Made by a program: the position numbers and the translations under genes. This document shows positions 1 through 64,000 of a stretch of DNA of 64,000 nucleotides, piece after piece. The stretch covers positions 1 through 64,000 of the forward strand of contig JAJZDW010000021.1 in the NCBI GenBank assembly GCA_021851405.1. The letters run 5' to 3'. The notes beneath the pieces were generated by a model that did no database searches, had not been told where the DNA came from, and was given only the letters and a program-made list of their open reading frames with translations. This DNA comes from Pseudomonadota bacterium. Lineage in GTDB: Bacteria; Pseudomonadota; Gammaproteobacteria; Steroidobacterales; Steroidobacteraceae. Every line of letters begins with the position of its first letter. Within the stretch, counting starts at the first letter, position 1.

Positions 1-99
1 GGCCTCGGGGTTGGTTCGATGGCTGTGTGGTAACAACATCTTACCAATCCCAGCCAGCCTTTCCCCATACCTTTCAAAGCCTTACCGTCAGGCTCTCCC

Positions 100-123
100 G
101 GCACTTGCCGTTAAGTAAGTGCC
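100..123. promoter_or_regulatory. Inverted repeat upstream of the globin operon
   Basis: GGCACTT (100-106) and AAGTGCC (117-123) form a perfect 7-bp inverted repeat with a 10-base loop, ending 44 bases before the globin start. It could be an operator or a 5' leader hairpin. No regulator gene is adjacent, so the assignment is inference. Confidence 0.3.
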
Positions 124-167
124 ATTGTCCCTAGACTGCGTGTCAAATCGATACGAGGGTCCCAAAA

Positions 168-638
168 ATGCCGAATCGACCCCGGCCTGTAACCGGTCTG
201 TGGGTGCTGACGGCGGTCTCGATGCTGGCCGCTTCCGTCTCCGTGGCCTGCGCGCACCCATCACTGTACGCACAAATGGGCGGAACGAAGGTCGTGGCCG
301 CCTTCGTGTCAGTGACCATAGACAAAGTTGCGGCTGACCCGAAGCTCAACCAGTCCTTTCGGGATGTCAATCTGATCCGCGTCAAGCGGGAATTGACCTC
401 GTATATCTGCCAACTGGCCGGTGGCGGCTGCAAATACACGGGAATCCCGATCCGCGAAGTCCACGCGAATCTCGGCATCACGCAGGCCCAGTTTTTCGGC
501 TTGGTGCAGATCCTCCGTCGTCAGATGCGACTGCATCACGTCAGTCTGCGCGATCGAAACCAGCTTCTGGCCCTCCTCGCGCCGCTGGAGCCCGATGTCG
601 TAGACGTGAAAGTCGGGCCACCTCCGAGGAAGCATTGA
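168..638 (+). CDS. Secreted group 1 truncated haemoglobin-like protein
   Basis: A 156-residue protein with a hydrophobic N-terminal segment (about residues 9-29, ending in a VACAH-type cleavage site), so probably exported to the periplasm. The rest matches the bacterial truncated-globin fold: the LYAQMGG start of helix A, a DPKLNQSF segment before the E helix, a glycine-rich LAGGGCKYTG loop, and REVHANLGIT with His99 as the likely proximal haem ligand. Most truncated globins are cytoplasmic, so the signal peptide is unusual. Stop and next start are separated by one base, so it is probably cotranscribed with the cupredoxin-like gene and the GGDEF-EAL gene. O2, NO or redox handling is inferred from the family. 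Confidence 0.8.
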   Translation: MPNRPRPVTGLWVLTAVSMLAASVSVACAHPSLYAQMGGTKVVAAFVSVTIDKVAADPKLNQSFRDVNLIRVKRELTSYICQLAGGGCKYTGIPIREVHANLGITQAQFFGLVQILRRQMRLHHVSLRDRNQLLALLAPLEPDVVDVKVGPPPRKH

Positions 639-639
639 A

Positions 640-1299
640 ATGCGCTGGGCGGCAATGGCTTGGGCGGCGGTGTCGATCGCAGCGAGCGCAATGCCGATTT
701 GTGCAGCGGCCGCCACCTTGCGGATCAGGGTCCTGGATCTTGCCGGCAGGCCGCTAAAAAACGCGGTGGTCTACGCGGTCCCCGACTCACCGTTGCCGTC
801 GAGGAAGCCGCGCACCGCAATCATCGATCAGGTGCATCGGCAGTTCGCCCCGCAGGTCAATGTGGTTCAGGTCGGCACGTACGTCGATTTTCCGAACAGT
901 GACAACATCCTGCATTCGGTCTACTCATTTTCACCCGCCAAGACCTTCGTGCTGCGGCTCTACGCGGGCAGGACCGAGCCGCCGGTCCAGTTCAATAAGC
1001 CCGGCATTGTCGTCATCGGCTGTCAGATTCACGACAGTATGATCGCCTGGCTCCTGGTGGTAAAAACCCCGTACTTCGGAAAAACAGGCGCCGATGGATC
1101 GGTAGCTCTGCGTCATTTGCGTGTCGGTCAATACAGGGTGCACGCCTGGGACGTCGGTATGCGCAAAGCGAGCCCGCCGCAAAATTTCATGATCGTCGCG
1201 GGCGCACCGCCGCGGCAGATCACCTTCCGTCTGAAGGCCGGGCGCATGCCGCAGCATGGGCCGACGATGCCCGGAATGTCAGCGCATCACGGGATGTAG
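640..1299 (+). CDS. Periplasmic cupredoxin-like protein (methylamine-utilisation type)
   Basis: A 219-residue protein with an N-terminal signal peptide (about residues 1-26, alanine-rich, ending CAAAA). The body resembles plastocyanin-like proteins annotated as methylamine utilisation proteins: a VDFPNSDNILHSVYSFS segment carrying a typical first copper-site histidine, and GCQIHDSMIAW carrying the Cys-x-x-His pair. Residues 150-200 look like a carboxypeptidase-regulatory beta-sandwich (GADGSVALRHLRVGQYRVHAWD). The C-terminus is rich in Met and His (HGPTMPGMSAHHGM), consistent with metal binding. It sits between a secreted globin and a c-di-GMP enzyme, suggesting a redox or metal sensing role. 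No other methylamine genes are nearby, so that name should not be read as a substrate. Confidence 0.7.
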   Translation: MRWAAMAWAAVSIAASAMPICAAAATLRIRVLDLAGRPLKNAVVYAVPDSPLPSRKPRTAIIDQVHRQFAPQVNVVQVGTYVDFPNSDNILHSVYSFSPAKTFVLRLYAGRTEPPVQFNKPGIVVIGCQIHDSMIAWLLVVKTPYFGKTGADGSVALRHLRVGQYRVHAWDVGMRKASPPQNFMIVAGAPPRQITFRLKAGRMPQHGPTMPGMSAHHGM

Positions 1300-1304
1300 C
1301 GTCC

Positions 1305-3722
1305 ATGCGGGTTCGCAGTCTGAGATTTCGGCTGATCGTATTTCTCGTGACCCTGATCGGGTTGGTACAGATCGCTGAATTCGTGCTGATGAATCGCGCC
1401 AGCTACAGCGCGGCGCGCGCAAAAATCGAGCAGCAGTTCGGCATTGGTGAAAAAGTTTTTGCGCGAACGCTCGCGGAGAACGCCGCGCAGCAGGTTCAGT
1501 CGGCTCGCGTGTTGGCGTCCGGGTTTTCATTCCGCGCTGCAGTCGCCGTCGGTAATCCGCAAACCGTAAAGTCCGCGCTTGAGAACTACGGCAAGCGCAT
1601 TGGCGCACGCGCCGTGCTGTACGTGAACCTGCACGGTGAGATCGTCGCCGATACGCTGCGCTCCTCCGTGGCGCTTCGTCCGTTCGAGCTGCCGGCGCTC
1701 ATCAAAGCGGCCTCGGCGCGCGGACAATCCACCTCGATCAGCATGCTCGACGGCCATGCCATGCAGCTCATCGCCGTGCCGGTGCGTGCGCCGCTCACCA
1801 TCGGCTGGGTGATCGTTTGCTTCCCGCTGGACCGATTGCTCGCCGAGCAGTTGCGTCAACTGACCGGACTGGAGGTGTCATTCGCAGTTGAACGAGACGC
1901 GCAGTGGACAGTGGCGGCCACGACGCTGCCGGCGCGCGATGCCGGGGTGCTGCCGTCGAGGCTTTCCCGGAGCAACGGGGAGCTGAAGAACGCCGTCCTG
2001 CAGATGCCCGGCGGTGCGCAGCTGACGCGCCTGCTGCCGCTGAATTCGCGTGGTCCGGACAAGATTGTGGCGGTGCTCGCCCAGCCGATCGCACCGGCGC
2101 TTGCGAGCTTTCGCGCGCTTCGGGAGACACTGGTCGGTCTTGGCATCTTCAGTCTGCTGGTGTCCGTTCTCGGCAGTATTCTGATCGCACTGGGGTTCAC
2201 CCGACCGCTTGCGGCTTTGCTCGATGCGGTCAAGCGCATCAGGCAAGGCGACTACTCTCGGTTGGTGGCGATCCGCCGGGATGATGAGATCGGAACGCTG
2301 GCCCGGGGACTTGACCATATGCGCGCGGGGATTGCCGAGCGCGAGCAACGCATCCTTAAGCTCGCGTACGAGGATCCTCTGACGCATTTACCGAATCGCT
2401 CACAATTCTCAGAATCCCTGGAGAAAGCTCTGGCGGTGGCGCGCGCCAGAAAACGCTGTCTGGCGATTCTGATCATGGACCTGGATCGATTCAAGTACGT
2501 GAACGATACGCTCGGTCATGGTGTCGGGGATCACGTTCTGAAGGAAGTCGGAGAGCGTCTACGCTCGGTTTTGAGTGCCGCCAGTTGCATTGCGCGGCTG
2601 GGGGGCGATGAATTCGCAGTTCTTCTGGAGGACTCAGGGAGTGAGGAAATCGTCCGTCTGGCCGAGCGAGTCGTGGCGGTTCTGGAGCAACCGATATTTT
2701 TCGAGCAGCAGCCGCTCGATGTAGGGGCGAGCATCGGGATCGCGACATTTCCGGTGCATGGCGAGGACTTGCAGACGCTGGTCCGAAATGCGGACATCGC
2801 GATGTACGTCGCAAAGCGAACCCGCAGTGGCTACAGTGTGTACGACCGGAGCTACGACACCAGTCAGCAGGAACATCTGTCGCTGCTCAGTGAGTTGCGC
2901 CGCGCGGTAGAGCAGGGGGAGTTGCGTCTCTATTATCAGCCGAAGATGACGCTGTCATCCTCTAAAGTTCTGGCGGCAGAGGCGCTGATTCGCTGGGTTC
3001 ATCCGGTTCGCGGACTGGTGCCGCCGGCTCTGTTCATCCCATTCGCGGAGCACACCGGATACATCAAGGCGCTGACCTTGTGGGTTCTGAAGGAGGCGAT
3101 CTCGCAGTGTGGCCAGTGGTGCAGGGAAGGGCGCCCGCTGCAAATCTCGGTGAACATCAGTGCGCGCGATCTCACCAGTCGTGATTTGCCGGAGAGAATC
3201 GCCGCGCTTCTAGAGGAGCACGGTGTTTCGGCAGAGATGCTGTGTCTGGAGATCACCGAGAGCGGCTTCATGGAGGATCCGCAACATGCGCAACGGGTTC
3301 TCGACCGGCTCGCGCAGCAGGGGGTGCAGTTGTCAATTGACGACTACGGAACGGGTTACTCATCCTTGAGCTACATCATGCGTCTTCCGGTCAAGGAGCT
3401 GAAGATCGATCAGGCGTTCGTGAGCCGAATGAGCGAGAATCCGAATCTCGCCACGATCGTGCATTCGACCATCGAGCTCGGCCACAGTCTGGGATTGAAG
3501 GTGGTGGCGGAGGGGGTCGAGGATTTTCGCGGCTTCGAACTGCTGCGCGAGCTCGGGTGCGACAGTGCGCAGGGATATTATCTCAGTCCACCCCTGGCGC
3601 CTGCCGAGTTCACTGCGTGGCTCGAGGGGGCGCTCCCGGTCCGGCAGAGCCGGGATTTGCGTGGGGTGGGCGAGCAAGCGAAATTGGTCTCGAGCGCCAT
3701 GAGCGACGCTGACGTCGCCTAG
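1305..3722 (+). CDS. Membrane GGDEF-EAL cyclic-di-GMP enzyme with periplasmic sensor
   Basis: An 805-residue inner-membrane protein. TM1 is about residues 9-29, a periplasmic Cache-like sensor covers about 30-270, TM2 about 277-298, and a HAMP linker about 299-350. The GGDEF domain (355-515) has an intact GGDEF motif at 433-437, with no RxxD I-site visible in front of it. The EAL domain (525-775) has E559-A-L, the SVNIS, LEITES and DDYGTG (679-684) motifs and AEGVED, so both cyclase and phosphodiesterase activity are possible. It is last in the operon with the exported globin and cupredoxin-like protein, so its periplasmic domain may read their state; this is inference. Confidence 0.92.
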   Translation: MRVRSLRFRLIVFLVTLIGLVQIAEFVLMNRASYSAARAKIEQQFGIGEKVFARTLAENAAQQVQSARVLASGFSFRAAVAVGNPQTVKSALENYGKRIGARAVLYVNLHGEIVADTLRSSVALRPFELPALIKAASARGQSTSISMLDGHAMQLIAVPVRAPLTIGWVIVCFPLDRLLAEQLRQLTGLEVSFAVERDAQWTVAATTLPARDAGVLPSRLSRSNGELKNAVLQMPGGAQLTRLLPLNSRGPDKIVAVLAQPIAPALASFRALRETLVGLGIFSLLVSVLGSILIALGFTRPLAALLDAVKRIRQGDYSRLVAIRRDDEIGTLARGLDHMRAGIAEREQRILKLAYEDPLTHLPNRSQFSESLEKALAVARARKRCLAILIMDLDRFKYVNDTLGHGVGDHVLKEVGERLRSVLSAASCIARLGGDEFAVLLEDSGSEEIVRLAERVVAVLEQPIFFEQQPLDVGASIGIATFPVHGEDLQTLVRNADIAMYVAKRTRSGYSVYDRSYDTSQQEHLSLLSELRRAVEQGELRLYYQPKMTLSSSKVLAAEALIRWVHPVRGLVPPALFIPFAEHTGYIKALTLWVLKEAISQCGQWCREGRPLQISVNISARDLTSRDLPERIAALLEEHGVSAEMLCLEITESGFMEDPQHAQRVLDRLAQQGVQLSIDDYGTGYSSLSYIMRLPVKELKIDQAFVSRMSENPNLATIVHSTIELGHSLGLKVVAEGVEDFRGFELLRELGCDSAQGYYLSPPLAPAEFTAWLEGALPVRQSRDLRGVGEQAKLVSSAMSDADVA

Positions 3723-3733
3723 GGAGGCGCTCG

Positions 3734-3756
3734 TTCCGGGCGACCGGGAATTTTTT
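3734..3756 (+). terminator. Probable intrinsic terminator after the GGDEF-EAL gene
   Basis: TTCCGG (3734-3739) can pair with CCGGGAA (3744-3750) across a GCGA loop with one bulged G, and is followed at once by six T residues (3751-3756). It lies 12 bases after the stop codon and would end the three-gene operon. Confidence 0.5.
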
Positions 3757-3811
3757 GGCGCGGTGCGAGATGCGCGCGTCGTCGACATACGGTCGATGGA
3801 GTGCCGCGGGA

Positions 3812-4243
3812 TCAGCCGGTCAAGTCGATGGTCCAGGTGATTGGCGCCGCAGCGTCGAGCGAGGAGCGGACGCTGCAGTATTTGGTCACCGACAATTCCA
3901 CGGCCCGCTGGGTCTTCTCCACGGTGGCGCCCGGCGCGTTGATGTGAAAATGCAAGATCGCGCTCGCCAGATGCCGCGGCACCGAGTCGACGCGCAGGGC
4001 TTCGACGCGCACCGAGAGGGACTGTACCGGTGTGCGCTGCTTACTCAGGATGGTGACGACATCCACCGAGGCGCAGGAGGCAATGGCGGCCAGCAGGAGG
4101 TCAAACGGACTGGGAGCGTTGTGCGCATCGCCATCGATGCGAACCTGGGGGCCGTCCGGGCGGCCGGCTTCGAACCTCAGGCCATCCACCCAGTGCACAT
4201 CGATCGGGGGGTGGGCGGAAGCGTCTGCAATGGAACTGATCAC
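3812..4243 (-). CDS. OsmC family peroxiredoxin-like protein
   Basis: About 143 residues from a GTG start at 4243, chosen because AGGAGT lies at the right spacing in front of it and the OsmC homology starts there. Features are the VHWVDGLRFEA strand, SPFDLLLAAIASCASVDVV with the conserved helix cysteine, and TKYCSVRSSLD with the second cysteine. OsmC/Ohr proteins reduce organic hydroperoxides with such a Cys pair. The open frame continues upstream to 4852, but that part is low-complexity and unlike OsmC. A broken flavin reductase lies upstream on the same strand. A second OsmC-type gene lies at 6445-6912. Confidence 0.85.
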   Translation of the reverse strand: MISSIADASAHPPIDVHWVDGLRFEAGRPDGPQVRIDGDAHNAPSPFDLLLAAIASCASVDVVTILSKQRTPVQSLSVRVEALRVDSVPRHLASAILHFHINAPGATVEKTQRAVELSVTKYCSVRSSLDAAAPITWTIDLTG

Positions 4244-4587
4244 CGGGGACTCCTGATGCAATGGACACGCGCCAGCCGGGCAGATCGGGGCTCGGGTGGG
4301 GCGGCCGCCCGCGTGCGGTGGATCTGCGCTCCCGGAGCGCGCGCACCGAGCCTGCTGCGGGGCTCGCCGAGGATCGAGGGACGCCCCCGCGCCGCGGTGG
4401 GGGGGATCCGCGCCGTTGGCGCACGCAGGATATCTCAGCGGCCAGAGTTCCGGCAAAGTGCACACGGGGGTGTTCGGGATACCGAGGCGCACCCGAACTG
4501 GCGGGTTGCGATGTGGGCAGTGGCCCCCGGCGCTGCGGTCTGCGTCCCGCGAGGGGGGTGTCCGCGGGTGCGGCAGCTCGGGGAACG
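4244..4587. other. Gap with no convincing gene
   Basis: A very GC-rich stretch between the OsmC gene and the flavin reductase remnant. Reading frames on both strands are open but Arg/Pro-rich and resemble no family I know. Only the ribosome binding site of the OsmC gene is evident. Confidence 0.5.
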
Positions 4588-5199
4588 TTAGCCCGCTTCG
4601 CGCGCGGCGCGGAACCTCGCGCCCAGAGGTGAGCCTTGGCCGAAGGCGTGACGGGACACGTAAAAGAGCGGTGACCCTGCGCCGACATCGAAGCGTGTGC
4701 CGCTCGGATGGAGGACGGCGCGCTCGGCGTCGCCCAGGGGCTTGCGGGTCTCCAGGTGCACGAATGGCGCCTCGCCGCGGGCAGAGTGCACCGCGGTCAC
4801 GAAGGCTTCGAGTTGGACCGGGCACTGCGCCGTGCGCGCCGGCGCGACGCACTGCGCCGGCAGCGGGGTGAAGCCGGACACGGCGAACGTGTCCTTGGCG
4901 CCGACCATGCCGGCCGCCCGATGATGGTCCGTCAACGGCGAATGACCGGTGGTGTGTCCGAGCCGCTCGACTTCACGCCATTGGACGCGGTGCGGGAAGG
5001 TTCAGGACACACTCTCCGTGCCGGCGCGGATTCGCGGCGCTCCGCCCCAACACCGTCACGCCGAGCACGATGCGCTCGCCGAGGGCCCAGAAGCTCAAGA
5101 GGGCGACAAGGGTGGTGGTGCCATCGGGATTGAGGCGGCTCGGCACGGCCACCGGAGCTCGGAAATAGAGGATGTCCGGGCAGATGTGGCCGAAATCCG
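4588..5199 (-). pseudogene. Flavin reductase-like protein, frameshifted
   Basis: Two frames together encode an FMN-binding flavin-reductase-like protein. The upstream half (about 5185-4995) reads CPDILYFRAPV, then LNPDGTTTLVALLSFWALG and RRHGECVLNLP. The downstream half, from about 5000 to the TAA at 4588, reads VQWREVERLGHTTG, KDTFAVSGFTPLPA and AQCPVQLEAFV. The junction is near 4985-5000, where removing one base from a short C run would rejoin the frames. No ATG, GTG or TTG starts the upstream half at the expected place. It is therefore a pseudogene or the product of a sequencing error. The divergent ArsR-type gene may have regulated it. Confidence 0.7.
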
Positions 5200-5295
5200 C
5201 GGCGGAGGTCCTCCGGGGAGCGTGCCTGCACCGCGGCCGAATCGTTTCAGATTAATCTGTAGCATCGACGGGTGTTCTTCGCGGACAATTCCGGC

Positions 5296-6000
5296 ATGTC
5301 CCGCCGGAACGAGATGCCGAACATCGCCCGTATCGGTGCCCTGATTGGCAATCCGGTGCGTGCGCGCATGATCGGCTTGCTGATGGATGCGAGCGAACGG
5401 CCGGCGAGTGCGCTGGCGAATGAGGTCGGCGCGACACCGCAGGCGGTGAGCGCGCATCTTTCGAACTTGGTTGCGGGCGGACTGTTGGCCGTGCGAGCCG
5501 AGGGGCGCCAGCGCTGGTATCGGATCCGCAGCGAACAGGTCGCCGAGGCGATTGAAGTGTTGTCGCGAACGGCCATGGAGGCGATGCCGGAGACGAAGTT
5601 CGCACACGACATCCGCTGTGCACGGCGCTGCTACGATCACGTGGCCGGTCGGCTCGGCGTCGCGCTCTGCGACTACGCGCTGAAGCGTCGGTACGTCGTT
5701 GCCGACGGCACGGGCGCCATTCTGACCCCGGCCGGGAGCCTCTGGCTCGAATCGCTCGAGTTGCACGCACCGTCCGGTCTGCGACGGCCGCTGGTGCGGT
5801 TCTGCCTGGACTGGACCGAGCGCCGGTCGCACTTGGCCGGATGGTTGGGGGCTGCACTGTGCCGTCAGCTCGAAGAGGAGCGCGCGGTGCGGCGCATGGA
5901 GGGCTCGCGCGTCTTGGTCGTGACACCGGTCGGGCGAACGGTGCTGAAACGCCGCTTTTCGCTTGCGTGGTCGGCGATTGAACGGTGCGATGCGCGCTGA
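5296..6000 (+). CDS. ArsR-type winged-helix regulator with extended C-terminus
   Basis: About 234 residues. Residues 7-85 form a winged helix (ARIGALIGNPVRARMIGLL, ASALANEVGATPQAVSAHLS as the recognition region, RWYRI wing). The C-terminal half carries DIRCARRCYDHVAG, a Cys-x3-Cys segment seen in the YdfF-like ArsR subfamily and a possible metal or redox site, followed by a second helical region rich in basic residues. The start may be ATG 5296 or ATG 5314, the latter being closer to where homology begins. It is divergent from the flavin reductase remnant. The ligand is unknown. Confidence 0.82.
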   Translation: MSRRNEMPNIARIGALIGNPVRARMIGLLMDASERPASALANEVGATPQAVSAHLSNLVAGGLLAVRAEGRQRWYRIRSEQVAEAIEVLSRTAMEAMPETKFAHDIRCARRCYDHVAGRLGVALCDYALKRRYVVADGTGAILTPAGSLWLESLELHAPSGLRRPLVRFCLDWTERRSHLAGWLGAALCRQLEEERAVRRMEGSRVLVVTPVGRTVLKRRFSLAWSAIERCDAR

Positions 6001-6056
6001 TCAGTTTCGGTGGGGTCGGGGTGAGTCTATTCGACGATGCCTCAGGGAGCTCAGTG

Positions 6057-6452
6057 ATGAGAGATCTGGCGATTCAATTGGCGGACCGGCCGGGCTCGCT
6101 CGCCGAGATGGGCGAGGCGCTCGGCGCCGCAGGGGTGAGTGTTGAAGGCGGCGGCGCGTTTGTATGCGCCGGCGGTGGCCTTGCGCATTTCCTCGTCGCG
6201 AACGTCGAGCGCGCGCGGCGCGCGCTCGCCCACGCCGGGATCAGGGTCCTGGCGGATTGCGAGGTCCTCGCGGTGCGTCTGAATCAGGAGCAACCGGGGC
6301 AGCTCGGGCGCCTGACGCGTCGCATGGCCGAGGCCGGCGTCAACATCGAGGTCCTCTATAGTGACCATGACCATCGGCTCATCCTCGTCGTAGACCGTCC
6401 CGATGCCGCAGCGATCGTCATCGAGGCATGGGAGGCGTGCCGAGATGACTAA
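6057..6452 (+). CDS. Tandem ACT-domain protein
   Basis: About 131 residues from ATG 6057, preceded by AGGGAG at good spacing. Two ACT domains fill the protein: residues 1-65 (MRDLAIQLADRPGSLAEMGEAL, with the Gly-Ser turn typical of the amino-acid-binding edge) and 70-128 (NQEQPGQLGRLTRRMAEAGVNIEVLY). Stand-alone ACT pairs usually bind amino acids and regulate. The 3' end overlaps the following OsmC-type gene by 8 bases, so they are probably translated together. The ligand cannot be read from the sequence. Confidence 0.8.
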   Translation: MRDLAIQLADRPGSLAEMGEALGAAGVSVEGGGAFVCAGGGLAHFLVANVERARRALAHAGIRVLADCEVLAVRLNQEQPGQLGRLTRRMAEAGVNIEVLYSDHDHRLILVVDRPDAAAIVIEAWEACRDD

Positions 6453-6912
6453 GCAGCACGAATACGCCGTCCAGATCTTGTGGCGTGATCTCAACGGCGC
6501 AGGCACGCGCAGTTATTCCAGCTACTCGCGCGACCACGTGATCTCGGTCGAGGGCAAGCCCGAGATCGCCGCCTCGAGCGATCCGGCTTTTCGCGGCGAT
6601 GCCCACCGGTACAACCCGGAGGAGTTACTGCTTGCGAGTCTTGCGAGCTGTCACATGCTCTGGTACCTGCACCTGTGCGCCGTCAATGGGATCAACGTGC
6701 TCGATTATCACGATGAGGCGCATGGGGTCATGGAGGAGGCCGGGGACGGTGGCGGCGCGTTCATTGGCGTGACACTGCGGCCTCGGGTGCGCATCGGCGC
6801 CGGCGGGGATAGGGCGCTCGCGCTGGCGCTGCACGAGCAGGCGCACGGGCTGTGCTTCATCGCCCGATCCGTCAACTTTCCGGTGCACTGCGAGGCACAG
6901 GTGGCGAGCTGA
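6445..6912 (+). CDS. OsmC family protein
   Basis: About 155 residues from ATG 6445, with a GGGAGG ribosome binding site inside the end of the preceding gene. YNPEELLLASLASCHMLWYLHLC holds the first conserved cysteine of the family and GLCFIARSVNFPV the second. The N-terminus (EYAVQILWR) is the usual first strand. A role in organic-peroxide or thiol chemistry is inferred from the family. Cotranslation with a tandem ACT protein is unusual and may link it to amino-acid status. Confidence 0.87.
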   Translation: MTKQHEYAVQILWRDLNGAGTRSYSSYSRDHVISVEGKPEIAASSDPAFRGDAHRYNPEELLLASLASCHMLWYLHLCAVNGINVLDYHDEAHGVMEEAGDGGGAFIGVTLRPRVRIGAGGDRALALALHEQAHGLCFIARSVNFPVHCEAQVAS

Positions 6913-6930
6913 ACCGCGCGGGCGGTGCGC

Positions 6931-7845
6931 TCAGTCATCGAGTGTCGGCGGCCGGCCCATCGCTTTTTCCCTCGCCGCATCGCGCAGATGCAGCCGGATG
7001 AAATCCGCAGCCGCCTGGCGATGACCGGCGAGCAGCAGTTCGATGAGTGTCTTGTGCTCGCTGCAGCGGCGGGCCGCAGCGTCGCGGTCGACCGTCGTGC
7101 GGTATTCCATCAGGCGGCGCAGGCGGTTGATCCGCTTCAGCGAGTCGAGGAAGAAGACATTGCCGGAGCATGCGGCGATGGTCTCGTGCAAACGGGTATT
7201 GGCGTCGAACAGCTGCGCCGGAGAGACCCAGCGGACCGCCCCGTCGATCAGAGTCTGCTGCTCCACGAGGCATCGGCGCAGCGCGGTCTCATCGACGGTG
7301 AAGCCCGGTTCGTTCAGGGCCGCCGGCTCGAGCAGGATGCGAAAGCGATAGGCCTGGTCGTACGTGTCACCGGAGGTGAGTACGGGCAGGAACTGCCAGC
7401 CGTGTCCGGGCAGTCTTTCGATCCACCCTTCATTGGTGATGCGCCGCAGCAGGCTCGCGAGCCGCGCCTTGGTCAGCCCATAGCGGCGCATGAGATCATT
7501 TTCCGAGACACGCTCCGGCAGGCGGCCTGAGAGACGGTCCGCGCCGATCTTCAAGTACGTCGCCTCCCCCGGTGGACCCTGTTCGAAGGATGCGCCGAAG
7601 GGCAGACGCGTCGGCCGCCGCTGCACGACGTATCCGCCCTGCGGGCGGGGACCGACGGTGCCGCGTTCAGCGAGGATCTTCAGTGCGGCGCGCACCGGGG
7701 AGCGCGACACCCTCAGACGCGAGGCCAGAGTGCGTTCCACCAGCGCAGCGCCGGGCTCGAGTGGTGTGTCCAGGATCAGTTGCTCGATCCGAACGGCGAG
7801 TTGCTCGCTCAGTGCGCGTAACGGACGCTCGCCCGGGGGGGTCAC
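6931..7845 (-). CDS. GntR/FadR-type regulator with two winged helices
   Basis: A 304-residue regulator. Residues 8-75 are a GntR winged helix (LSEQLAVRIEQLIL, VERTLASRLRVSRSPVRAALKIL, GGYVV wing). Residues 95-150 look like a second winged helix (SENDLMRRYGLTKARLASLLRRI, GWIERLPGHGWQF). Residues 160-290 form an FCD ligand domain with metal-site candidates in FDANTRLHETI, EHKTLIELL and RLHLRDA. It is the last gene of the leftward aldehyde dehydrogenase/cupin/dehydrogenase operon and most likely controls it in response to an organic acid. Confidence 0.87.
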   Translation of the reverse strand: MTPPGERPLRALSEQLAVRIEQLILDTPLEPGAALVERTLASRLRVSRSPVRAALKILAERGTVGPRPQGGYVVQRRPTRLPFGASFEQGPPGEATYLKIGADRLSGRLPERVSENDLMRRYGLTKARLASLLRRITNEGWIERLPGHGWQFLPVLTSGDTYDQAYRFRILLEPAALNEPGFTVDETALRRCLVEQQTLIDGAVRWVSPAQLFDANTRLHETIAACSGNVFFLDSLKRINRLRRLMEYRTTVDRDAAARRCSEHKTLIELLLAGHRQAAADFIRLHLRDAAREKAMGRPPTLDD

Positions 7846-7851
7846 GCGGCC

Positions 7852-8151
7852 TCACACATCGGCGAGCAGATCAAAGTGCTCGACATGGGGCGGCTCGGCG
7901 AAATACGGTCCGATGAGCGCGCGCCATTCGGCGAATGCGGGTGATTGCCGGAAGCCGACCGTATGGGCCTGCAGCGAATCCCACTCGACGGTGAGCACGA
8001 ATCGCCCCGGCGACTCGCGGCAGGCGAGAATCCGGTGGCCGCGATAACCGTCGGCTTTGGCCAGCACGTGCGCGGCGGCGTGTGTGATCGCCGTGGCGAA
8101 GAGTTCGCGCGAGTCGGGCAATATCTTGAAGTCAGCGATCTCGATGACCAT
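7852..8151 (-). CDS. ABM-domain (antibiotic biosynthesis monooxygenase) protein
   Basis: About 99 residues from ATG 8151, preceded by CGAGGAT at suitable spacing. The ferredoxin-like ABM fold is indicated by VIEIADFKI, the ILACRESPGRFVLTVEWDSLQAH strand pair and SPAFAEWRALIGPYF near the end. Such proteins are cofactor-free monooxygenases or small-molecule binding dimers. It lies six bases before the GntR regulator and after the isopropylmalate-dehydrogenase-like gene, so it probably belongs to the same catabolic pathway. Confidence 0.82.
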   Translation of the reverse strand: MVIEIADFKILPDSRELFATAITHAAAHVLAKADGYRGHRILACRESPGRFVLTVEWDSLQAHTVGFRQSPAFAEWRALIGPYFAEPPHVEHFDLLADV

Positions 8152-8232
8152 GGCGATCCTCGGCGGACGGGGTGGCGGCATGATCGCACACCGGGATCGG
8201 CCCGGGGTCGGTTCGCCTGAAACGCAGCGCGT

Positions 8233-9303
8233 TCACCGCTGCAGTGCCGCGGCGACCGCCGTACCGAAGGCGCGCGTGCCGATGTGCCCGCCGATATCGG
8301 CGGTGCGGGTCTGAGGATCGGCCAACACCGTATCGACGGCCCGGTGCAGGGCCGCACCGGCCTCGCGGTACGGTGCCCGGCGGTGATGCTCGCCGAGCCA
8401 CTCGAGGAGCATCGCCACCGAGAGGATCATCGAGGTCGGATTGGCTTGGTCCTTCCCCGCGATGTCCGGGGCGGAGCCGTGCTGCGCCTGTGCGCAGCAG
8501 AGCCGATCCCCGGCCATGATCGAGCCGGCGAGTCCGAGGCTGCCGGAGAGCTCGCTGGCGAGGTCGGAGAGAATGTCGCCATAGAAATTCTCCGCCACCA
8601 GCACATCGAAGCGCTCGGGGGTGCGCACCAGGTGGGCGGTGCACGCATCGATGAGGAGGTCATCGAGGGTCACCTCCGGGAACTCCCGCGCCACCTGCCG
8701 GGCGCATTCCAGAAACAACCCGTCGCTCATGTGAAAGCTGTTCACTTTGTGCACGGCCGTCACCTTGCGGCGTCGGGACATCGCCAGCTCGAATGCGCGG
8801 CGCGCGATCCGCTCGCTGCAGTGGCGGGTGATCTTGCGCACTGACAAGGCCATGTCGGGGCTCGGCATCATCTCGCCCCAGCCGCGACTCATGTTCCGGT
8901 CCGGATAGAACCCTTCGGTCGCCTCGCGCATGATCACGAGGTCCATGTGCTTGCCGGGCCTGAGGTTCGAGGGCAGGTAGCTGCGGGTGCGTGCCGGGCG
9001 CACGTTGGCATACAAATCCAGCTGCACGCGAAACGCCGCCGAGATGTTGCGGCCGCCTTTTTCCGGTGCCGGATACTCGGCGTGCGATTGTGTGCCGAGA
9101 ATGATGCCCCCGTAGGCGCGCGCCCGCTCGAGCACCTCGGGGCGCAGTGTGGTGCCGTACTTCTCCAGGCTCACCAAGCCGACCTCGTCGTAATCGAGGT
9201 GAAGCTCGAGACCGAAGCGTCGATCGGCGGCGTGCAGCACGTCGAGCGCTGCAGCCGTAATTTCAGGGCCGATACCATCGCCGGGCAGGATGAGCAGGTT
9301 CAT
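8233..9303 (-). CDS. Isopropylmalate/tartrate dehydrogenase family enzyme
   Basis: About 356 residues from ATG 9303, where MNLLILPGDGIGPEI gives the standard family N-terminus. NAD(P)- and Mg-dependent oxidative decarboxylation of a 2-hydroxy acid is supported by the RPARTRSY segment (substrate Arg), KVNSFHMSDGLF (catalytic Lys), DDLLIDACTAHLVRTPERFDVLVAENFYGDILSDL (metal-binding Asp residues) and the ADIGGHIGTRAFG region near the end. The neighbours (aldehyde dehydrogenase, cupin, ABM protein, GntR) are not leucine biosynthesis genes, so tartrate- or 3-alkylmalate-like catabolism is more likely. The exact substrate is unknown. Confidence 0.85.
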   Translation of the reverse strand: MNLLILPGDGIGPEITAAALDVLHAADRRFGLELHLDYDEVGLVSLEKYGTTLRPEVLERARAYGGIILGTQSHAEYPAPEKGGRNISAAFRVQLDLYANVRPARTRSYLPSNLRPGKHMDLVIMREATEGFYPDRNMSRGWGEMMPSPDMALSVRKITRHCSERIARRAFELAMSRRRKVTAVHKVNSFHMSDGLFLECARQVAREFPEVTLDDLLIDACTAHLVRTPERFDVLVAENFYGDILSDLASELSGSLGLAGSIMAGDRLCCAQAQHGSAPDIAGKDQANPTSMILSVAMLLEWLGEHHRRAPYREAGAALHRAVDTVLADPQTRTADIGGHIGTRAFGTAVAAALQR

Positions 9304-9320
9304 CAGCGGTGCCTCGGGGT

Positions 9321-9743
9321 TCAGGGGTGCCGGCCGTGCTCGGCGCTGACCGGATGGGTCACGCCAGTGGCGGTGAGCGTGCGGGTGGCGTTCGCGTGGG
9401 CGTAGATCCACAGGATCTTCATCGGCTCGTGCGCCGAGAGATTGCGGAATCGATGGGACACGCCGGCGGGGATGTAGGTGGCATCGAGTGGCTTCAGTTC
9501 ATACGCCGTACCGTCGATGTCGAGTGCGGCGCGTCCTTCGATCAGGACCACGCTTTCGGCGCAGTTGTGACTGTGGAACGGAATCTCGGCGCCGGCGGTG
9601 AAGACGGTGTAGCCGGTGATGAACCCGGCGGCACCGACCGCTGGGGTCACCAGCGGGGTCGTACTGGCGCCGCCGCCGCGCTCGTAGCGGGGCAGCGTCT
9701 CGGGCTGGAGCAGCACGGCGTTCGACGGGGTGCGCACAGTCAT
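9321..9743 (-). CDS. Single-domain cupin protein
   Basis: About 140 residues from ATG 9743, where the cupin homology begins. It has cupin motif 1 (PFHSHNCAESVVLIEGRA) and motif 2 (YIPAGVSHRFRN) with the histidines and Glu that normally hold a metal. It sits between the aldehyde dehydrogenase (22 bases upstream) and the isopropylmalate-dehydrogenase-like gene (17 bases downstream), so it is clearly in the operon. It may be an isomerase, dioxygenase or binding protein for the pathway; the sequence does not decide. Confidence 0.82.
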   Translation of the reverse strand: MTVRTPSNAVLLQPETLPRYERGGGASTTPLVTPAVGAAGFITGYTVFTAGAEIPFHSHNCAESVVLIEGRAALDIDGTAYELKPLDATYIPAGVSHRFRNLSAHEPMKILWIYAHANATRTLTATGVTHPVSAEHGRHP

Positions 9744-9765
9744 GGGTGTCCTCGCGGCGGGCGGA

Positions 9766-11139
9766 TCAGCGGGCCGGACCGATCCAAAGGGATTTGACGT
9801 TGGTGAATTCGCGGGCGCCGTACGCGCCGAGCTCGCGGCCGTAGCCGGATTGTTTGATGCCGCCGAACGGCAGGCGCGGATCGGAGGCCACCAGGGCGTT
9901 GACGAATACGGCCCCGGCCTCGATCCGGCGCGCGAGGGCCGTGGCGCGCTCCACATCGGCGCTCCATAGGGCAGCACCGAGCCCGTAGTCGAGACTGTTG
10001 GCCAGGTGGACGGCCTCCTCGGCACTTGGCACGCGCAGAATGGCGGCGGCCGGCCCGAAGGTCTCCTCGCAGGCGGCGGTCATGGCCGGGGCGACGTGGT
10101 CGAGCACCGTGGGTGGATAGAAGAAGCCCGGTCCGGCGGCGGGCGCCCCGCCGCCGAGCAACTGCGCGCCCTGTGCGACCGTCTGCTGCACCTGGCGGTG
10201 CAGTGCCGAGCGCAGATCGTCCCGGGCCATCGGACCGATGTTCACCTCGCGCTGCAGCGGATCGCCGACCTTCAGGGCATGAACGTGTTCGAGGAACCGC
10301 TCGACGAAGCGGTCGGCGATCGACTCGACGACGATGAAGCGCTTGGCGTTGATGCAGCTCTGGCCCCCGTTGGTGAAGCGGGCCTTGACCGCCGTTTGTG
10401 CGGCGAGTTCGAGCGGTGCGTCCTCGAGCACGATGAAGGGGTCGGACCCGCCGAGTTCCAGGACCTGTTTCTTCAGGGCCGCCCCGGCTTGAGCCGCCAC
10501 CTGCCGGCCGACGGCGGTCGAACCGGTGAGCGTCACCGCGGCGATGCGCCGATCCTCGATGAGGGATTTGACCTGTGTACTGTCGACCCGCAGCACGGCA
10601 CACAGCCCGTGCGGAATGCCCGCCGCGCGCATCAGCTGCTCGAGCTGCTCGGCGCACTGCGGCACGTTGTTGGCGTGTTTGAGGATGAAGCCGTTGCCGG
10701 CTGCGAGCGCCGGTGCGGCAAAGCGCATCACCTGCCAGAGCGGATAATTCCACGGCATGATCGCGAGCACCACGCCGAGGGGCTCGTAGAGCACGCGGCT
10801 GTCCGCGGCGGCGCTCGCGACGATCTCATCGCCGAGGAACTGCGCGGCATGGTCTGCGTAGAACTCGCAGTTCCAGGCGCACTTGTCCACCTCGGCCTCG
10901 GACTCGAGGATCGGCTTGCCCATCTCGAGGGTCACGAGGCGGGCGAGCCGTGACTTGCGCTCGCGTAATTCGGCGGCCATCCGTCGCAGCAGGGCGCAGC
11001 GTTCCTTAAGCGGTGTGCACGCCCACGCGCGCTGCGCCGAGACGGCGGCGGTCAATGCCGCATCCACGAACTCGGTGGTGTGCAGTTCGAACTGGGCGAA
11101 GGTTTCGCCCGTGGCGGGATTGATGGAGGCGTAGGTCAT
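9766..11139 (-). CDS. NAD(P)-dependent aldehyde dehydrogenase, succinate-semialdehyde type
   Basis: A 457-residue ALDH, the usual length for the short Sad/YneI branch. The N-terminus ([18 protein letters not shown]) fits this branch. The cofactor-binding [13 protein letters not shown] and [15 protein letters not shown], the catalytic Glu in [13 protein letters not shown] and the catalytic Cys in [16 protein letters not shown] are present, and the C-terminus has [16 protein letters not shown]. It oxidises an aldehyde such as succinate semialdehyde to the acid. It is first in the leftward operon, so the other products probably work in the same catabolic route. Confidence 0.92.
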
Positions 11140-11341
11140 GGATCCTCTGGGGTCGTCGCACCGTGAGGGACGGCGAGGCGCGGGGGCCGGTCTGCGGCCA
11201 TGCGATCCTCTTTGGCCGAGGCTGCATGGTATTTTGATGTGCTAAGAGACCAATTGCAAGCAGCCGCGGTTCCCCGCCTCGGCAGGGGCGTTTGAAGGAC
11301 CCGGGCCGTGGAGGCGCTCGTGACGCCGGTTCTGCGCTCCG

Positions 11342-13126
11342 TCAGACCCGCAAGCCCATCGCGCGCATGAGCTCCACGCCATTGCTGGTCGTGACGACTC
11401 CCGGGCGCAGCGTGTAATCAAAATGCATCACCCCGTCCTGCATCGTTTCGCGCAAATGGACGTTGCACATCGAGGCGGCGATGCCGGGCAGTTCCGTCAG
11501 CGCCAGATCGTGCGTCGTGGCGATGCCGATTGCCTTCAGATCGATCAGCGTGCGCAGCAGTCCTTCGGCGCCGATGCGGCGGTCCTTGGAGTTGGTGCCC
11601 TGCAGCAGCTCATCGATCAGAAACAGCAGCGGGACGCCGCGTTCGGCGATCGCCACGATCTGGCGCAGTCGGGTGAGTTCGGCGGAGAATCGCGACTGAC
11701 CCTCCTGCAACGAATCATTGACGCGAATGCTGGCCCCGATCGTCAGCGGCGCAAGTCGCAGCGAGCGGGCGTTCACGGGGGCTCCGGCCATGGCGAGCAC
11801 GACGTTCAGCCCCACCGCGCGCAGCAGCGTGCTCTTGCCGGACATGTTCGAGCCGCTCACCAGCAGCACCGGCGCGGTATTGGAGAGACTCACGTCGTTG
11901 TGGACGCAGCGACGGGCGGGCAGCAGTGGGTGTCCGAGCGCCTGGGCGCTGAACACTGCGGCCTCGGTGCACAGCTGCGGATACGGAAATTCAGGGTTCT
12001 CGAAGGCAAACTGGGCGAGGGAGGCGAGGGCCTCGAACGGACCGATCGCATCGATCCATCCGGGCACGGCGGCGGCATGCTCGCCCCGCCAGCGCTCGGC
12101 GGCGAGTGCGACCTGCAGCGGATACAGCAGCGGCACGGCGAGAAACCAGCGCACCGTGAGGGCCTCGCGCGCCTCGGCAAACGCTGCGATCCAGGCCAGT
12201 TGGGCGAGTGAGGCGGAGCAGCGCCGCTCGCCGCGCACGAAGGGTGCGACGAGTGAGCGCAGTGCGGGGGCGTCGAACGGCTCACGCTCGATGCGTTCGA
12301 CCAAACGGGCAAAGGTGCGCAGGCCATCCGTGTCGTACACCCCCGCAACGGCGCTCAGATTCGGCGCCAGTGTGCCGCGCAGCCCGTAGAGGACGGCCGC
12401 TTCGATCGCCAGCACCGCCAGCGCCGCCAGCCACTGATCACGCAGAAAACCCCAGAGCAGCGCGGCGATCAGCAGCGTCGGCAATCCCACCGCGAGGGCG
12501 CCGATCCACCGGGAGGTGAGCCCGTTGGGCGCGCGCGACCAGGCGAGCAGGCGCTGTGCGCTCACCGGCGGCTCGCCCGCATCGCCGAGCACTGCCAGGG
12601 CTTCGCGCAGCTCGAGCCGCGCGCGCAGATCATCGATGCATTCATGGCGGCGGCGGATCTGCGCGGTGTCCGCCGCGCCGAGCAGCCAGTCGGCGAGGGT
12701 CTCGCGCCCCATCGCCGTGCGCGCCGCGCACAACAGTTCGAACAGACTCCCCGGGCCGAATACATCGAGATCGGCGGCGTAGGGATGATGCGCATCATCG
12801 CGGGGGTGATCCTGGATTCCGGTGCCGGCCCAACGGTCCTCGAGGCGCGCGATGGCGCGTCGATAGAACTCGGCCGCGCGCACCGTGCGCATCAGCTCGC
12901 GCCGTTGGCGGGAGTGTGCTGCGATGAGCGCGGCGAACGCTGCGATCGGTACGGCCAGCCAGGCACTCGGGAACCAATGCGCGTACCAGACCATCCAACC
13001 GGCGGACAATCCGATCGCGGCCACGGCGAGACGGGCCGCACCGAAGCGCGCATCGCTGCGCTGCAGCGCGGCGATGCGCGCTTGCCGCCTCTCGAGTCGT
13101 GCCGCGTACAGTTCACCCGGTGTCAC
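11342..13126 (-). CDS. Membrane MutS-like ATPase
   Basis: A 594-residue protein whose C-terminal third is a MutS domain V ATPase: Walker A GSNMSGKST, a QEGQSRFSAEL segment, Walker B LLFLIDELLQGTNSKDR and ATTHDLAL. It lacks the N-terminal mismatch-recognition domain of MutS. It instead has two predicted membrane spans near residues 30-70 and two more near 220-260, making it one of the membrane-linked MutS-like proteins rather than a mismatch repair MutS. The middle holds a clamp/lever-like helical region. Function in the family is unclear. Neighbours do not help. Confidence 0.82.
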   Translation of the reverse strand: MTPGELYAARLERRQARIAALQRSDARFGAARLAVAAIGLSAGWMVWYAHWFPSAWLAVPIAAFAALIAAHSRQRRELMRTVRAAEFYRRAIARLEDRWAGTGIQDHPRDDAHHPYAADLDVFGPGSLFELLCAARTAMGRETLADWLLGAADTAQIRRRHECIDDLRARLELREALAVLGDAGEPPVSAQRLLAWSRAPNGLTSRWIGALAVGLPTLLIAALLWGFLRDQWLAALAVLAIEAAVLYGLRGTLAPNLSAVAGVYDTDGLRTFARLVERIEREPFDAPALRSLVAPFVRGERRCSASLAQLAWIAAFAEAREALTVRWFLAVPLLYPLQVALAAERWRGEHAAAVPGWIDAIGPFEALASLAQFAFENPEFPYPQLCTEAAVFSAQALGHPLLPARRCVHNDVSLSNTAPVLLVSGSNMSGKSTLLRAVGLNVVLAMAGAPVNARSLRLAPLTIGASIRVNDSLQEGQSRFSAELTRLRQIVAIAERGVPLLFLIDELLQGTNSKDRRIGAEGLLRTLIDLKAIGIATTHDLALTELPGIAASMCNVHLRETMQDGVMHFDYTLRPGVVTTSNGVELMRAMGLRV

Positions 13127-13278
13127 GCACGCAGTATAGCGGGGACGCCTGTGGACGGCCGGGCCGGCGAGTGCGCGCGGTGCGCCGGGGAGCTGGTAGG
13201 ATCGGCGCTTCGGCCGGCCGGGGGGTCGGTGGTGCGTCGGGCCGTGAGAACATCAACGCCGCAGGCGGAGCATTTCGT

Positions 13279-14757
13279 ATGCATGATGAGACAATGCCGA
13301 GCGGCAGTGCCGGCTCGGGGCAATCGCTTTGGGGCCATCCGCGTCAGTTGTGGATGCTGCTGGCCGTCACGATCGGCTTCAATTTCTGCTTCTACGGATT
13401 TCGCGCCTACCTGACGCCGTATATCGCCCAGCAGTTCTTCGCCACGCTGAGCGCCGCGGCGGCCCAGCGCCACGCGGATCTGCTGGCGAGCGGATTCCTC
13501 GCACTGATGTATGCCACGCCGATTGCCGGCGGTTACGTTGCCGACAAAGTGCTGGGCGAGCTGCGCTCCGTTGCGCTCGGCATGTGGCTGCTGGTGGCGG
13601 GGCTGGTACTGATGGCGCTGCCGACGCTGTTCGGGATGGAGATCGGGCTGGCGCTCTATGCGCTGGCCGTCGGCCTGACCATTCCGCTCACCGTGCTCAT
13701 CGGGCGCAACTACGCCGCCCACGATCCGCGCCGCGAGGGCGGATACACGCTCTACTACCTGGCGATCAATGTCGGCTCGTTCATCGCGCCGTTCATCTGC
13801 GCTGATCTGGTCGGTCAGCGCTTCGGCCTGCGTTGGGGGTTCATCGCCGCGGCGGTCGGTGAGCTGCTCGCCGCAGTGCTGTTTCAGCTGCGCATGCACA
13901 AATTGAAGCCCAACGTGCCCGCCGAGGCCACCGGTGCGCGGCGCGGCGCACTGCTCGGGGTCCTGGTCGCACTCGCGGTGCTGATCGTTCCGACGGCGAT
14001 GCTGCTCGCGCACCCGCAGATCCTCAGCGCGATGATGTACGTGTTCATGGGCTTGCTCGTGCTGTATTTCGTGGTGTCGTGCATCCGCCGCGGCGATCGG
14101 GTGCAGACCCAGCGCTACCTCGCGCTGCTGGTGTTGTTCGTCGCCCTGGTGGGATTCTGGACCTTGAGCTTCCAGGGCGTGACGTCGTTGAACTTCTTCG
14201 CGCGCGACTACGTCAACGCGCCGTTCAACTACGTGCTGTTCCAGTCGGCAAACCCGCTCTACATCCTGATCTTTGCACCGCTGCTGGCGCTGCTGTGGCC
14301 GTGGCTCGGCAGACACGGTCATGATCCCTCGACACCGAGGAAGTTCGGCATCGGGTTGCTGCTGGTCGCCCTCAGCTACGGCATCATGGCGCTCGGAATT
14401 CGTTACGGCCTCGCGGCCGACGGCAAGACCGGCTGGGGACTGCTCGCCGGATGCTACCTGGCGCAGACCCTCGGGGAGCTCGCGCTCTCACCGATCGGGT
14501 ACGGCCTGGTGGGGCTGCTCGCGGCGCCCGAGGAGACCTCGTTCGCGATGGGCGGGTGGTTCTTCGGCTACGCGATTGCGTATCAGCTGGCCGGGTGGAT
14601 CGCGACGCTCACCGCGGGCACCGGTAGTCTGGCGCGTCCGGGCATCGACGACTACGGACATGTCTACGTCCGGTTGTTCGTGTACGGCACGGTCGTGAGT
14701 CTGGTGTATCTGCTCGCGGCCAAGCCGATCCGCAAGCTCATGCACGGGGTGCATTGA
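13279..14757 (+). CDS. POT-family proton-dependent peptide MFS transporter
   Basis: About 492 residues from ATG 13279, with GGAG eight bases upstream. It has about 12-14 hydrophobic helices. Family marks are FNFCFYGFRAYLTPYIAQQF (helix 1, related to the ExxER region), GGYVADKVLGE after helix 2, and FYLAINVGSFIAPF-type helix 5 sequence (YYLAINVGSFIAPFICADL). Proton-coupled uptake of di- or tripeptides is expected. The helix 1 Glu-x-x-Glu-Arg signature appears altered here, so coupling may differ from the standard. It is divergent from the MutS-like gene. Confidence 0.8.
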   Translation: MHDETMPSGSAGSGQSLWGHPRQLWMLLAVTIGFNFCFYGFRAYLTPYIAQQFFATLSAAAAQRHADLLASGFLALMYATPIAGGYVADKVLGELRSVALGMWLLVAGLVLMALPTLFGMEIGLALYALAVGLTIPLTVLIGRNYAAHDPRREGGYTLYYLAINVGSFIAPFICADLVGQRFGLRWGFIAAAVGELLAAVLFQLRMHKLKPNVPAEATGARRGALLGVLVALAVLIVPTAMLLAHPQILSAMMYVFMGLLVLYFVVSCIRRGDRVQTQRYLALLVLFVALVGFWTLSFQGVTSLNFFARDYVNAPFNYVLFQSANPLYILIFAPLLALLWPWLGRHGHDPSTPRKFGIGLLLVALSYGIMALGIRYGLAADGKTGWGLLAGCYLAQTLGELALSPIGYGLVGLLAAPEETSFAMGGWFFGYAIAYQLAGWIATLTAGTGSLARPGIDDYGHVYVRLFVYGTVVSLVYLLAAKPIRKLMHGVH

Positions 14758-14779
14758 ACACCGGCGGCAGCATGCCGCC

Positions 14780-16009
14780 TCAGCGGTGCAGGCGTCGCTC
14801 GAGGCGGTTGAGGATGAGGGCGAGCGGCACGGTGCCGAGCAACAGAGCCGCGAGCACCGTCAGCGGCTCGCGCGGCCCGAAGCGGGCGATGGCCTCGAGT
14901 CCCGTGATCGGCCCGAGGCTGCCGCCGATGTCGCCGGCGACCTGGTAGATGCCGACGGCGCGCCCGTAGCATTCGGGCCGGATCAACTCGCCCATGATCA
15001 CGATGAGCGGCACGCTGATACCGCCGAGGCCGATGCCGATGATGCCCAGTGCGGCCGCCGCCGGCAGTAGCGTGGGCGCGAAGGCGAGCACGGCGAACCC
15101 GCACGCCAGACAGATCGCCGCCGGCAGCAGGATGGCACTCTTGTGGCCGCGCCGATCGATCGAGCGCCCGGCGATCCACGAGACGATGGCGGAGGTGCCG
15201 AGCATCACCGCCATCAAGGTCCCGGCGGAACCCTCGGCGTTCAGGCCCGGGAGCATCAGGTGTCGCTCGCGCACGATGAGCACCAGGGAGGCGAGGATGA
15301 CGCCCTGCGCGGAGAAGAAGATGATGAAGTTGAACAGCCACACGATCCACAGCGGCCCGGGACGCAGCAGCTCGCGCAGCACCGCGCCGGCCGGGGGCGT
15401 CGTGCGTTCGCGCGGCTGGGCCGCCGCACCTCGGGCGTGTGGCGCGATGAGGAACGCGACCACCACGCCACCGAAGGTGATGAAGGTCGCGGCGCGGAAG
15501 GCGGCACGGACCGAGACGAGGTTCGCCACCAGGCCACCGAGCAGCAACCCCGCCGGTACGCCGAAGCTCAGCGCCATGCGCACCAGTGCAGTGGCACGGC
15601 CGCGGGCCGCCGCGGTGCTCACGATCAGCGCCCCGGTGAGCGCCCCGACCATCAACAGCGAGGAGCCGACGCCCCAGAGCGCCCGACCGAGCAGAAACCA
15701 TGCGGTGGGTCCGCGGCTCGCCAGTCCCGTCGTGTAACACAACGTGGCCAGACCCTCGATCAGCAGTCCGCCCATCAGCGGCCAGCGTGCACCGAAACGA
15801 TCGACCAGATGGCCGGTGAAGGGATTGACGCCGAGGCGGGTGATGCGGTTCAGGGAGAGAATCAGGCCGATCATCGCTGGGGCGATGCCGAGCGCCTGAC
15901 CGACGATCGGCAGGATCGGGAAGACCACGCCGCCGCCGAGACCGCCGGCGAATCCCAGCGCGGCCAGTGCCCAGATCGAGCCGTTGAGGCCGCGCGGTTC
16001 TGCGCTCAT
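14780..16009 (-). CDS. MFS transporter, drug/metabolite efflux type
   Basis: A 409-residue protein with 12 predicted helices in two six-helix halves. The loop between helices 2 and 3 reads NPFTGHLVDRFGARWPL, the Major Facilitator motif A region, repeated as SWIAGRSIDRRGHKSA in the second half. The helix 5 VPAGLLLGG stretch fits exporters. It converges with the peptide transporter gene. The substrate is unknown. Confidence 0.87.
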   Translation of the reverse strand: MSAEPRGLNGSIWALAALGFAGGLGGGVVFPILPIVGQALGIAPAMIGLILSLNRITRLGVNPFTGHLVDRFGARWPLMGGLLIEGLATLCYTTGLASRGPTAWFLLGRALWGVGSSLLMVGALTGALIVSTAAARGRATALVRMALSFGVPAGLLLGGLVANLVSVRAAFRAATFITFGGVVVAFLIAPHARGAAAQPRERTTPPAGAVLRELLRPGPLWIVWLFNFIIFFSAQGVILASLVLIVRERHLMLPGLNAEGSAGTLMAVMLGTSAIVSWIAGRSIDRRGHKSAILLPAAICLACGFAVLAFAPTLLPAAAALGIIGIGLGGISVPLIVIMGELIRPECYGRAVGIYQVAGDIGGSLGPITGLEAIARFGPREPLTVLAALLLGTVPLALILNRLERRLHR

Positions 16010-16147
16010 GCCGGCGCGCGGGCGCCGGCGCAGGGTTGTATTCGCCGTCGCTGCGCGGTGCCGGTGAGTCGCATCCGGACACTCTACGGGATGCCTCGGG
16101 CCCTTCCAAGGGCGCGGCGGCGGGACATGCCTGCCGCCTGTGGCGTC

Positions 16148-17227
16148 TCAGGCGGCCGCGTCCTGCGCGAGGGTCTCGCGCTCGAGCTGCGCGAGCGCGA
16201 ACTGGCGTGTCTCGCCGGTCTCGAGCGCCATGAACGAGCGCTCCGCCACGCCGTGCTGCACGCGCGCGACGGCCAGATCGTGCAGCGGCTCCTCGAAGCC
16301 CTCATCGCTCAGGCGGAAGCAGCCGAAGTGCGTCGCGACCGATACCCCCGCATCGAGATCCAGGTGCGCCTGCACCGATTCATGCGGATTCATGTGATTG
16401 GCCGCCTCATACCAGCGTGGTGCGTAGGCACCAATCGGCAGCAGCGCGAGGTCCGGTGCGCCGAGCCGGCGGCGGATCTCGTGAAAATGCGCTCCGTACC
16501 CGGTATCGCCGGCGAAGTAGACGTCCCCGTCGGCGCAGCCGAGATGAAAGCCGCCCCAGAGCGTGCGGTTGCGCCCAAATAAGCCCCGTCCGGACCAGTG
16601 CTGCGCGGGAGTGAAGGTGATGTCGGCGCCGGCCCCGGGCAGATGCAGACACTGCCACCAGTCGAGTTCGTGCACGCGCTGCAACCCGATGCGCCGCAGC
16701 AGCGCGCCGGTGCCGAGGCCCGTGACGTAGCGGGGCCTGTGCACCGCCTCGATGCGCCGTAGCGTCTTGACGTCGAGGTGATCGTAATGATCGTGTGAAA
16801 TCAGGACCAGATCGAGCGGCGGCAGCGCATCGAACGGCAGGCCGGGTGCGCGGACCCGCCGGGGACCGACGAGGCGCACCGGACTGACCCGCTCGGAATA
16901 GACCGGATCGGTGAGGATGTTCAGGCCCGGGAGTTGGATCAGGAAGGTGATGTGGTTCACGAAGGTGAGCGCGAGCTGCCGCGGCGCGAGGCGCGGCGGC
17001 GGCGCCGGGCGGGAGCGGTTTGCGATGCGCCGTGGCCAGGGGCGCGGACTCGCCGTCAGCGCCCAGCGCAGCAGGTCGCGCCAGCGGGTGCCGGTGCGTA
17101 CGTGCGGATTGAAGAAACACCGTCCATCGAAGTGGTCGGAGTGATGCGCGGCGCGTCCCGTCAGTGTTCTGCTGTGCGCCTCGGCCGCCGTCAATTCAGT
17201 CTCGACTCGATCGCTGCTCGAGAGCAT
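16148..17227 (-). CDS. Metallo-beta-lactamase-fold hydrolase, NAPE-PLD/UlaG-like
   Basis: About 359 residues. The zinc motif is SHDHYDHLD, preceded by TFLIQLPGLNILTDPVYSERVSPVR and PPLDLVLIS, the pattern of the NAPE-phospholipase-D/UlaG branch. Further zinc ligands lie in PAQHWSGRG and FAGDTGYG, and the C-terminus has ATHFGCFRLSDE. The N-terminal HHSDHFDGRCFFNP segment is also typical of the family. It probably hydrolyses a phosphodiester or lactone. It lies divergent from the cupin gene, with a palindrome in the shared intergenic region. Confidence 0.85.
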   Translation of the reverse strand: MLSSSDRVETELTAAEAHSRTLTGRAAHHSDHFDGRCFFNPHVRTGTRWRDLLRWALTASPRPWPRRIANRSRPAPPPRLAPRQLALTFVNHITFLIQLPGLNILTDPVYSERVSPVRLVGPRRVRAPGLPFDALPPLDLVLISHDHYDHLDVKTLRRIEAVHRPRYVTGLGTGALLRRIGLQRVHELDWWQCLHLPGAGADITFTPAQHWSGRGLFGRNRTLWGGFHLGCADGDVYFAGDTGYGAHFHEIRRRLGAPDLALLPIGAYAPRWYEAANHMNPHESVQAHLDLDAGVSVATHFGCFRLSDEGFEEPLHDLAVARVQHGVAERSFMALETGETRQFALAQLERETLAQDAAA

Positions 17228-17270
17228 GTTGTCACACGCTGCGGCGGTTGTATTACCGTTGGACGCAAGT

Positions 17271-17288
17271 GTAGCGCTCGAGCGTTAC
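17271..17288. promoter_or_regulatory. Near-perfect 18-bp palindrome (candidate operator)
   Basis: A palindrome with a perfect CGCTCGAGCG core (17275-17284), extended to GTA and TAC at both ends with one mismatched pair. It lies 44 bases upstream of the metallo-hydrolase start and within the 274-base gap before the cupin gene. It is a candidate binding site for a dimeric regulator, for example the nearby MarR-type protein; inference only. Confidence 0.35.
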
Positions 17289-17501
17289 CGTTTTGTTGCA
17301 ACATCCAACAAGTGTTGTCGACGGTACGCGCGGCCGTGTTGTGGGTGGATCGGGGCGCGCTGAGGAGCCGGATCCGGATCGCCTCCGAAGGGGCGTCGTG
17401 CGCGGTGGCGCGGCGGTTCGGGTCCCGGGGGTTGTTTCCGGTACAGGGCTCTTGCTACGGTACGGTCTTTGCCGGCCCGAACGGCCGCAGGGTGGGGCAG
17501 C

Positions 17502-17867
17502 ATGGGCGCTCAAGCAATCAATCTTCGCAGCAAGTTCGAGCAGATCACGCAACTGTGGTCGCCGCGGGTCGTCGCACAGCTGAATGACTACCAGATCAAG
17601 CTGGTGCGTCTGCAGGGGGAGTTCATCTGGCACGATCATCCCGAGACCGACGAGGCCTTCCTGGTGCTCGAGGGGCGGCTGCGGATCGATCTGGACGGGG
17701 AGAGCGTCGAGCTCGGCGCGGGTGAACTGTACGTCGTTCCGAAGGGGTGCCGGCACAAGCCCTCGGCGCTCCAGGAGGCCCGGGTGCTGCTGATCGAGCC
17801 GAGCGGCGTGCTCAATACGGGGCGTGAGGGCGGCTCGCGGACGGCGCAGAATGACCTCTGGGTCTGA
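17502..17867 (+). CDS. Cupin-domain protein
   Basis: About 121 residues from ATG 17502. The cupin barrel is clear: FIWHDHPETDEAFLVLEGRL (motif 1) and LYVVPKGCRHKPSA (motif 2). Such small cupins are common as stand-alone metal-binding or isomerase-like proteins. The next gene (GNAT acetyltransferase) starts 10 bases after its stop, so the two are probably cotranscribed. Substrate unknown. Confidence 0.83.
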   Translation: MGAQAINLRSKFEQITQLWSPRVVAQLNDYQIKLVRLQGEFIWHDHPETDEAFLVLEGRLRIDLDGESVELGAGELYVVPKGCRHKPSALQEARVLLIEPSGVLNTGREGGSRTAQNDLWV

Positions 17868-17877
17868 GGTGCAGCCG

Positions 17878-18369
17878 ATGAGCGCGACGGATGCGCAGCC
17901 CCAGGCGGGGGTGCTGGCGCGCGTGGACGGCTACGTCCTCTCGGACGATCCGGCCCGTCTCGATTTCGACGCGGTGCACGCGTACCTGTGCCGTTCCTAC
18001 TGGGCGAAGAACATCCCCGTGGAGATTGTCCGGCGCGCCCTGCAGGCCTCGTTGTGCATCGGACTCTACGCCCCGGATGGCGCCCAGGTGGGGCTGTGCC
18101 GGCTGATCAGCGATTACACGACCTTTTGCTACGTCTCGGACGTTTACGTCCTCGAGCCGCACCGCGGCCGCGGTCTGTCCAAGGCGATGATGCGCGCGGC
18201 GCTCGAGCATCCGCGACTGCAGGGATTGCGGCGCTGGTCGCTGGTGACGCACGATGCGCATAACCTCTATGAGCAGTTCGGCTTCCGTTCGGTGGCCCAT
18301 CCGGAGCGGCACATGGAGCGGCTCGATCCGGACATCTACCTGCGCGGCACGCCGACCGCGGCGGAATGA
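17878..18369 (+). CDS. GNAT-family N-acetyltransferase
   Basis: About 163 residues from ATG 17878, with TGAGGT upstream. The acetyl-CoA-binding motif A is seen as VSDVYVLEPHRGRGLSKAMMRAAL (R/QxxGxG/A loop) followed by SLVTHDAHNLYEQFGFRS, where the LYEQFGF segment is the usual GNAT motif B. The full domain fits the family length. It is probably cotranscribed with the cupin gene upstream and is followed by a MarR regulator. The acceptor molecule is unknown. Confidence 0.87.
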   Translation: MSATDAQPQAGVLARVDGYVLSDDPARLDFDAVHAYLCRSYWAKNIPVEIVRRALQASLCIGLYAPDGAQVGLCRLISDYTTFCYVSDVYVLEPHRGRGLSKAMMRAALEHPRLQGLRRWSLVTHDAHNLYEQFGFRSVAHPERHMERLDPDIYLRGTPTAAE

Positions 18370-18444
18370 TCATGAGCAGCGCGCCGCCGGGTCTGCGGTG
18401 CGCTCGAGGCGGTCCCGTGCCCATCGAGCAGAGCGGAGTGTCCC

Positions 18445-18900
18445 ATGTCCCGTAGCGCAAGCGGATCGGCGCCAGCGCGCTCGGGCGGGCGCGAGTTGTC
18501 GCTCACGGATTACCAGCTGCTGGCCGAGTTTCGCCACGTGCTGGCGCGCTTCCTGGCGTTCAGCGCCACGGCGGCGACGGCGGCCGGTCTGGCGCCGCGC
18601 CAGCACCAGGCGCTGCTCGCCATCAAGGGTGCCTCGGGCGGGGCGCCGATCACCGTCGGGGATCTGGCCGCCCGCCTCGTGATCCGCCACCACAGCGCGG
18701 TCGAGCTAGTCGACCGCATGGTGAGGAGCGGCTATCTGCGCCGGCGCACCGACCCGGGCGACCGCCGGCGCGCGATGCTCGTGCTCACGGCCAATGCCGA
18801 ACGGGCGCTCGCGGGACTCTCCGCGGCGCACCGCGACGAACTGCGCCGCATCGCACCGCTGCTCAGCACGTTGGTCAACCAGCTCGGCGCGCCGCCTTGA
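18445..18900 (+). CDS. MarR-family regulator
   Basis: A 151-residue protein with a winged helix: LSLTDYQLLAEF, RQHQALLAIKGA, ITVGDLAARLVIRHHSAVELVDRMVRSGYLRR (recognition helix) and the wing DPGDRRRAMLVLT. The RRTDPGDRRR basic wing is typical of MarR proteins. It probably regulates itself and neighbours in response to a small aromatic or oxidant. The gene sits between the cupin/GNAT pair and the leftward PNPOx-like gene. Confidence 0.87.
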   Translation: MSRSASGSAPARSGGRELSLTDYQLLAEFRHVLARFLAFSATAATAAGLAPRQHQALLAIKGASGGAPITVGDLAARLVIRHHSAVELVDRMVRSGYLRRRTDPGDRRRAMLVLTANAERALAGLSAAHRDELRRIAPLLSTLVNQLGAPP

Positions 18901-18909
18901 GCGGATCGC

Positions 18910-19566
18910 TCAGCGGGGTCGGCGGTACGGCTGCAGCGAGGGCGGCAGCGCGATGTCCGAGCGCAGCGCCGGATCGGCAATCGGCTGAGCCGCCGTGAGT
19001 GCCAGCGGAACGACTCCGGCCCAACAGCCGAGCGCATGGTCGCGCTCATCGTCTATCGGCGGACCGGTGCGGATCTTGGCCGAGGCCTCATCGATCGGCA
19101 GTCGCAACAGGGCTGTGGCTCGGGCCTCCAGGTCATCTGCGGGGCGCACCTCGCGGCTGCGGCCCGGGGCGACGTGCTCGACGAGTGCGTCGAACGCCTG
19201 ACGCTTCTCCTGCAGTTCGGTCACTTCCTGGGCGCGGCCGAGGAGCACCACGGAGCGGTAGTTCATGGAGTGGTGAAACGCCGAGCGGGCGAGAACCAGG
19301 CCATCGAGCAGAGTCACCGTGATGCACACCGGGGCCCCCTGGCGCAGCGTGCGCAGCATGCGGCTGCCGACCGACCCGTGCACGTAGAGATGGTCCTCGA
19401 TGCGCACGTGGACCGTCGGGAGCACGTAGGGCTGACCGTCGACTTCAAAGCCGATGTGGCAGATCAGGGCCTCGTCGAGGATGGCGTGGACGGTTGCTCG
19501 GTCGAAAGACCCTCGATCGGGCCGGCGTACCAGGCGGGTTCGGGGGGTGACGGTCAGGGTGCTCAT
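18910..19566 (-). CDS. Pyridoxamine-5'-phosphate-oxidase-fold protein
   Basis: About 218 residues from ATG 19566. It has an FMN-binding split-barrel pattern: HAILDEALICHIGFEVDGQPYVLPTVHVRIEDHLYVHGSVGSRMLR and VCITVTLLDGLVLARSAFHHSMNYRSVVLLGRAQEV, the layout of the NimA/PNPOx-like flavin proteins often found beside MocR regulators. Residues 150-200 add a helical tail common to this branch. It faces the PdxR-like gene across about 100-175 bases and is likely its target. Whether it makes PLP or reduces another flavin substrate cannot be told. Confidence 0.82.
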   Translation of the reverse strand: MSTLTVTPRTRLVRRPDRGSFDRATVHAILDEALICHIGFEVDGQPYVLPTVHVRIEDHLYVHGSVGSRMLRTLRQGAPVCITVTLLDGLVLARSAFHHSMNYRSVVLLGRAQEVTELQEKRQAFDALVEHVAPGRSREVRPADDLEARATALLRLPIDEASAKIRTGPPIDDERDHALGCWAGVVPLALTAAQPIADPALRSDIALPPSLQPYRRPR

Positions 19567-19605
19567 CGGCGCTCCTGCGGGCTGTCGGGACGGACAGGGT
19601 GGCCG

Positions 19606-19653
19606 TAGAATGGTCTGTCGCGAAGGGCCAGTTATCTGGAAATAAGTAGACCA
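19606..19653. promoter_or_regulatory. Candidate MocR/PdxR operator and promoter
   Basis: Between the PNPOx-like gene and the PdxR-like gene lie TGGTCT (19611-19616) and AGACCA (19648-19653), an inverted pair, and between them the palindrome CCAGTTATCTGG (19628-19639), whose left half CCAGTT recurs at 19651-19656. A TAGAAT -10-like box (19606-19611, plus strand) overlaps. Repeated CCAGT/TGGTCT-type sites between divergent genes are what MocR regulators use. Placement and sequence support an operator; binding is inference. Confidence 0.45.
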
Positions 19654-19740
19654 GTTGCGCGGTGGGAGATCGTCCTCAGCCTGGACGAGGCGGGTGCCGA
19701 GCCGCTGGCGCGACGCATTGCCCGCGCCATCGCCGCGGAG

Positions 19741-21111
19741 GTGCGGCGCGGTCGATTGCGGCCGGGGGCGCGGTTGCCCGGCAGCCGCACGCTGGCGCGC
19801 GAGTTGCGCGTGCATCGCAACACCGTGATTGCCGCCTACGAGCAGCTGGCCGGAGAGGGCTGGACTGAGCCGCAACAGGCCCGCGGGACGTTCGTTGCGC
19901 ATTCGGTGCCGCGCCCGCCGCAGCGACCGCGGCGCAACGGCCCGAGCCCGGTCGGCAGCGCGGGGTCGGCCGGGTTCGAGGTGCGCGGAGCGGACGGGCG
20001 AAGCGCCGGGACGCCGCAGGGGGGGCTGCGACCCTTGAGCGAGGGCGCGCCGGACGTGAGACTCGCGCCGGTGGGCGAGCTTACGCGCGCGTATCGGCGG
20101 GTGCTGCGCCACGGCGCACCGGACCTGCTCGCCTACGGTCATCCGCAAGGCCATCCGCGGTTGCGCGCCGCGCTGGCCGAGCTGCTGCGCTCGCGGCGCG
20201 CCATTGCGGCCGATGCCGAGCACCTCGTGGTGACCTCCGGCAGCCAGATGGCGCTGGAGCTGGCGGCCCGCGCGCTGCTGCAGCCCGGCGATACCGTGGC
20301 GGTCGAGGCGCTCGGCTACCGGCCCGCGTGGCGGGTGTTCCGCCAGCACGGGGCGGCGCTCGCGGCGGTGCCGCTCGATGCTGGGGGCCTGGACGTCGCC
20401 GCTCTCGAGGCCCTCGCCGAACGCACGGCGCTGCGCGCCGTCTACGTCACCCCGCATCATCAGTACCCGACCACCGTGACCCTCAGTGCGCCGCGGCGCA
20501 TGGCACTGCTCGAGCTCGCCCGCCGCAAGCGGTTCGCGATCATCGAGGATGATTACGATCACGAGTTTCACTACGAGGGACGGCCGGTCCTGCCCATCGC
20601 GAGCGCCGATCGCGCCGGAGTGGTGCTGTACGTCGGGACGCTGGCGAAGGTGCTCGCTCCGGGGGTGCGCCTGGGCTACCTGCTGGCGCCGCCGCCACTG
20701 CCGCCGATCCTGACCGCGCTGCGTACCGGCATCGACCGCCAGGGCGATCACGCCGTGGAGTGCGCGGTTGCGGATTTGCTGGAGCGCGGAGAGCTGCAGC
20801 GGCACGTGCAGCGCGCCCGGCGCACCTATCGGGCGCGGCGCGACCACGGCGTGAGTGTGCTGAAGCGTGAGCTGAGAGGATCGATCTCCTTCACCCCTCC
20901 CTCGGGCGGCATGACACTCTGGGCTGAGGCTGCCGTGGGCATCGACGTGGAGGCCTGGGCGCAGCGCCTGCAGGGGCGGGGCTGGCAGGTGCTCACCGGC
21001 CGACACTATGCCTATGACGAGGCGGTGCGGCCGAACTTGCGTCTGGCGTTCGCGTCCTACGAGGAGCAGGAGTTTGCCGAGGCCATCGGCCAGTTGCGCG
21101 CCGCGCTGTGA
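19741..21111 (+). CDS. pdxR: MocR/PdxR-type regulator (GntR winged helix fused to aminotransferase fold)
   Basis: The N-terminal GntR winged helix reads GARLPGSRTLARELRVHRNTVIAAYEQLAGEGW. A linker follows, then a class I aminotransferase-like domain (about residues 100-450) with the PLP lysine in YVGTLAKVLAPGVRLGYL and the IIEDDYDHEF and PHHQYPT motifs. MocR proteins use PLP as an effector. Homology extends upstream of GTG 19741 to about 19660 (WEIVLSLDEAGAEPLARRIA in frame), but no ATG, GTG or TTG exists in frame between the stop near 19606 and 19741. The true start is therefore uncertain: a rare codon, or a small sequence error. The divergent PNPOx-like gene is the likely target. Confidence 0.85.
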   Translation: MRRGRLRPGARLPGSRTLARELRVHRNTVIAAYEQLAGEGWTEPQQARGTFVAHSVPRPPQRPRRNGPSPVGSAGSAGFEVRGADGRSAGTPQGGLRPLSEGAPDVRLAPVGELTRAYRRVLRHGAPDLLAYGHPQGHPRLRAALAELLRSRRAIAADAEHLVVTSGSQMALELAARALLQPGDTVAVEALGYRPAWRVFRQHGAALAAVPLDAGGLDVAALEALAERTALRAVYVTPHHQYPTTVTLSAPRRMALLELARRKRFAIIEDDYDHEFHYEGRPVLPIASADRAGVVLYVGTLAKVLAPGVRLGYLLAPPPLPPILTALRTGIDRQGDHAVECAVADLLERGELQRHVQRARRTYRARRDHGVSVLKRELRGSISFTPPSGGMTLWAEAAVGIDVEAWAQRLQGRGWQVLTGRHYAYDEAVRPNLRLAFASYEEQEFAEAIGQLRAAL

Positions 21112-21188
21112 GGCCGAGCAGCGCAGGCCGGCATTCCGTGGCACAGTTCCTGGAGCGTCCCGCGGCCCTGGCGTATTAAAGAGCGACC

Positions 21189-21350
21189 ATGCGCGGAATG
21201 TTTTCCTTCATCGGCACGACCGTGCTCGGCTCCGTGGGCTGGGCCATAGGTGCCTACGTGGGCATGGGAACGGCCATTGTCCTCAGCTGCGTCGGCAGCG
21301 GCTTCGGGATGTACTGGGGACGCAAACTCTTCGACCACTGGCTCGGCTGA
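21189..21350 (+). CDS. Small two-helix membrane protein (53 aa)
   Basis: An ATG at 21189 opens a 53-codon frame ending TGA at 21350. The product is hydrophobic throughout (FSFIGTTVLGSVGWAIGAYVG, then a helix ending FGMYWGRKLFDHWLG), with Gly-rich helix contacts typical of small inner-membrane proteins. A TATTAA -10-like box sits ten bases before the start, which would give a very short leader. Its function is unknown. The ECF sigma gene follows 77 bases later but need not be linked. Confidence 0.6.
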   Translation: MRGMFSFIGTTVLGSVGWAIGAYVGMGTAIVLSCVGSGFGMYWGRKLFDHWLG

Positions 21351-21427
21351 AGCGCGCGGCCGGCGATTGATTTACCGCCGCGCCCCCCTCTAATAGCATC
21401 ATCGCAACCCGTCGCGGGCCCAGGCTG

Positions 21428-22033
21428 ATGCACGAAGAGGATCGAAAACTCGTCAGTCGATTGATGTCGCGGGACACCGCGGCATTCAACGAGTTCTTCG
21501 CGGATTATTTCCCCCGCCTGTTCCGCTTCACGCTGCGGCGCGTCAATGACGACCCGGAGGCGGCGCGCGACATCGTGCAGGCGGCGCTCACGCGCGGCGT
21601 GCGGCGCCTGGAGACGTACCGCGGCGAGGCGAGCCTGTTCACCTGGTTGTGCCAGATCACCCGTCGTGAGCTGTCCGATCACCTGAGCCGATTGCGGCGC
21701 GAGCAGACCTACGTCCACCGGCTGGTCGAGCTCGAGGACGATCCGCACAGCCGCGCCATCCTCGAGTCGATTCCGGCCGATGCGTCCGGCGAGCCGGACG
21801 CCGTGGCGCACCGGGACGATCTGGCCGCGCGCGTGCATGCGGCGCTCGATTACCTGCCCAGCCATTACGCCCGGGTGCTGGAGCTGAAATACCTAGAAGA
21901 TCTGTCGATGGAAGCCATCGCGACGCGGCTCGGTGTCAGCGTCATCGCCGTACAATCTCTGCTCGCCCGCGCTCGGCAGGCGTTCCGGGATGTGGGCAGC
22001 ACGCTGTTGCCGAGTGCCGGGGGAGCACAATGA
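21428..22033 (+). CDS. ECF-type RNA polymerase sigma factor
   Basis: A 201-residue sigma-70 family factor. Region 2 is FNEFFADYFPRLFRFTLRRVNDDPEAARDIVQAALTRGVRRLETYRGEASLFTWLCQITRREL in the usual positions, and region 4 is LPSHYARVLELKYLEDLSMEAIATRLGVSVIAVQSLLARARQAF. The four bases ATGA are shared with the next gene, a FecR-like protein, so the two are translationally coupled. With the TonB receptor that follows, this is a cell-surface signalling set, in which the FecR protein controls the sigma factor. Confidence 0.92.
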   Translation: MHEEDRKLVSRLMSRDTAAFNEFFADYFPRLFRFTLRRVNDDPEAARDIVQAALTRGVRRLETYRGEASLFTWLCQITRRELSDHLSRLRREQTYVHRLVELEDDPHSRAILESIPADASGEPDAVAHRDDLAARVHAALDYLPSHYARVLELKYLEDLSMEAIATRLGVSVIAVQSLLARARQAFRDVGSTLLPSAGGAQ

Positions 22034-23049
22034 CGAGTGAGCGAGACCCGCGAACGCAAGGGCACGATCAGATTGCCCGCCTGATCGCCGAGGCCGGTCC
22101 GCGGCCAGCGCCCGCGGCGCCCCTCGAGCAGCAGGTGCGCACCGCGGTCGAACAGGCTTGGCAGCAGGCCACCGCGCAGCGCCGTCTGCGCCGGGGCGCC
22201 CGCTGGGTCGCTGCGGCGGCCGGTCTGGCAGCGCTGACCGCCGGACTGCTCTGGGTGAGTCTGCACCGGCGCGCACTGCCGAGGGCGGCCGACGCCACGC
22301 TGGTGGCGGTGCGCGGTGACGTGACGGTGCGGGCGCGGCACGAACAGCGTCTGATCGCCGCGGGCACCCATCTGCCGGCCGGGACCACCGTGCAGACCAC
22401 GAGCAACGGTTTCGTGCTGATGAGCGTGGCGGCAGATTCGATGCGCCTCGGCCCCGACAGCCGCCTGCGGATCGGTCCGGGGGGGCAGGTCCGGCTCACG
22501 GCCGGACGGATTTACGTGGAAACGAGCGAACCGGCCCGCGGCGCGCCACCGTTGATCGTCAAGACGCCCTTCGGCCGAGTCTCGCACCTGGGTACGCAGT
22601 TCCAGGTGCAGGTGAACTCCGCATCGATGGCCGTCAGCGTGCGCAGCGGTCAGGTGCGGGTGAGGGATGCGTCCGGCCAAGAGCAGCATCTGACGACGGG
22701 GCAGGAAGTCGAAGTGCTCCGCGGCGGCCAGGTGCAGCGCAGGGCGGTGAGCCCCTACGGTGCGCAGTGGGCGTGGGTGGATGCGCTGGTGCCGGATCTG
22801 CCGATCGACGGCCGACCGCTCTCGGCGTTTCTCGACTGGTATGCCCATGAGATGGGATTGCGGCTGGTGCTGGTCGGCCCTGGCACGGCGATGGCGGTGC
22901 GCCACACTCGCTTGTCGGGGAGCATCGCGGGGTTGACGCCGAGTCAGGCGTTAGTGGCCGTCATGGCAACGACACGCTTCGAATATGATACGACGGTTCC
23001 CGGTGAACTGCGGATCCGTATGCCCAGCCCCACGAGTCGAGGCAGCTGA
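22030..23049 (+). CDS. FecR-like anti-sigma/signal transducer with STN-like tail
   Basis: A 339-residue single-pass membrane protein. The cytoplasmic N-terminus (about 1-60) would bind the sigma factor and a membrane helix lies near 58-78 (RWVAAAAGLAALTAGLLWVS). The periplasmic FecR beta-domain has TLVAVRGDVTVRARHEQ, GTTVQTTSNGFVLM, VRLTAGRIYVETSEP and KTPFGRVSHLGTQFQV. The last 80 residues (FLDWYAHEMGLRLVLVGP, LSGSIAGLTPSQALVAVMA) resemble the STN signalling fold that also begins the neighbouring receptor. It overlaps the sigma gene by four bases. Confidence 0.88.
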   Translation: MTSERDPRTQGHDQIARLIAEAGPRPAPAAPLEQQVRTAVEQAWQQATAQRRLRRGARWVAAAAGLAALTAGLLWVSLHRRALPRAADATLVAVRGDVTVRARHEQRLIAAGTHLPAGTTVQTTSNGFVLMSVAADSMRLGPDSRLRIGPGGQVRLTAGRIYVETSEPARGAPPLIVKTPFGRVSHLGTQFQVQVNSASMAVSVRSGQVRVRDASGQEQHLTTGQEVEVLRGGQVQRRAVSPYGAQWAWVDALVPDLPIDGRPLSAFLDWYAHEMGLRLVLVGPGTAMAVRHTRLSGSIAGLTPSQALVAVMATTRFEYDTTVPGELRIRMPSPTSRGS

Positions 23050-23068
23050 AGCGAGACGGCGGTACTGA

Positions 23069-25363
23069 TTGCGATGTTCTAGCCCTGTGTGGGCCGCGCT
23101 GCTGATCGCAGCCGGCCCCTGCGCTCTGGCGACGGGCGCACGAGCGGATCATCCCCTGGTCACTCAGGTTCTGCGACGCATCGCGAGAACGGGAATACGT
23201 CTCATCTACAGTTCGCAGGTGGTTGCGCCCGAGCTGCGCGCCCGCCGGGCGGTGCATGGCGCAACCGCGCTCGAGCAGCTACGCTCGCTCCTCGGGCCGC
23301 TCGGGCTCGCGGCCCGCCGCGTTGCCGGCGACACCTATGTCATCGTGCCGGCGCCGGCGCGTCCCGCGGCCCCGCGACCGGTCCGATCGCCGCAACCGCT
23401 GCTCACTCAGGTCGTGGTGCAAACCAGCCGATATCAGACGCGTATCTCCTCCAGTCGCACGGCCCGGCGCGTGGCGCTGGAGAATTCGCCCGAGACGCAC
23501 AACGATGCGGTGCGGGCGTTGCAGGTCATCCCGGGCACCACGGCCGCCGGCTACACCGCGCGCACGCATGTGCGCGGCAGTCGCGATGATGAAGTCCTGT
23601 ATCGCTACGACGGCGTGACGCTGCACGAGCCGTATCACCTGAAGGAACTACAGAGTCTTTTCAGTCCGGTCGATCCGATGGCCGTCGACTCGGTCACCGC
23701 CTGGACCGGGCTCGCCCCCATCAAATACGGCAACGCGATCGGTGGGGTCGTGAGCATGCGGCCGCGGCAGATCGTGCGCCGCACGGTCGATCTGCAGCTG
23801 TCCGAGCAGGGCGCGAGCGCGATGGCCGGCACGCCCTTCGCCGACGGGCGCGGCACGGTGTTCGCCGACCTGCGGCTGCAGAACCAGTTCGCCCCGGTCG
23901 GTTGGATCAACTCCGGCGTCGGTACCCCGACGCTCAATGATCTGATCGTGCACGCGACCTGGCGCGCCAACGCGCGCACCGAACTCGCCGCCGGCGCGCT
24001 CGCGATCGATGATCACCGCAAGTACTTCGGAAGCGAAAGCGCACAGAGCAAGGGCGTCTCGGGCGGGGAGTACTACGCCTGGCTGCGGCTCGATCACCGC
24101 TTCAGCGCCACTCTGGGCAGCACCACGGTGCTCTCCGGGGAACAGTCCCATGAGAACGTCAGCGGCACGGTGGCGGAGCCGAACATCGTGACCGGCTCGT
24201 TGTTCGAGCACAGCTGGCACGCGGTCTACACCCTGCGCCAGGAGTTGCGCGATGCGGCGGCGGCGAACTGGTACTGGCACCTCGGGGCGCAGGTGAGTTG
24301 GGTGCAGCTGGTCGATATCTCGTTCGGCTCGGCGCAATTCTCCGCGCCGTTCTATCCGGATCTGCAGCCGGCGCGCGTGGCCGACGCCAACGAGGCGCTC
24401 GCCGCCCATGCCATCACCTATGCGCTCTACGGATCGGTCCGCTGGCAGGCGTCACCGCGCACGACGGTCGATATCGGCGTGCGCCGCAACGCCCGGCATT
24501 ACATCGGCGGGCCGTCCGACGCGCAATGGAACGTGCGGGCCAACCTGCGCTACCGCCTCGCGCCACGGACCACTGTGCGGCTCGGTTGGGGTCAGGAGAC
24601 CCAGGCGAACGTGCTCGATCCGCACCTCGAGAACGGCCGGTTCGACCCACCGGACGTGCGGCGGGTGACGCAGACGGACTTGAGCCTCGATCACCGCTTT
24701 CGCGAGCGCAGCGCGGTGCGCGCAGAGTTGTATTACAAGAACGAAGGATCCGCCTCCAGTTACACCGCCTACCTGTTCTCGCCGTTCCCGCTGCTGCCGG
24801 AGCTGGCGGTCGATCAGCTGCACATCAGCGCCCAGCGCTCGCGCATGTATGGGGTGGAGCTCAGTTTCGCGACCGATCCGAACCGGGCATTGAGCGGTAC
24901 GATGTCCTACGCCTGGTCGCATGCGCAGGATCGGATCGCAGGGGCGTGGATCCCGCGCGCCTGGGATGAGCCGAATGCGGTCAAGCTCAACGCGCTGTGG
25001 CGTCACGCACCGTTCAGTGTCGCCGCTTCGCTCACCTGGCACAGCGGCTGGCCGTACACCCCGCTGCAGATCTCGGCGATGAGCTGGAGCAATCCGTCGG
25101 CGGTGCAACTCGCATTCGGGCGCTTCGACAGCCAGCGCCTGCAGTCGTTCTTTACACTCGATCTGCGCCTGAGCTGGCAGCACCGCCTCGGTCGCGGCAC
25201 GCTGCAGACGTTTCTCGACATCTACGATGCAACCGACGCGGCCAGTACCTGCTGTTACAACTATACGCTACGCCGCTCCGAATCGGGTCAGTACACGCTG
25301 ATTCAGACGCGTGCACCGTGGTTGCTGTTCACTCCGATCTTGGGCGTGCGCTGGCACTTCTGA
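23069..25363 (+). CDS. TonB-dependent receptor with N-terminal STN domain
   Basis: A 764-residue outer-membrane receptor. After a signal peptide comes an STN domain (about 28-95: IARTGIRLIYSSQVVAPELRAR, GATALEQLRSLLGPLGLAAR, TYVIVPAP), then a plug (about 130-250: PGTTAAGYTARTHVRGSRDDEVLYRYDGV, PIKYGNAIGGVVSM). The barrel ends in an aromatic residue (GVRWHF). The start shown is TTG 23069; GTG 23087 is possible. STN receptors pass a signal to the FecR/sigma pair encoded just upstream. The ligand is unknown: no siderophore or vitamin genes lie nearby. Confidence 0.9.
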   Translation: MRCSSPVWAALLIAAGPCALATGARADHPLVTQVLRRIARTGIRLIYSSQVVAPELRARRAVHGATALEQLRSLLGPLGLAARRVAGDTYVIVPAPARPAAPRPVRSPQPLLTQVVVQTSRYQTRISSSRTARRVALENSPETHNDAVRALQVIPGTTAAGYTARTHVRGSRDDEVLYRYDGVTLHEPYHLKELQSLFSPVDPMAVDSVTAWTGLAPIKYGNAIGGVVSMRPRQIVRRTVDLQLSEQGASAMAGTPFADGRGTVFADLRLQNQFAPVGWINSGVGTPTLNDLIVHATWRANARTELAAGALAIDDHRKYFGSESAQSKGVSGGEYYAWLRLDHRFSATLGSTTVLSGEQSHENVSGTVAEPNIVTGSLFEHSWHAVYTLRQELRDAAAANWYWHLGAQVSWVQLVDISFGSAQFSAPFYPDLQPARVADANEALAAHAITYALYGSVRWQASPRTTVDIGVRRNARHYIGGPSDAQWNVRANLRYRLAPRTTVRLGWGQETQANVLDPHLENGRFDPPDVRRVTQTDLSLDHRFRERSAVRAELYYKNEGSASSYTAYLFSPFPLLPELAVDQLHISAQRSRMYGVELSFATDPNRALSGTMSYAWSHAQDRIAGAWIPRAWDEPNAVKLNALWRHAPFSVAASLTWHSGWPYTPLQISAMSWSNPSAVQLAFGRFDSQRLQSFFTLDLRLSWQHRLGRGTLQTFLDIYDATDAASTCCYNYTLRRSESGQYTLIQTRAPWLLFTPILGVRWHF

Positions 25364-25569
25364 GCTCCCGGCGGCAGCCACCGCACCCGGATCCTTCCGC
25401 GCCGCATCGAGCGAGCCGCAGAGGCGGGCCGTCCCCAATGTGTCACCGCCTGGCGACAGGTGCACGCCTCCCCGATTGATCCGAGCCGCTGCTCCCGTCT
25501 CACGTTCGGAACAGCCGTCTCGGTCGGGCAAATCTCGCCCGGCTCCGCACTTCGACAGGTAGGTGAACC

Positions 25570-26880
25570 GTGGATCAATGCGTGTCAGCCAGGAATCATC
25601 TCGAGCGGCGCTTCAATGCGCAGCGGATTCTCGGCAGCGTGCGCGCCGCTGCGGCGGTGCCGAAGGTGTGCATCTATTCGCATGACACATTCGGGCTTGG
25701 GCATCTGCGCCGCAATCTGGCCATTGCCGATCAGCTGTTGCGCAGCGAGCCGCGTTTCGAGGTCTGGCTGCTCACCGGCTCGCCGGTCATTCGCCAGTGG
25801 ACGCTGCCGCCCGGACTGCACGTGCAGCCGCTGCCCCCGGTGATCAAGACCGGTGCGGACCAATATGCCGCCCGGGCCCCGGGGCAGTTGTTCGGGCTGA
25901 CCAAGGGGTATCGCGAAGCACTGATCATGAAGCTCATCGAGGAGCAGCGCCCCGATGTCCTGCTGGTCGACCATGCGCCGTGCGGCATGAACGGGGAGCT
26001 GCTCTCGACGCTCGCTCTGATCCGCAACGAGCTGCCACAGACGCGCACGGTGCTCGGTCTGCGCGACATCCTCGATGGTCCGGCGACCGTGCAGCGCTTG
26101 TGGGCCGAACAGGACGTGCACGCGCTGATCGAGCACGCTTACGACGATGTGTTCGTATATGGCAGCGAGCGGCTCTTCGATGTCGTTTCGGCCTATGGAC
26201 TGTCGCTCGCCGTGGCGCAGCGCGTGAAGTACTGCGGGTACGTCCTCGGCCGCTCCCGCGCCGAGCAGCTCAGTGCGGTGGCGACGACGGGGGTGTGCTG
26301 GGATGCTGAGCGCGCTGCCGGTCGGCCGGTGGTGTTGGTCACGGCCGGGGGCGGCGGTGATGGCCATTTCCTCATGCACTCGTACTTGCAGGGCCTGTGT
26401 GCAGGGCGTGAGAACGAATTCTTCTCCGTGATTGTCACCGGGCCGCTCATGCCCGCCGATCAGAGCGCGGCGCTGCAGAGCGCGATCACCGGGCGCCGTG
26501 ACGTGCAGATCGTCACCTACACCACCGAGCTGGTGCCGAGCATCGCCGGCGCCGAACTGGTCGTGTCCATGGCCGGATACAACACTAGCGTGGAGCTACT
26601 GGCGGCGCGCAAGAAGGCGATTCTGGTCCCGCGCAGCGTGCCGCGCGAGGAGCAGAAGCTGCGCGCCGGGCTGCTCGCCCGGTTGGGGTTGTGTGAGTGC
26701 GTGCCGGGCGATGAGCGGCTCGCCGCCGCGCTGGCCGAGCAGGTGCCCGCGGCGCTGGCCGCACCGGTCCCGCACGAGCACCTGTGGGGGGCCGTGGATC
26801 TGCAGGGAGCTGAGCGCATCGCGGCGGAACTGACGGGCGGGGCGCGGCGCGCCGCGCCGCGCGTGCAGGGGGCGGCATGA
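25570..26880 (+). CDS. Glycosyltransferase (MurG-like GT-B fold)
   Basis: A 436-residue protein of the predicted glycosyltransferase group typified by VCIYSHDTFGLGHLRRNLAIADQLL at the N-terminus and a C-terminal UDP-sugar site region (LVVSMAGYNTSVELLAARKKAILVPR). The GTG start has AGGTAGGTG upstream. The AAGG.. region VLVTAGGGGDGHFL marks the second Rossmann half. It opens the glycan operon: the next gene starts four bases inside its 3' end (ATGA overlap). The sugar and acceptor are unknown. Confidence 0.82.
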   Translation: MDQCVSARNHLERRFNAQRILGSVRAAAAVPKVCIYSHDTFGLGHLRRNLAIADQLLRSEPRFEVWLLTGSPVIRQWTLPPGLHVQPLPPVIKTGADQYAARAPGQLFGLTKGYREALIMKLIEEQRPDVLLVDHAPCGMNGELLSTLALIRNELPQTRTVLGLRDILDGPATVQRLWAEQDVHALIEHAYDDVFVYGSERLFDVVSAYGLSLAVAQRVKYCGYVLGRSRAEQLSAVATTGVCWDAERAAGRPVVLVTAGGGGDGHFLMHSYLQGLCAGRENEFFSVIVTGPLMPADQSAALQSAITGRRDVQIVTYTTELVPSIAGAELVVSMAGYNTSVELLAARKKAILVPRSVPREEQKLRAGLLARLGLCECVPGDERLAAALAEQVPAALAAPVPHEHLWGAVDLQGAERIAAELTGGARRAAPRVQGAA

Positions 26881-28211
26881 GCGCCTCGGGCCGCGGACCG
26901 GTCATCTACGTGCTCAAGCGCTTTCCGCGTCTGACCGAAACGTTCATCCTCAATGAGATTCGCGCCATGGAGCGGCTCGGCGAGCGGCTGATCATCTTCT
27001 CTCTGCTGCCGCCCGAGCCGCCACCGCACCATCCTATGGTGGCCGAGGTGTGCGCTCCGGTCCACTCGCCGCCGCCGCATCTCGGTGGCCAGGTGTGCCG
27101 GGTCCTCGGTGCGCACGCACGCATGCTCGCGTTCGCGCCGTTGCGGTATCTCCGGGCGCTGGGTCTTGCGCTGCGCCGCACGCTCACCTCGCGGCACCCG
27201 ATGTCGCTGTGGCGCCAGTTCGCGCGGGCCGGGGTGCTAGCGGCGCTCTGCCGTCGTGCCGGTGTGCGGCACATTCATGCGCACTTCGCCAACGCTCCGA
27301 CCTCGGTCGCGCATTTTGCCCATCGCATGAGCGGCATTCCGTTCAGCTTCACCGCGCACGCCAAGGACATCTATCTGTCGCGCCCGGCGATTCTGCGCCG
27401 GCATCTGCATGCGGCCGAGTTCGTCGCGACCTGCACGGCATACAACGCCGAACATCTGCGCCGGATCGCCCCGGGCCTCGATCCGCGCCGGGTTCATCTG
27501 GTGTACCACGGCATCGACTTGCAGAACTTCGCGGCAGCCGAGTCGCCCGCGGCGCGCACCGGCGGGCGGCGTGCCCGGATTCTCTCGGTCGGTCGGCTGG
27601 TGCCGAAGAAGGGACACGAGGACGTGCTTGCTGCCTGCGCCCGGTTGCTCGAGCAGGGGGTGGATTTCGACTGCGAGATCGTCGGCGACGGTCCGTTGCG
27701 CGCCGCGCTGATGGCCGAGGTGCTGCGGCTCGGTCTCACCGAGCGGGTCCGCTTTAGCGGGTCGATGACCCATCGGGATCTGCTCGGCCGCTACCGGCAG
27801 GCCGACCTGTTCGTGCTCGCGCCGCGCATCGCGGAGGACGGCGACCGTGACGGAATCCCGAATGTCATCGCCGAGGCGATGGCCGTCGGCGTACCGGTCG
27901 TGGCGAGCGACGTGTCGGGCATCCCGGAATTGGTCCGCCACGGACAGACCGGACTGCTGGTGCCTTCGCGCGACTCGGCGGCACTCGCCGTGGCGATGAG
28001 CCGGATGCTCACCGACGCGTCGCTTGCGGCGAACCTCGCTGAGAGCGCCCGGTCAGTGCTCGCCCGGGAGTTCGACCTTTGGCAGACGACGCGCGCTTTG
28101 CATGTCCTGATGGACTGCGCGCCGTGTTGCGCCGATGCGGCGTCGAGCGACGGTGTGCTCGCCGGGGACCTGCCCGGCGCTGCGGCGATCGCCGGGGAGG
28201 GTGCGCCGTGA
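26877..28211 (+). CDS. Glycosyltransferase family 4 protein
   Basis: A 444-residue GT-B enzyme. It starts KRFPRLTETFILNEIRAMERLG, the common opening of colanic-acid/exopolysaccharide transferases, has HFANAPTSVAHFAHRM and PFSFTAHAKDIYL, and the GT4 C-terminal signature VGRLVPKKGHEDVLAACARLLE and PNVIAEAMAVGVPVVASDVSGIPELV. The Glu residues of the nucleotide-sugar site are present (EDGDRDGIPNVIAEAM). It is translationally coupled with the genes on either side (ATGA and GTGA overlaps). It adds a sugar to a glycan intermediate; which one is unknown. Confidence 0.9.
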   Translation: MSASGRGPVIYVLKRFPRLTETFILNEIRAMERLGERLIIFSLLPPEPPPHHPMVAEVCAPVHSPPPHLGGQVCRVLGAHARMLAFAPLRYLRALGLALRRTLTSRHPMSLWRQFARAGVLAALCRRAGVRHIHAHFANAPTSVAHFAHRMSGIPFSFTAHAKDIYLSRPAILRRHLHAAEFVATCTAYNAEHLRRIAPGLDPRRVHLVYHGIDLQNFAAAESPAARTGGRRARILSVGRLVPKKGHEDVLAACARLLEQGVDFDCEIVGDGPLRAALMAEVLRLGLTERVRFSGSMTHRDLLGRYRQADLFVLAPRIAEDGDRDGIPNVIAEAMAVGVPVVASDVSGIPELVRHGQTGLLVPSRDSAALAVAMSRMLTDASLAANLAESARSVLAREFDLWQTTRALHVLMDCAPCCADAASSDGVLAGDLPGAAAIAGEGAP

Positions 28212-29461
28212 GGATTCTGTATCTGAACTTCGATCAGGGCATTCCGGTACTCGGTGACAAGGGTGCCTCGGTGCACGTGCGGGAGTTTGTGCGGGCTGCC
28301 GCGGCGCTGGGCCACGAAGTGCTGCTGGTGTGCGCGCGGCTCGGCAGCGGCAACGAGGCCCCGCCGGTGTCGATCGCACCGTTGCCGCCTGAGCGAGCCG
28401 CGGAGCAGCAGGGGCGGCAGGAGCGCCAACCCGGCGCTGAGGCTGACGCGGTGCAAGCGGAGCTCGTCGAGGCGGAACTCGTCAAAATCGCCTACGACCG
28501 CGCGCTCCCGGCGCGCGTTGAGCGATTGCTGGCGGCGCGTCAGTTCGTGCCGGACTTCATCTACGAGCGGCACGCGCTCTTCGGGAGTGCGGGGGCTCAG
28601 ATCGCCGCCGCTCTCGGCTGCCCCCGCATTCTGGAAGTCAACGCGCCGCTGGTCGAGGAGCACAAGCGCTTCCGCGGCCTGCGCCTGGAGTCGATTGCGC
28701 GGCGCATGGAGTGCGCTGCATTTGCCAGCGCCTCGGCCATCGTGGCGGTTTCGAGCGCGGTCCAGCAGTACATCGCGGCGCAAGTGCCCGAGCGTGCCGG
28801 CGCCACCCATGTGTTGCCCAACGGGGTCGACCTGAGGCGGTTTGCCGCCGGTCAGCAGGATCGCGCGCCGCTGCGGGCACGCCTGGGCGTGGGTGCGCAG
28901 ACCGGCCTCATCGGTTTCGTCGGCAGCTTCAAGGCCTGGCACGGCACGGAGCTGTTGCTCGAGGCGTATCGGTCCGTCTGTGTCGCTCGCGATGTGCATC
29001 TGCTGGCAATCGGCGACGGGCCGCGTTGGGAGGCATTCTGCAGTACGGTGGCATCTGCGCCGTGGCGCGACAGCGTCAGTGCGCTCGGCCGGGTCCCGCA
29101 CGCGCAGATCCCCGGGTGGACCGCAGCGTGCGACGTGGTGGTGGCGCCGTATCAGGCGGCAGCCGATTTCTATTTCTCGCCCCTGAAAGTGATCGAGGCG
29201 CTCGCCTGCGGTCGGCCCGTGGTCGCGCCGCGCATCGGGCAGCTCACCGAGCTGATCGACGACGGGCAGAGTGGCCTGCTCTATCGCCCCGACGATGCGC
29301 TCGATTGCGCCCGGGCGATCATCACGCTGCTCGATGATCCGCAGCGGCGCACGCTCATGGGGCGCACCGCGCAGCAGCGCATCGCCGGCCGTGGCTGGGA
29401 GCGGATCGTGACGTGCGTGGCGGCGCTCGCCGATGCCGCGCGCGTCGGAGCGGCGGCATGA
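28208..29461 (+). CDS. Glycosyltransferase family 4 protein
   Basis: About 417 residues from GTG 28208, which overlaps the previous stop (GTGA) and where homology begins (ILYLNFDQGIPVLGDKGASVHVREFV). The frame is open farther upstream but unrelated to the family. GT4 features are TGLIGFVGSFKAWHGTELLLEA, the LGRVPHAQIPGWTAACDVVVAPYQ segment, FYFSPLKVIEALACGRPVVAPRIGQLTELI. The N-terminal half holds a glutamine/alanine-rich loop (about 65-95) not usual in the family. Coupled to the ABC exporter gene by an ATGA overlap. Confidence 0.88.
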   Translation: MRILYLNFDQGIPVLGDKGASVHVREFVRAAAALGHEVLLVCARLGSGNEAPPVSIAPLPPERAAEQQGRQERQPGAEADAVQAELVEAELVKIAYDRALPARVERLLAARQFVPDFIYERHALFGSAGAQIAAALGCPRILEVNAPLVEEHKRFRGLRLESIARRMECAAFASASAIVAVSSAVQQYIAAQVPERAGATHVLPNGVDLRRFAAGQQDRAPLRARLGVGAQTGLIGFVGSFKAWHGTELLLEAYRSVCVARDVHLLAIGDGPRWEAFCSTVASAPWRDSVSALGRVPHAQIPGWTAACDVVVAPYQAAADFYFSPLKVIEALACGRPVVAPRIGQLTELIDDGQSGLLYRPDDALDCARAIITLLDDPQRRTLMGRTAQQRIAGRGWERIVTCVAALADAARVGAAA

Positions 29462-31266
29462 CGGCCGCGCCGCCACGCTGGCGGCTCACCGCGTATCTGC
29501 TGCGCGAGCGCGCCCGGCTCGGCGGGGGCGCGGCGGCGATGGGACTGCGCGCCGCGGTGGCGCTGCTGTTGCCCTGGCCGCTGAAGTTCATCGTCGACAG
29601 CGTGATCTTCCGCAAACCGCTCGGTGCGTGGGCGGTGCTGCTGCCGGACCCGCAGTTGCATCGCCTGCAACTCTTGCACGTGCTCGGGGCGACGATCGTG
29701 GTCCTCGGCCTCCTCGATGCCGCGTTGGCGTATCTCGGCAATCGCCTGTTGCTCGATGGCGCGCAGCGCATCGGCTTTGCTCTGCGGCGGGACTTTTTCG
29801 CGCATCTGCTGCGTCTGCCGCAGTCCTTTCATCGCACGCACTTGAGCGGGGAGATTGCCGCGCGCATCGGCGGCGACGTCAACGCACTGCAGCAGTTCGT
29901 CGCGGCCGTGGGGCTCGATCTGCTGCCGCAGCTGCTGACGATCGGCGGGATCCTCATCGTGATGCTGGCGATGAACTGGCGCTACGGTCTGCTCACCCTG
30001 GCGATCGCGCCGGTGCTGATCGGGATTGCGCGGCACTTCGCCGCGGCGATCCGCACCGCGGCCCGTCAGACACGCCGCCAGGAAGGGCAGCAGAGCGGTG
30101 CGATCCAGGAGACCCTCGGCAACATCCAGTTGGTGCAGGCTTGTGCGCGCGAGGCGTTCGAGGAGCATCGCTTCACGGCACGGGCCCGTCTGGTGCTCGA
30201 GGCCGCGCTGCGCGGCAACCGGATGCAGGCCGGCTTTGCGCCGGCTATGAATCTCGCCATTGCGTTGGCCACCGGTGCGATCGCCTGGTACGGCGCGGTG
30301 CTCGTGTTGAACGGGACGCTGAGCGCCGGCGATCTACTGGTGTTTCTCGCGTACCTGCGGGCGATCGTCGCGCCCGCTCGGCAACTGGCGAAGGCGGGAC
30401 GGGTGTTCGGGCGCGCCGCCGTCGCTCTGGAGCGGATCGAGGAGTACTGGGCCGATTTCGGCTCTTTGACGCCACCGGGTGTGGCACGCGAGCCGCAACG
30501 CTGTGCCGGCGTCCTCGAGTTCCATCAGGTGACGTTCGGTTACGGCGCAGAGCGAGCGACCGTGCGTGAGGTTTCGTTCGCGCTCGAACCGGGGCGCACC
30601 GTGGCGCTGGTGGGGCCGACCGGGGCGGGCAAATCGACGCTCGCGGCGCTCGCGACGCGCTTTCAGGATCCGGACTCCGGTGCGGTCACCCTCGACGGGT
30701 GCGATCTGCGCGAGCTCAGTCTGCACTACGTGCGTTCGCACGTGGCACTGATCGGTCAGGAGCCGCAGCTCTTTCACGCGCCGATTTGGGCCAACATCGC
30801 CTACGGGCGGGAGAATGCGGGGCGCGATGAGGCGATCGCGGCGGCCCGTGCCGCCGGAATCGATGAGGTGCTCGCGGCGCTGCCGGAGGGATTCGATACC
30901 GTCGTCGGTGAGCGCGGTGCGACACTCTCGGGTGGTCAGCGTCAGTGCGTCGCCGTGGCGCGCGCGATGCTGAGCGGGGCCTCCGTGATCATTCTCGATG
31001 AGCCGAGCAGCAGTGTCGATCCGCTGACCGAGCAGCGATTGATGCGTGCGCTGAGGTCCTTGGCGAAGACCCGTGCGGTGCTGCTCATCGCCCATCGTCT
31101 GGCGACGGTCAGCGCCGCCGAGACCATCCTGGTGCTGGCCGAGGGGGTGATCGTGCAACGCGGTACCCATGCGCAGTTGCTCGGCGCCGGGGGACCGTAT
31201 GCGAATCTGTGGCAAGCCCATCGAGACGCGGCGAATGCACACCTGCGGCGGGCGGTCTCGGCATGA
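29458..31266 (+). CDS. ABC exporter, fused permease and ATPase
   Basis: About 602 residues from ATG 29458. Five or six transmembrane helices (about 20-320; RLPQSFHRTHLSGEIAARIGGDV is the coupling helix region) precede an ATPase with Walker A GPTGAGKS, Q-loop LIGQEPQLF, signature LSGGQRQ, Walker B VIILDEPSSSVD and H-loop IAHRL. This is the homodimeric MsbA-like layout. In a glycan operon it most likely flips a lipid-linked saccharide or glycolipid across the inner membrane. It overlaps the neighbouring genes by four bases at both ends. Confidence 0.92.
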   Translation: MTAAPPRWRLTAYLLRERARLGGGAAAMGLRAAVALLLPWPLKFIVDSVIFRKPLGAWAVLLPDPQLHRLQLLHVLGATIVVLGLLDAALAYLGNRLLLDGAQRIGFALRRDFFAHLLRLPQSFHRTHLSGEIAARIGGDVNALQQFVAAVGLDLLPQLLTIGGILIVMLAMNWRYGLLTLAIAPVLIGIARHFAAAIRTAARQTRRQEGQQSGAIQETLGNIQLVQACAREAFEEHRFTARARLVLEAALRGNRMQAGFAPAMNLAIALATGAIAWYGAVLVLNGTLSAGDLLVFLAYLRAIVAPARQLAKAGRVFGRAAVALERIEEYWADFGSLTPPGVAREPQRCAGVLEFHQVTFGYGAERATVREVSFALEPGRTVALVGPTGAGKSTLAALATRFQDPDSGAVTLDGCDLRELSLHYVRSHVALIGQEPQLFHAPIWANIAYGRENAGRDEAIAAARAAGIDEVLAALPEGFDTVVGERGATLSGGQRQCVAVARAMLSGASVIILDEPSSSVDPLTEQRLMRALRSLAKTRAVLLIAHRLATVSAAETILVLAEGVIVQRGTHAQLLGAGGPYANLWQAHRDAANAHLRRAVSA

Positions 31267-32090
31267 GCGGTGCACTGCGCGGCCTGCGACGTCTCGGCGT
31301 CCTCATGCTCTGCGGGCCGATGGTGGCCGCCCATGCCGATCCTTGGGTGCCGACCGCCGGCAACGGGGCGTTCGACTTCGCACTGCGGCAGTACGAGGCC
31401 ACGCGGGTATTCCTGCCCGGCCAATACGGCACCGCGACGCTGCCGGGCAGCGAGCTGCGCTACACGATGGTGCGCATCACCGGAGTGCAGGGACTCGGCG
31501 GGCGGCTCTCGCTCGAATACGACCTGCGCGCCGCGCGCGTGCAGAAGATCCGCGTGCATCATCACCTGCGCACCGTCGCGAGCGCCACGGGCGTTGAGGA
31601 CCAGGAGATCGGGCTGAATCTTGCGCTCGTGCAGCGCGCGCACTTCGCCGACTCGATCGCACTCAACGTGGTGGCCGCCAGTGGCTCGACACGCTCGAAT
31701 CCGGCGCTCGGCGTCGGCCAGAGCGCACTGGAACCTGACTTCCAGATCGGCATGGCTGGGCGGCGGTGGCGGGTGGCGCTGAAGAGCGGTCCGCGCATCT
31801 TTCTCGATGGCGGTGTGGCGCAACTGCGCGCTGAGCTCGATGCCGAGACGCGCGTGACCGACCGGATCGAGCTCGGGGTCGAGCTCTTCTATGTGCGCAC
31901 TGTGAAGCTGCGCTCGCCGTTGCCGGTACAGGATCGGTCCGAGCCCTACGATTTGCTGCGTCCGGGCGTCCGGCTGAAGTATCGGGTGACGGCGCATCTG
32001 AAGCCGTTCATCGAGTACGAGCAGGACGTGGCCGGCCAGGGGATTCATGCGGGCCGGCGCATCACGCTCGGCGTGACGTACGCGTATTGA
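31263..32090 (+). CDS. Outer-membrane beta-barrel-like protein, unknown function
   Basis: About 275 residues from ATG 31263 (ATGA overlap with the ABC gene). A signal peptide (LGVLMLCGPMVAAHADP, cleavage after AHA) is followed by repeated amphipathic beta strands (RLSLEYDLRAARV, DSIALNVVAASGS, DRIELGVELFYVRTVKL, RLKYRVTAHLKPFIEYEQ) and a final strand ending LGVTYAY with an aromatic C-terminus, as in outer-membrane barrels. I do not recognise the family. Position in a glycan export operon suggests an outer-membrane step or assembly role. Confidence 0.65.
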   Translation: MSGALRGLRRLGVLMLCGPMVAAHADPWVPTAGNGAFDFALRQYEATRVFLPGQYGTATLPGSELRYTMVRITGVQGLGGRLSLEYDLRAARVQKIRVHHHLRTVASATGVEDQEIGLNLALVQRAHFADSIALNVVAASGSTRSNPALGVGQSALEPDFQIGMAGRRWRVALKSGPRIFLDGGVAQLRAELDAETRVTDRIELGVELFYVRTVKLRSPLPVQDRSEPYDLLRPGVRLKYRVTAHLKPFIEYEQDVAGQGIHAGRRITLGVTYAY

Positions 32091-32104
32091 AGGCCGATCC
32101 GACC

Positions 32105-32698
32105 ATGCAGTTGTGTTTCGTGCGCCATGGGGAGACCGAGTGGAACCTCCAGGGGCGCTACCAGGGCCGGGCCGATCCGCCGCTGTGCGCCGCGGGAGCT
32201 GCAACCGCCCGGGGGATTGCCGAGCAGCTGAACGCGGATGCGCACCTGTTGCTCGTGTCCAGTCCTCTGCAGCGGGCCACCGCGACCGCGGCGCTCGTTG
32301 CAGCGGCATGCGGTGCGGCCACCGTGCTGCCTGATGCGCGCCTCGGTGAGATTGATTTCGGCGCCTGGCAGGGTCTCACTCAGGCGCAGGTGAAGCTGCG
32401 CTGGCCGAGGATGCTGCGCCGCTGGAAGCAGGCGCCGGAGTCCTTCCGGTTTCCGGACGGGGAGTCGCTGGTCGATGCGCAGGAGCGATTGAGCGACTTT
32501 CTGCGCCGCCCGCCATGGCCGGTCGGGCGCGCCGGTGCGGTGCTGGCCGTGTCGCATGCGGGAATGATTCGCCTCGCCGCGTTGATTGCCGAGCGCCGTC
32601 CGCTCGGGCAATTCCGTCAGGTTGCGGTGCCGTCCGGGGCGCTATGGGCGTTCGAGTGGTCTGCGGGCGGTGCGTTGCGCCGGCTCGGGTCTGACTGA
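32105..32698 (+). CDS. Histidine phosphatase family protein (alpha-ribazole/PGM-like)
   Basis: About 197 residues from ATG 32105, with TTG 32087 (overlapping the previous stop) as an alternative. The catalytic RHGET is present (CFVRHGETEWN), followed by LLVSSPLQRATATA, the EIDFGAWQG acid residue, and the second histidine in AVSHAGMIRLA. These are 2-His phosphatase marks seen in phosphoglycerate mutase-like and CobC-like enzymes. In this operon it may dephosphorylate a sugar phosphate or nucleotide sugar intermediate; substrate unknown. Confidence 0.85.
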   Translation: MQLCFVRHGETEWNLQGRYQGRADPPLCAAGAATARGIAEQLNADAHLLLVSSPLQRATATAALVAAACGAATVLPDARLGEIDFGAWQGLTQAQVKLRWPRMLRRWKQAPESFRFPDGESLVDAQERLSDFLRRPPWPVGRAGAVLAVSHAGMIRLAALIAERRPLGQFRQVAVPSGALWAFEWSAGGALRRLGSD

Positions 32699-32713
32699 AA
32701 CACAGGATCGATC

Positions 32714-34108
32714 ATGAACATCACGATTTTCGGATCAGGGTACGTCGGGCTCGTCACCGGGGCATGTCTGGCGGATGCAGGTAATCACGTCATGTGCGTG
32801 GATGTGGACCGGCACAAGATCGAGCTGCTGCGCCGCGGTGAGGTGCCCATCCACGAGCCGGGTCTGCAGGCGCTGCTGCAGCGCAACGGTGCCGCCGGCC
32901 GGCTGGTGTTTACCGAGGATCCCGATGCGGGCGTCGCGCATGGAGTGTTCCAGATGATCGCTGTGGGGACGCCGCCGGATGAGGACGGCTCGGCCGACCT
33001 GCGCCACGTGCTGGCGGTCGCCGAGACGATTGGGGCTCGCATGCGCGAATACAAAGTCGTGATCACCAAGTCGACGGTGCCGGTGGGCACGGGGGACAAG
33101 GTGCGCGCGGCGCTGGCCGGTGCACTGCAGCGGCGCGGTGCGGCGGTGCCCTACGACACGGTCTCGAACCCTGAGTTTCTCAAGGAAGGAGCCGCCATCG
33201 CCGATTTCATGAAGCCGGATCGGATCGTCATCGGCGCCGAGAGCGAGCGGGCGATCGGGCTGATGCGCGAGCTGTACGAACCCTTTACGCGCAACCGCAG
33301 CCGGTTGATCGCGATGGATGTGCGCTCTGCGGAACTCACCAAATACGCGGCCAACGCGATGCTCGCCACCCGCATCAGCTTCATGAACGAACTGGCTGGA
33401 TTCGCCGAGCGAGCCGGTGCGGACATCGAGAGTGTTCGTCAGGGGATGGGTGCAGATCCGCGCATCGGCTATGCGTTTCTCTACCCAGGCGCCGGCTACG
33501 GCGGCTCGTGTTTCCCGAAGGACGTCAAAGCCCTGGTGCATTCGGCCACCGGTGCGGGCTGCGCGGCAACGTTGCTGCAGGCGGTCGAGGCGGTCAACGA
33601 GCGACAGAAGCACCGACTGTTCGAGAAACTCAGCGCGCATTTTCCGGACCTCAACGGCAAAACGATCGCGCTGTGGGGACTCGCCTTCAAACCCAACACG
33701 GATGATATGCGCGAGGCGCCGAGCCGGGTGCTGCTCGGGAGCCTGTGGGCGGCCGGCGCGCGGGTGCGTGCTTACGACCCGGTGGCCATGCCCGAGGCAC
33801 GGCGACTGTTCGGTGAACGGCGCGGCCTTGAATTGTGCGCCTCGGCGCTGCAGGCCCTCGAGGGCGCCGATGCACTCGCCATCGTGACGGAGTGGCCGGA
33901 GTTTCGCAGTCCGGATTTTGCCCGGATGCGCCAGCGGCTCAATGAGCCGGTGATCTTCGACGGCCGCAATCTCTACGAGCCGGCCCAGATGCAGACGCTT
34001 GGCTGGCGTTACTTCGCAATCGGACGCGGCGCGGGGAGTCGCTCGGCGACGCAAGACGATGCGCACGCCGCGCGCCGGGATGGGCGGTCCGCCGTGGCCG
34101 CGGCCTGA
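32714..34108 (+). CDS. ugd: UDP-glucose/GDP-mannose dehydrogenase family enzyme
   Basis: A 464-residue NAD-dependent dehydrogenase. It begins [23 protein letters not shown] (Rossmann), with the EILR-like [15 protein letters not shown] and [23 protein letters not shown] segments and the catalytic cysteine in [17 protein letters not shown]. The C-terminal NAD half has [17 protein letters not shown]. This oxidises UDP-glucose (or a similar nucleotide sugar) to the uronic acid, supplying a donor to the glycosyltransferases upstream. The symbol follows the family, since the exact substrate is unproven. Confidence 0.9.
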
Positions 34109-34172
34109 ACCGAGGAACCCGCAGCCCCGCGCGGTGGGTGTTCGGGGAGAGCCACTGAGCCCGATGGCCCGA

Positions 34173-34856
34173 TCAGGCGCGCAGCGGTTCGATCAGTTCC
34201 GGTCCATCGTTGCGCGGGCTGTTGACTTTGAGACTCACCGGGTACGCCGCCATGCGCTCGGGGGAGTACGCGTGCAGCATCGCCAGTGCCGCCTGCGGTG
34301 CGCCTGCGAGCCAGGCATCGAACTGCTCGGGCGCGAGGATCGCCGGCATGCGGCCGGGATGGCGGGTGCCGTTGTGGATGTCGCGCAGCAGCGCGTTGGC
34401 GGGCAGCGTGATCAGAGCGCAGCTCTCGACGGTCGCACCGTTGGGCGCGATGCTGGCGTCCCAGAGGCCGGCGAACCCGAACACCGGGGCGTCGGTGAGG
34501 TGGATGAAGTACGGCTGCTTGCGCCCGTCGTCCTCCAGATGCCACTCGTAGAACCCGGCGGCAAGCTGGATGCAGCGCTGCCCGCGCGTCCAGGGCCCGC
34601 GCCAGACCGGCGAGAGGGTCAATTTTTCCACCGTCGCGTTGATGGTCGAGTACTTCGGCGCCACGCCGTGGGCAAAGGAGGGGATCAGCCCCCAGCGCAT
34701 CATGAGTCCCTCCTGCACGCCGGCGTCGGCCCGCACTGCGGGCACGGGCTGGGACGGTGAGACGTTATAGCGTGCGGTGAATTCCCAGTGCACGCGGCCG
34801 AGGTGCACGGCACGCTCGAACTTCGCCTGCTGGGCCAGAATGTACCGTCCGCACAT
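34173..34856 (-). CDS. SRAP-domain (YedK/HMCES-like) abasic-site-crosslinking protein
   Basis: About 227 residues from ATG 34856 with MCGRYIL: the catalytic cysteine is residue 2, exposed when Met is removed. Family landmarks are TARYNVSPSQPVPAVR, MMRWGLIPSFA, CIQLAAGFYEW and HNGTRHPGRMPAIL. SRAP proteins crosslink to abasic sites in single-stranded DNA and protect replication. The gene converges with the UDP-sugar dehydrogenase. The start-to-end length fits the family. Confidence 0.92.
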   Translation of the reverse strand: MCGRYILAQQAKFERAVHLGRVHWEFTARYNVSPSQPVPAVRADAGVQEGLMMRWGLIPSFAHGVAPKYSTINATVEKLTLSPVWRGPWTRGQRCIQLAAGFYEWHLEDDGRKQPYFIHLTDAPVFGFAGLWDASIAPNGATVESCALITLPANALLRDIHNGTRHPGRMPAILAPEQFDAWLAGAPQAALAMLHAYSPERMAAYPVSLKVNSPRNDGPELIEPLRA

Positions 34857-35113
34857 GCGCGCACTGTAGCGGAACGGCCGGTGGCCGGTCACGGGGCCCG
34901 CGAGCGCCCCGGACCTCGGGTCGATGCGGATCAGCCGGTTGCGGGAGTGAAGCGCGCCGGGCGGCGCTCGCCGAAGCGCTGATGCGCCCGCGGGGGGTGC
35001 GAGGCAGCGCTCAGACCTCGCCCTCGGGCGGCTGCGGGGCTCGGGGTGCGGTGCACGCCGGGTCGAGATCGCTCCCGGTCAGGAGCGCAAGCCTCGCGGT
35101 CGCGCCTCTGCCC

Positions 35114-35599
35114 TTAACCGGCGTCGGCCTCGTCGAGGAGGCTGCGAATCGAGACGGGCAACGCGTTCGCGGTGTCCTGCTTGCTGACGAACGCACGGAC
35201 GCCCGCTTCGGCTGCCATGGCCCGGTAGACGTCGGTGTCGCTGCGCGAGTGGATGATGACCGGCACGGCCGGGGCGATGTCGCGCAGTCGGCGCGTCGCC
35301 TCGATGCCGTTCATGCCGGGCAGTGAGATGTCCATGACGATGACGTCCGGCGGAGCGGCGCTCACCGCTTCCAGCGCGCTCTCCGCGTCGCGCACCGTGG
35401 CCACCGTCATGGTGCGCCCGGCCGGTGCGCAGCGGCCGAGCGCTCCGTGCAGCAGCGCCGCGATGGCCTGCCCGGTGGGGACGTGATCTTCCACGATCAA
35501 GATCCGGATCGCCGGGGAACCAGCGCTCTCGGAACCCTCCGGGGGGGGCATTGTCATGGACAAAAGGCTCGATCGCTTCACCAGAACGCACTCCAACAT
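35114..35599 (-). CDS. Response-regulator receiver (REC) protein, no output domain
   Basis: About 161 residues (or about 147 from ATG 35557). Only a receiver domain is present: acidic pocket IRILIVEDH, phosphoacceptor Asp in VIVMDISLPGMNG, Thr/Ser in VIIHSRSDT, Lys in RAFVSKQDT. No DNA-binding or enzymatic output follows, so it may act as a phosphate sink or by protein binding. It is downstream of the LuxR-type regulator and sensor kinase on the same strand, a gap of 41 bases, and probably belongs to that system. Confidence 0.85.
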   Translation of the reverse strand: MLECVLVKRSSLLSMTMPPPEGSESAGSPAIRILIVEDHVPTGQAIAALLHGALGRCAPAGRTMTVATVRDAESALEAVSAAPPDVIVMDISLPGMNGIEATRRLRDIAPAVPVIIHSRSDTDVYRAMAAEAGVRAFVSKQDTANALPVSIRSLLDEADAG

Positions 35600-35640
35600 G
35601 CCGCCTGCGGCGGGTCTGTAGGGAATTCTCGATCCGAGGT

Positions 35641-36291
35641 CTATTGCAGGGGCGTTAGCCCGTGCAGGATGGCAAATTTGATCAGCCCGGCCAGATCGGT
35701 GATCTGCAGCTTCTGCATCAGGCGGCTGCGGTAGGTATCGACGGTCTTCGGCGAGAGAGTCAGCCGGCGGCCGATCTCGGCGCTCGAGAGGCCATCGGCG
35801 ACGAGCGTGAGGATTTCGCGCTCGCGGTGGCTCAGGCTCTCCAGGGGGCTCGTGCTGCGCCGATTGCTGATGCCCTCGGCGACGATCTCGGCAATCCGCC
35901 CGCCGAGGTGGCGCCGGCCCAGGTGCACCGCGCGGACCGTTTCGGCGATCTCCCGCCCGGCGCTCTCCTTCAGCATGTAGCTGCGCGCGCCCGCCTCGAG
36001 TGCCTGGAATACGTGCTGCGCCGAGGAGTGCATCGAGAGGATCACGATCGCGGTCTTCGGGCGCGTGGTGAGGATCTGGCGCGTGAGGCTGATGCCGTCG
36101 AGTTCCGGCATCGACAGATCGAGCATGGCCACATCAGGGCTGAGCGCGACGATCTGCTCGAGTGCAAGACGGCCGTTGGCGGCGGTGCCCACGACTTCGA
36201 TGTCCGGGGCGGCCTGGAGAATGGCGACGATCCCATCGCGCACCAGCGCGTGATCGTCGGCGATGAAGACTCGGATGCGGCTCGATGCCAT
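35641..36291 (-). CDS. NarL/FixJ-type response regulator
   Basis: About 216 residues from ATG 36291, one codon after the kinase stop region (kinase ends at 36296). The receiver domain (1-120) has IRVFIADDHALVRDG, phosphoacceptor Asp in DVAMLDLSMPELDG, and VILSMHSS. The LuxR HTH (150-215) has LSHREREILTLVADGLSSAEIGRRLTLSPKTVDTYRSRLMQKL. Start at 36474 would add a nonsense N-terminal stretch. It is partnered with the adjacent NarX/FixL-like sensor kinase. Confidence 0.92.
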   Translation of the reverse strand: MASSRIRVFIADDHALVRDGIVAILQAAPDIEVVGTAANGRLALEQIVALSPDVAMLDLSMPELDGISLTRQILTTRPKTAIVILSMHSSAQHVFQALEAGARSYMLKESAGREIAETVRAVHLGRRHLGGRIAEIVAEGISNRRSTSPLESLSHREREILTLVADGLSSAEIGRRLTLSPKTVDTYRSRLMQKLQITDLAGLIKFAILHGLTPLQ

Positions 36292-36295
36292 CGAC

Positions 36296-38368
36296 TCACC
36301 GCGCGCCGGCGGGGGCCGGCCAGGGTAGAGTGATCGACACGCACGTGCCGGCGCCGGGGGCGGAGTGCACCGCGCAGTGTGCGCCGATCGATTCGGCCCG
36401 CTCGGCCATGGTGAGCATGCCCATGCCGCCATCGCCGCGCGCTGCGCGCGTCGCCGAATCGAAGCCCATCCCATCGTCGCGAATCGTCACCGTGGCGCTG
36501 TCGCCGCTGGTCTCCAAACGGATCTCCACGTGCCTCGCCCTGGCGTGTTTGACGGCATTGTTGAGCGCCTCCTGGGCGATCCGAAACAGCGCGATCGCCG
36601 CGGTGGGGCTGAGCCGCGGCTGCGGCTCCGTGCCGTGCACCGTCACTTTGAAGCCGGCGCGGCGGGCCACCCGCTGGGCGTGTTCGCCGAGCGCGGCGAG
36701 CAGACCAAACTCATCGAGGCCGGGCGGGCGCAGCTCGAGCATCACGTCGCGCAGCCGCTGTGCGGCATCCTCGAGCAGCTTTTCCGAGTCGTCCAGGCGC
36801 TGCGCCACTGAGGGCTCGAGCCGCTCCCCGAGCAGGCTGCGCACGATGGTGAGGTTCAGGCTCACGGCACCGATGTCCTGTGCGACCGAGTCGTGCAGCT
36901 CCCGTCCGAGGGCGTTGCGCTCGGTTTCCTGGATCTCGAGCACCTGGCGCGAGAGGCTCTGCAGGCGCGCGAGTTGCGCATCGAGCGCCTCCTCGGCGGC
37001 CTTGCGCTGGCCTATGTCGATGCCCACGCCGATCAGGAAGTCCTCTCCGGAATAGTGCAGGCGGCGGCCGGTGAACACGTACGGCAGGGTTCGCCCGGAC
37101 TTGGTCCGAAACGGCGCCTCCACCGATTCCTCGCCGCGCTCGAATACGGTCTCGATCCGCTCCTTCAGCAGCTGCTGGTGCCCGGCGTCGAAGAAATCGA
37201 GCGGATGCATGCGCTCGAGCTCCTGCGCGCTGTAGCCGCTCACCTCGAGAAAGTTGCGATTCCAGCGGTGGAACCGTCCGGCGCGGTCGTAGAAGTAGAC
37301 GATGCCGGGCATGCTCTCCATGATGGCGTTGGCGAAGCGCTGCTCGCGCATCAGCGCCTCCATGGACTGAATCTGCTCCGTGACGTCGCGGAAGCTGCCG
37401 ATGTAGTGCGTCACGTGCTGCTCGGCGTCGAGCACGGCGGTGATGTTGAGCCAGCAGACGATTTCGCGGCCGTCGCTGCCGCGGTCGACGATCTCCCCGG
37501 CCCAGCGCCCGAGAGTGCCGAGCTCGCTCCACATCGAGCGGAAATACTCCGCGCCGTGCCGGCCGGAGGCGAGCAGCGACGGGTCGCGTCCGAGCAGCTG
37601 GTCGCTGCGGTATCCGAACAGCGATTCGAACGCCGGGTTGATCGCGGCGATGCGGTTCTGGCCATCGGTGACGACGACGGCTGCGACGCTGTTCTCGAAT
37701 GCGCGGTGCAGGATGGCGAGTTCTCGGTCCTGCCGCTCGCGGTGCTCCCCGGCGGCTTGGAGCGCCGCGCGGCTGCGCAGCACTTCCAGGCACACGCCCA
37801 GATCATCGCCGAGCAGGCGGAACTGCTCGAGTTGCTCGGCGCTCACGGCGGATTTCTGCTCGGAGTAGACGGTGAGCAATACCGCCACGGCTCCTGCGGG
37901 CAGGCGCACGGGCAGCACGAACGAGGAGCGCAGTCCGAAGGCGCGGGCCCGGTCACGCCAGGGTGTGAAGCGCTCGTCGGTGTCCAGGTCGTCGTTGACC
38001 TGCAGCTCACCGGTGTGCAGTGCGCGGCCGGCCGGCCCCTGGCCGAGCGGGGTATCGTCCCAGCGCACCGTCAGTCCCTCGACATACCCGAGTGCGGTGC
38101 CGGCGGCGGCCACGACCTGAACCGTGCGCACCGCATCGTTGCGCGCACAACTGATGGTTGCGAGCGCGAAGGGCGTCTGGCGGGTCAGCGCCTCGCAAAC
38201 CGATTGATAGAGGTCTTCCTCGCACGAGGCGCGCATCAGTGCGCGATGCGCGTGGTTGATGGCCGCGAGGACCCAGGTGAGCTTCTGCGCGCCGGCTCGT
38301 GGCGCGCGTTTAGGGGCCGTTGGCCGGACCGAGTCGCGTTCGAGTCTTGTGGGTTTGGCGCGGTCCAA
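36296..38368 (-). CDS. Soluble sensor histidine kinase with GAF and two PAS domains
   Basis: A 690-residue kinase. GAF covers about 45-200 (TLGQGPAGRAL-type), a first PAS about 220-345 (FENSVAAVVVTDGQNRIAAINPAF, PAC FRDVTEQ), a second PAS about 350-465 (MESMPGIVYFYDRAGRFHRWN, PAC GIDIGQRKAAE). HisKA_3 has the phospho-accepting His in LGRELHDSVAQDIGAV. HATPase_c has NNAVKHA, IRDDGMGFD and GGMGMLTMAERA. No membrane segments, so it likely senses a cytoplasmic signal. The NarL-type regulator next door is its probable partner. Confidence 0.92.
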   Translation of the reverse strand: MDRAKPTRLERDSVRPTAPKRAPRAGAQKLTWVLAAINHAHRALMRASCEEDLYQSVCEALTRQTPFALATISCARNDAVRTVQVVAAAGTALGYVEGLTVRWDDTPLGQGPAGRALHTGELQVNDDLDTDERFTPWRDRARAFGLRSSFVLPVRLPAGAVAVLLTVYSEQKSAVSAEQLEQFRLLGDDLGVCLEVLRSRAALQAAGEHRERQDRELAILHRAFENSVAAVVVTDGQNRIAAINPAFESLFGYRSDQLLGRDPSLLASGRHGAEYFRSMWSELGTLGRWAGEIVDRGSDGREIVCWLNITAVLDAEQHVTHYIGSFRDVTEQIQSMEALMREQRFANAIMESMPGIVYFYDRAGRFHRWNRNFLEVSGYSAQELERMHPLDFFDAGHQQLLKERIETVFERGEESVEAPFRTKSGRTLPYVFTGRRLHYSGEDFLIGVGIDIGQRKAAEEALDAQLARLQSLSRQVLEIQETERNALGRELHDSVAQDIGAVSLNLTIVRSLLGERLEPSVAQRLDDSEKLLEDAAQRLRDVMLELRPPGLDEFGLLAALGEHAQRVARRAGFKVTVHGTEPQPRLSPTAAIALFRIAQEALNNAVKHARARHVEIRLETSGDSATVTIRDDGMGFDSATRAARGDGGMGMLTMAERAESIGAHCAVHSAPGAGTCVSITLPWPAPAGAR

Positions 38369-38455
38369 GGCCCTGATCTACGCCTTTTATCATTATCTCC
38401 AACCCACTGTAGCGCGCTCACCGACGGCGGTCAACGCACCGACGGCCGGGGAAGC

Positions 38456-41400
38456 TCAACGCTCCACGGCGGTGGTGGCGTCGGCCGCGTCGGTTCCGCT
38501 GAGCTGGCGCATGAACTGCGGCAGGGGGACGGGGCGACCGAAGAAATAGCCCTGCGCGATCTCGAAGCCGATGCCGGCGAGCACCTCGCGCTGATACGGC
38601 GTCTCGACGCCTTCGATCACGAGTTCGACGTTGAGACTGCGGGCCATCGCCACCATGGCCTTGAGAATTGACACTTCGCCGTTGGCCGTCGGCTGCAGGT
38701 GGCGGATGAAGCTGCGGTCGACCTTGAGTTTGTCGAAGGGCAGATGACGCAGGTAATGGAACGAGGAGTAACCGGCGCCGAAGTCATCGATCGCGATTCG
38801 GATGCCGAGCTTGCGCAGCGCGGCGAGCGCGTGCGAGGTCTCGGTGCTGTGCTCGATGAGGAACGTCTCGGTCAGTTCGAGCTCAAGCATGCGTGGATCG
38901 ACACCGGTTTCGGCGAGCGCCGCCTCGACGGTGGCGAGAAATCCCGGATCGGAGATCTGCACGCCCGAGACGTTGACCGCGATCCGCGGTGGCGGTCGCT
39001 GCGTCGCGCGGCACCGGGCCGCGGCACGCAGCGCATCGCGCAGGATCCACGCGCCCAGCGGTCCGATGAGACCGGACTCCTCGGCGATCGGGATGAAGCT
39101 GTCGGGTCTTTGCATGCCGAGCAGCGGATGGTTCCAACGCACGAGCGCCTCGGCGCCGAGGATCCGCCCGGTCCTGATCTGTACGATCGGCTGGTAATGC
39201 AGCTCGAATTCCTGGTGCTCGATCGCACTGCGCAGCGATTGCTTGACGATCACGTTGGTGCGCAACCGATCGTCGATGTCGGTGCTGTAGAGGCTGATTC
39301 CGGGCCGGGCGGTGCGCTTGGCGGCGTGCAGTGCGATGTCCGCGCGCTGCGCGAACTCCAACGCACTCTCGACGCTGTCCTCCTGGGTGGCATCGTCGGC
39401 GTCGATGTACAGGCCGATGCGCGCCGGCAGGTTGATCGCCCCGCCGGGCAGACTGAACGGTGCCGAGAGGATCGGCGCGGCCGCCGCGGCGATCTGCCGT
39501 GCGCACTCCTCGGAGTGCGCCGCGCTGCCGAGCACGGCGAACTGGTCGGCCTGCAGTCGGTAGAAGCGGCTCGCGGCGGGGAAGGCCTCGTGCAGCCGTC
39601 CGGCGATCAGGGTGAGGATCTGGTCCCCGGTGGACATCCCGTAGGTGTCGTTGATCTCGTGAAAGCGCACGAAGTCGACCATGTAGAGCGTGGCGCGCTG
39701 AGCGCCGGCGCGCGCCGCGGCGAGGTACGCGGCGAGTTCGCCGTGAAACTTCTTTGCGTTCGGCAGGCGCGTCAGCGGATCGTGATCGCGCAGGTAGGTC
39801 AGTTCTTCCTTGGCGAGTTTCTCCGGCGTCACATCCAGCGTCACGCCGTTCCAGAGAATCTGCTCTGCGGCGCGGCGGATCGGGCGCACGCGCGAGCGCA
39901 GCCAGCGGCGCTGGCCGTCGGGTCGTTCGATCGCGAACTCCAAATCGAGCGTGCTCAACGTCGAGGCGGCCTCGCGCCAGCGCTGTTCGAGGCGCGCGCG
40001 GTCCTCCGGCAGCGTCAGGGCGAAGAACTGCAGTGGCGTGAGCGGCTCATCGGCGTTCAACCCGAGGAGCGCGGCGGCGGAGCGGCCGAGGTAGGTAAAG
40101 TGCGGCTCGCCCTTGGCGCTCTGGCTGATCTGGTAGACGAAGCCCGGCAGCGTATCGCTGATGCCCTCGAGCATCTGCGCGAAGTGATCCTGAGCCGCCT
40201 GCGCCTCGTGCCGGGCAGTGACGTCAGTCAACATCCCGGCGAAGGCGATGACGCGCCCGGCGTGGTCGCGTACCGGGGAGATCAGCAGCTGGTTCCAGAA
40301 CGTCGAGCCGTCCTTGCGGTAGTTGAGCAGTTCGCATCGCACCGGTTCGCCGCGCCGGATGGCCGCGCCGATCTGCGCAATCGTCGCGCGGGAGGTGTCC
40401 GCGCCTTGCAGGAAGCGGCAGTTGCGCCCGAGCACCTCGTGTTCGGCGTACCCGGTCATGGTGAGAAAGGCCGGGTTGACGCGCACGATGGGCTGATCGG
40501 GATGCGTCGCGTCGATGTAGACGATGCCGCTGTCGGTGGCCTCGATGATCGCCGTGTGCGGCAGCAGAGGGATGCGCCCGGCGGGTCCTTCGACCCCGGA
40601 GAGTGAAAAGAGGCGCGATCGCGGCAGCTCGCGCAGCTCACCGGTACAGCACAGGTAGTCGACCTTGAGGCGCTGTGCGAACTGCGCGTCGGCCTGCGTT
40701 GTGCAATGGGCGCTGAGCAGCGCTATGCCGTGCGCGTGCAGCCGGGGCGCGAGTGCCTCGAGCCGCTGCGGGTCGCTGCGGTAGCCGTCGGCGAGGCGCT
40801 CGGCGGGCAGGGCGAGCATCGCGATGCCGAGGTCTGCGATCGACTCCGGCAGCGCATCGGGCGTCTCCAGCGCGAGGGCGAGCTGGCCGGCGAACGGACG
40901 CAGGGCCTCGAGCGCCGCGGCGAGCGCGGCGGGGGGCAGGTTCGGCGGCAGCGCATCGAGCATGAGCATCAGACTCTGGCGCAACGCCTCGGGCAGTGCG
41001 CGACACGCAGCCAGGAACGCCATCGAGTGTTCGCGTTCGGAAAAGACGCTGAACGGCACCGGCACGATGTACGTTCGGTTCACGCCGGTTCGCTGCTCGC
41101 GGCGCATCACGGCGGCCACGCGTTCGATCTGCCGGCGCACATCGGCGCCGCGCAGCAGTCCGGACTGCAGCGCGAGGATCGGCACTGAGCGCCCGGCGGC
41201 ATCGAGCAGTGGCCGGCAGAGGATCGGGACTTCGCTCTCGATCGCCGCGGGCACCTCGTCCGTCGCCCACCGGGAGTTGCTCTGCATCTGCAGCGTCATC
41301 AGGTGCAGCGGACGCTCGGTCGGCGCGTTCAATCCCGCCAGCGTCACGGTCAGCTCGGCGTTGGTGCCATCGAGGCGGCGGACATGGGCGGGAGCAAAGC

Positions 41401-41698
41401 GGCTGCGACCCGGTTCGAGCGGCAGGTGACGCAGCTCGAAGTCACTTTCCCAGGCCTCCAGGCTGAGCAGTGCCGCGACGCGCACGCCGATCAGCGCGGG
41501 CTCGCTGCGCTCGAGCACGGCGCAGAACGCCGGATTGACGGCGAGCAGACACAGCGTCTCATCGGCGATGGCGGCGGCCATCGGCAGCGCCGCGAGCAGC
41601 CCGTTCAGCCACTGCTGCGTCGGGGCCGCATCGAGCGTCGCGAGCACCGCTTCGCCGCTCAGTTCGCTCGCCGGTTGTGTCCCTCGCTCGGTGCTCAT
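38456..41698 (-). CDS. LOV-PAS-GGDEF(degenerate)-EAL protein, putative blue-light c-di-GMP phosphodiesterase
   Basis: About 1080 residues from ATG 41698. A PAS-like domain lies at 25-135 and an EAL-like but degenerate fold at about 150-350. A LOV-type PAS is at 385-495, with NCRFLQG holding the flavin-adduct Cys427 and FWNQLLISPV. Another PAS spans 500-625. The GGDEF domain (630-800) has LQADQF (715-720) instead of GGDEF, so cyclase activity is unlikely. The C-terminal EAL domain (820-1060) is intact: E850-A-L, N909-V-S, LTE, DDFGAG (971-976), EGVET. It may be a light-regulated c-di-GMP hydrolase; blue-light sensing is inferred from the LOV motif. Confidence 0.88.
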   Translation of the reverse strand: MSTERGTQPASELSGEAVLATLDAAPTQQWLNGLLAALPMAAAIADETLCLLAVNPAFCAVLERSEPALIGVRVAALLSLEAWESDFELRHLPLEPGRSRFAPAHVRRLDGTNAELTVTLAGLNAPTERPLHLMTLQMQSNSRWATDEVPAAIESEVPILCRPLLDAAGRSVPILALQSGLLRGADVRRQIERVAAVMRREQRTGVNRTYIVPVPFSVFSEREHSMAFLAACRALPEALRQSLMLMLDALPPNLPPAALAAALEALRPFAGQLALALETPDALPESIADLGIAMLALPAERLADGYRSDPQRLEALAPRLHAHGIALLSAHCTTQADAQFAQRLKVDYLCCTGELRELPRSRLFSLSGVEGPAGRIPLLPHTAIIEATDSGIVYIDATHPDQPIVRVNPAFLTMTGYAEHEVLGRNCRFLQGADTSRATIAQIGAAIRRGEPVRCELLNYRKDGSTFWNQLLISPVRDHAGRVIAFAGMLTDVTARHEAQAAQDHFAQMLEGISDTLPGFVYQISQSAKGEPHFTYLGRSAAALLGLNADEPLTPLQFFALTLPEDRARLEQRWREAASTLSTLDLEFAIERPDGQRRWLRSRVRPIRRAAEQILWNGVTLDVTPEKLAKEELTYLRDHDPLTRLPNAKKFHGELAAYLAAARAGAQRATLYMVDFVRFHEINDTYGMSTGDQILTLIAGRLHEAFPAASRFYRLQADQFAVLGSAAHSEECARQIAAAAAPILSAPFSLPGGAINLPARIGLYIDADDATQEDSVESALEFAQRADIALHAAKRTARPGISLYSTDIDDRLRTNVIVKQSLRSAIEHQEFELHYQPIVQIRTGRILGAEALVRWNHPLLGMQRPDSFIPIAEESGLIGPLGAWILRDALRAAARCRATQRPPPRIAVNVSGVQISDPGFLATVEAALAETGVDPRMLELELTETFLIEHSTETSHALAALRKLGIRIAIDDFGAGYSSFHYLRHLPFDKLKVDRSFIRHLQPTANGEVSILKAMVAMARSLNVELVIEGVETPYQREVLAGIGFEIAQGYFFGRPVPLPQFMRQLSGTDAADATTAVER

Positions 41699-41950
41699 GC
41701 TCCGACCGTTCGTACCGGCGGGAACATTTGCCGCGCGCCTGCATGCCGCATGAAACCCTCCGGTTGTTGATCGGTGTGCGCAGCGGGTGCCACGCCCTCT
41801 GATAACGGTACGATACGCAGCGCAGCGGTGCGCCGATGCCGGGAGCAACGTATGCGGGCCGTGGGGAGTTCTTGACGGGGCGCTCTCCGATTGGAATGCA
41901 ATCGTTTGTATTTGAACGGAAGATCGACCGAGCGATGGCTGCGACCCCGC

Positions 41951-42391
41951 TCAGGGCGTTGTGCAGTGACCTTGCCGGCCGACCAGCTGCGCCAGGCCGT
42001 CGAGCTGCGCGGCGATGACCCGCAGCAAATCGTCCGTCGAGACCACCCCGAGCAGTGCGCCGTCGCGATCGACCACCGGTGCCCGGCGCACCTCGCGGGC
42101 CTGCAGGTTGCGCAGCGCATTGTCGATGCCGACGTTCGCCTCCAGCACCAGCGGCTGCACCGTCATCACGTCCGCGACATTCAGCGTCGAGAGCGCGCCG
42201 GAGTGCTTCAGGCGCGCCCGCACGATATCCCGGTCGGTGAGCATGCCGGCGACACGGAGGTGTCCGCCGAGATTCTCCGTGACCACCACCGCGCCGGTGT
42301 GCCAGCGCAGCATGAGCTCGGCGGCCTGTTCGAGCGAGGCCCCCACAGGAACCGTCACGGCCGGTATGCTCGCAATTTGCCCGGTATTCAC
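41951..42391 (-). CDS. Tandem CBS-domain protein
   Basis: About 146 residues from GTG 42391, chosen because a strong AAGGAGGTG ribosome binding site precedes it by the right distance. Two CBS domains: residues 10-70 (AVTVPVGASLEQAAELMLRWHTGAVVVTE, GMLTDRDIVR) and 75-135 (TVQPLVLEANVGIDNALRNLQAREVRRAPVVDRDGALLGVVSTDDLLR). CBS pairs bind adenosine nucleotides and gate partner proteins. It is divergent from a second CBS protein, with an inverted repeat between them. Confidence 0.87.
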   Translation of the reverse strand: MNTGQIASIPAVTVPVGASLEQAAELMLRWHTGAVVVTENLGGHLRVAGMLTDRDIVRARLKHSGALSTLNVADVMTVQPLVLEANVGIDNALRNLQAREVRRAPVVDRDGALLGVVSTDDLLRVIAAQLDGLAQLVGRQGHCTTP

Positions 42392-42416
42392 GGCGGAACA
42401 CCTCCTTAAACTATTG

Positions 42417-42446
42417 ACGCATGGCGCTGCGCGCCGTGCCATGCGT
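42417..42446. promoter_or_regulatory. Perfect 9-bp inverted repeat between the CBS genes
   Basis: ACGCATGGC (42417-42425) and GCCATGCGT (42438-42446) are exact inverted copies separated by 12 bases, 26 bases beyond the start of the leftward CBS gene and 63 before the rightward one. The position suits a shared operator for the divergent pair; a hairpin in RNA is also possible. No regulator can be named. Confidence 0.45.
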
Positions 42447-42508
42447 ATGAGTGCTGATGGTCCGCGGCGCACGGGGGTGCGAGAGTCCGCCGTGCGGGAG
42501 GTGCGTCG

Positions 42509-42946
42509 ATGCGAATCGGGGATTTGTGCAGCCGCGATGTCCATCCGGTCACGGCCGAGGAGCCGGTGCTTGATGCGGTGCGCGAAATGCATCGCCGTCA
42601 TGTGGGTGCGGTGGTCGTGGTCGACCAACCTGGAGCCTCAGCTCGGCCACTTGGCATCGTCACGGACCGCGATGTCATGCGGGCCGAGATCACGCAGCGG
42701 GCGGACGTGTTTACGCTGACCGTCGGGGACGTCATGAGCGTCGAGCTGTTGACGCTGCGCGAATCGAGTGAGCTGACCGACGCGATCGAGCTGATGCGTC
42801 GGCGCGGCGTACGGCGAGCGCCGGTCGTGGATCCTGCCGGAGTGCTGCTCGGCATCGTCACGCTCGATGATCTGTTGCCGGCCGTGGCCGGGCAGCTCGA
42901 TGCGCTTGCGCGCCTGCTCGGCCGCCAGGCGCGGCACGAGCACTGA
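42509..42946 (+). CDS. Tandem CBS-domain protein
   Basis: A 145-residue protein with two CBS domains: residues 8-70 (VHPVTAEEPVLDAVREMHRRHVGAVVVVD, GIVTDRDVMR) and 75-135 (LLTLRESSELTDAIELMRRRGVRRAPVVDPAGVLLGIVTLDDLL). It closely parallels the divergent CBS protein in length and in the ending LPAVAGQLDALARLLGRQA, so the pair probably arose by duplication and may form a heterodimer. Binding to AMP/ATP-type ligands is the usual CBS role; partners are unknown. Confidence 0.87.
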   Translation: MRIGDLCSRDVHPVTAEEPVLDAVREMHRRHVGAVVVVDQPGASARPLGIVTDRDVMRAEITQRADVFTLTVGDVMSVELLTLRESSELTDAIELMRRRGVRRAPVVDPAGVLLGIVTLDDLLPAVAGQLDALARLLGRQARHEH

Positions 42947-43007
42947 GCGCACGGCTGCATCGATGCGCTCGGTGCTATGCTGATGCGCGCCAGCATCAGC
43001 GGGGGCC

Positions 43008-44150
43008 GTGATGAGCAATGCCAAAGCGGGAGCGCGCGAGCGCCTGGAATCGGTCCGCAGCGATTTGATCGCATTGAGTCACCGCATCCATGCTCACCCG
43101 GAGCTCGGCTTCGAGGAGGAGAAGGCGAGCGCGTGGCTGTGCGAGCGTCTGAGTGAGGCGGGTTTCGCGGTCGAGAAGGGCATCTGCGATCTGCCCACCG
43201 CGTTTCGCGCCCGCGCCGGCGCCGGGCCGCTGCACGTGGCGTTCTGCGCCGAGTACGACAGCCTGCCGGCCATCGGACACGCCTGCGGACACAACATCAT
43301 CGCCGCCGCTGCAGTGGGAGCGGCCATCGCCGCTGCGCAGGTCGCGGACGAGATCGGCCTGACGGTGAGTGTGATCGGCACGCCCGCCGAGGAGGTCGGT
43401 AATGCCAGTGGCAAGATCCTGCTGCTCGAGCGCGGTGCGTTCGCCGGAATCGACGCGGCCATGATGGTGCACCCGGCGCCGATCGACATGTGCCGCGCGA
43501 AGATCATCGCCGCCTCGATGTTCGACGTCCACTGCACCGGCAAGGCGTCCCATGCCTCGGCATTCCCCGAGCTCGGCATCAATGCCGCCGATGCGCTCAC
43601 CGTGGCGCAGACCGCCATCGGGTTGCTGCGCCAACACATCCGCGATACGGATCGCATTCACGGCATCGTCACCCACGGCGGCGATGCGCCGAACGTCGTG
43701 CCGGCGCACACCTCGGCGCGCTACATCATCCGTGCCGAAACGCTCGAACAGCTGGCCGAGTTGCGCGAGCGGGTGCATCGCTGCTTCGAGGCCGGGGCGC
43801 TCGCCACCGGCGCGAGTGTCCGGATCGTCGGGGGCGAGAAGCCGTATGCGCAGATGCGCCACGATGCGCGCCTGGCCGAGCTGTATCGGCGCAACGCCGA
43901 GCAGATCGGGCGGTCGTTTCCGAACCCCGAGGTGTGGGAGAACCGGCCGACGGCATCGACCGACATGGGCAACGTCTCGCTCGCCGTCCCCTCGATCCAT
44001 CCGATGATCGGCATCAATTCCCTGCCGGCGGTCAATCACCAGCCGGAGTTCGCGGCCCATTGCGTCAGCCCCGATGCCGATCAGGCGCTCGCCGAGGGGG
44101 CGCTCGCGATGGCGTGGACCGCGATCGATCTGGCCGCCGCCGCGCACTGA
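43008..44150 (+). CDS. M20-family amidohydrolase/metallopeptidase
   Basis: A 380-residue zinc hydrolase. It shows the metal site at CAEYDSLPAIGHACGHNIIAAAAVGAA, GTPAEEVG (catalytic and metal Glu), the dimerisation-domain lid around KASHASAFPELGINAADALTV, and late metal His in LPAVNHQPEFAAHC. This layout fits the aminobenzoyl-glutamate or amidohydrolase branch (AbgB-like). Length is normal for the family. The substrate is not clear from the sequence or neighbours. Confidence 0.87.
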   Translation: MMSNAKAGARERLESVRSDLIALSHRIHAHPELGFEEEKASAWLCERLSEAGFAVEKGICDLPTAFRARAGAGPLHVAFCAEYDSLPAIGHACGHNIIAAAAVGAAIAAAQVADEIGLTVSVIGTPAEEVGNASGKILLLERGAFAGIDAAMMVHPAPIDMCRAKIIAASMFDVHCTGKASHASAFPELGINAADALTVAQTAIGLLRQHIRDTDRIHGIVTHGGDAPNVVPAHTSARYIIRAETLEQLAELRERVHRCFEAGALATGASVRIVGGEKPYAQMRHDARLAELYRRNAEQIGRSFPNPEVWENRPTASTDMGNVSLAVPSIHPMIGINSLPAVNHQPEFAAHCVSPDADQALAEGALAMAWTAIDLAAAAH

Positions 44151-44165
44151 GGCCGGGGACTGCGC

Positions 44166-45458
44166 TCAGTGCAGTGCGAGCACCTGCTCGTCGCGGTCGA
44201 CCGAGGGCACCGACAGCACGATGCGCTCACCGGCATGTAATCCCGAGAGCACTTCGATGCGATGGATCGAGCCGACGCCAAAGCGTACCTTGCGCCGCAC
44301 GGCCCGGCCGCCCTTGGCCGTCAGAACGAAGACACGCGCCTTCTTGCCGCTTGCGACGCCGTTCGGTCGCGCGACGAAATCGACATGGTGTAGCGTCGCC
44401 ACGCGCAGCGTCGCATCCACGCTTTCGTTGGCGCGTGAGCCGGCCGGCAGCGTGCCGGTGAGGCGCACGTACACCGTGACCACACCGCCATTGACGGTTG
44501 GGTCGACGCGCAGCACCTGCCCGGCAACGATGCCGTCATGCGTGTCGATGCTCACTCGCAGTCCGGGCTTGACGCTCGCTGCGGAGTACTGGCTCACGTG
44601 CAGTTGCGCCATGAGCGCATCGGGCGAACTGATGCGCGCGAGGTCTGCGCCCAGGGCAACCTCCTGGCCCATCTGTGCGTTGATTTCCTCGATCTGGCCG
44701 GCGACCGGTGCCCGTACGGTGAGGGTGGCGAGTTCCGACTCGCGCAGCGCCGTCAACACGGCCTGCTGTTCGACGCGCTCCCGTTCGGCGCGCAGCAGCG
44801 CGCGATTGCCCGATCTCAGGCGCGCCAGGCGCTGCACCTCCAGGTGCAGCTGCTTTTGCTGCAGCCCGTAGCGCAGCTTCTCGTCCGCGTACTGGTAGTG
44901 TCCGACGATCCCCTCGGCTGCGAGCTTGCGGTCGGCCGCGACGTGCATCGCGGAGCTCTCCAGGTGCACTTTCATGCTCGCGATCCTTGAGCGTTCATTC
45001 AGGACTGCGCTCTGTTCGCTCTGCTGCTGCGCGATCAGCTCCGCCTTCGCGGCGGCCAGGGCCGCCACGGCGCTTTGCGCCGAGTTGGCCAGTTGCGGGT
45101 TCGAGAGCGTCACGAGCGGTGCGCCGCGACGAACCCGTTGACCGGGCTCGACCCAGACCTGCTCGACCACGCCGGTGTTCGGTGCGGCGATCCAGCGCGA
45201 CTGTGCCGGAAAGAGTTTGCCCGTGGCCTTCACCCGCACGGGGAAGGTGCCGTACTCCACCGTGCCGATCGACAGGCTGCGCAGAGCGACGTGGGCGACG
45301 TTGCGCGTGCGAACCTGCCAGGCCCAGCCGGCACCGGCGAGCAGCGCGATCAGTGCCGCGACGATCCAGCCGCTGTGCCGCCGCCACCACGGATGCTGCG
45401 GCAGGGGCTTGTGGCCCTCCCATGGGGGAACTCGCAGCGACTCTGGCTCAACACTCAT
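44166..45458 (-). CDS. HlyD/MFP-type periplasmic adaptor of an efflux system
   Basis: About 430 residues from ATG 45458 with GGAGA seven bases upstream. One membrane helix (about 34-55: HSGWIVAALIALLAGAGWAWQV) anchors a periplasmic body: a lipoyl-like half (GVVEQVWVEPGQRVRRGAPLVTLSNP), a coiled coil (about 120-230, rich in Ala/Gln/Arg), and the second lipoyl half (VRAPVAGQIEEINAQMGQEVALG). The C-terminal beta-barrel is present. No ABC, MFS or RND partner lies beside it, so the transporter it serves must be encoded elsewhere, which is unusual. Confidence 0.87.
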   Translation of the reverse strand: MSVEPESLRVPPWEGHKPLPQHPWWRRHSGWIVAALIALLAGAGWAWQVRTRNVAHVALRSLSIGTVEYGTFPVRVKATGKLFPAQSRWIAAPNTGVVEQVWVEPGQRVRRGAPLVTLSNPQLANSAQSAVAALAAAKAELIAQQQSEQSAVLNERSRIASMKVHLESSAMHVAADRKLAAEGIVGHYQYADEKLRYGLQQKQLHLEVQRLARLRSGNRALLRAERERVEQQAVLTALRESELATLTVRAPVAGQIEEINAQMGQEVALGADLARISSPDALMAQLHVSQYSAASVKPGLRVSIDTHDGIVAGQVLRVDPTVNGGVVTVYVRLTGTLPAGSRANESVDATLRVATLHHVDFVARPNGVASGKKARVFVLTAKGGRAVRRKVRFGVGSIHRIEVLSGLHAGERIVLSVPSVDRDEQVLALH

Positions 45459-46037
45459 GCACATTCTCCACCGGCGCCGCCTCAGCGGCGCGCCGTCGCG
45501 GCCGCAGCCGCCCAAAAACTAGAAATATCGAGCGGGCCGCGCCGCCGTCCGGCGCAGTCCGTGATCCGTCCCGGGGTGCGAGCCCGTGCTCGCGGGGTCC
45601 GCGACGTCGGCACCGCCGTCATCGTCGCCGCCGGCCGGCGGGCGAACCCCGATGACGAACGTCGCAAAACGGCGACAGCGGAGAACTTGCCCGGTCTGCC
45701 CCCTGCATGTCAACCGCGGAGTGAGCCTCGGCCGTACGGGTTTTGCGCTCACGGGGTCCCTGGCGCATGGGCGCCGTCGGATGGTTCCGGGCGAGAGCGA
45801 GGACGGCCGGCGGGGGCGGCGCCTGTGACCTGCTGCCGGTACGCCAGGGGCGGTGCACCGCGAGTCGTGGGCGGTGGCGCCTCAGTGCCTATTGTGCCCG
45901 AGCCGTGTGCGCAGGGATGTGGCCAAGCACACAGCCCATCGATGGAAAGGGGCGCATCGGCTCACGGCGCGTGGCGCGCCGCCGCGACCGCGCAGCTCTC
46001 GATCGCCGGTGGCGCGTCTCAGGGCGCGCCGCAGCCC
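45459..46037. other. Gap with no convincing gene
   Basis: About 580 bases between the adaptor gene and pepN. Long open frames exist on both strands but are Arg/Pro-rich shadows of no known family. On the minus strand a TTGACA box (45708-45713) is a possible -35 for the adaptor gene, without a good -10 at the proper distance. I see no tRNA, repeat or small gene. Confidence 0.45.
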
Positions 46038-48707
46038 TCAAGCGGCGAGTCCGCGTGCGGCCATCTCATGGGTGTTGCGGCTCAATCGTGCGTCCGCCAG
46101 GATGCGCTGCAGCTCGGCGCGCATCTTCGCCCGGCGCTCGGGGTCCATCCGCCGCCACGGACACAGCGGAGCGACCAGCCGGGCGGCGACCTGCGGATTG
46201 ACCGGATCGAGCGCGAGGATGGTGTCGGCGAGGAAGGCGTAGCCGGCGCCCGAGGCGCTGTGGAAGTGCACCGGGTTGCGGCTGCTGAAGGTGCCGACCA
46301 GCGCGCGCACCCGGTTCGGATTGCGCAGATCGAAATCGGCATGGGCCGCCAGGGCGCGCACGGCCGCGGGGGTTTGCGGCAAAGAGGCGCACGCTTGGAT
46401 GGCGAACCACTTGTCGAGCACCAGCGCATCGGTGTGCCAGCGGGCATGAAATGCCTGCAACGCCTCGGTGCGCTCCGGGCACTCGACATGAGACAGCGCG
46501 GCGAGCGCCGCCAGCACGTCGGTCATGTTCCCGGCGCGGTCGAACTGGGACTTGGCGAGCCTCAGGCCGTCGGCCTCGCCGGCGGCGAGCAGATAGGCGA
46601 GGCAGGTGTTGCGCAGCGCGCGCCGACCGATCGACCCGCCGTCGATGCGGTACGGTCCGGAGTCGCTGAGCCGCTCGTAGGTGGCGCGCAGTTCCGTGCG
46701 CAGCGCCTGCCCCAGTGCGCGCTTGGTCGCCTCACGTGCCGCGTGGATCGCCTCCGGATCGACGAGCTCGAGCTGATCGGCGAGGTACGCCTCCCCCGGC
46801 AGCACGAGCGCCTGGGCCGCAAAGGCCGGATCGGCCTCGGCCGTCGCGAGCGTCGCGGCCGCCGCATCGATCACCGCCGGCTCGAGCTCGGGCGTCTCGC
46901 CCCGGCGCCAGGCCTGTGCCATCGCCAGCATCACGTCGGTGGCGTAGCGCTGGCCGGCGTCCCAGCGGACGAACGGATCGCTGTCGTGGGTGGCCAGCAG
47001 GCGCAGCTGCGCGGCGCTCAGGCCGCTGAGGCGCACCGGGGCGGAAAATCCCCGCAACAAAGAGGGCACCGGCCGGCGGGGCAGCGCTTCGAACACGAAG
47101 CGGGACTGCTCGGCATCGGCCAGCAGCACGCGCGGGCCGGCGGGCGTCGCCGCCTCCCCGGCGAGCCGAGCAGGCAGGGGGGCCCCGGTCTGATCGAGCA
47201 GCCCCAGGGCAAGCGGCACGACCAGCGCCCTCTTGTGCGGCTGGCCGGGCGTCGGCGGCGTGCGCTGCGTGACGTTGAGCACGTAGCGGCCGCTGGCGTC
47301 GTCGTATTCGTCGGTGACGGTGAGCTCGGGCGTGCCGGCCTGGTGGTACCAGTCCTTGAAGCGGCTCAGATCGACGCCCGAGGCGTCTGCCATTGCCGCG
47401 ACGAACTCATCGATGGTGACGGCCTGATTGTCGTGGCGGGCGAAGTACAGGTCCATGCCGCGGCGAAACGCATCGCGACCGATGATGGTGGCCATCATGC
47501 GGATGACTTCAGCCCCCTTGTTGTACACGGTCGCGGTGTAGAAATTGTCGATCGCCTCGTAGCGGTCGGGCTGCACCGGATGGGCGAGGGGACCGGCGTC
47601 CTCACGGAACTGCGCCTCGCGCAGCAGGCGTACGTCGCCGATGCGTTTCACCGCGCGCGAGCCCTGATCCATGCTGAATTCCTGGTCGCGGTAGACCGTC
47701 AGACCCTCCTTCAGCGACAGCTGGAACCAATCGCGGCAGGTGACGCGATTGCCGGTCCAGTTGTGGAAGTACTCGTGGGCGACCACCGACTCGATGCTCT
47801 GGTAGTCGGCGTCCGTGGCGGTCTCGGGGTCGGCGAGCACGCACTTGGTGTTGAAGATGTTCAGACCCTTGTTCTCCATCGCACCCATGTTGAAGTCGGA
47901 CACGGCGGCGATGTTGAACACGTCGAGGTCGTATTCGAGGCCGAACCGCTCCTCGTCCCACCGCATCGCCGCCTGCAGTGAGCGCATGGCGTGCGCGCAG
48001 CGCCCTTGGTCGCCGGGGCGCACCCAGATCGCCAGCGCCACCTCGCGTCCCGAGCGGGTGGTGAATCGGTCGCGCACGGCGACCAGCGCGCCGGCGACCA
48101 GTGCGAACAGGTAGCAGGGCTTCGGGTGCGGGTCGATCCAGGTGATGCGGTGGCGCCCGTCGGGCAGCAGCTCCAGCGGTCCGGGGTTGCCGTTCGAGAG
48201 CATCACCGGGCAGGTGGCGCGATCGGCGGTGATGCTCACCGTGTAGCGCGCCATCACGTCCGGGCGGTCCGGGAAATAGGTGATGCGGCGGAAGCCCTCC
48301 GCTTCGCACTGAGTGAAAAAGGCACCGTTCGAGACGTACAGGCCCGAGAGCTCCGTATTCGCCGCCGGGTCGATGCGGGTCTCGATCTCGAGCAGGCAGC
48401 TGTCCGGAACCGCATCGATCACGAGCGCGGTGTCTTGCAGGCGCCAGCGCTCGGCGCTCAGCGCGATGCCGTCGATGGCCATGGCCAGCACCGGCTGACC
48501 GGCTCCCTCGAGCCGCAGCGCCGCGCGCCGCTCGAGCGCAGGATTGCGGCGCAGCGCAAGCCCCGAGCGCACCCGGGTGGCCTCAGGGTCGAGGGTGAAT
48601 TCCAGTCGGACCGTATCGATGAGGTAGGCGGGCGGCTGGTAGTCCGCGAGCCGGGTCTCGCGCGGCGCGGGGGTGGCGGCGGCGGCAGATCGGGGGGAGT
48701 CGGGCAT
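46038..48707 (-). CDS. pepN: Aminopeptidase N (M1 family)
   Basis: An 889-residue zinc aminopeptidase, typical PepN length. The substrate-recognition GAMEN motif is at 275-279, and the zinc site HEYFH (311-315) followed by Glu334 after 18 residues is intact; TVYRDQEFSMDQGSRAVKRI follows. The C-terminal half has an armadillo-like helical region ending LSRNTHEMAARGLAA. It removes neutral and basic N-terminal residues in the cytoplasm, recycling peptides. It is single and has no clear operon partner. Confidence 0.95.
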   Translation of the reverse strand: MPDSPRSAAAATPAPRETRLADYQPPAYLIDTVRLEFTLDPEATRVRSGLALRRNPALERRAALRLEGAGQPVLAMAIDGIALSAERWRLQDTALVIDAVPDSCLLEIETRIDPAANTELSGLYVSNGAFFTQCEAEGFRRITYFPDRPDVMARYTVSITADRATCPVMLSNGNPGPLELLPDGRHRITWIDPHPKPCYLFALVAGALVAVRDRFTTRSGREVALAIWVRPGDQGRCAHAMRSLQAAMRWDEERFGLEYDLDVFNIAAVSDFNMGAMENKGLNIFNTKCVLADPETATDADYQSIESVVAHEYFHNWTGNRVTCRDWFQLSLKEGLTVYRDQEFSMDQGSRAVKRIGDVRLLREAQFREDAGPLAHPVQPDRYEAIDNFYTATVYNKGAEVIRMMATIIGRDAFRRGMDLYFARHDNQAVTIDEFVAAMADASGVDLSRFKDWYHQAGTPELTVTDEYDDASGRYVLNVTQRTPPTPGQPHKRALVVPLALGLLDQTGAPLPARLAGEAATPAGPRVLLADAEQSRFVFEALPRRPVPSLLRGFSAPVRLSGLSAAQLRLLATHDSDPFVRWDAGQRYATDVMLAMAQAWRRGETPELEPAVIDAAAATLATAEADPAFAAQALVLPGEAYLADQLELVDPEAIHAAREATKRALGQALRTELRATYERLSDSGPYRIDGGSIGRRALRNTCLAYLLAAGEADGLRLAKSQFDRAGNMTDVLAALAALSHVECPERTEALQAFHARWHTDALVLDKWFAIQACASLPQTPAAVRALAAHADFDLRNPNRVRALVGTFSSRNPVHFHSASGAGYAFLADTILALDPVNPQVAARLVAPLCPWRRMDPERRAKMRAELQRILADARLSRNTHEMAARGLAA

Positions 48708-48874
48708 GGCGCGTCCGGAATCCGAAAATGCGATGGGAGGATGAGCGGGAAAACTACCACGAAGGGCGGAGGGATTCCGCTGGGAACGGCCGTCCCCGGG
48801 CCGATCATGCGCCCCCGCCGCCGCACGGGCAGCCCTTCGAGCGCCCCCGGCCGGGCGCCGGGGCGTTCATGCGG

Positions 48875-49657
48875 CTATCGCGCCGCGGCGCGCAGCAGCA
48901 GCGGACTGTGTCCGCGGGCCTGCGGTCCCATGGCGTACAGGTACGGTCCGGTGACCTCTTGCGGCGTCGGATGCGCCCCGCTCGGCTCACCCGGGTAGTG
49001 CAGCCGCCGCCCGGGGGTCATCACCGCCCCGGTGTCGATCCCGAACACGCGCAGCGGATGCGCACTGCCGGCGTGATATTCGTCGGCCAACACCCCGATG
49101 AGCGCTTCCTGCGCGCCCTTGGCCATGGCGAAGCCGCCCCAGAACGCCCGGTCCGCCGCATGCAGCGAGAAGCCGACGACCGGATCGGGCGCCTTGTGCA
49201 GCAGCGGCATGCACCACTGGGTGAGGAAGAACGGTGCCGCCAGATTGATGTTCATGACCTTGGTCCAGGTCGCCGGCGGATAGTGCTCGAAGGGCGTCAG
49301 CGCACCGATCCAGGCCGCATTGTTGAGCAGGCCGTCGAGTCGTCCGAAGCGCTCATCGATGCGCGCGGCAATCTCGCGCAGACCGGCGATCGTGATACCG
49401 GACAGATCGGCCGGACAGAGCAGCGGTTCGATGGCACCGAGGCTCGCCAGTTCGTCGTTGAGTGACTCCAGCCCCGCGCGGTCCCAGTCGAGCAACACGA
49501 GCTGCGCGCCGTGCCGCGCATAGCGCAGCGCAACGGCGCGGCCGATGCCCTGCGCCGCGCCGCTCAACAGGATGATCCGGCCGGCGAGGAGGTCCGTGCC
49601 CGCATCGTAACTCAACAGGCTGCCGTAGTCGGCGGCGCCTCGGTCACTCGAGTCCAT
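48875..49657 (-). CDS. Short-chain dehydrogenase (SDR), catalytic Tyr replaced by Phe
   Basis: About 260 residues from ATG 49657. The cofactor motif is LSGAAQGIGRAVALRYARHGAQL (GxxxGxG) and LLNNAAWIGAL is the NNAG-like site. The catalytic YxxxK is changed: the segment reads WGGFAMAKGAQEAL, so Phe176 stands where Tyr is expected, with Lys180 kept. Overall it resembles YciK-type SDRs, whose role is not well known. It is divergent from the cytochrome bc1 operon, and an SDR beside these genes is also known in the Acidithiobacillus petI operon. Activity is uncertain because of the missing Tyr. Confidence 0.85.
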   Translation of the reverse strand: MDSSDRGAADYGSLLSYDAGTDLLAGRIILLSGAAQGIGRAVALRYARHGAQLVLLDWDRAGLESLNDELASLGAIEPLLCPADLSGITIAGLREIAARIDERFGRLDGLLNNAAWIGALTPFEHYPPATWTKVMNINLAAPFFLTQWCMPLLHKAPDPVVGFSLHAADRAFWGGFAMAKGAQEALIGVLADEYHAGSAHPLRVFGIDTGAVMTPGRRLHYPGEPSGAHPTPQEVTGPYLYAMGPQARGHSPLLLRAAAR

Positions 49658-50113
49658 CGCGCTCTGTGTCGTGGGGAAAGGTGCGCGCACTATACGACAA
49701 AGCCATTTGCGCCGCGCATCTGCGCTCGGACGCGCCACTGGGTGATGATTATCAGTTCTCTCGCGCCAGCATTGCGGTGAGTACGTATGAGCGTAATGCG
49801 GCGCGCCCGATACCATCTGCGCGCAGATGGAATCGAACGCGCCCATGGTCACGCCCACACGCAGCTCTGCTGCGGCGGGCGGCACCGGCGGCCGGGACGT
49901 GCGCCGAGGGTGCTGATTCTTGATCGAGACAACTGAATTTCCCACCGCTGGCGCGATGCACAGCCGGCCGCTGCGACGAGCGGCGCCGCCGACTTGGTGC
50001 GGCGCGTCGCTGCGCACGCATCCGATTGAGCCGACCGCGCCGGCACGGCGGTCTCCATCCGGCTCGTATACAGTTCACCGCACAGCAGAACCGACGGCAG
50101 AAGGGCGCAAGCC
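49658..50113. promoter_or_regulatory. Divergent intergenic region between SDR and petA with 18-bp palindrome
   Basis: A perfect 18-bp palindrome lies at 49813-49830 (CCATCTGC facing GCAGATGG, centre GC). It sits near the middle of the 456-base gap and could serve both genes. No other gene is apparent; petA has no strong SD nearby apart from an A-rich start context. The operator role is inference. Confidence 0.4.
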
Positions 50114-50794
50114 ATGAGAGATGATGCGAAGCAGGCAGAACAAGACGTGGTCATGGATTCCATCCGACCCGCGCCGCAGACCGATAAGGCGCGCCGGAAT
50201 TTCCTGATCGGCACCGCCGGGGTGCTCGGCGCCGGGGCGGTCGGGCTCCTCGCCGATGCGCTGATCGACAACATGAACCCGGGCAAGGCCGTCGAGGCGC
50301 TCGGTGCGCCGATCGAGGTGGACGTCAGCCGGATCGAGCCCGGACAGCTGATTCTCGCCGAATGGAAGAAGAAGCCGATCTGGATCCTCAGGCGCGAGCC
50401 GTGGATGCTCAAGACGCTCGAGGACGCCTCGCTGCTGCAGCGGCTGAAGGATCCGCGCAGCATGCAGAATCAGCAGCCGACCGCCCAGTTCGTGAACGGC
50501 AATTACCGCGCGCTGCGACCGGAATACTTCATCGCCGTCGCGCTGTGCACCCACATGCAGTGCATTCCGGGCTACCGGCCCGCTCCGCACACTCTGACGC
50601 CGTGGTGGCCGGGCGGCTTTCACTGCGCCTGTCACGGTTCGATGTACGACTTCTCCGCGCGTGTGATCGAGGGGTCACCGGCGCCTTCGAACATCCCGAT
50701 CCCACCGTACTTCTGGAAATCCGCGACCGTGGCCCGCATCGGCGAGGTGGACGCGTCCGGGGCGAAGAAGAACTGGTCGCCCGATATCTGGTGA
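50114..50794 (+). CDS. petA: Ubiquinol-cytochrome c reductase Rieske iron-sulfur subunit
   Basis: A 226-residue Rieske protein. A twin-arginine signal (RRNFLIGTAG, Arg27-Arg28) and membrane anchor lie near 28-50. The 2Fe-2S cluster is held by Cys145 and His147 in CTHMQC and Cys171 and His174 in CACHGSMYD; the disulfide pair is Cys150 and Cys173. Compared with most homologues, the second residue of the CTHLGC box is altered (Gln for Gly) and CPCHGS is CACHGS. It receives electrons from quinol in the bc1 complex. Second in this region to the SDR, first in the pet operon. Confidence 0.93.
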   Translation: MRDDAKQAEQDVVMDSIRPAPQTDKARRNFLIGTAGVLGAGAVGLLADALIDNMNPGKAVEALGAPIEVDVSRIEPGQLILAEWKKKPIWILRREPWMLKTLEDASLLQRLKDPRSMQNQQPTAQFVNGNYRALRPEYFIAVALCTHMQCIPGYRPAPHTLTPWWPGGFHCACHGSMYDFSARVIEGSPAPSNIPIPPYFWKSATVARIGEVDASGAKKNWSPDIW

Positions 50795-50845
50795 GTGCGC
50801 CGCCGCGCCGCACATCGCAATCCATCAACGAAGGAAACGACCGCA

Positions 50846-51592
50846 ATGAAATCCGCGTTGGCCGCACTCCTGATCGCCATTGCCATTCTTCCCCCGGTGT
50901 ACGGCAAGGACGATTACCACGGTCTGCCGCCGGCCGGCGCCGCGACACAGGGCGCGGCTCTGCTCGCCGTGTGTGCCGCATGCCACGGCATGAACGGGAT
51001 CGGCATGAGCCCGACGCACCCGAATCTCGCCGGCCAGGGGTACAACTACATCCTGAAGCAGTTGGAGAACTTCCGCAGCGGCGCGCGCAAGTCGAGCATC
51101 ATGACCGGGATGGCCATGACCATCCCGCCCTCGCCGAAGCACGCGAACCTGAAGGACATCGCGGCGTACTTCTCGCAGCTGAAGCCGATGTGGACCTATG
51201 TCGCGGTCGGCGCGGTGCCGGCAACGGCCGCGCAGCTGCAGCTCGGGAAAATCATCTACCGGCGCGGCAATGCGGCCGAGGGACTGCCGGCCTGCGCGGC
51301 CTGCCACGGCCTGAACGGGGAGGGCAACGGCCCGATGGCGATCCCGGCACTCGCCGGACAGCATGCCCCGTACATGCTCGGAGAACTGCAGCGCTTCGCA
51401 AGCGGCCGGCGTACCAACAGTCCCGGCCAGGTCATGTACACCATCTCCCGGGCGATGACCGCGGATGAGGAGAATGCCGTCATCGCCTATCTGGCGCAAT
51501 TGAATCCCGACCAGGTGCTCGGTATGGGACCGAAGAATTTTACCGCTTACGCGCAGCTGCACGGCGCGCCGGGTGCCCCCAAGGCGCACTGA
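50846..51592 (+). CDS. Cytochrome c4-type dihaem protein
   Basis: About 248 residues from ATG 50846, with a signal peptide (ending PPVYG). Two c-type haem sites: CAACH at Cys43-Cys46-His47 and CAACH at Cys150-Cys153-His154, each in a repeated domain with a GMAMTIP or GPMAIPALAGQ Met-ligand region. Cytochrome c4 is a soluble or membrane-linked electron carrier for oxidases. Its placement between petA and petB is unusual: it normally lies elsewhere. It probably passes electrons from this bc1 complex. Confidence 0.9.
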   Translation: MKSALAALLIAIAILPPVYGKDDYHGLPPAGAATQGAALLAVCAACHGMNGIGMSPTHPNLAGQGYNYILKQLENFRSGARKSSIMTGMAMTIPPSPKHANLKDIAAYFSQLKPMWTYVAVGAVPATAAQLQLGKIIYRRGNAAEGLPACAACHGLNGEGNGPMAIPALAGQHAPYMLGELQRFASGRRTNSPGQVMYTISRAMTADEENAVIAYLAQLNPDQVLGMGPKNFTAYAQLHGAPGAPKAH

Positions 51593-51679
51593 CGGCGCTC
51601 CTGCCGAGCGGCGCCGTCCGAGGGGCGCTACGGCTTCTCGATGCGGCGGCAACGTACGAACTGCAAGGTCTTCAAATCC

Positions 51680-53113
51680 ATGAACAACAGCAAGCCATCA
51701 AAAACGAGCGGTGTGTTCGGTTGGTTCGATCAGCGTCTGCCGATCTCAGCCACCTGGCGCAGCCAGGTGTCGCGTTATCCGGCGCCGAAGAACTTCAATC
51801 TCTGGTACTTCTTCGGCTCGCTCGCCATGCTGGTGCTGGTGATGCAGCTGGCGACCGGATTGTTCCTCGCGATTCATTATCAGCCGAATCCGCACCTCGC
51901 CTACTGGTCGGTGCTGCGCGGCATCCAGCGCGATTCGCGCTGGGGTTGGCTGATTCGCGACATGCACGTCGTCGGAGCCTCGGCCTTCTTCCTCCTGGTC
52001 TACCTGCACATGTATCGAGCCGTGATGTACGGTTCGTACAAGAAGCCGCGCGAGCTGCTCTGGCTGGTCGGGATCTTCATCTACCTGGCGCTCGCCGCCG
52101 AGGCATTCCTCGGGTATCTCTTGCCCTGGGGGCAGATGTCGTACTGGGGTTCGGCGGTTGTGACGAATTTCGTCACCGCACTGCCGGTGATCGGCAAGCC
52201 GATCGCGACCTGGATGCGCGGCTCGTTCGTGGTCGACCTGCCGACATTGAACCGATTCTTCGTGTTTCACGTGTTCCTGATGCCGATGCTGCTGCTCGCG
52301 CTCGTGCTCGTGCATCTGATCGCGCTGCATCAGGTGGGCTCGAACAATCCGGACGGCATCGAGATTCACGAGAACGTGAACGAGTCCGGCTGGCCGCGCG
52401 ATGGGATTCCCTTCCATCCGTACTACACGGTGAAGGATCTGTTCGGCGTCAGCGTGTTCTTCGTGGTGTTCTTCTGGTTCGTGTTCTACAAGCCGGCCGG
52501 CTGGGGTCTGCTGCTCGATAAGCTCAATTACACGCCGGCCAACATCCTGCACACGCCTGCGGACATCCACCCGTTGTGGTTCTTCCTGCCGTTCTACGCG
52601 ATGTTGCGCGGTGTGCCGGACAAGCTCTACGGGATCATGGCATTCGGTGGTTCGTTCGTGCTGCTCGCATTTCTGCCGCTGCTCGATCGAAATCCCATCC
52701 GCTCGATCCGCTATCGCTCAAAGCTCTACAAGTTCAACGTGCTGATGATGGCAGCGTCCTTTCTCTGGCTCGGCTGGATCGCGCATGGGTTCGCCACGGA
52801 GCACAACATGGTGTACGGCCTGCACGTCACCGAGGTGTTTTACGCGACGTTCCTCGTGCTGCCGTTTTTCAACCGCCAGCGCTCGGTGCGCGCCAAGGTC
52901 CTCTGGTTGGTGCTCGCCGAAGCGGCGGTCTGGCTGATCGATGTGTGGATGTACTCGATCCACGCCCATGGCTGGGACCTGATGTTGCTCACGGACTGGA
53001 TTCCGACGCTGTACCTGCTGGTGGTCTTCGGCAGTGCGCTCGCCTTCCCGGCCTTGACGCGCGATGCGGCGAAGCTTCCCGAGCGGCTCACCGCCGGCGG
53101 GATCTTCCACTGA
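51680..53113 (+). CDS. petB: Cytochrome b of the bc1 complex
   Basis: About 477 residues from ATG 51680; the open frame upstream is unrelated. Four haem-ligand histidines are seen: His96 and His110 in helix B, His197 and His212 in helix D. The Qo-site motif, PEWY in mitochondrial and many bacterial proteins, is PLWF here (Pro298-Leu299-Trp300-Phe301). The loop SNNPDGIEI and the C-terminal helices fit beta/gammaproteobacterial cytochrome b. It oxidises ubiquinol at the Qo site. The order petA-c4-petB-petC is clear. Confidence 0.95.
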   Translation: MNNSKPSKTSGVFGWFDQRLPISATWRSQVSRYPAPKNFNLWYFFGSLAMLVLVMQLATGLFLAIHYQPNPHLAYWSVLRGIQRDSRWGWLIRDMHVVGASAFFLLVYLHMYRAVMYGSYKKPRELLWLVGIFIYLALAAEAFLGYLLPWGQMSYWGSAVVTNFVTALPVIGKPIATWMRGSFVVDLPTLNRFFVFHVFLMPMLLLALVLVHLIALHQVGSNNPDGIEIHENVNESGWPRDGIPFHPYYTVKDLFGVSVFFVVFFWFVFYKPAGWGLLLDKLNYTPANILHTPADIHPLWFFLPFYAMLRGVPDKLYGIMAFGGSFVLLAFLPLLDRNPIRSIRYRSKLYKFNVLMMAASFLWLGWIAHGFATEHNMVYGLHVTEVFYATFLVLPFFNRQRSVRAKVLWLVLAEAAVWLIDVWMYSIHAHGWDLMLLTDWIPTLYLLVVFGSALAFPALTRDAAKLPERLTAGGIFH

Positions 53114-53198
53114 GCCCAGATCGGCCGGCGCTTCTCTGGGCTGGGCAGCGCCGCAGATGGACGACACACAGACGAACTTATCTCGGCAGGTTCATGCA

Positions 53199-54005
53199 AT
53201 GACACAGAAAAACTCTCCGCGCCGGCATCGTCCCGTCTTGGCGCTGGCCGCGGTGCTGCTGGCCGCATGCGGTGCGGCGTGGGGCTCGGTGGCGAGTACG
53301 GTCCCGCCGCTGCGCCCGATTACGGTCAACCTGCAGGACAAGGCGGCACTGCGCAACGGCGCGCTGTACACGGTGCACATGTGCGTCGCGTGCCACTCTC
53401 TGCAGGGCGTGCGCTACAGCTCGCTGCCGAAGGTTCTCGGCCTGAGCCGTGCGCAGTTCCTGGCCACGATCGGCACCAACGGCCATCACTATCACGACAC
53501 CATCACGAGCAACATGCCGGCGGCGATGATGGAGGCGTACGTGAAGATCGCGCCGCCGGATCTGACCGTGATCGCCCAGCGACGATCGGCGGCGTGGCTG
53601 TATACCTACCTGACGTCCTTCTATGTCGATCCGTCGCGCCCGACCGGTGTCAACAATACGGTTAGGTACAACGTCGCCATGCCGGACGTGTTCGCCTCGA
53701 TGCAGGGGCTGCAGAAGCCGGTCGTGGTCCAGGGGCTGCGCTTTGGCAGCCCGGCCAAGGTGGCCATCGGCGTCGAGCCGCTGACTCAAGGGAGCATGAC
53801 GAAGGCGCAGTTCGACCAGACGGCGCGGGATATCGTGGCCTTCCTCTACGCGGTGGCGCACCCGCATCAGCAGGAGCGCGCGCGCCTCGGGCCTTGGATT
53901 CTCGGGCTCTTCCTCGCGCTCTCGGTGCTGACCTACCTCCTCTATAAACTCTATTGGCGCCGCGTCATCACCAGCGAGGAGCGCTGGTGGAGAGTCGGGC
54001 GGTGA
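53199..54005 (+). CDS. petC: Cytochrome c1
   Basis: About 268 residues from ATG 53199, with a signal peptide. The single haem site is CVACH (Cys62-Cys65-His66). The Met ligand is likely in VAMPDVFASMQGL. A C-terminal membrane anchor follows (WILGLFLALSVLTYLLYKLYW). This is the third bc1 subunit, which passes electrons from the Rieske protein to the soluble cytochrome, here probably the c4 protein. It overlaps the next small membrane gene by four bases (GTGA). Confidence 0.94.
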   Translation: MTQKNSPRRHRPVLALAAVLLAACGAAWGSVASTVPPLRPITVNLQDKAALRNGALYTVHMCVACHSLQGVRYSSLPKVLGLSRAQFLATIGTNGHHYHDTITSNMPAAMMEAYVKIAPPDLTVIAQRRSAAWLYTYLTSFYVDPSRPTGVNNTVRYNVAMPDVFASMQGLQKPVVVQGLRFGSPAKVAIGVEPLTQGSMTKAQFDQTARDIVAFLYAVAHPHQQERARLGPWILGLFLALSVLTYLLYKLYWRRVITSEERWWRVGR

Positions 54006-54361
54006 TCGCGGCGCTCGGGGCCGACGGGGCGCTCGCCGCGCCCGAGGCCGGGCAGGATCTGCGCGATTCCTGGCGGGCCTATGCGGCACTCGCCCTCGGC
54101 ACGGTGTTGTTCGTCTTCACGATCTGGTACGAGGTCTATCGCGACACCCGTCCGGATGCGGCCGCCTGGCGCGATGCGGTGCTGCAGAGCCACCGCCAAT
54201 GGCGTCTGCGGACCTCGTTCCTGTTCCTGATCTGGTCGATTCTGGCCGGGTTCTGCGCGCCGTTCGGGTTCGCCTCTGTGGTGTTCGTGCCGGTGTGGAT
54301 CTGGTTCGTCTACCGCGTGGTACGCGGCGCGGTGCAGTTCGCACGTCACCGCGTCATCTGA
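54002..54361 (+). CDS. Small membrane protein downstream of petC, unknown
   Basis: About 119 residues from GTG 54002 (GTGA overlap with petC). Two hydrophobic segments (ALALGTVLFVFTIWYEVY and FLFLIWSILAGFCAPFGFASVVFVPVWIWFVYRVV) suggest two or three helices, joined by a basic loop (SHRQWRLRTS). It loosely recalls DUF4870-type membrane proteins, but I am not sure. Coupling to petC suggests a link to the bc1 complex or simply cotranscription. Confidence 0.6.
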   Translation: MIAALGADGALAAPEAGQDLRDSWRAYAALALGTVLFVFTIWYEVYRDTRPDAAAWRDAVLQSHRQWRLRTSFLFLIWSILAGFCAPFGFASVVFVPVWIWFVYRVVRGAVQFARHRVI

Positions 54362-54405
54362 CGGCACCGAGACGCGCAGGGCACCTTGGCCTCGAGGCGC
54401 TGCGC

Positions 54406-55740
54406 TCAGCGGGTGTGCTCGTCGACGGCGCGCGCGAGGTCCGCGAGGGCCGTCGCGATGGTCACCGGGTAGGCGCTCTCGGGGGTGAGCGCACGCAGAG
54501 CTTCGGGCAGGCGGCGCCGTTGCTCGGCGGCGAAGGCGCGCACCGTGGTCAGGGGCGGTGAGGGCGCCAGTCGCTTGCCCTCCGACATCACCGGCTTCAG
54601 CAGCGCCTCACCGAGCGCCGCATCGTGCTCGACGCTGAGTGTATCGCCCGCCATGCGACCGTCTGCATCGTAGCGGCGCCAGATCTGCTTGCGGCCGGGC
54701 CACGTGGCCTTGCCTTCGGAGCGTTTGCGGCGGGGCGTACCGGCGTATTCCTGCAGCTTGTAGACGCACTCGAGGTAGGGCTGATCGGCCGACGTGTTCA
54801 TCCGGGTGCCGACCCCGAAGCCGCTGATCGGGGCCCCCGAGGCGATCAGCTCGGCAATCGCGTATTCGTCGAGGCCGCCGCTGGCGAAGATCTCGATCGA
54901 GGCGAGGCCGCCCGCATCGAGGATCTGACGCACGCGCCGTGCGAGCGTGGCGAGGTCGCCGCTGTCGAGGCGCACGGCGCGAATCGGGATGCCATCGGCC
55001 GCGAGCGTCCGGGCGAGCGGCACGATCGCTCGCGCCGCCGCTTCGGTGTCGTAGGTGTCGAGCAGCAGCGTATTGGCCTGCGGATGCGAGCGAGCGAAAT
55101 GCTCGAAGGCGGTCCGTTCATCCGTCTCGGCTTGGATGAACGAGTGCGCCATGGTGCCGAAGAGCGGAATGTCCCAGCGCATGCCCGCCAGGACCGTGGC
55201 CGTGCCGTCGAATCCGGCGAGGTAGCTGGCCCGCGCAGACAGCAGCCCCGCCTCGGCGCCGTGCGCGCGGCGTAGACCGAAGTCCACCAGCAGGTGCTGC
55301 GGCGCGGCAAGGCGCACACGCGCGGCTTTGGCGGCGATCAGCGACTGAAACTGCAGCAGGTTGATGATCCGGGTCTCGACCAGCTGTGCCTCGCGCAGCG
55401 GGGCCACCACGCGCAGTATGGGCTCGTTGGGAAAGAACACCGACCCTTCGGGCATGGCCATGACGTTGCCCGTGAAGCGCAGATCGGCGAGTGAGGCGAG
55501 GAAGCGCGAGTGAAGGCGTCCGCTGCGCTCGAGCTAGGCGAGTTCCGCGTCACTGAAGCGCAGCGTCTCGAGGTACTCGAGCACCTGCTCGAGGCCGGCG
55601 GCGACCAGAAAGCCGCGTGTCGCGGGCAGTTCGCGCACGAAGAATTCGAACACGGCCGTGTCATTCATGCCCTGATCGAAATACGCCTGCAGCATGGTGA
55701 GCTGATACAGGTCGGTGAGCAGAGCGCTGGTCTCGGGCAT
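54406..55740 (-). pseudogene. pncB: Nicotinate phosphoribosyltransferase with in-frame amber codon
   Basis: From ATG 55740 the frame encodes a full NAPRTase (about 444 codons): LLTDLYQLTMLQAYFDQGMNDTAVFEFF at the start, RFTGN/FFPNEPILRV, then LLVDFGLRRAHGAEAGLL, VLAGMRWDIPLFGTMAHSF and AVRLDSGDLATLARR. A TAG at 55534-55536 interrupts it after SDAELA; homologues have Tyr at this place (AELAYLERSG), a single-base difference from TAC/TAT. The frame continues intact beyond it. It may be a pseudogene, a sequencing error, or be rescued by reinitiation at the MAMPEG ATG (55461). The enzyme makes nicotinate mononucleotide for NAD salvage. Confidence 0.8.
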
Positions 55741-56102
55741 GGTCTGGCTTTCGAGCGTCGAAGGGGGGGCTGCGGGTGATGCCGTATCCACGCGGCTCCG
55801 GGACCACCGCCGCGCCGTCGGCATCGATCCTCTCTGCATCCCGGAACCCGGTCCATGGCGCAGCGAGCGGGCGGTGGCTCGCGCCGGACTGAACCGTCCG
55901 GTGCGGGGATTTTCGGCTGAAATACCCCAGCAGGCTCAAAAGCATAGCACGCGCCGTCACCGCATCGGCACCCGCCGCGCAGCGTGCTGCGACGCGCCCG
56001 AGTACGCGGCATGCCCGCGTGGACCGCACGGCGATCGGGGGCCGCGGGCCGCGGCCGGTGCGCCGACTCGAGCACGGCAGTGCCGGTGCGGCGCGCTCAC
56101 GC
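55741..56102. other. Gap without a clear gene
   Basis: Between the NAPRTase and the DAHP synthase promoter. Frames here are mostly Arg-rich shadows. A TGCTATGCT extended -10-like element on the minus strand near 55950 could serve the NAPRTase but is weak. Nothing else convincing is seen. Confidence 0.4.
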
Positions 56103-56131
56103 TTGCCGAGTCGCGTGCGCCATGGTATTTC
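56103..56131 (+). promoter_or_regulatory. Candidate promoter of the DAHP synthase leader
   Basis: TTGCCG (56103-56108) and TATTTC (56126-56131) form a sigma-70-like pair with a 17-base spacer. The expected start of transcription is about 56138, which coincides with the GTG of the leader peptide, so the leader mRNA could be nearly leaderless. Sequence support is moderate. Confidence 0.45.
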
Positions 56132-56137
56132 TACGCC

Positions 56138-56227
56138 GTGCCCAAGTCTCACACCCTCCGCTCTGCGTATTATCGATTTTATTGGCCGCATTCGCAGGCG
56201 GTTGGCGGGCTGTTGTCGGTTTCATGA
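56138..56227 (+). CDS. Aromatic-rich leader peptide of the DAHP synthase gene
   Basis: A 29-codon frame from GTG 56138 to TGA 56227. Codons 11-16 (56168-56185) read TAT TAT CGA TTT TAT TGG, that is YYRFYW: five aromatic codons in six. Such clusters are the control codons of attenuators for aromatic biosynthesis. The start codon lacks a strong SD and may be used leaderless. The frame in the other register from ATG 56122 has no such cluster. An antiterminator and terminator follow. Inference from sequence; no experiment. Confidence 0.6.
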   Translation: MPKSHTLRSAYYRFYWPHSQAVGGLLSVS

Positions 56228-56283
56228 TCTAGTCGAGACGAGAAACACCCCAAAGAACCGCCAGTCCCCTGGCGGTTTTTTTT
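56197..56283 (+). terminator. Attenuator terminator with competing antiterminator
   Basis: AACCGCCAG (56256-56264) and CTGGCGGTT (56269-56277) form a perfect 9-bp hairpin with loop TCCC, followed by a T run (56276-56283), 30 bases before the DAHP synthase start. GGCGGTT at 56197-56203, inside the leader reading frame downstream of the aromatic codons, is complementary to AACCGCC (56256-56262), so it can pair as an antiterminator. CCGC (56186-56189) may pair with GCGG (56198-56201) as the alternative hairpin. Confidence 0.65.
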
Positions 56284-56313
56284 CGCCCCGGGGACTCGCC
56301 ACCGGAGCCCAGC

Positions 56314-57408
56314 ATGCATTCTCAGACTGACGATCTGCGTATTCGCGGAATGACCGAACTCGCGACGCCCGAAGAGGTGGTCCGCGAACGCCCCTGTTCG
56401 GACCGCGCGGCCGGTACGGTGAGCGAGGCCCGCCGGGCGGTGCAGGACATTCTGCACGGCCGGGATCAGCGGCTCGCCGTGGTGATCGGCCCGTGTTCGA
56501 TTCACGATGTGCACGCGGCCCAGGCGTACGCCGAACGTCTGGCGAGTGAGCGGGCGCGGCTCGCCGACTCGCTCGAGATCGTCATGCGCGTCTATTTCGA
56601 GAAGCCGCGGACCACCGTGGGTTGGAAGGGTCTGATCAACGATCCGGAGCTCGACGGCAGTTTTCGCATCAACGATGGCTTACGGCTGGCACGCGCGCTG
56701 CTGGTGGAGATCAACGAGCTCGGCCTGCCGGCGGGCTGCGAGTTCCTCGACATGATCACCCCGCAGTACATCGCCGATCTGGTCTCCTGGGGTGCGATCG
56801 GGGCGCGCACGACCGAGAGCCAGATCCACCGCGAGCTCGCCTCCGGTCTGTCCTGCCCGATCGGCTTCAAGAACGGTACCGATGGCAACGTGCGCATCGC
56901 GGTCGATGCGGTGCGTGCCGCCTCGCAGCCGCATCATTTCCTCGCCGTCACCAAACAGGGCCGCAGTGCGATCGCGGCGACGGCCGGCAATCCGGACTGC
57001 CACGTCATCCTGCGCGGCGGACACGTCCCGAATTACGATGCCGCGAGCGTCGAGGCGGTCTGTCGGGAGACGCTGGCGGCAGGACTCAGCACCCGCTTGA
57101 TGATCGATGCAAGTCACGGCAACAGCGGCAAGCGCCCCGAGCGCCAACCGCTCGTCGTCGAGGATATTGCCGCACAGATCGAGTCTGGGGAGCGACGGAT
57201 CGGCGGCGTCATGATCGAGAGCAATCTGGTCGCCGGCCGCCAGGATCTGCTCCCCGGTAAGCCCCTCGTTTACGGCCAGAGCGTCACGGACGGATGCCTG
57301 GATTGGGCCGGCTCGGTGCAGGTGCTCGAGCGCCTGGCGTGCGCAGTCGCCCGCCAGCGCGACCGCACCGGTCGCAGGCGAGGTGGCTCGGCGGTCAGCG
57401 GCTGCTGA
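56314..57408 (+). CDS. 3-Deoxy-7-phosphoheptulonate (DAHP) synthase, class I
   Basis: A 364-residue class I DAHP synthase, first enzyme of the shikimate pathway, joining phosphoenolpyruvate and erythrose 4-phosphate. Landmarks are VVIGPCSIHD, MRVYFEKPRTTVGWKGLINDP, GARTTESQIHRELASGL, FKNGTDGNV, VILRGG and IDASHGNSGKRPERQ. Metal ligands (Cys, His, Glu, Asp) are present. Which aromatic amino acid controls it cannot be told. The leader peptide and terminator upstream suggest attenuation by aminoacyl-tRNA supply. Confidence 0.94.
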   Translation: MHSQTDDLRIRGMTELATPEEVVRERPCSDRAAGTVSEARRAVQDILHGRDQRLAVVIGPCSIHDVHAAQAYAERLASERARLADSLEIVMRVYFEKPRTTVGWKGLINDPELDGSFRINDGLRLARALLVEINELGLPAGCEFLDMITPQYIADLVSWGAIGARTTESQIHRELASGLSCPIGFKNGTDGNVRIAVDAVRAASQPHHFLAVTKQGRSAIAATAGNPDCHVILRGGHVPNYDAASVEAVCRETLAAGLSTRLMIDASHGNSGKRPERQPLVVEDIAAQIESGERRIGGVMIESNLVAGRQDLLPGKPLVYGQSVTDGCLDWAGSVQVLERLACAVARQRDRTGRRRGGSAVSGC

Positions 57409-57562
57409 TCGCGCGGGAGGCGCGTCTCGGCGGAGTGGACAGGGCGTGGGATGGGTGCGCGTCGGGCCGACTCGATCAGGACAATCACGGATGACTGTGA
57501 ACCTCTGATGGCTCAGGCTGCCCGGCAATGCCTCAGCGCGCGGCCCGGAAGGAGTGGGCGGC

Positions 57563-58461
57563 ATGAAGCGCATCGTCCTGTTCGCCGCGGTCAACATCGC
57601 CGTGCTCGCGGTGATCACCGTCATCCATCGTCGAGCTTCTGGGCCTGGATCGGTATTGGGCGGTCCGTGGCGTCAGTCTGAATGACCTGCTGATCGTGAG
57701 CGCGCTGTTTGGCTTCGGCGGCGCATTCCTCTCCCTCGCGCTCTCGAGATGGATCGCCAAGACCTCGATGGGCGTCAGGGTGATCGACGTCCCGCAGAAT
57801 GCGACCGAGCATTGGCTGCTCGAAGCGGTGGGGGCGCACGCCACGCGGCTCACTCTGGCGATGCCCGAGGTGGGTCTGTTCGAATCGCTTGCCATGAACG
57901 CCTTTGCCACCGGCGCTCGGCGCAACGCGGGACTGGTGGCCGTCAGTCGCCGATTGCTCGAAGGCATGGGAGCGCAGGAGGTGCGGGCCGTCCTCGGGCA
58001 CGAAAATGACCCATGTCGCCCATGGCGACATGGTCACGCTGGCGCTCCTGCGGGGGGTGCTCAACACCTTCGTGATCTTTCTGGCGCGAGTCGTTGGCAC
58101 CGCGATTGACGGGGCCATCGGCGGGCAGCGCGACGATCGGGTCGGGGGAGGGATGTTCTACTTCCTCACCGTGATCATTCTTCAGGTCGTGTTCGCGGTG
58201 CTGGCGACCGTGATCGTGATGGCCTTCTCGCCTCACCGGGAGTACCGGGCAGATGCGGGCGGCGCGCAGCGTGCCGGGCGCAACAGCATGATTGCGGCGC
58301 TGCATGCCCTTGAGCGCACCGAGCCGGCCGCACTGCCGGGACAGTTCCAGGCCTTCGGGATGGCCGGCCTCCGCACGCACGGTCTGCTGCGCCGCCTCTT
58401 CATGAGCCATCCGCCGCTCGAGGCTCGGATTGCGGCATTGCAACGGCTGAACGTGGCATAG
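57563..58461 (+). pseudogene. htpX: HtpX-type membrane metalloprotease, two frameshifts
   Basis: Three frames together give a complete HtpX. From ATG 57563 (GGAG upstream) the first frame reads MKRIVLFAAVNIAVLAVITVI. An extra base near 57626 moves to VELLGLDRYW and VSALFGFGGAFLSLALSRW, through NAFATGARRNAGLVAVS to VLGHE. An extra A in the run at 58003-58006 then moves to MTHVAHGDMVTLALL and on to SPHREYRADAGGAQ. Removing one base at each place restores HExxH and the whole protein. Decay or base-calling errors cannot be told apart here. Intact HtpX cleaves damaged membrane proteins. Confidence 0.85.
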
Positions 58462-58598
58462 ACGCGCGCGCATACCCAAACCCGCCGCATCCGTGGCATG
58501 CGGGTCGTGGCACAGTCCCCCCCGGCGCCCCCCAGTGGGGATGCTCACGATCCCCAGAAGCGGTAAGCTCGCTCTGATCCTAGGCGCGAGGGAGTCTC

Positions 58599-58985
58599 AT
58601 GCGCGTACTCGGGAATATTCTCTGGTTCATCTTCGGTGGATTCCTCACGGGTTTGGGATGGTGGGTGGCGGGCCTCCTTGCGGCCATCACCATCGTCGGT
58701 ATCCCGTTCGCCATCGCGGCGTTTCGGATCGGCGCCTTCACATTCTGGCCATTCGGGCGGGACATCGTCGATGACCCGGCGCGCAGCGAAACCTCGAGCC
58801 TGTTGGCCCTGATCGGCAACATCGTGTGGATCATCTTCGGTGGTCTGTGGCTGGCGCTCGGGCATCTCGTCTGCGCGCTTCTCTTCGCCGTGACCATCAT
58901 TGGAATCCCCTTTGCACTGCAGCATCTGAAACTGGCACGGCTGTCGCTGACACCGTACGGCAAGCGCATCGTCGTGCGGCCATGA
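58599..58985 (+). CDS. yccF: YccF-domain membrane protein
   Basis: A 128-residue inner-membrane protein with two similar halves: NILWFIFGGFLTGLGWWVAGLL with ITIVGIPFAIAAFRIG, and NIVWIIFGGLWLALGHLVCALL with VTIIGIPFALQHLK. This twofold repeat is the YccF (DUF307) pattern. Length fits. The function of the family is not established. It is a single gene between the htpX remnant and a Sel1-repeat lipoprotein. Confidence 0.92.
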   Translation: MRVLGNILWFIFGGFLTGLGWWVAGLLAAITIVGIPFAIAAFRIGAFTFWPFGRDIVDDPARSETSSLLALIGNIVWIIFGGLWLALGHLVCALLFAVTIIGIPFALQHLKLARLSLTPYGKRIVVRP

Positions 58986-59064
58986 TCCGCGGCGGGCGCA
59001 TCGAGTACGGGCGCGACCGACAGAACTAGCAATAGCGCGGGGACACGCGCGGGAGGGACGGGAA

Positions 59065-60360
59065 ATGAACTCCGGAGTGTGCAGGTCGATCCTCGTGGTT
59101 CTTCTGGGGCTGCTGGCCGGGTGTGCCAGCACGCCTGAGACGGGCCCGCAGACGCTGACCGCCGCAGCGGCGCGTGTCGTGCCCGGATCCCCGTGGGCGC
59201 CGGTGCCTCGATTGATCGCGCCTGCGGCGGTCCAGGCGCACGAGAATTTCACCGCAGCGCATGCGGCCGCCGTTCATGGCGACCCCGCGGCGCAATTCAC
59301 GGTCGGCTCCGATTATCTGCGCGGTGTGAACGTCCGCGAAGATGACCAGAAGGCGGCAATCTGGTTGCGCAAGGCGGCGTTGCAGGGTGTCGGGGCGGCG
59401 CAGTGCGATCTGGGGTATCTATACGAAAACGGGCGGGGTGTTGCGCAGGATGATCGCCGCGCCGCGAAATGGTACGGCAAGGCGGCCGCGGCGGGCGTCG
59501 CCAACTCCCAATACAATCTCGGGTTGCTCTACGCACATGGGTTCGGCGTTGCGCGCAATTACGGCGTGGCGCTGAAGTGGTTTCGGGCCGCTGCGGCGCA
59601 GGGGGATCCGGACGCAGAGGCGCTCATCGGATTTTTGTATCGCAAAGGCTGGGGCGTGCCGCTCGATGACCAAACGGCGCTGCTGTGGTTTCAGAAGGCG
59701 GCCACTCAAGGGGACGCGTACGCCGATGAGAACATTGGTGCGCTCTACGAAGACGGCGAAGGCGTCGCGCAAAGTGTCTCGCGGGCGGACCGATGGTTTC
59801 GGCGGGCCGCACACGGAGGCGATGCACTGGCGCAGGCCGCGCTCGGCCTGGCGTACCTGGACGGGCAGGGTGTTTCGCAAGATCGCGCGCGCGGCATTTT
59901 CTGGCTGCGCCAGGCAGCGATGCGGGGATATACGAACGCCCAGGATTTGTTGGGGGATATCGACCAGCAGCAAGGGCACTACGCTCGCGCGGTCAAGTGG
60001 TACCGAGAGGCGGCGGCGGCGGGGAATCCGAACGGTGAATACTATTTGGGCGCGGCCTATCAGACCGGTGAGGGTGCGCCGCGGAGTTCGCGCGAGGCGC
60101 TCGCCTGGTTTCACAAGGCGGCGATTGCCGGTGACCCACTAGCCCAACTCCTGCTCGGGGTGCAATACGCGAGCGGTCGCGTGCTGCCGGAAAATCTCGA
60201 ACTGGGCTATGCGTGGGTGGCAGTCGCGGCGGCATCCGCGCAGCCTCCGGCCCACGCGCGGCAGGTGCGTCATTTGATCGCGGCGCACATGACCGCAGCG
60301 CAGCTCACGCAGGCCAAGCACTGGGTGAGCGCGTGGCGGGTGGGGCACGACATCAAATGA
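59065..60360 (+). CDS. Sel1-like repeat lipoprotein
   Basis: A 431-residue protein with a lipoprotein signal (LLGLLAGCASTPE; Cys likely lipidated at residue 19-20). About nine Sel1-like repeats (36 residues each) follow from residue 75 to 400, for example AAQCDLGYLYENGRGVAQDDRRAAKWYGKAA and NSQYNLGLLYAHGFGVARNYGVALKWFRAAA. Such repeats bind peptides or assist protein assembly in the envelope. The repeat number is above the average. No partner gene is adjacent; the operon context is unclear. Confidence 0.9.
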   Translation: MNSGVCRSILVVLLGLLAGCASTPETGPQTLTAAAARVVPGSPWAPVPRLIAPAAVQAHENFTAAHAAAVHGDPAAQFTVGSDYLRGVNVREDDQKAAIWLRKAALQGVGAAQCDLGYLYENGRGVAQDDRRAAKWYGKAAAAGVANSQYNLGLLYAHGFGVARNYGVALKWFRAAAAQGDPDAEALIGFLYRKGWGVPLDDQTALLWFQKAATQGDAYADENIGALYEDGEGVAQSVSRADRWFRRAAHGGDALAQAALGLAYLDGQGVSQDRARGIFWLRQAAMRGYTNAQDLLGDIDQQQGHYARAVKWYREAAAAGNPNGEYYLGAAYQTGEGAPRSSREALAWFHKAAIAGDPLAQLLLGVQYASGRVLPENLELGYAWVAVAAASAQPPAHARQVRHLIAAHMTAAQLTQAKHWVSAWRVGHDIK

Positions 60361-60607
60361 TCATGGTGACGGTGACGGTCTGGGAGTCGCCGCGCATCGA
60401 GAGAATCCGTTAGGCGCGCGGCTCTTGCGTGCGGATCCATCGATTCGAAGAGCCTTCATTCGATAGGGTGCCGGTAGCGGTGGCGACGCCGTGTCGGATC
60501 TGGATGTCTCTGCGCGGCATACCGCCCGCGAGCAACGCTCGATCTCATGCTCGTCAGGCCCGATTTCCCCCTGCTCCAAGACTGGGGCTGATGCACGTCG
60601 GGGGGCG

Positions 60608-61234
60608 TTAGCGCCCCACTCGGGCCAGAAGCAGAGTGCAACCGACGCCGATCAGCAGAGTCCCGCTGATGCGACGTTGCAGCCGGAGCCGCCCTGGCGC
60701 GGTGAGCCAATTTCGCGCGCGTCCGGCCAGAAGTGCATAAGACCCGTCGAAGAGCAGGCCTATGACGATCATCGTACCGATCAAGAGCAGAAGCTGTGGC
60801 CCGATCGGCAACTTGGGATCGACGAACTGCGGCAGAAAGGCCACGTAGAAGACGAGTGCCTTGGGGTTGGTGATCGCCACCAGGAATCCCTGCAGGAACG
60901 CGCTGTGCCAAGACCGTTCCGCGGCCGGTGAGAATGCCGCTCCCTGGGCGCCGTGGGACCGCCAGGCGTTGATTCCGAGCCAAATGAGATAGAGCGCACC
61001 AGCCCAGCGCACAACCTGGAAGATGTGGCTCAGCAGCGTGAAGAAGGTCATCAGTCCGATCGCAGTCGCGGCCAAGAGGAGCGCATTGCCGATCCCCGCG
61101 CCTGCGACAGTCACGAGGCCCGTCCGGCTGCCGTGGCGCAACGAATTGGCGACGACGAGTGTGACGACCGGTCCCGGTATCAGGACGAGAATGGCCACCG
61201 CGAGGCAATAGGCAAGATAAAGATGGAGGTTCAT
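60608..61234 (-). CDS. LysE/RhtB-family amino-acid exporter
   Basis: About 208 residues from ATG 61234 (ATG 61246 also possible). Six hydrophobic helices in the LysE layout, with the family start LILIPGP (here VLIPGPVVTLVVANSLRHGSRTGL), the helix 2 IGNALLLAATAIGL and the FLVAITNPKALVFYVAFLPQFV segment diagnostic of RhtB proteins. It exports an amino acid or related compound; the substrate is not evident. Length fits the family. No regulator is adjacent. Confidence 0.9.
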   Translation of the reverse strand: MNLHLYLAYCLAVAILVLIPGPVVTLVVANSLRHGSRTGLVTVAGAGIGNALLLAATAIGLMTFFTLLSHIFQVVRWAGALYLIWLGINAWRSHGAQGAAFSPAAERSWHSAFLQGFLVAITNPKALVFYVAFLPQFVDPKLPIGPQLLLLIGTMIVIGLLFDGSYALLAGRARNWLTAPGRLRLQRRISGTLLIGVGCTLLLARVGR

Positions 61235-61407
61235 GTTCGGGCCCATGGCACTGACGCCGGTGCGCGTGGAGAGTACCGGGTCGCGCAAGAGACCGATAGT
61301 CTCTCGGCAGTCAGGTCCGGAGGGCCACCAACGGCTGCGCGGAAACCTTGGTGCCGGCTACTCCTGTCATCGGTGCATGCGGCGCATGACTCACCATCCT
61401 GTCGCGA

Positions 61408-62328
61408 TCACCGGCACGGTGCGTGATTGAGATCGGGCCGAGCATTGAAGTCCGTAACTGGCCCGACAGGACGTCCGTCATCGCGGCTTCCGTGGACTCT
61501 TGGCCAGGCATTGCGGCGCCGGGTGTGGACTCCGCGAGATCCATCCTCATCTGGCGATTCGTGCCGGGAATTTTGCTCTTCTGCGAGAGGAGCACGGCGG
61601 CATGAGGCGGTCCGGGCGCGGGCCGCGCGGATGAGATGCCCACGAAGTCCTGGCCGCGTGAGACCCGGCAGAATTCGCAGGATTGCACTCAGGGTGTGTG
61701 CGCGGCAACCAGTGGTCGTCCCGGTGTCAGGAACGTATGACAACCTGATCACGTCATCGGCGATCAAATCGCTGCCCACGAGGTGCAAGGGTGTCCGGTC
61801 GCCGGCGAAGAATGGCGGGCCACCGCCCAGCACCGCGGGGCGGAGGTAGAGTCGATATTCATCGACGAGGCCAACATCGCTGAGGCTTTGCGCCAGGACT
61901 GGTCCGGCACCGTGAATGTCGCCGACCCGCTCAGCGTTCAGCCTGCGTATCCGCTTCTCGAGGTCCCCTGCGGCCAACGTAGCGTTGGGGCCGACGGACT
62001 TGAGGGAACGCGACACGACCCACTTCGGCTGGATCCGCCATGCCGCCGCGAAATCGCGGTCCTGCGCGTTCCAGTCAGGAAAGTCTTCGTCCCAATAGCG
62101 CATGATCTCGTATGTGCGTCGTCCGTAGATGAGGCCCGTGAGAGCGCGCACCTGTTCGGTGAAGTGACGGGAGACCGCGGGTGCAGGCGGCCCGAGCTTC
62201 ATGTGATCGACGTAGCTATCGAGGGACTGCATCCATGCGTAAATCAGTTTTGAGATGTCGCAAAGCTCCGCACGAAGACGCCACCGCGCGCGGTGGCGAC
62301 GCACGCCGCTCGCAATACAGGACACCAC
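61408..62328 (-). CDS. DHFR-like (RibD C-terminal domain) protein, altered ends
   Basis: The core (about 62256 to 61735) reads ISKLIYAWMQSLDSYVDHMKLGPP, LIYGRRTYEIMRYWDEDFPDW, KWVVSRSLKSVGPNATLA and VDEYRLYLRPAVLGGGPPFFAG, ending RLSYVP, which is the complete dihydrofolate-reductase-like family domain. Relatives begin MSKLIYA; here the codon at the expected start (62254-62256) is ATC, with GGAG correctly spaced before it. After the RLSYVP point relatives stop, but this frame runs on to 61408. Both ends therefore look altered. It may still be translated from ATG 62238 or from 62328. Confidence 0.65.
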   Translation of the reverse strand: MVSCIASGVRRHRARWRLRAELCDISKLIYAWMQSLDSYVDHMKLGPPAPAVSRHFTEQVRALTGLIYGRRTYEIMRYWDEDFPDWNAQDRDFAAAWRIQPKWVVSRSLKSVGPNATLAAGDLEKRIRRLNAERVGDIHGAGPVLAQSLSDVGLVDEYRLYLRPAVLGGGPPFFAGDRTPLHLVGSDLIADDVIRLSYVPDTGTTTGCRAHTLSAILRILPGLTRPGLRGHLIRAARARTASCRRAPLAEEQNSRHESPDEDGSRGVHTRRRNAWPRVHGSRDDGRPVGPVTDFNARPDLNHAPCR

Positions 62329-62343
62329 GTCCGACGAATGGAG

Positions 62344-62895
62344 CTACGAATCCCGCATCAGCTCGGCGATGACTCGGGCCAACTTGTCGAGGATCTGACG
62401 CATGCCCTCGGCGGCGCCCTCCTGCTCTTCCGGGGTGGCGGTAGGGTCGTTGCGCTTGAAGGTGAGCCGAGTCTGGTTGACGCCGAAGTCCTCAAAGAGG
62501 ATCTCGTCAATATTGCCTTCGCGATCCTCGGGAGGGAAGCCGTAGTGTGACGGGTTGACCCGGTTGCCGTCGGCGTCGGCGAAATACCAAAGCCAGACGA
62601 TCTTCTCGAGGGGAACGATTTCGAGGAATTCTCCGCCGTTGTAGAAGTCACGGCCGTCGGGCGTGCGCATGCAATAGGTGAAGCGACCACCGACGCGCAG
62701 ATCGATCCGACAGAGGGGGGAGGTGCAGCCCTTTGGGCCCCACCACCTCGTCACATATGCGGGGTCGGTCCAGGCCTTCCAGACGAGTGCGCGCGGCGCG
62801 TCGAAAATGCGCGTGATGACCTGGGTTTCATTGGCGGCGACGCCGGGTGTGGGGTGATCTGGCGCGCCGGGGCTTGGCGTGGTTTGTTTGGTCAT
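62344..62895 (-). CDS. SRPBCC/AHSA1-domain protein
   Basis: A 183-residue protein of the START-like AHSA1 family: QVITRIFDAPRALVWKAWTDPAYVTRWWGPKGCTSPL, VGGRFTYCMRTPDG, FLEIVPLEKIVWLWYFAD and the tail GAAEGMRQILDKLARVI. Such domains bind hydrophobic ligands and are very often encoded with an ArsR-type regulator, as here, overlapping it by 68 bases. Downstream of the ArsR gene on the same strand. Ligand unknown. Confidence 0.9.
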   Translation of the reverse strand: MTKQTTPSPGAPDHPTPGVAANETQVITRIFDAPRALVWKAWTDPAYVTRWWGPKGCTSPLCRIDLRVGGRFTYCMRTPDGRDFYNGGEFLEIVPLEKIVWLWYFADADGNRVNPSHYGFPPEDREGNIDEILFEDFGVNQTRLTFKRNDPTATPEEQEGAAEGMRQILDKLARVIAELMRDS

Positions 62896-63208
62896 GGCGT
62901 GTCTCCTCGACTTTCATCTGGTGTAAGACTGCGACGAGCTTATCCAGGCTCTCCTCCCAGAGGCGCTGGAAGTCGAGCGCCCAATCGGCAACCGACTGTA
63001 TGGCCGCGGGGCTGAGAGTGCAGACGCTCTCGCGCCCGCGCTTGTGCTTGATGACGATGCGTGCGCGCACGAGGCAGGCCACGTGCTTTGAGATCATCTG
63101 CTGGGAGAGATTGAAGGGCTGGGTGAGGGCGTGGATGGTGGCCGGACCCCGCGTGAGCCGTTGCACCATGGCGCGGCGCGTTGGGTCGGACAAGGCTGCG
63201 AAGGTCAT
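62828..63208 (-). CDS. ArsR-family regulator paired with the SRPBCC gene
   Basis: About 126 residues from ATG 63208, favoured because a TTGACA/TACCTT promoter would start transcription near 63223 and GGATG lies just before it; a TTG at 63244 is also in frame. Winged helix: AALSDPTRRAMVQRLTRGPATIHALTQPFNLSQQMISKHVACLVRARIV, with VIKHKRGRESVCTLSP as the wing. ArsR proteins of this kind repress themselves and the following AHSA1 gene. The 3' end overlaps that gene. Confidence 0.9.
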   Translation of the reverse strand: MTFAALSDPTRRAMVQRLTRGPATIHALTQPFNLSQQMISKHVACLVRARIVIKHKRGRESVCTLSPAAIQSVADWALDFQRLWEESLDKLVAVLHQMKVEETRHDQTNHAKPRRARSPHTRRRRQ

Positions 63209-63229
63209 GCCGAGTTCATCCACAACCAA

Positions 63230-63258
63230 AAGGTAGTGGAACAATGCTATGGTGTCAA
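63230..63258 (-). promoter_or_regulatory. Promoter of the ArsR/SRPBCC pair
   Basis: Reading the minus strand, TTGACA (63258-63253) is followed after 17 bases by TACCTT (63235-63230). This is a good sigma-70 -35 box and a fair -10. It places the transcript start about 15 bases before ATG 63208. Confidence 0.6.
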
Positions 63259-63496
63259 GATCGAATCTGGAGATTTGCGCGGGGCGCCGGGGGCGCGACG
63301 CGCTGGCGCTCGGTCGGTCGGCGCGGCCGACCGGCTCCGAGCGCTGAGTCCTGCAGTTCGCGAGGTGCGAAGGCTTCTCGGGTACTCGAGTTCACAGATG
63401 GGCGAGACAAGGCGTACCCGACGCAGTTCGCGCTCCGTGGGCGCGACCTGGAGGCGGCTCAGCCACTGTAGGAGGAGGTCGCAGTCAAGTGCGGCG

Positions 63497-63907
63497 GTGC
63501 GGAAGTGGCGCGAGAGGCTGCGGTCCGCGCACGCCGACCGTGTGGCCGCGTTGGCGAGCAGCGGCGAAGCCGACGCCCGAGTGGCTCGTGCGCTCGAGGT
63601 GCTCGAGGATTCGCGCCGCCGCGATGTCGAGGCCGCCCAAGCCGAGGCGCTCGCCCGAGACGCTGCGCGCGCCTGGACCGCCGCGGGCTGCCCCCAGGAG
63701 GGGCGCCCGGACCCAGACCTGCTCGACAATGCTGCCACCGCCTCGAACCTGGCGCTGGATGCGCGCACCGTTGCTGCCGGCGCGCAGGATGCACTCGCCG
63801 ACCCGCGCCAGGCCGCGCAGTCAGCCCCGATCGACCTCGCGCAGGCCGAGGAGCGCGTGCGGGCCGCTGTTATCGAGGTGCTCCGCGCGAACGCCGCGCC
63901 TCGCTGA
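63497..63907 (+). CDS. Alanine-rich helical protein, unrecognised, possibly frameshifted
   Basis: From GTG 63497 a 136-codon frame is rich in Ala, Arg, Glu and Asp (RVARALEVLEDSRRRDVEAAQAEALARDAARAW and later DLAQAEERVRAAVIEVLRAN), consistent with coiled-coil or helical structure. It ends at TGA 63907, but dropping one C at 63899-63900 would join it to an open frame running off the window (LAELERLRDLYEAALRPVVALQQLV), which fits the same style. I recognise no family. Start and frame are uncertain; a phage or mobile origin is possible but not shown. Confidence 0.35.
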   Translation: MRKWRERLRSAHADRVAALASSGEADARVARALEVLEDSRRRDVEAAQAEALARDAARAWTAAGCPQEGRPDPDLLDNAATASNLALDARTVAAGAQDALADPRQAAQSAPIDLAQAEERVRAAVIEVLRANAAPR

Positions 63908-64000
63908 ACTCGAGAGGCTACGTGATTTGTACGAGGCCGCGCTGCGCCCCGTTGTGGCGCTCCAGCAGTTGGTGCGCGCCTGGGGACTGGCTGCCGAGCT

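Follow-up and report, generated by a model that had tools for sequence, protein, structure and literature searches.

The window analysed here, a stretch of 64,000 nucleotides from a gammaproteobacterial genome of the family Steroidobacteraceae, encodes on its plus strand (56314..57408) a type I (AroFGH) DAHP synthase of 364 aa, assigned by the family model TIGR00034 (aroFGH; score 522.8 bits, cut-off 173.2). DAHP synthase, which opens the aromatic amino acid pathway, sets the carbon flow into all its products, and in enteric bacteria its transcription is controlled by TyrR and TrpR. When the genome was searched with the type I protein, the only match was the protein itself; a type II DAHP synthase (PF01474) is encoded on another contig, and no aromatic leader was seen by eye in the 400 bases upstream of that gene. 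The HTH_50 domain (PF18024), which we take as a stand-in for TyrR, gave a single match in this genome, below the cut-off. Two genes near the type I locus appear interrupted: an htpX-like gene (Peptidase_M48, 57561-58461) has its start, middle and end in different frames, as expected of a pseudogene or of assembly indels, and a nicotinate phosphoribosyltransferase gene on the minus strand (54406-55839) is divided between two ORFs, the N-terminal part at 55537-55839 and the rest at 54409-55461, likely by a frameshift.

Upstream of the type I gene, on the same strand, lies an ORF of 29 codons (56138..56227, from GTG at 56138 to TGA at 56227) for the leader peptide VPKSHTLRSAYYRFYWPHSQAVGGLLSVS, in which the codons for Tyr Tyr Arg Phe Tyr Trp (YYRFYW, 56168..56185) form a cluster with five aromatic codons in six. 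Within the same ORF, GGCGGTT (56197-56203) and a second GGCGG (56204-56208) make up a putative antiterminator strand, segment 2 (56197..56208). Segment 3, the 5' arm AACCGCCAG (56256..56264), is common to the antiterminator and the terminator, and segment 4 (56269..56283) consists of the 3' arm CTGGCGGTT and the U tract of an intrinsic terminator, a pairing that was followed over 77 leaders. The terminator hairpin AACCGCCAG-TCCC-CTGGCGGTT (56256-56277) has a perfect stem of 9 bp and a 4-nt loop followed by a T run, and only 30 nt separate the U tract from the ATG of the DAHP synthase gene. The aromatic leader, the perfect hairpin and the ability of GGCGGTT to pair with its 5' arm had all been claimed in the original prediction, and a letter-by-letter reading found the leader coordinates and all parts in agreement with the letters of the window.

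Taken alone, the window is less telling. Its fold stands out only modestly (z = -2.24; 4 of 200 shuffles are equally or more stable), a consensus scan of the window detected no sigma-70-type promoter, and a simple scan reported a terminator at this place solely for the minus strand, leaving out the plus-strand hairpin, in our opinion probably because the scan stretches the plus-strand stem into the T run. No Rfam covariance model matched anywhere in the window at the gathering score. Because of the modest fold and of scans that returned neither a promoter nor a plus-strand terminator, the case rests on comparison.

Among 58 genomes of the genus, the upstream DNA was matched in 16, two of which (G053 and G004) match only before the leader; the DAHP synthase protein was likewise matched in 16, in one of them (G017) with no more than 34% identity, at E 3.7e-4. 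The leader is present by reading in 15 of the 58, absences not being firm since many of the genomes are incomplete, and a type II DAHP synthase (PF01474) occurs in 50. Subject to the same incompleteness, this distribution suggests that the attenuated type I isozyme is patchy and the type II enzyme nearly general, with gain or loss within one genus. At the level of the family, protein matches were obtained in 77 of 200 genomes, and all 38 genes of the window's DAHP synthase lineage (about 60% or more identical to the window's protein) whose upstream DNA was read, the window's included, carry the same anatomy. These comprise 37 leaders plus L036, whose flank is cut by a contig end, so that its leader, present on reading, enters no alignment. 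For 35 paralogues (51-55% identity) our detector shows no terminator in the upstream DNA, and one of them has an aromatic ORF without a terminator. The switch therefore tracks one gene lineage. Eight family loci stand outside the count (G147, G064, G091:C85, G094, G107, G109, G121 and G123); two of these, G147 and G064, are partial members of the window's lineage.

Named genomes were scanned with the window's protein, and the 80 records retained are the best of at least 590, a sample that leans to close DAHP synthases. A short aromatic ORF lies upstream of the DAHP synthase gene in 55 of these best 80, and the detector placed a terminator after it in 52. The leader-bearing genera include Dyella, Xanthomonas, Stenotrophomonas, Rhodanobacter, Janthinobacterium, Massilia, Burkholderia, Cupriavidus, Bradyrhizobium, Mesorhizobium, Devosia, Methylosinus and Leisingera, whose class assignments we presume. 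By title, nearly all of the 55 records are alpha-, beta- or gammaproteobacterial, and one is titled Anaerolineae. The other 25 records were set aside as lacking the leader; three of them (L174, L177 and L193) have a weak aromatic ORF that was judged to be no leader, and L180 offers only 58 bases of upstream sequence. No leader was detected before the DAHP synthase genes of Pantoea, Erwinia, Serratia, Pectobacterium, Polynucleobacter, Thauera, Azoarcus, Ferrovum and others.

The frequency of such an arrangement by chance was estimated with a single fixed threshold (at least five F, Y or W in eight residues, plus a terminator) on 1506 control segments from the same records, L160 and L180 being left out for want of upstream DNA. 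The combination was found in 48 of 78 DAHP synthase upstream regions and in none of the 1506 controls. The aromatic ORF alone was found in 52 of 78 regions against 3 controls, and with the threshold relaxed to at least four in eight, in 56 of 78 against 41. Judged by the comparison with relatives and controls, a chance origin of the arrangement in the window is excluded. The record titled as an Anaerolineae metagenome-assembled genome (L175) is a case of its own: an aromatic leader, MSRYFSFFSWYGYFAAG..., lies about 200 bases upstream of its DAHP synthase gene and is followed by a different GC-rich hairpin, which may reflect transfer, contamination or a convergent case outside the Proteobacteria.

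Each of 89 leaders has 4 to 8 aromatic residues within eight. The cluster contains Phe in 88 of 89, Tyr in 88 of 89, Trp in 70 and all three in 68, frequencies that are partly due to selection, as the leaders were picked on aromatic density; over the whole peptide the numbers are 89, 88, 74 and 73. In 42 close leader pairs, which are not independent of one another, synonymous changes make up 76 of the 137 codon differences of a single base, a fraction of 0.55 where 0.20 would be expected; by this measure the leader evolves like a coding sequence. The same pairs bear on a mechanism similar to that of TnaC, in which the nascent peptide, with a free aromatic amino acid as ligand, and not a lack of charged tRNA, would stop the ribosome. 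The residues AVGG and PLAEG, conserved after the cluster in many leaders, could be read in its favour, but they are encoded by the conserved GGCGG bases. Moreover, F, Y and W interchange at aligned places, the length of the cluster varies, and where one or both leaders of a pair have an aromatic codon, 55 of 96 changes are synonymous, Tyr to Tyr or Phe to Phe (again from non-independent pairs), all of which makes peptide-specific arrest very improbable.

Pairing was assessed in an alignment of 77 leaders, 30 of the 37 from the family (our own pick, for diversity) and 47 of the 55 from named records, from which five repeats of a peptide and three leaders without a detected terminator (L163, L175 and L189) were left out. 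An earlier analysis limited to the family had given, at four flank positions, covariation reached by 12, 852, 23 and 2000 of 2000 shuffles and a total reached by 1 of 2000, which is why more leaders were gathered. In the alignment of 77, the terminator is paired in 96.0% of cells, with 33 compensatory cells against 7.9 after shuffling (0 of 500 shuffles). The antiterminator is paired in 79.1%, with 20 compensatory cells against 9.2, a number that none of 500 shuffles reached, and its covariation score was reached by 2 of 500; of its five measures, two are unexceptional, namely pairs with two-sided changes (3 against 3.3; 442 of 500 shuffles) and further pair types (11 against 9.6; 124 of 500). 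Across the 89 leaders, segment 2 is predicted to pair more stably with its own 5' arm than with foreign arms (-14.89 vs -14.10 kcal/mol; 0 of 5000 permutations), and the preference persists when 28 clades of our own grouping are taken as units (100 of 20000 permutations). GGCGG stands at the aligned place in 70 of the 77 leaders, and the two Devosia leaders L126 and L132 have GGCAG. The comparative evidence for the terminator is thus strong, and that for the antiterminator is good but less ample, since the near-constant GGCGG core leaves little variation to compare. Comparison of the DNA upstream of related DAHP synthase genes, the check suggested with the original prediction, finds the aromatic cluster kept, if partly by selection of the leaders, and both hairpins covarying; neither hairpins without covariation nor a loss of the aromatic codons in relatives, the two outcomes named as adverse, was encountered.

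Two models of the leader extend the comparison beyond those collected. The first, R1, was searched against 396 genomes of the order and matched 91 of them at E 0.01, many matches being weak and covering the terminator end only; full-length matches at E < 1e-10 number only 35, 31 in the window's family and 4 in another. The second, R2, was built from the 77 DAHP synthase leaders, the window's among them, and searched against 397 genomes of the phylum, some of which may be those of the named source records. It matched 119 of the 397 at E 1e-4, many through the terminator alone. Full-length matches, among those listed, number 72, and 58 of them, in 58 genomes including the window's, lie 22-143 nt upstream of a DAHP synthase gene on the same strand. 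The window's protein finds a match at E 1e-80 in 219 of these genomes, against 58 leaders among the matches listed, so that the leader is widespread but by no means universal.

The position of these matches also bears on whether the hairpin merely terminates a separate unit, a small transcript or a small-protein gene, with the promoter of the DAHP synthase gene downstream. The terminator is of a common kind, and the many weak R1 matches to its end alone would suit such an arrangement; against it stand the 58 of 72 full-length R2 matches listed that are followed by the gene, the mere 30 nt from the end of the window's U tract to the ATG, and the covariation of the antiterminator strand with the 5' arm. 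We consider an unconnected transcript most improbable.

Eleven full-length R2 matches without a DAHP synthase gene were read, three more (G553, G817 and G667) lying outside this set. Eight of the eleven precede, with fitting leaders, genes identified by family models of their proteins: pheA in four (L233, L236, L238 and L239), pheST in three (L234, L235 and L237) and trpE in one (L241), whose leader MNIGNWWWARFARP contains WWW and whose gene was recognized by Pfam and NCBIfam matches. The remaining candidates L240, L242 and L243 resemble chance matches and were rejected. Recovery of pheA, pheST and trpE leaders by a model built from DAHP synthase leaders only is a useful positive control, and these Phe and Trp attenuators may share descent, or only layout, with the DAHP synthase leaders.

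A putative promoter (56103..56131, plus strand), recognized by eye, consists of TTGCCG (56103-56108), a 17-nt spacer and TATTTC (56126-56131) preceded by TGG; it would place the start of the transcript at 56138, 7 nt after the -10-like element and on the G of the leader's own GTG, making the RNA leaderless. The TTGCCG/TATTTC match is weak, and its support comes from conservation. A TA-type -10 element starting 11-14 nt before the start codon is found in 24 of 30 leaders of the family, 7 of 7 from Xanthomonadales and 8 of 13 from alphaproteobacteria; the pattern breaks down in Oxalobacteraceae (4 of 9 leaders) and in leaders of the Burkholderiaceae type (3 of 15). A sequence resembling a Shine-Dalgarno (SD) motif was seen in just 3 of the 74 leaders from all these groups. 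From this we infer that translation in the window's family probably begins at the very 5' end of the RNA. Seven Burkholderia-type leaders (L151, L156, L158, L161, L162, L167 and L171) have no evident SD sequence and a TATAA some 40 nt upstream of the leader ORF, which makes a short 5' UTR without an SD sequence likelier there than leaderless RNA. The claim that a promoter sets the transcript start at the GTG thus gains from the conserved -10-like element and the lack of SD sequences, and is held back by the weak match and the empty consensus scan.

The consequences of ribosome position were modelled by folding the leaders with a masked ribosome whose footprint was assumed to reach 10 nt past the A-site codon. 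The mean probability of the antiterminator, P(2:3), over the 77 leaders is 0.98 with the ribosome stalled at the last aromatic codon and 0.16 with the ribosome at the stop codon; in 58 of the 77 it is at least 0.7 in the former state and at most 0.2 in the latter. For the window, P(2:3) is 1.0 at every aromatic codon of the cluster and 0.03 at the stop. As the mean P(2:3) is still 0.65 when the RNA between the stall site and the arm is shuffled, this measure taken alone is weak evidence, a matter of consistency and not of proof. In the ribosome-free state, P(2:3) reaches 0.99 in the window and averages 0.65 over the 77, so that antitermination is predicted in many leaders. The antiterminating ribosome-free fold of the window and of many other leaders indicates that the 1:2 protector hairpin of the E. 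coli trp type, by which an untranslated leader terminates, is not conserved in this element.

The locus thus has a leader rich in codons for the products of the pathway, a terminator before the gene and an antiterminator that uses the terminator's 5' arm and excludes it, and we consider it highly probable that it controls the type I DAHP synthase gene as a ribosome-mediated transcription attenuator. Its parts, conservation, coding constraint, covariation and position are shown by the comparison, and it very probably responds to aromatic supply. In the mechanism that we propose, a ribosome would begin translating the leader, probably from the very first base of the transcript, and trail the RNA polymerase. 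Were charged Tyr-, Phe- or Trp-tRNA short, it would stall in YYRFYW and leave the GGCGG region (56197-56208) exposed to pair with the 5' arm (56256-56264), the terminator would not form and the DAHP synthase gene would be transcribed. With all three ample, the ribosome would cover GGCGG up to the stop codon, the 5' arm would pair with the 3' arm and transcription would stop in the U tract near 56283. The transcript start, the stalling, the termination and the acting amino acids are the parts of this scheme that we infer.

The same attenuator could also sense a single amino acid, e.g., Phe or Tyr, with the other aromatic codons as passengers, tolerated because of the likeness of Phe, Tyr and Trp. 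The near-constant Phe and Tyr of the cluster (88 of 89 leaders each) beside the less regular Trp (70 of 89) would agree with this, and there is a precedent in the aroR-aroF attenuator of Corynebacterium glutamicum, reportedly described by Neshat in 2014. Its leader, with the residues Phe-Tyr-Phe, answers to limitation of Phe and not of Tyr, by the account available (PMC11802643). Yet Trp, a rare residue, is still kept in those 70 clusters, and in the modelled folds a ribosome halted at whichever aromatic codon of the window's cluster gives P(2:3) of 1.0. We regard sensing of one amino acid as possible but rather doubtful. The original claim that the overall aromatic supply is sensed fits the mixed codons and the folding, but by the reported response of C. 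glutamicum aroR mixed codons are no guarantee of it.

DAHP synthase control at the level of transcription is best known from enterics, where it involves TyrR and TrpR, and in the parts consulted of a comparative study both are described as conserved in many gammaproteobacteria and absent in other classes (PMC5343134). A conserved leader able to report Phe, Tyr and Trp together may therefore be the control of DAHP synthase that has been missing for many proteobacteria and, if this is true, a clean system for studying how the charging states of several tRNAs are combined by a single leader. It is in our view an even call whether type I DAHP synthase is controlled as a rule, in much of the alpha-, beta- and gammaproteobacteria, by one conserved pan-aromatic attenuator whose leader mostly combines codons for Phe, Tyr and Trp; such a switch would play the part that TyrR and TrpR have in enterics and would have been replaced where those repressors took over. 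In searches of the open-access literature we found no report of this proteobacterial DAHP synthase leader; the likeliest source, a 2004 proteobacterial survey by Vitreschak and colleagues, falls outside that scope.

The nearest known system, as far as descriptions of position and codons can be compared, is aroR-aroF of C. glutamicum, where stalling in the Phe-Tyr-Phe leader before aroF raises expression (PMC11802643, PMC4046766). Both have an aromatic-codon leader before a DAHP synthase gene in a genome with two DAHP synthases, and PF01474 (type II) has a match in that of C. glutamicum, but C. glutamicum belongs to another phylum, and the descriptions consulted name three aromatic residues, against 4-8 within eight, usually with Trp, in the leaders studied here. 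The uORFC-13-1 motif before Acholeplasma aroF is likewise described as a predicted upstream ORF with one or more Phe codons before an intrinsic terminator of the DAHP synthase gene; by the same partial account it differs in its restriction to Acholeplasma and environmental sequences, in its ribosome-binding site and in having at least one Phe codon in place of a mixed cluster (PMC8632094). Control of DAHP synthase genes at the RNA level has also been suggested for Shewanella aroF and aroH, before which RNA motifs are predicted, aroF being tabled as a Tyr-tRNA-sensing attenuator (PMC2659441), and for E. coli aroF in a hypothesis of 1980 (cited in PMC8632094). These are predictions or hypotheses concerning genes of the aroF-tyrA type, and the descriptions consulted mention no mixed aromatic leader. 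The pheA, pheST and trpE attenuators recovered by R2 share the logic and the layout; they differ in control codons, which are Phe-rich or Trp-rich, and those of pheA and pheST also in the terminator stem, GCCTCC/GGAGGC-like as opposed to CCGCC/GGCGG in the DAHP synthase leaders. In Sinorhizobium meliloti the trpL RNA starts at the ATG, according to the passages available (PMC7298713), so that this proteobacterial attenuator has its leader ORF at the RNA 5' end, as is probable for the window; its control codons are for Trp, before trpE(G), and its 5' end is known, whereas that of the window is deduced. Set beside these systems, the element in the window, in all probability a real attenuator, is ordinary in kind, the kind being known from aroR-aroF, and unusual in its breadth and in its mixed aromatic codons.
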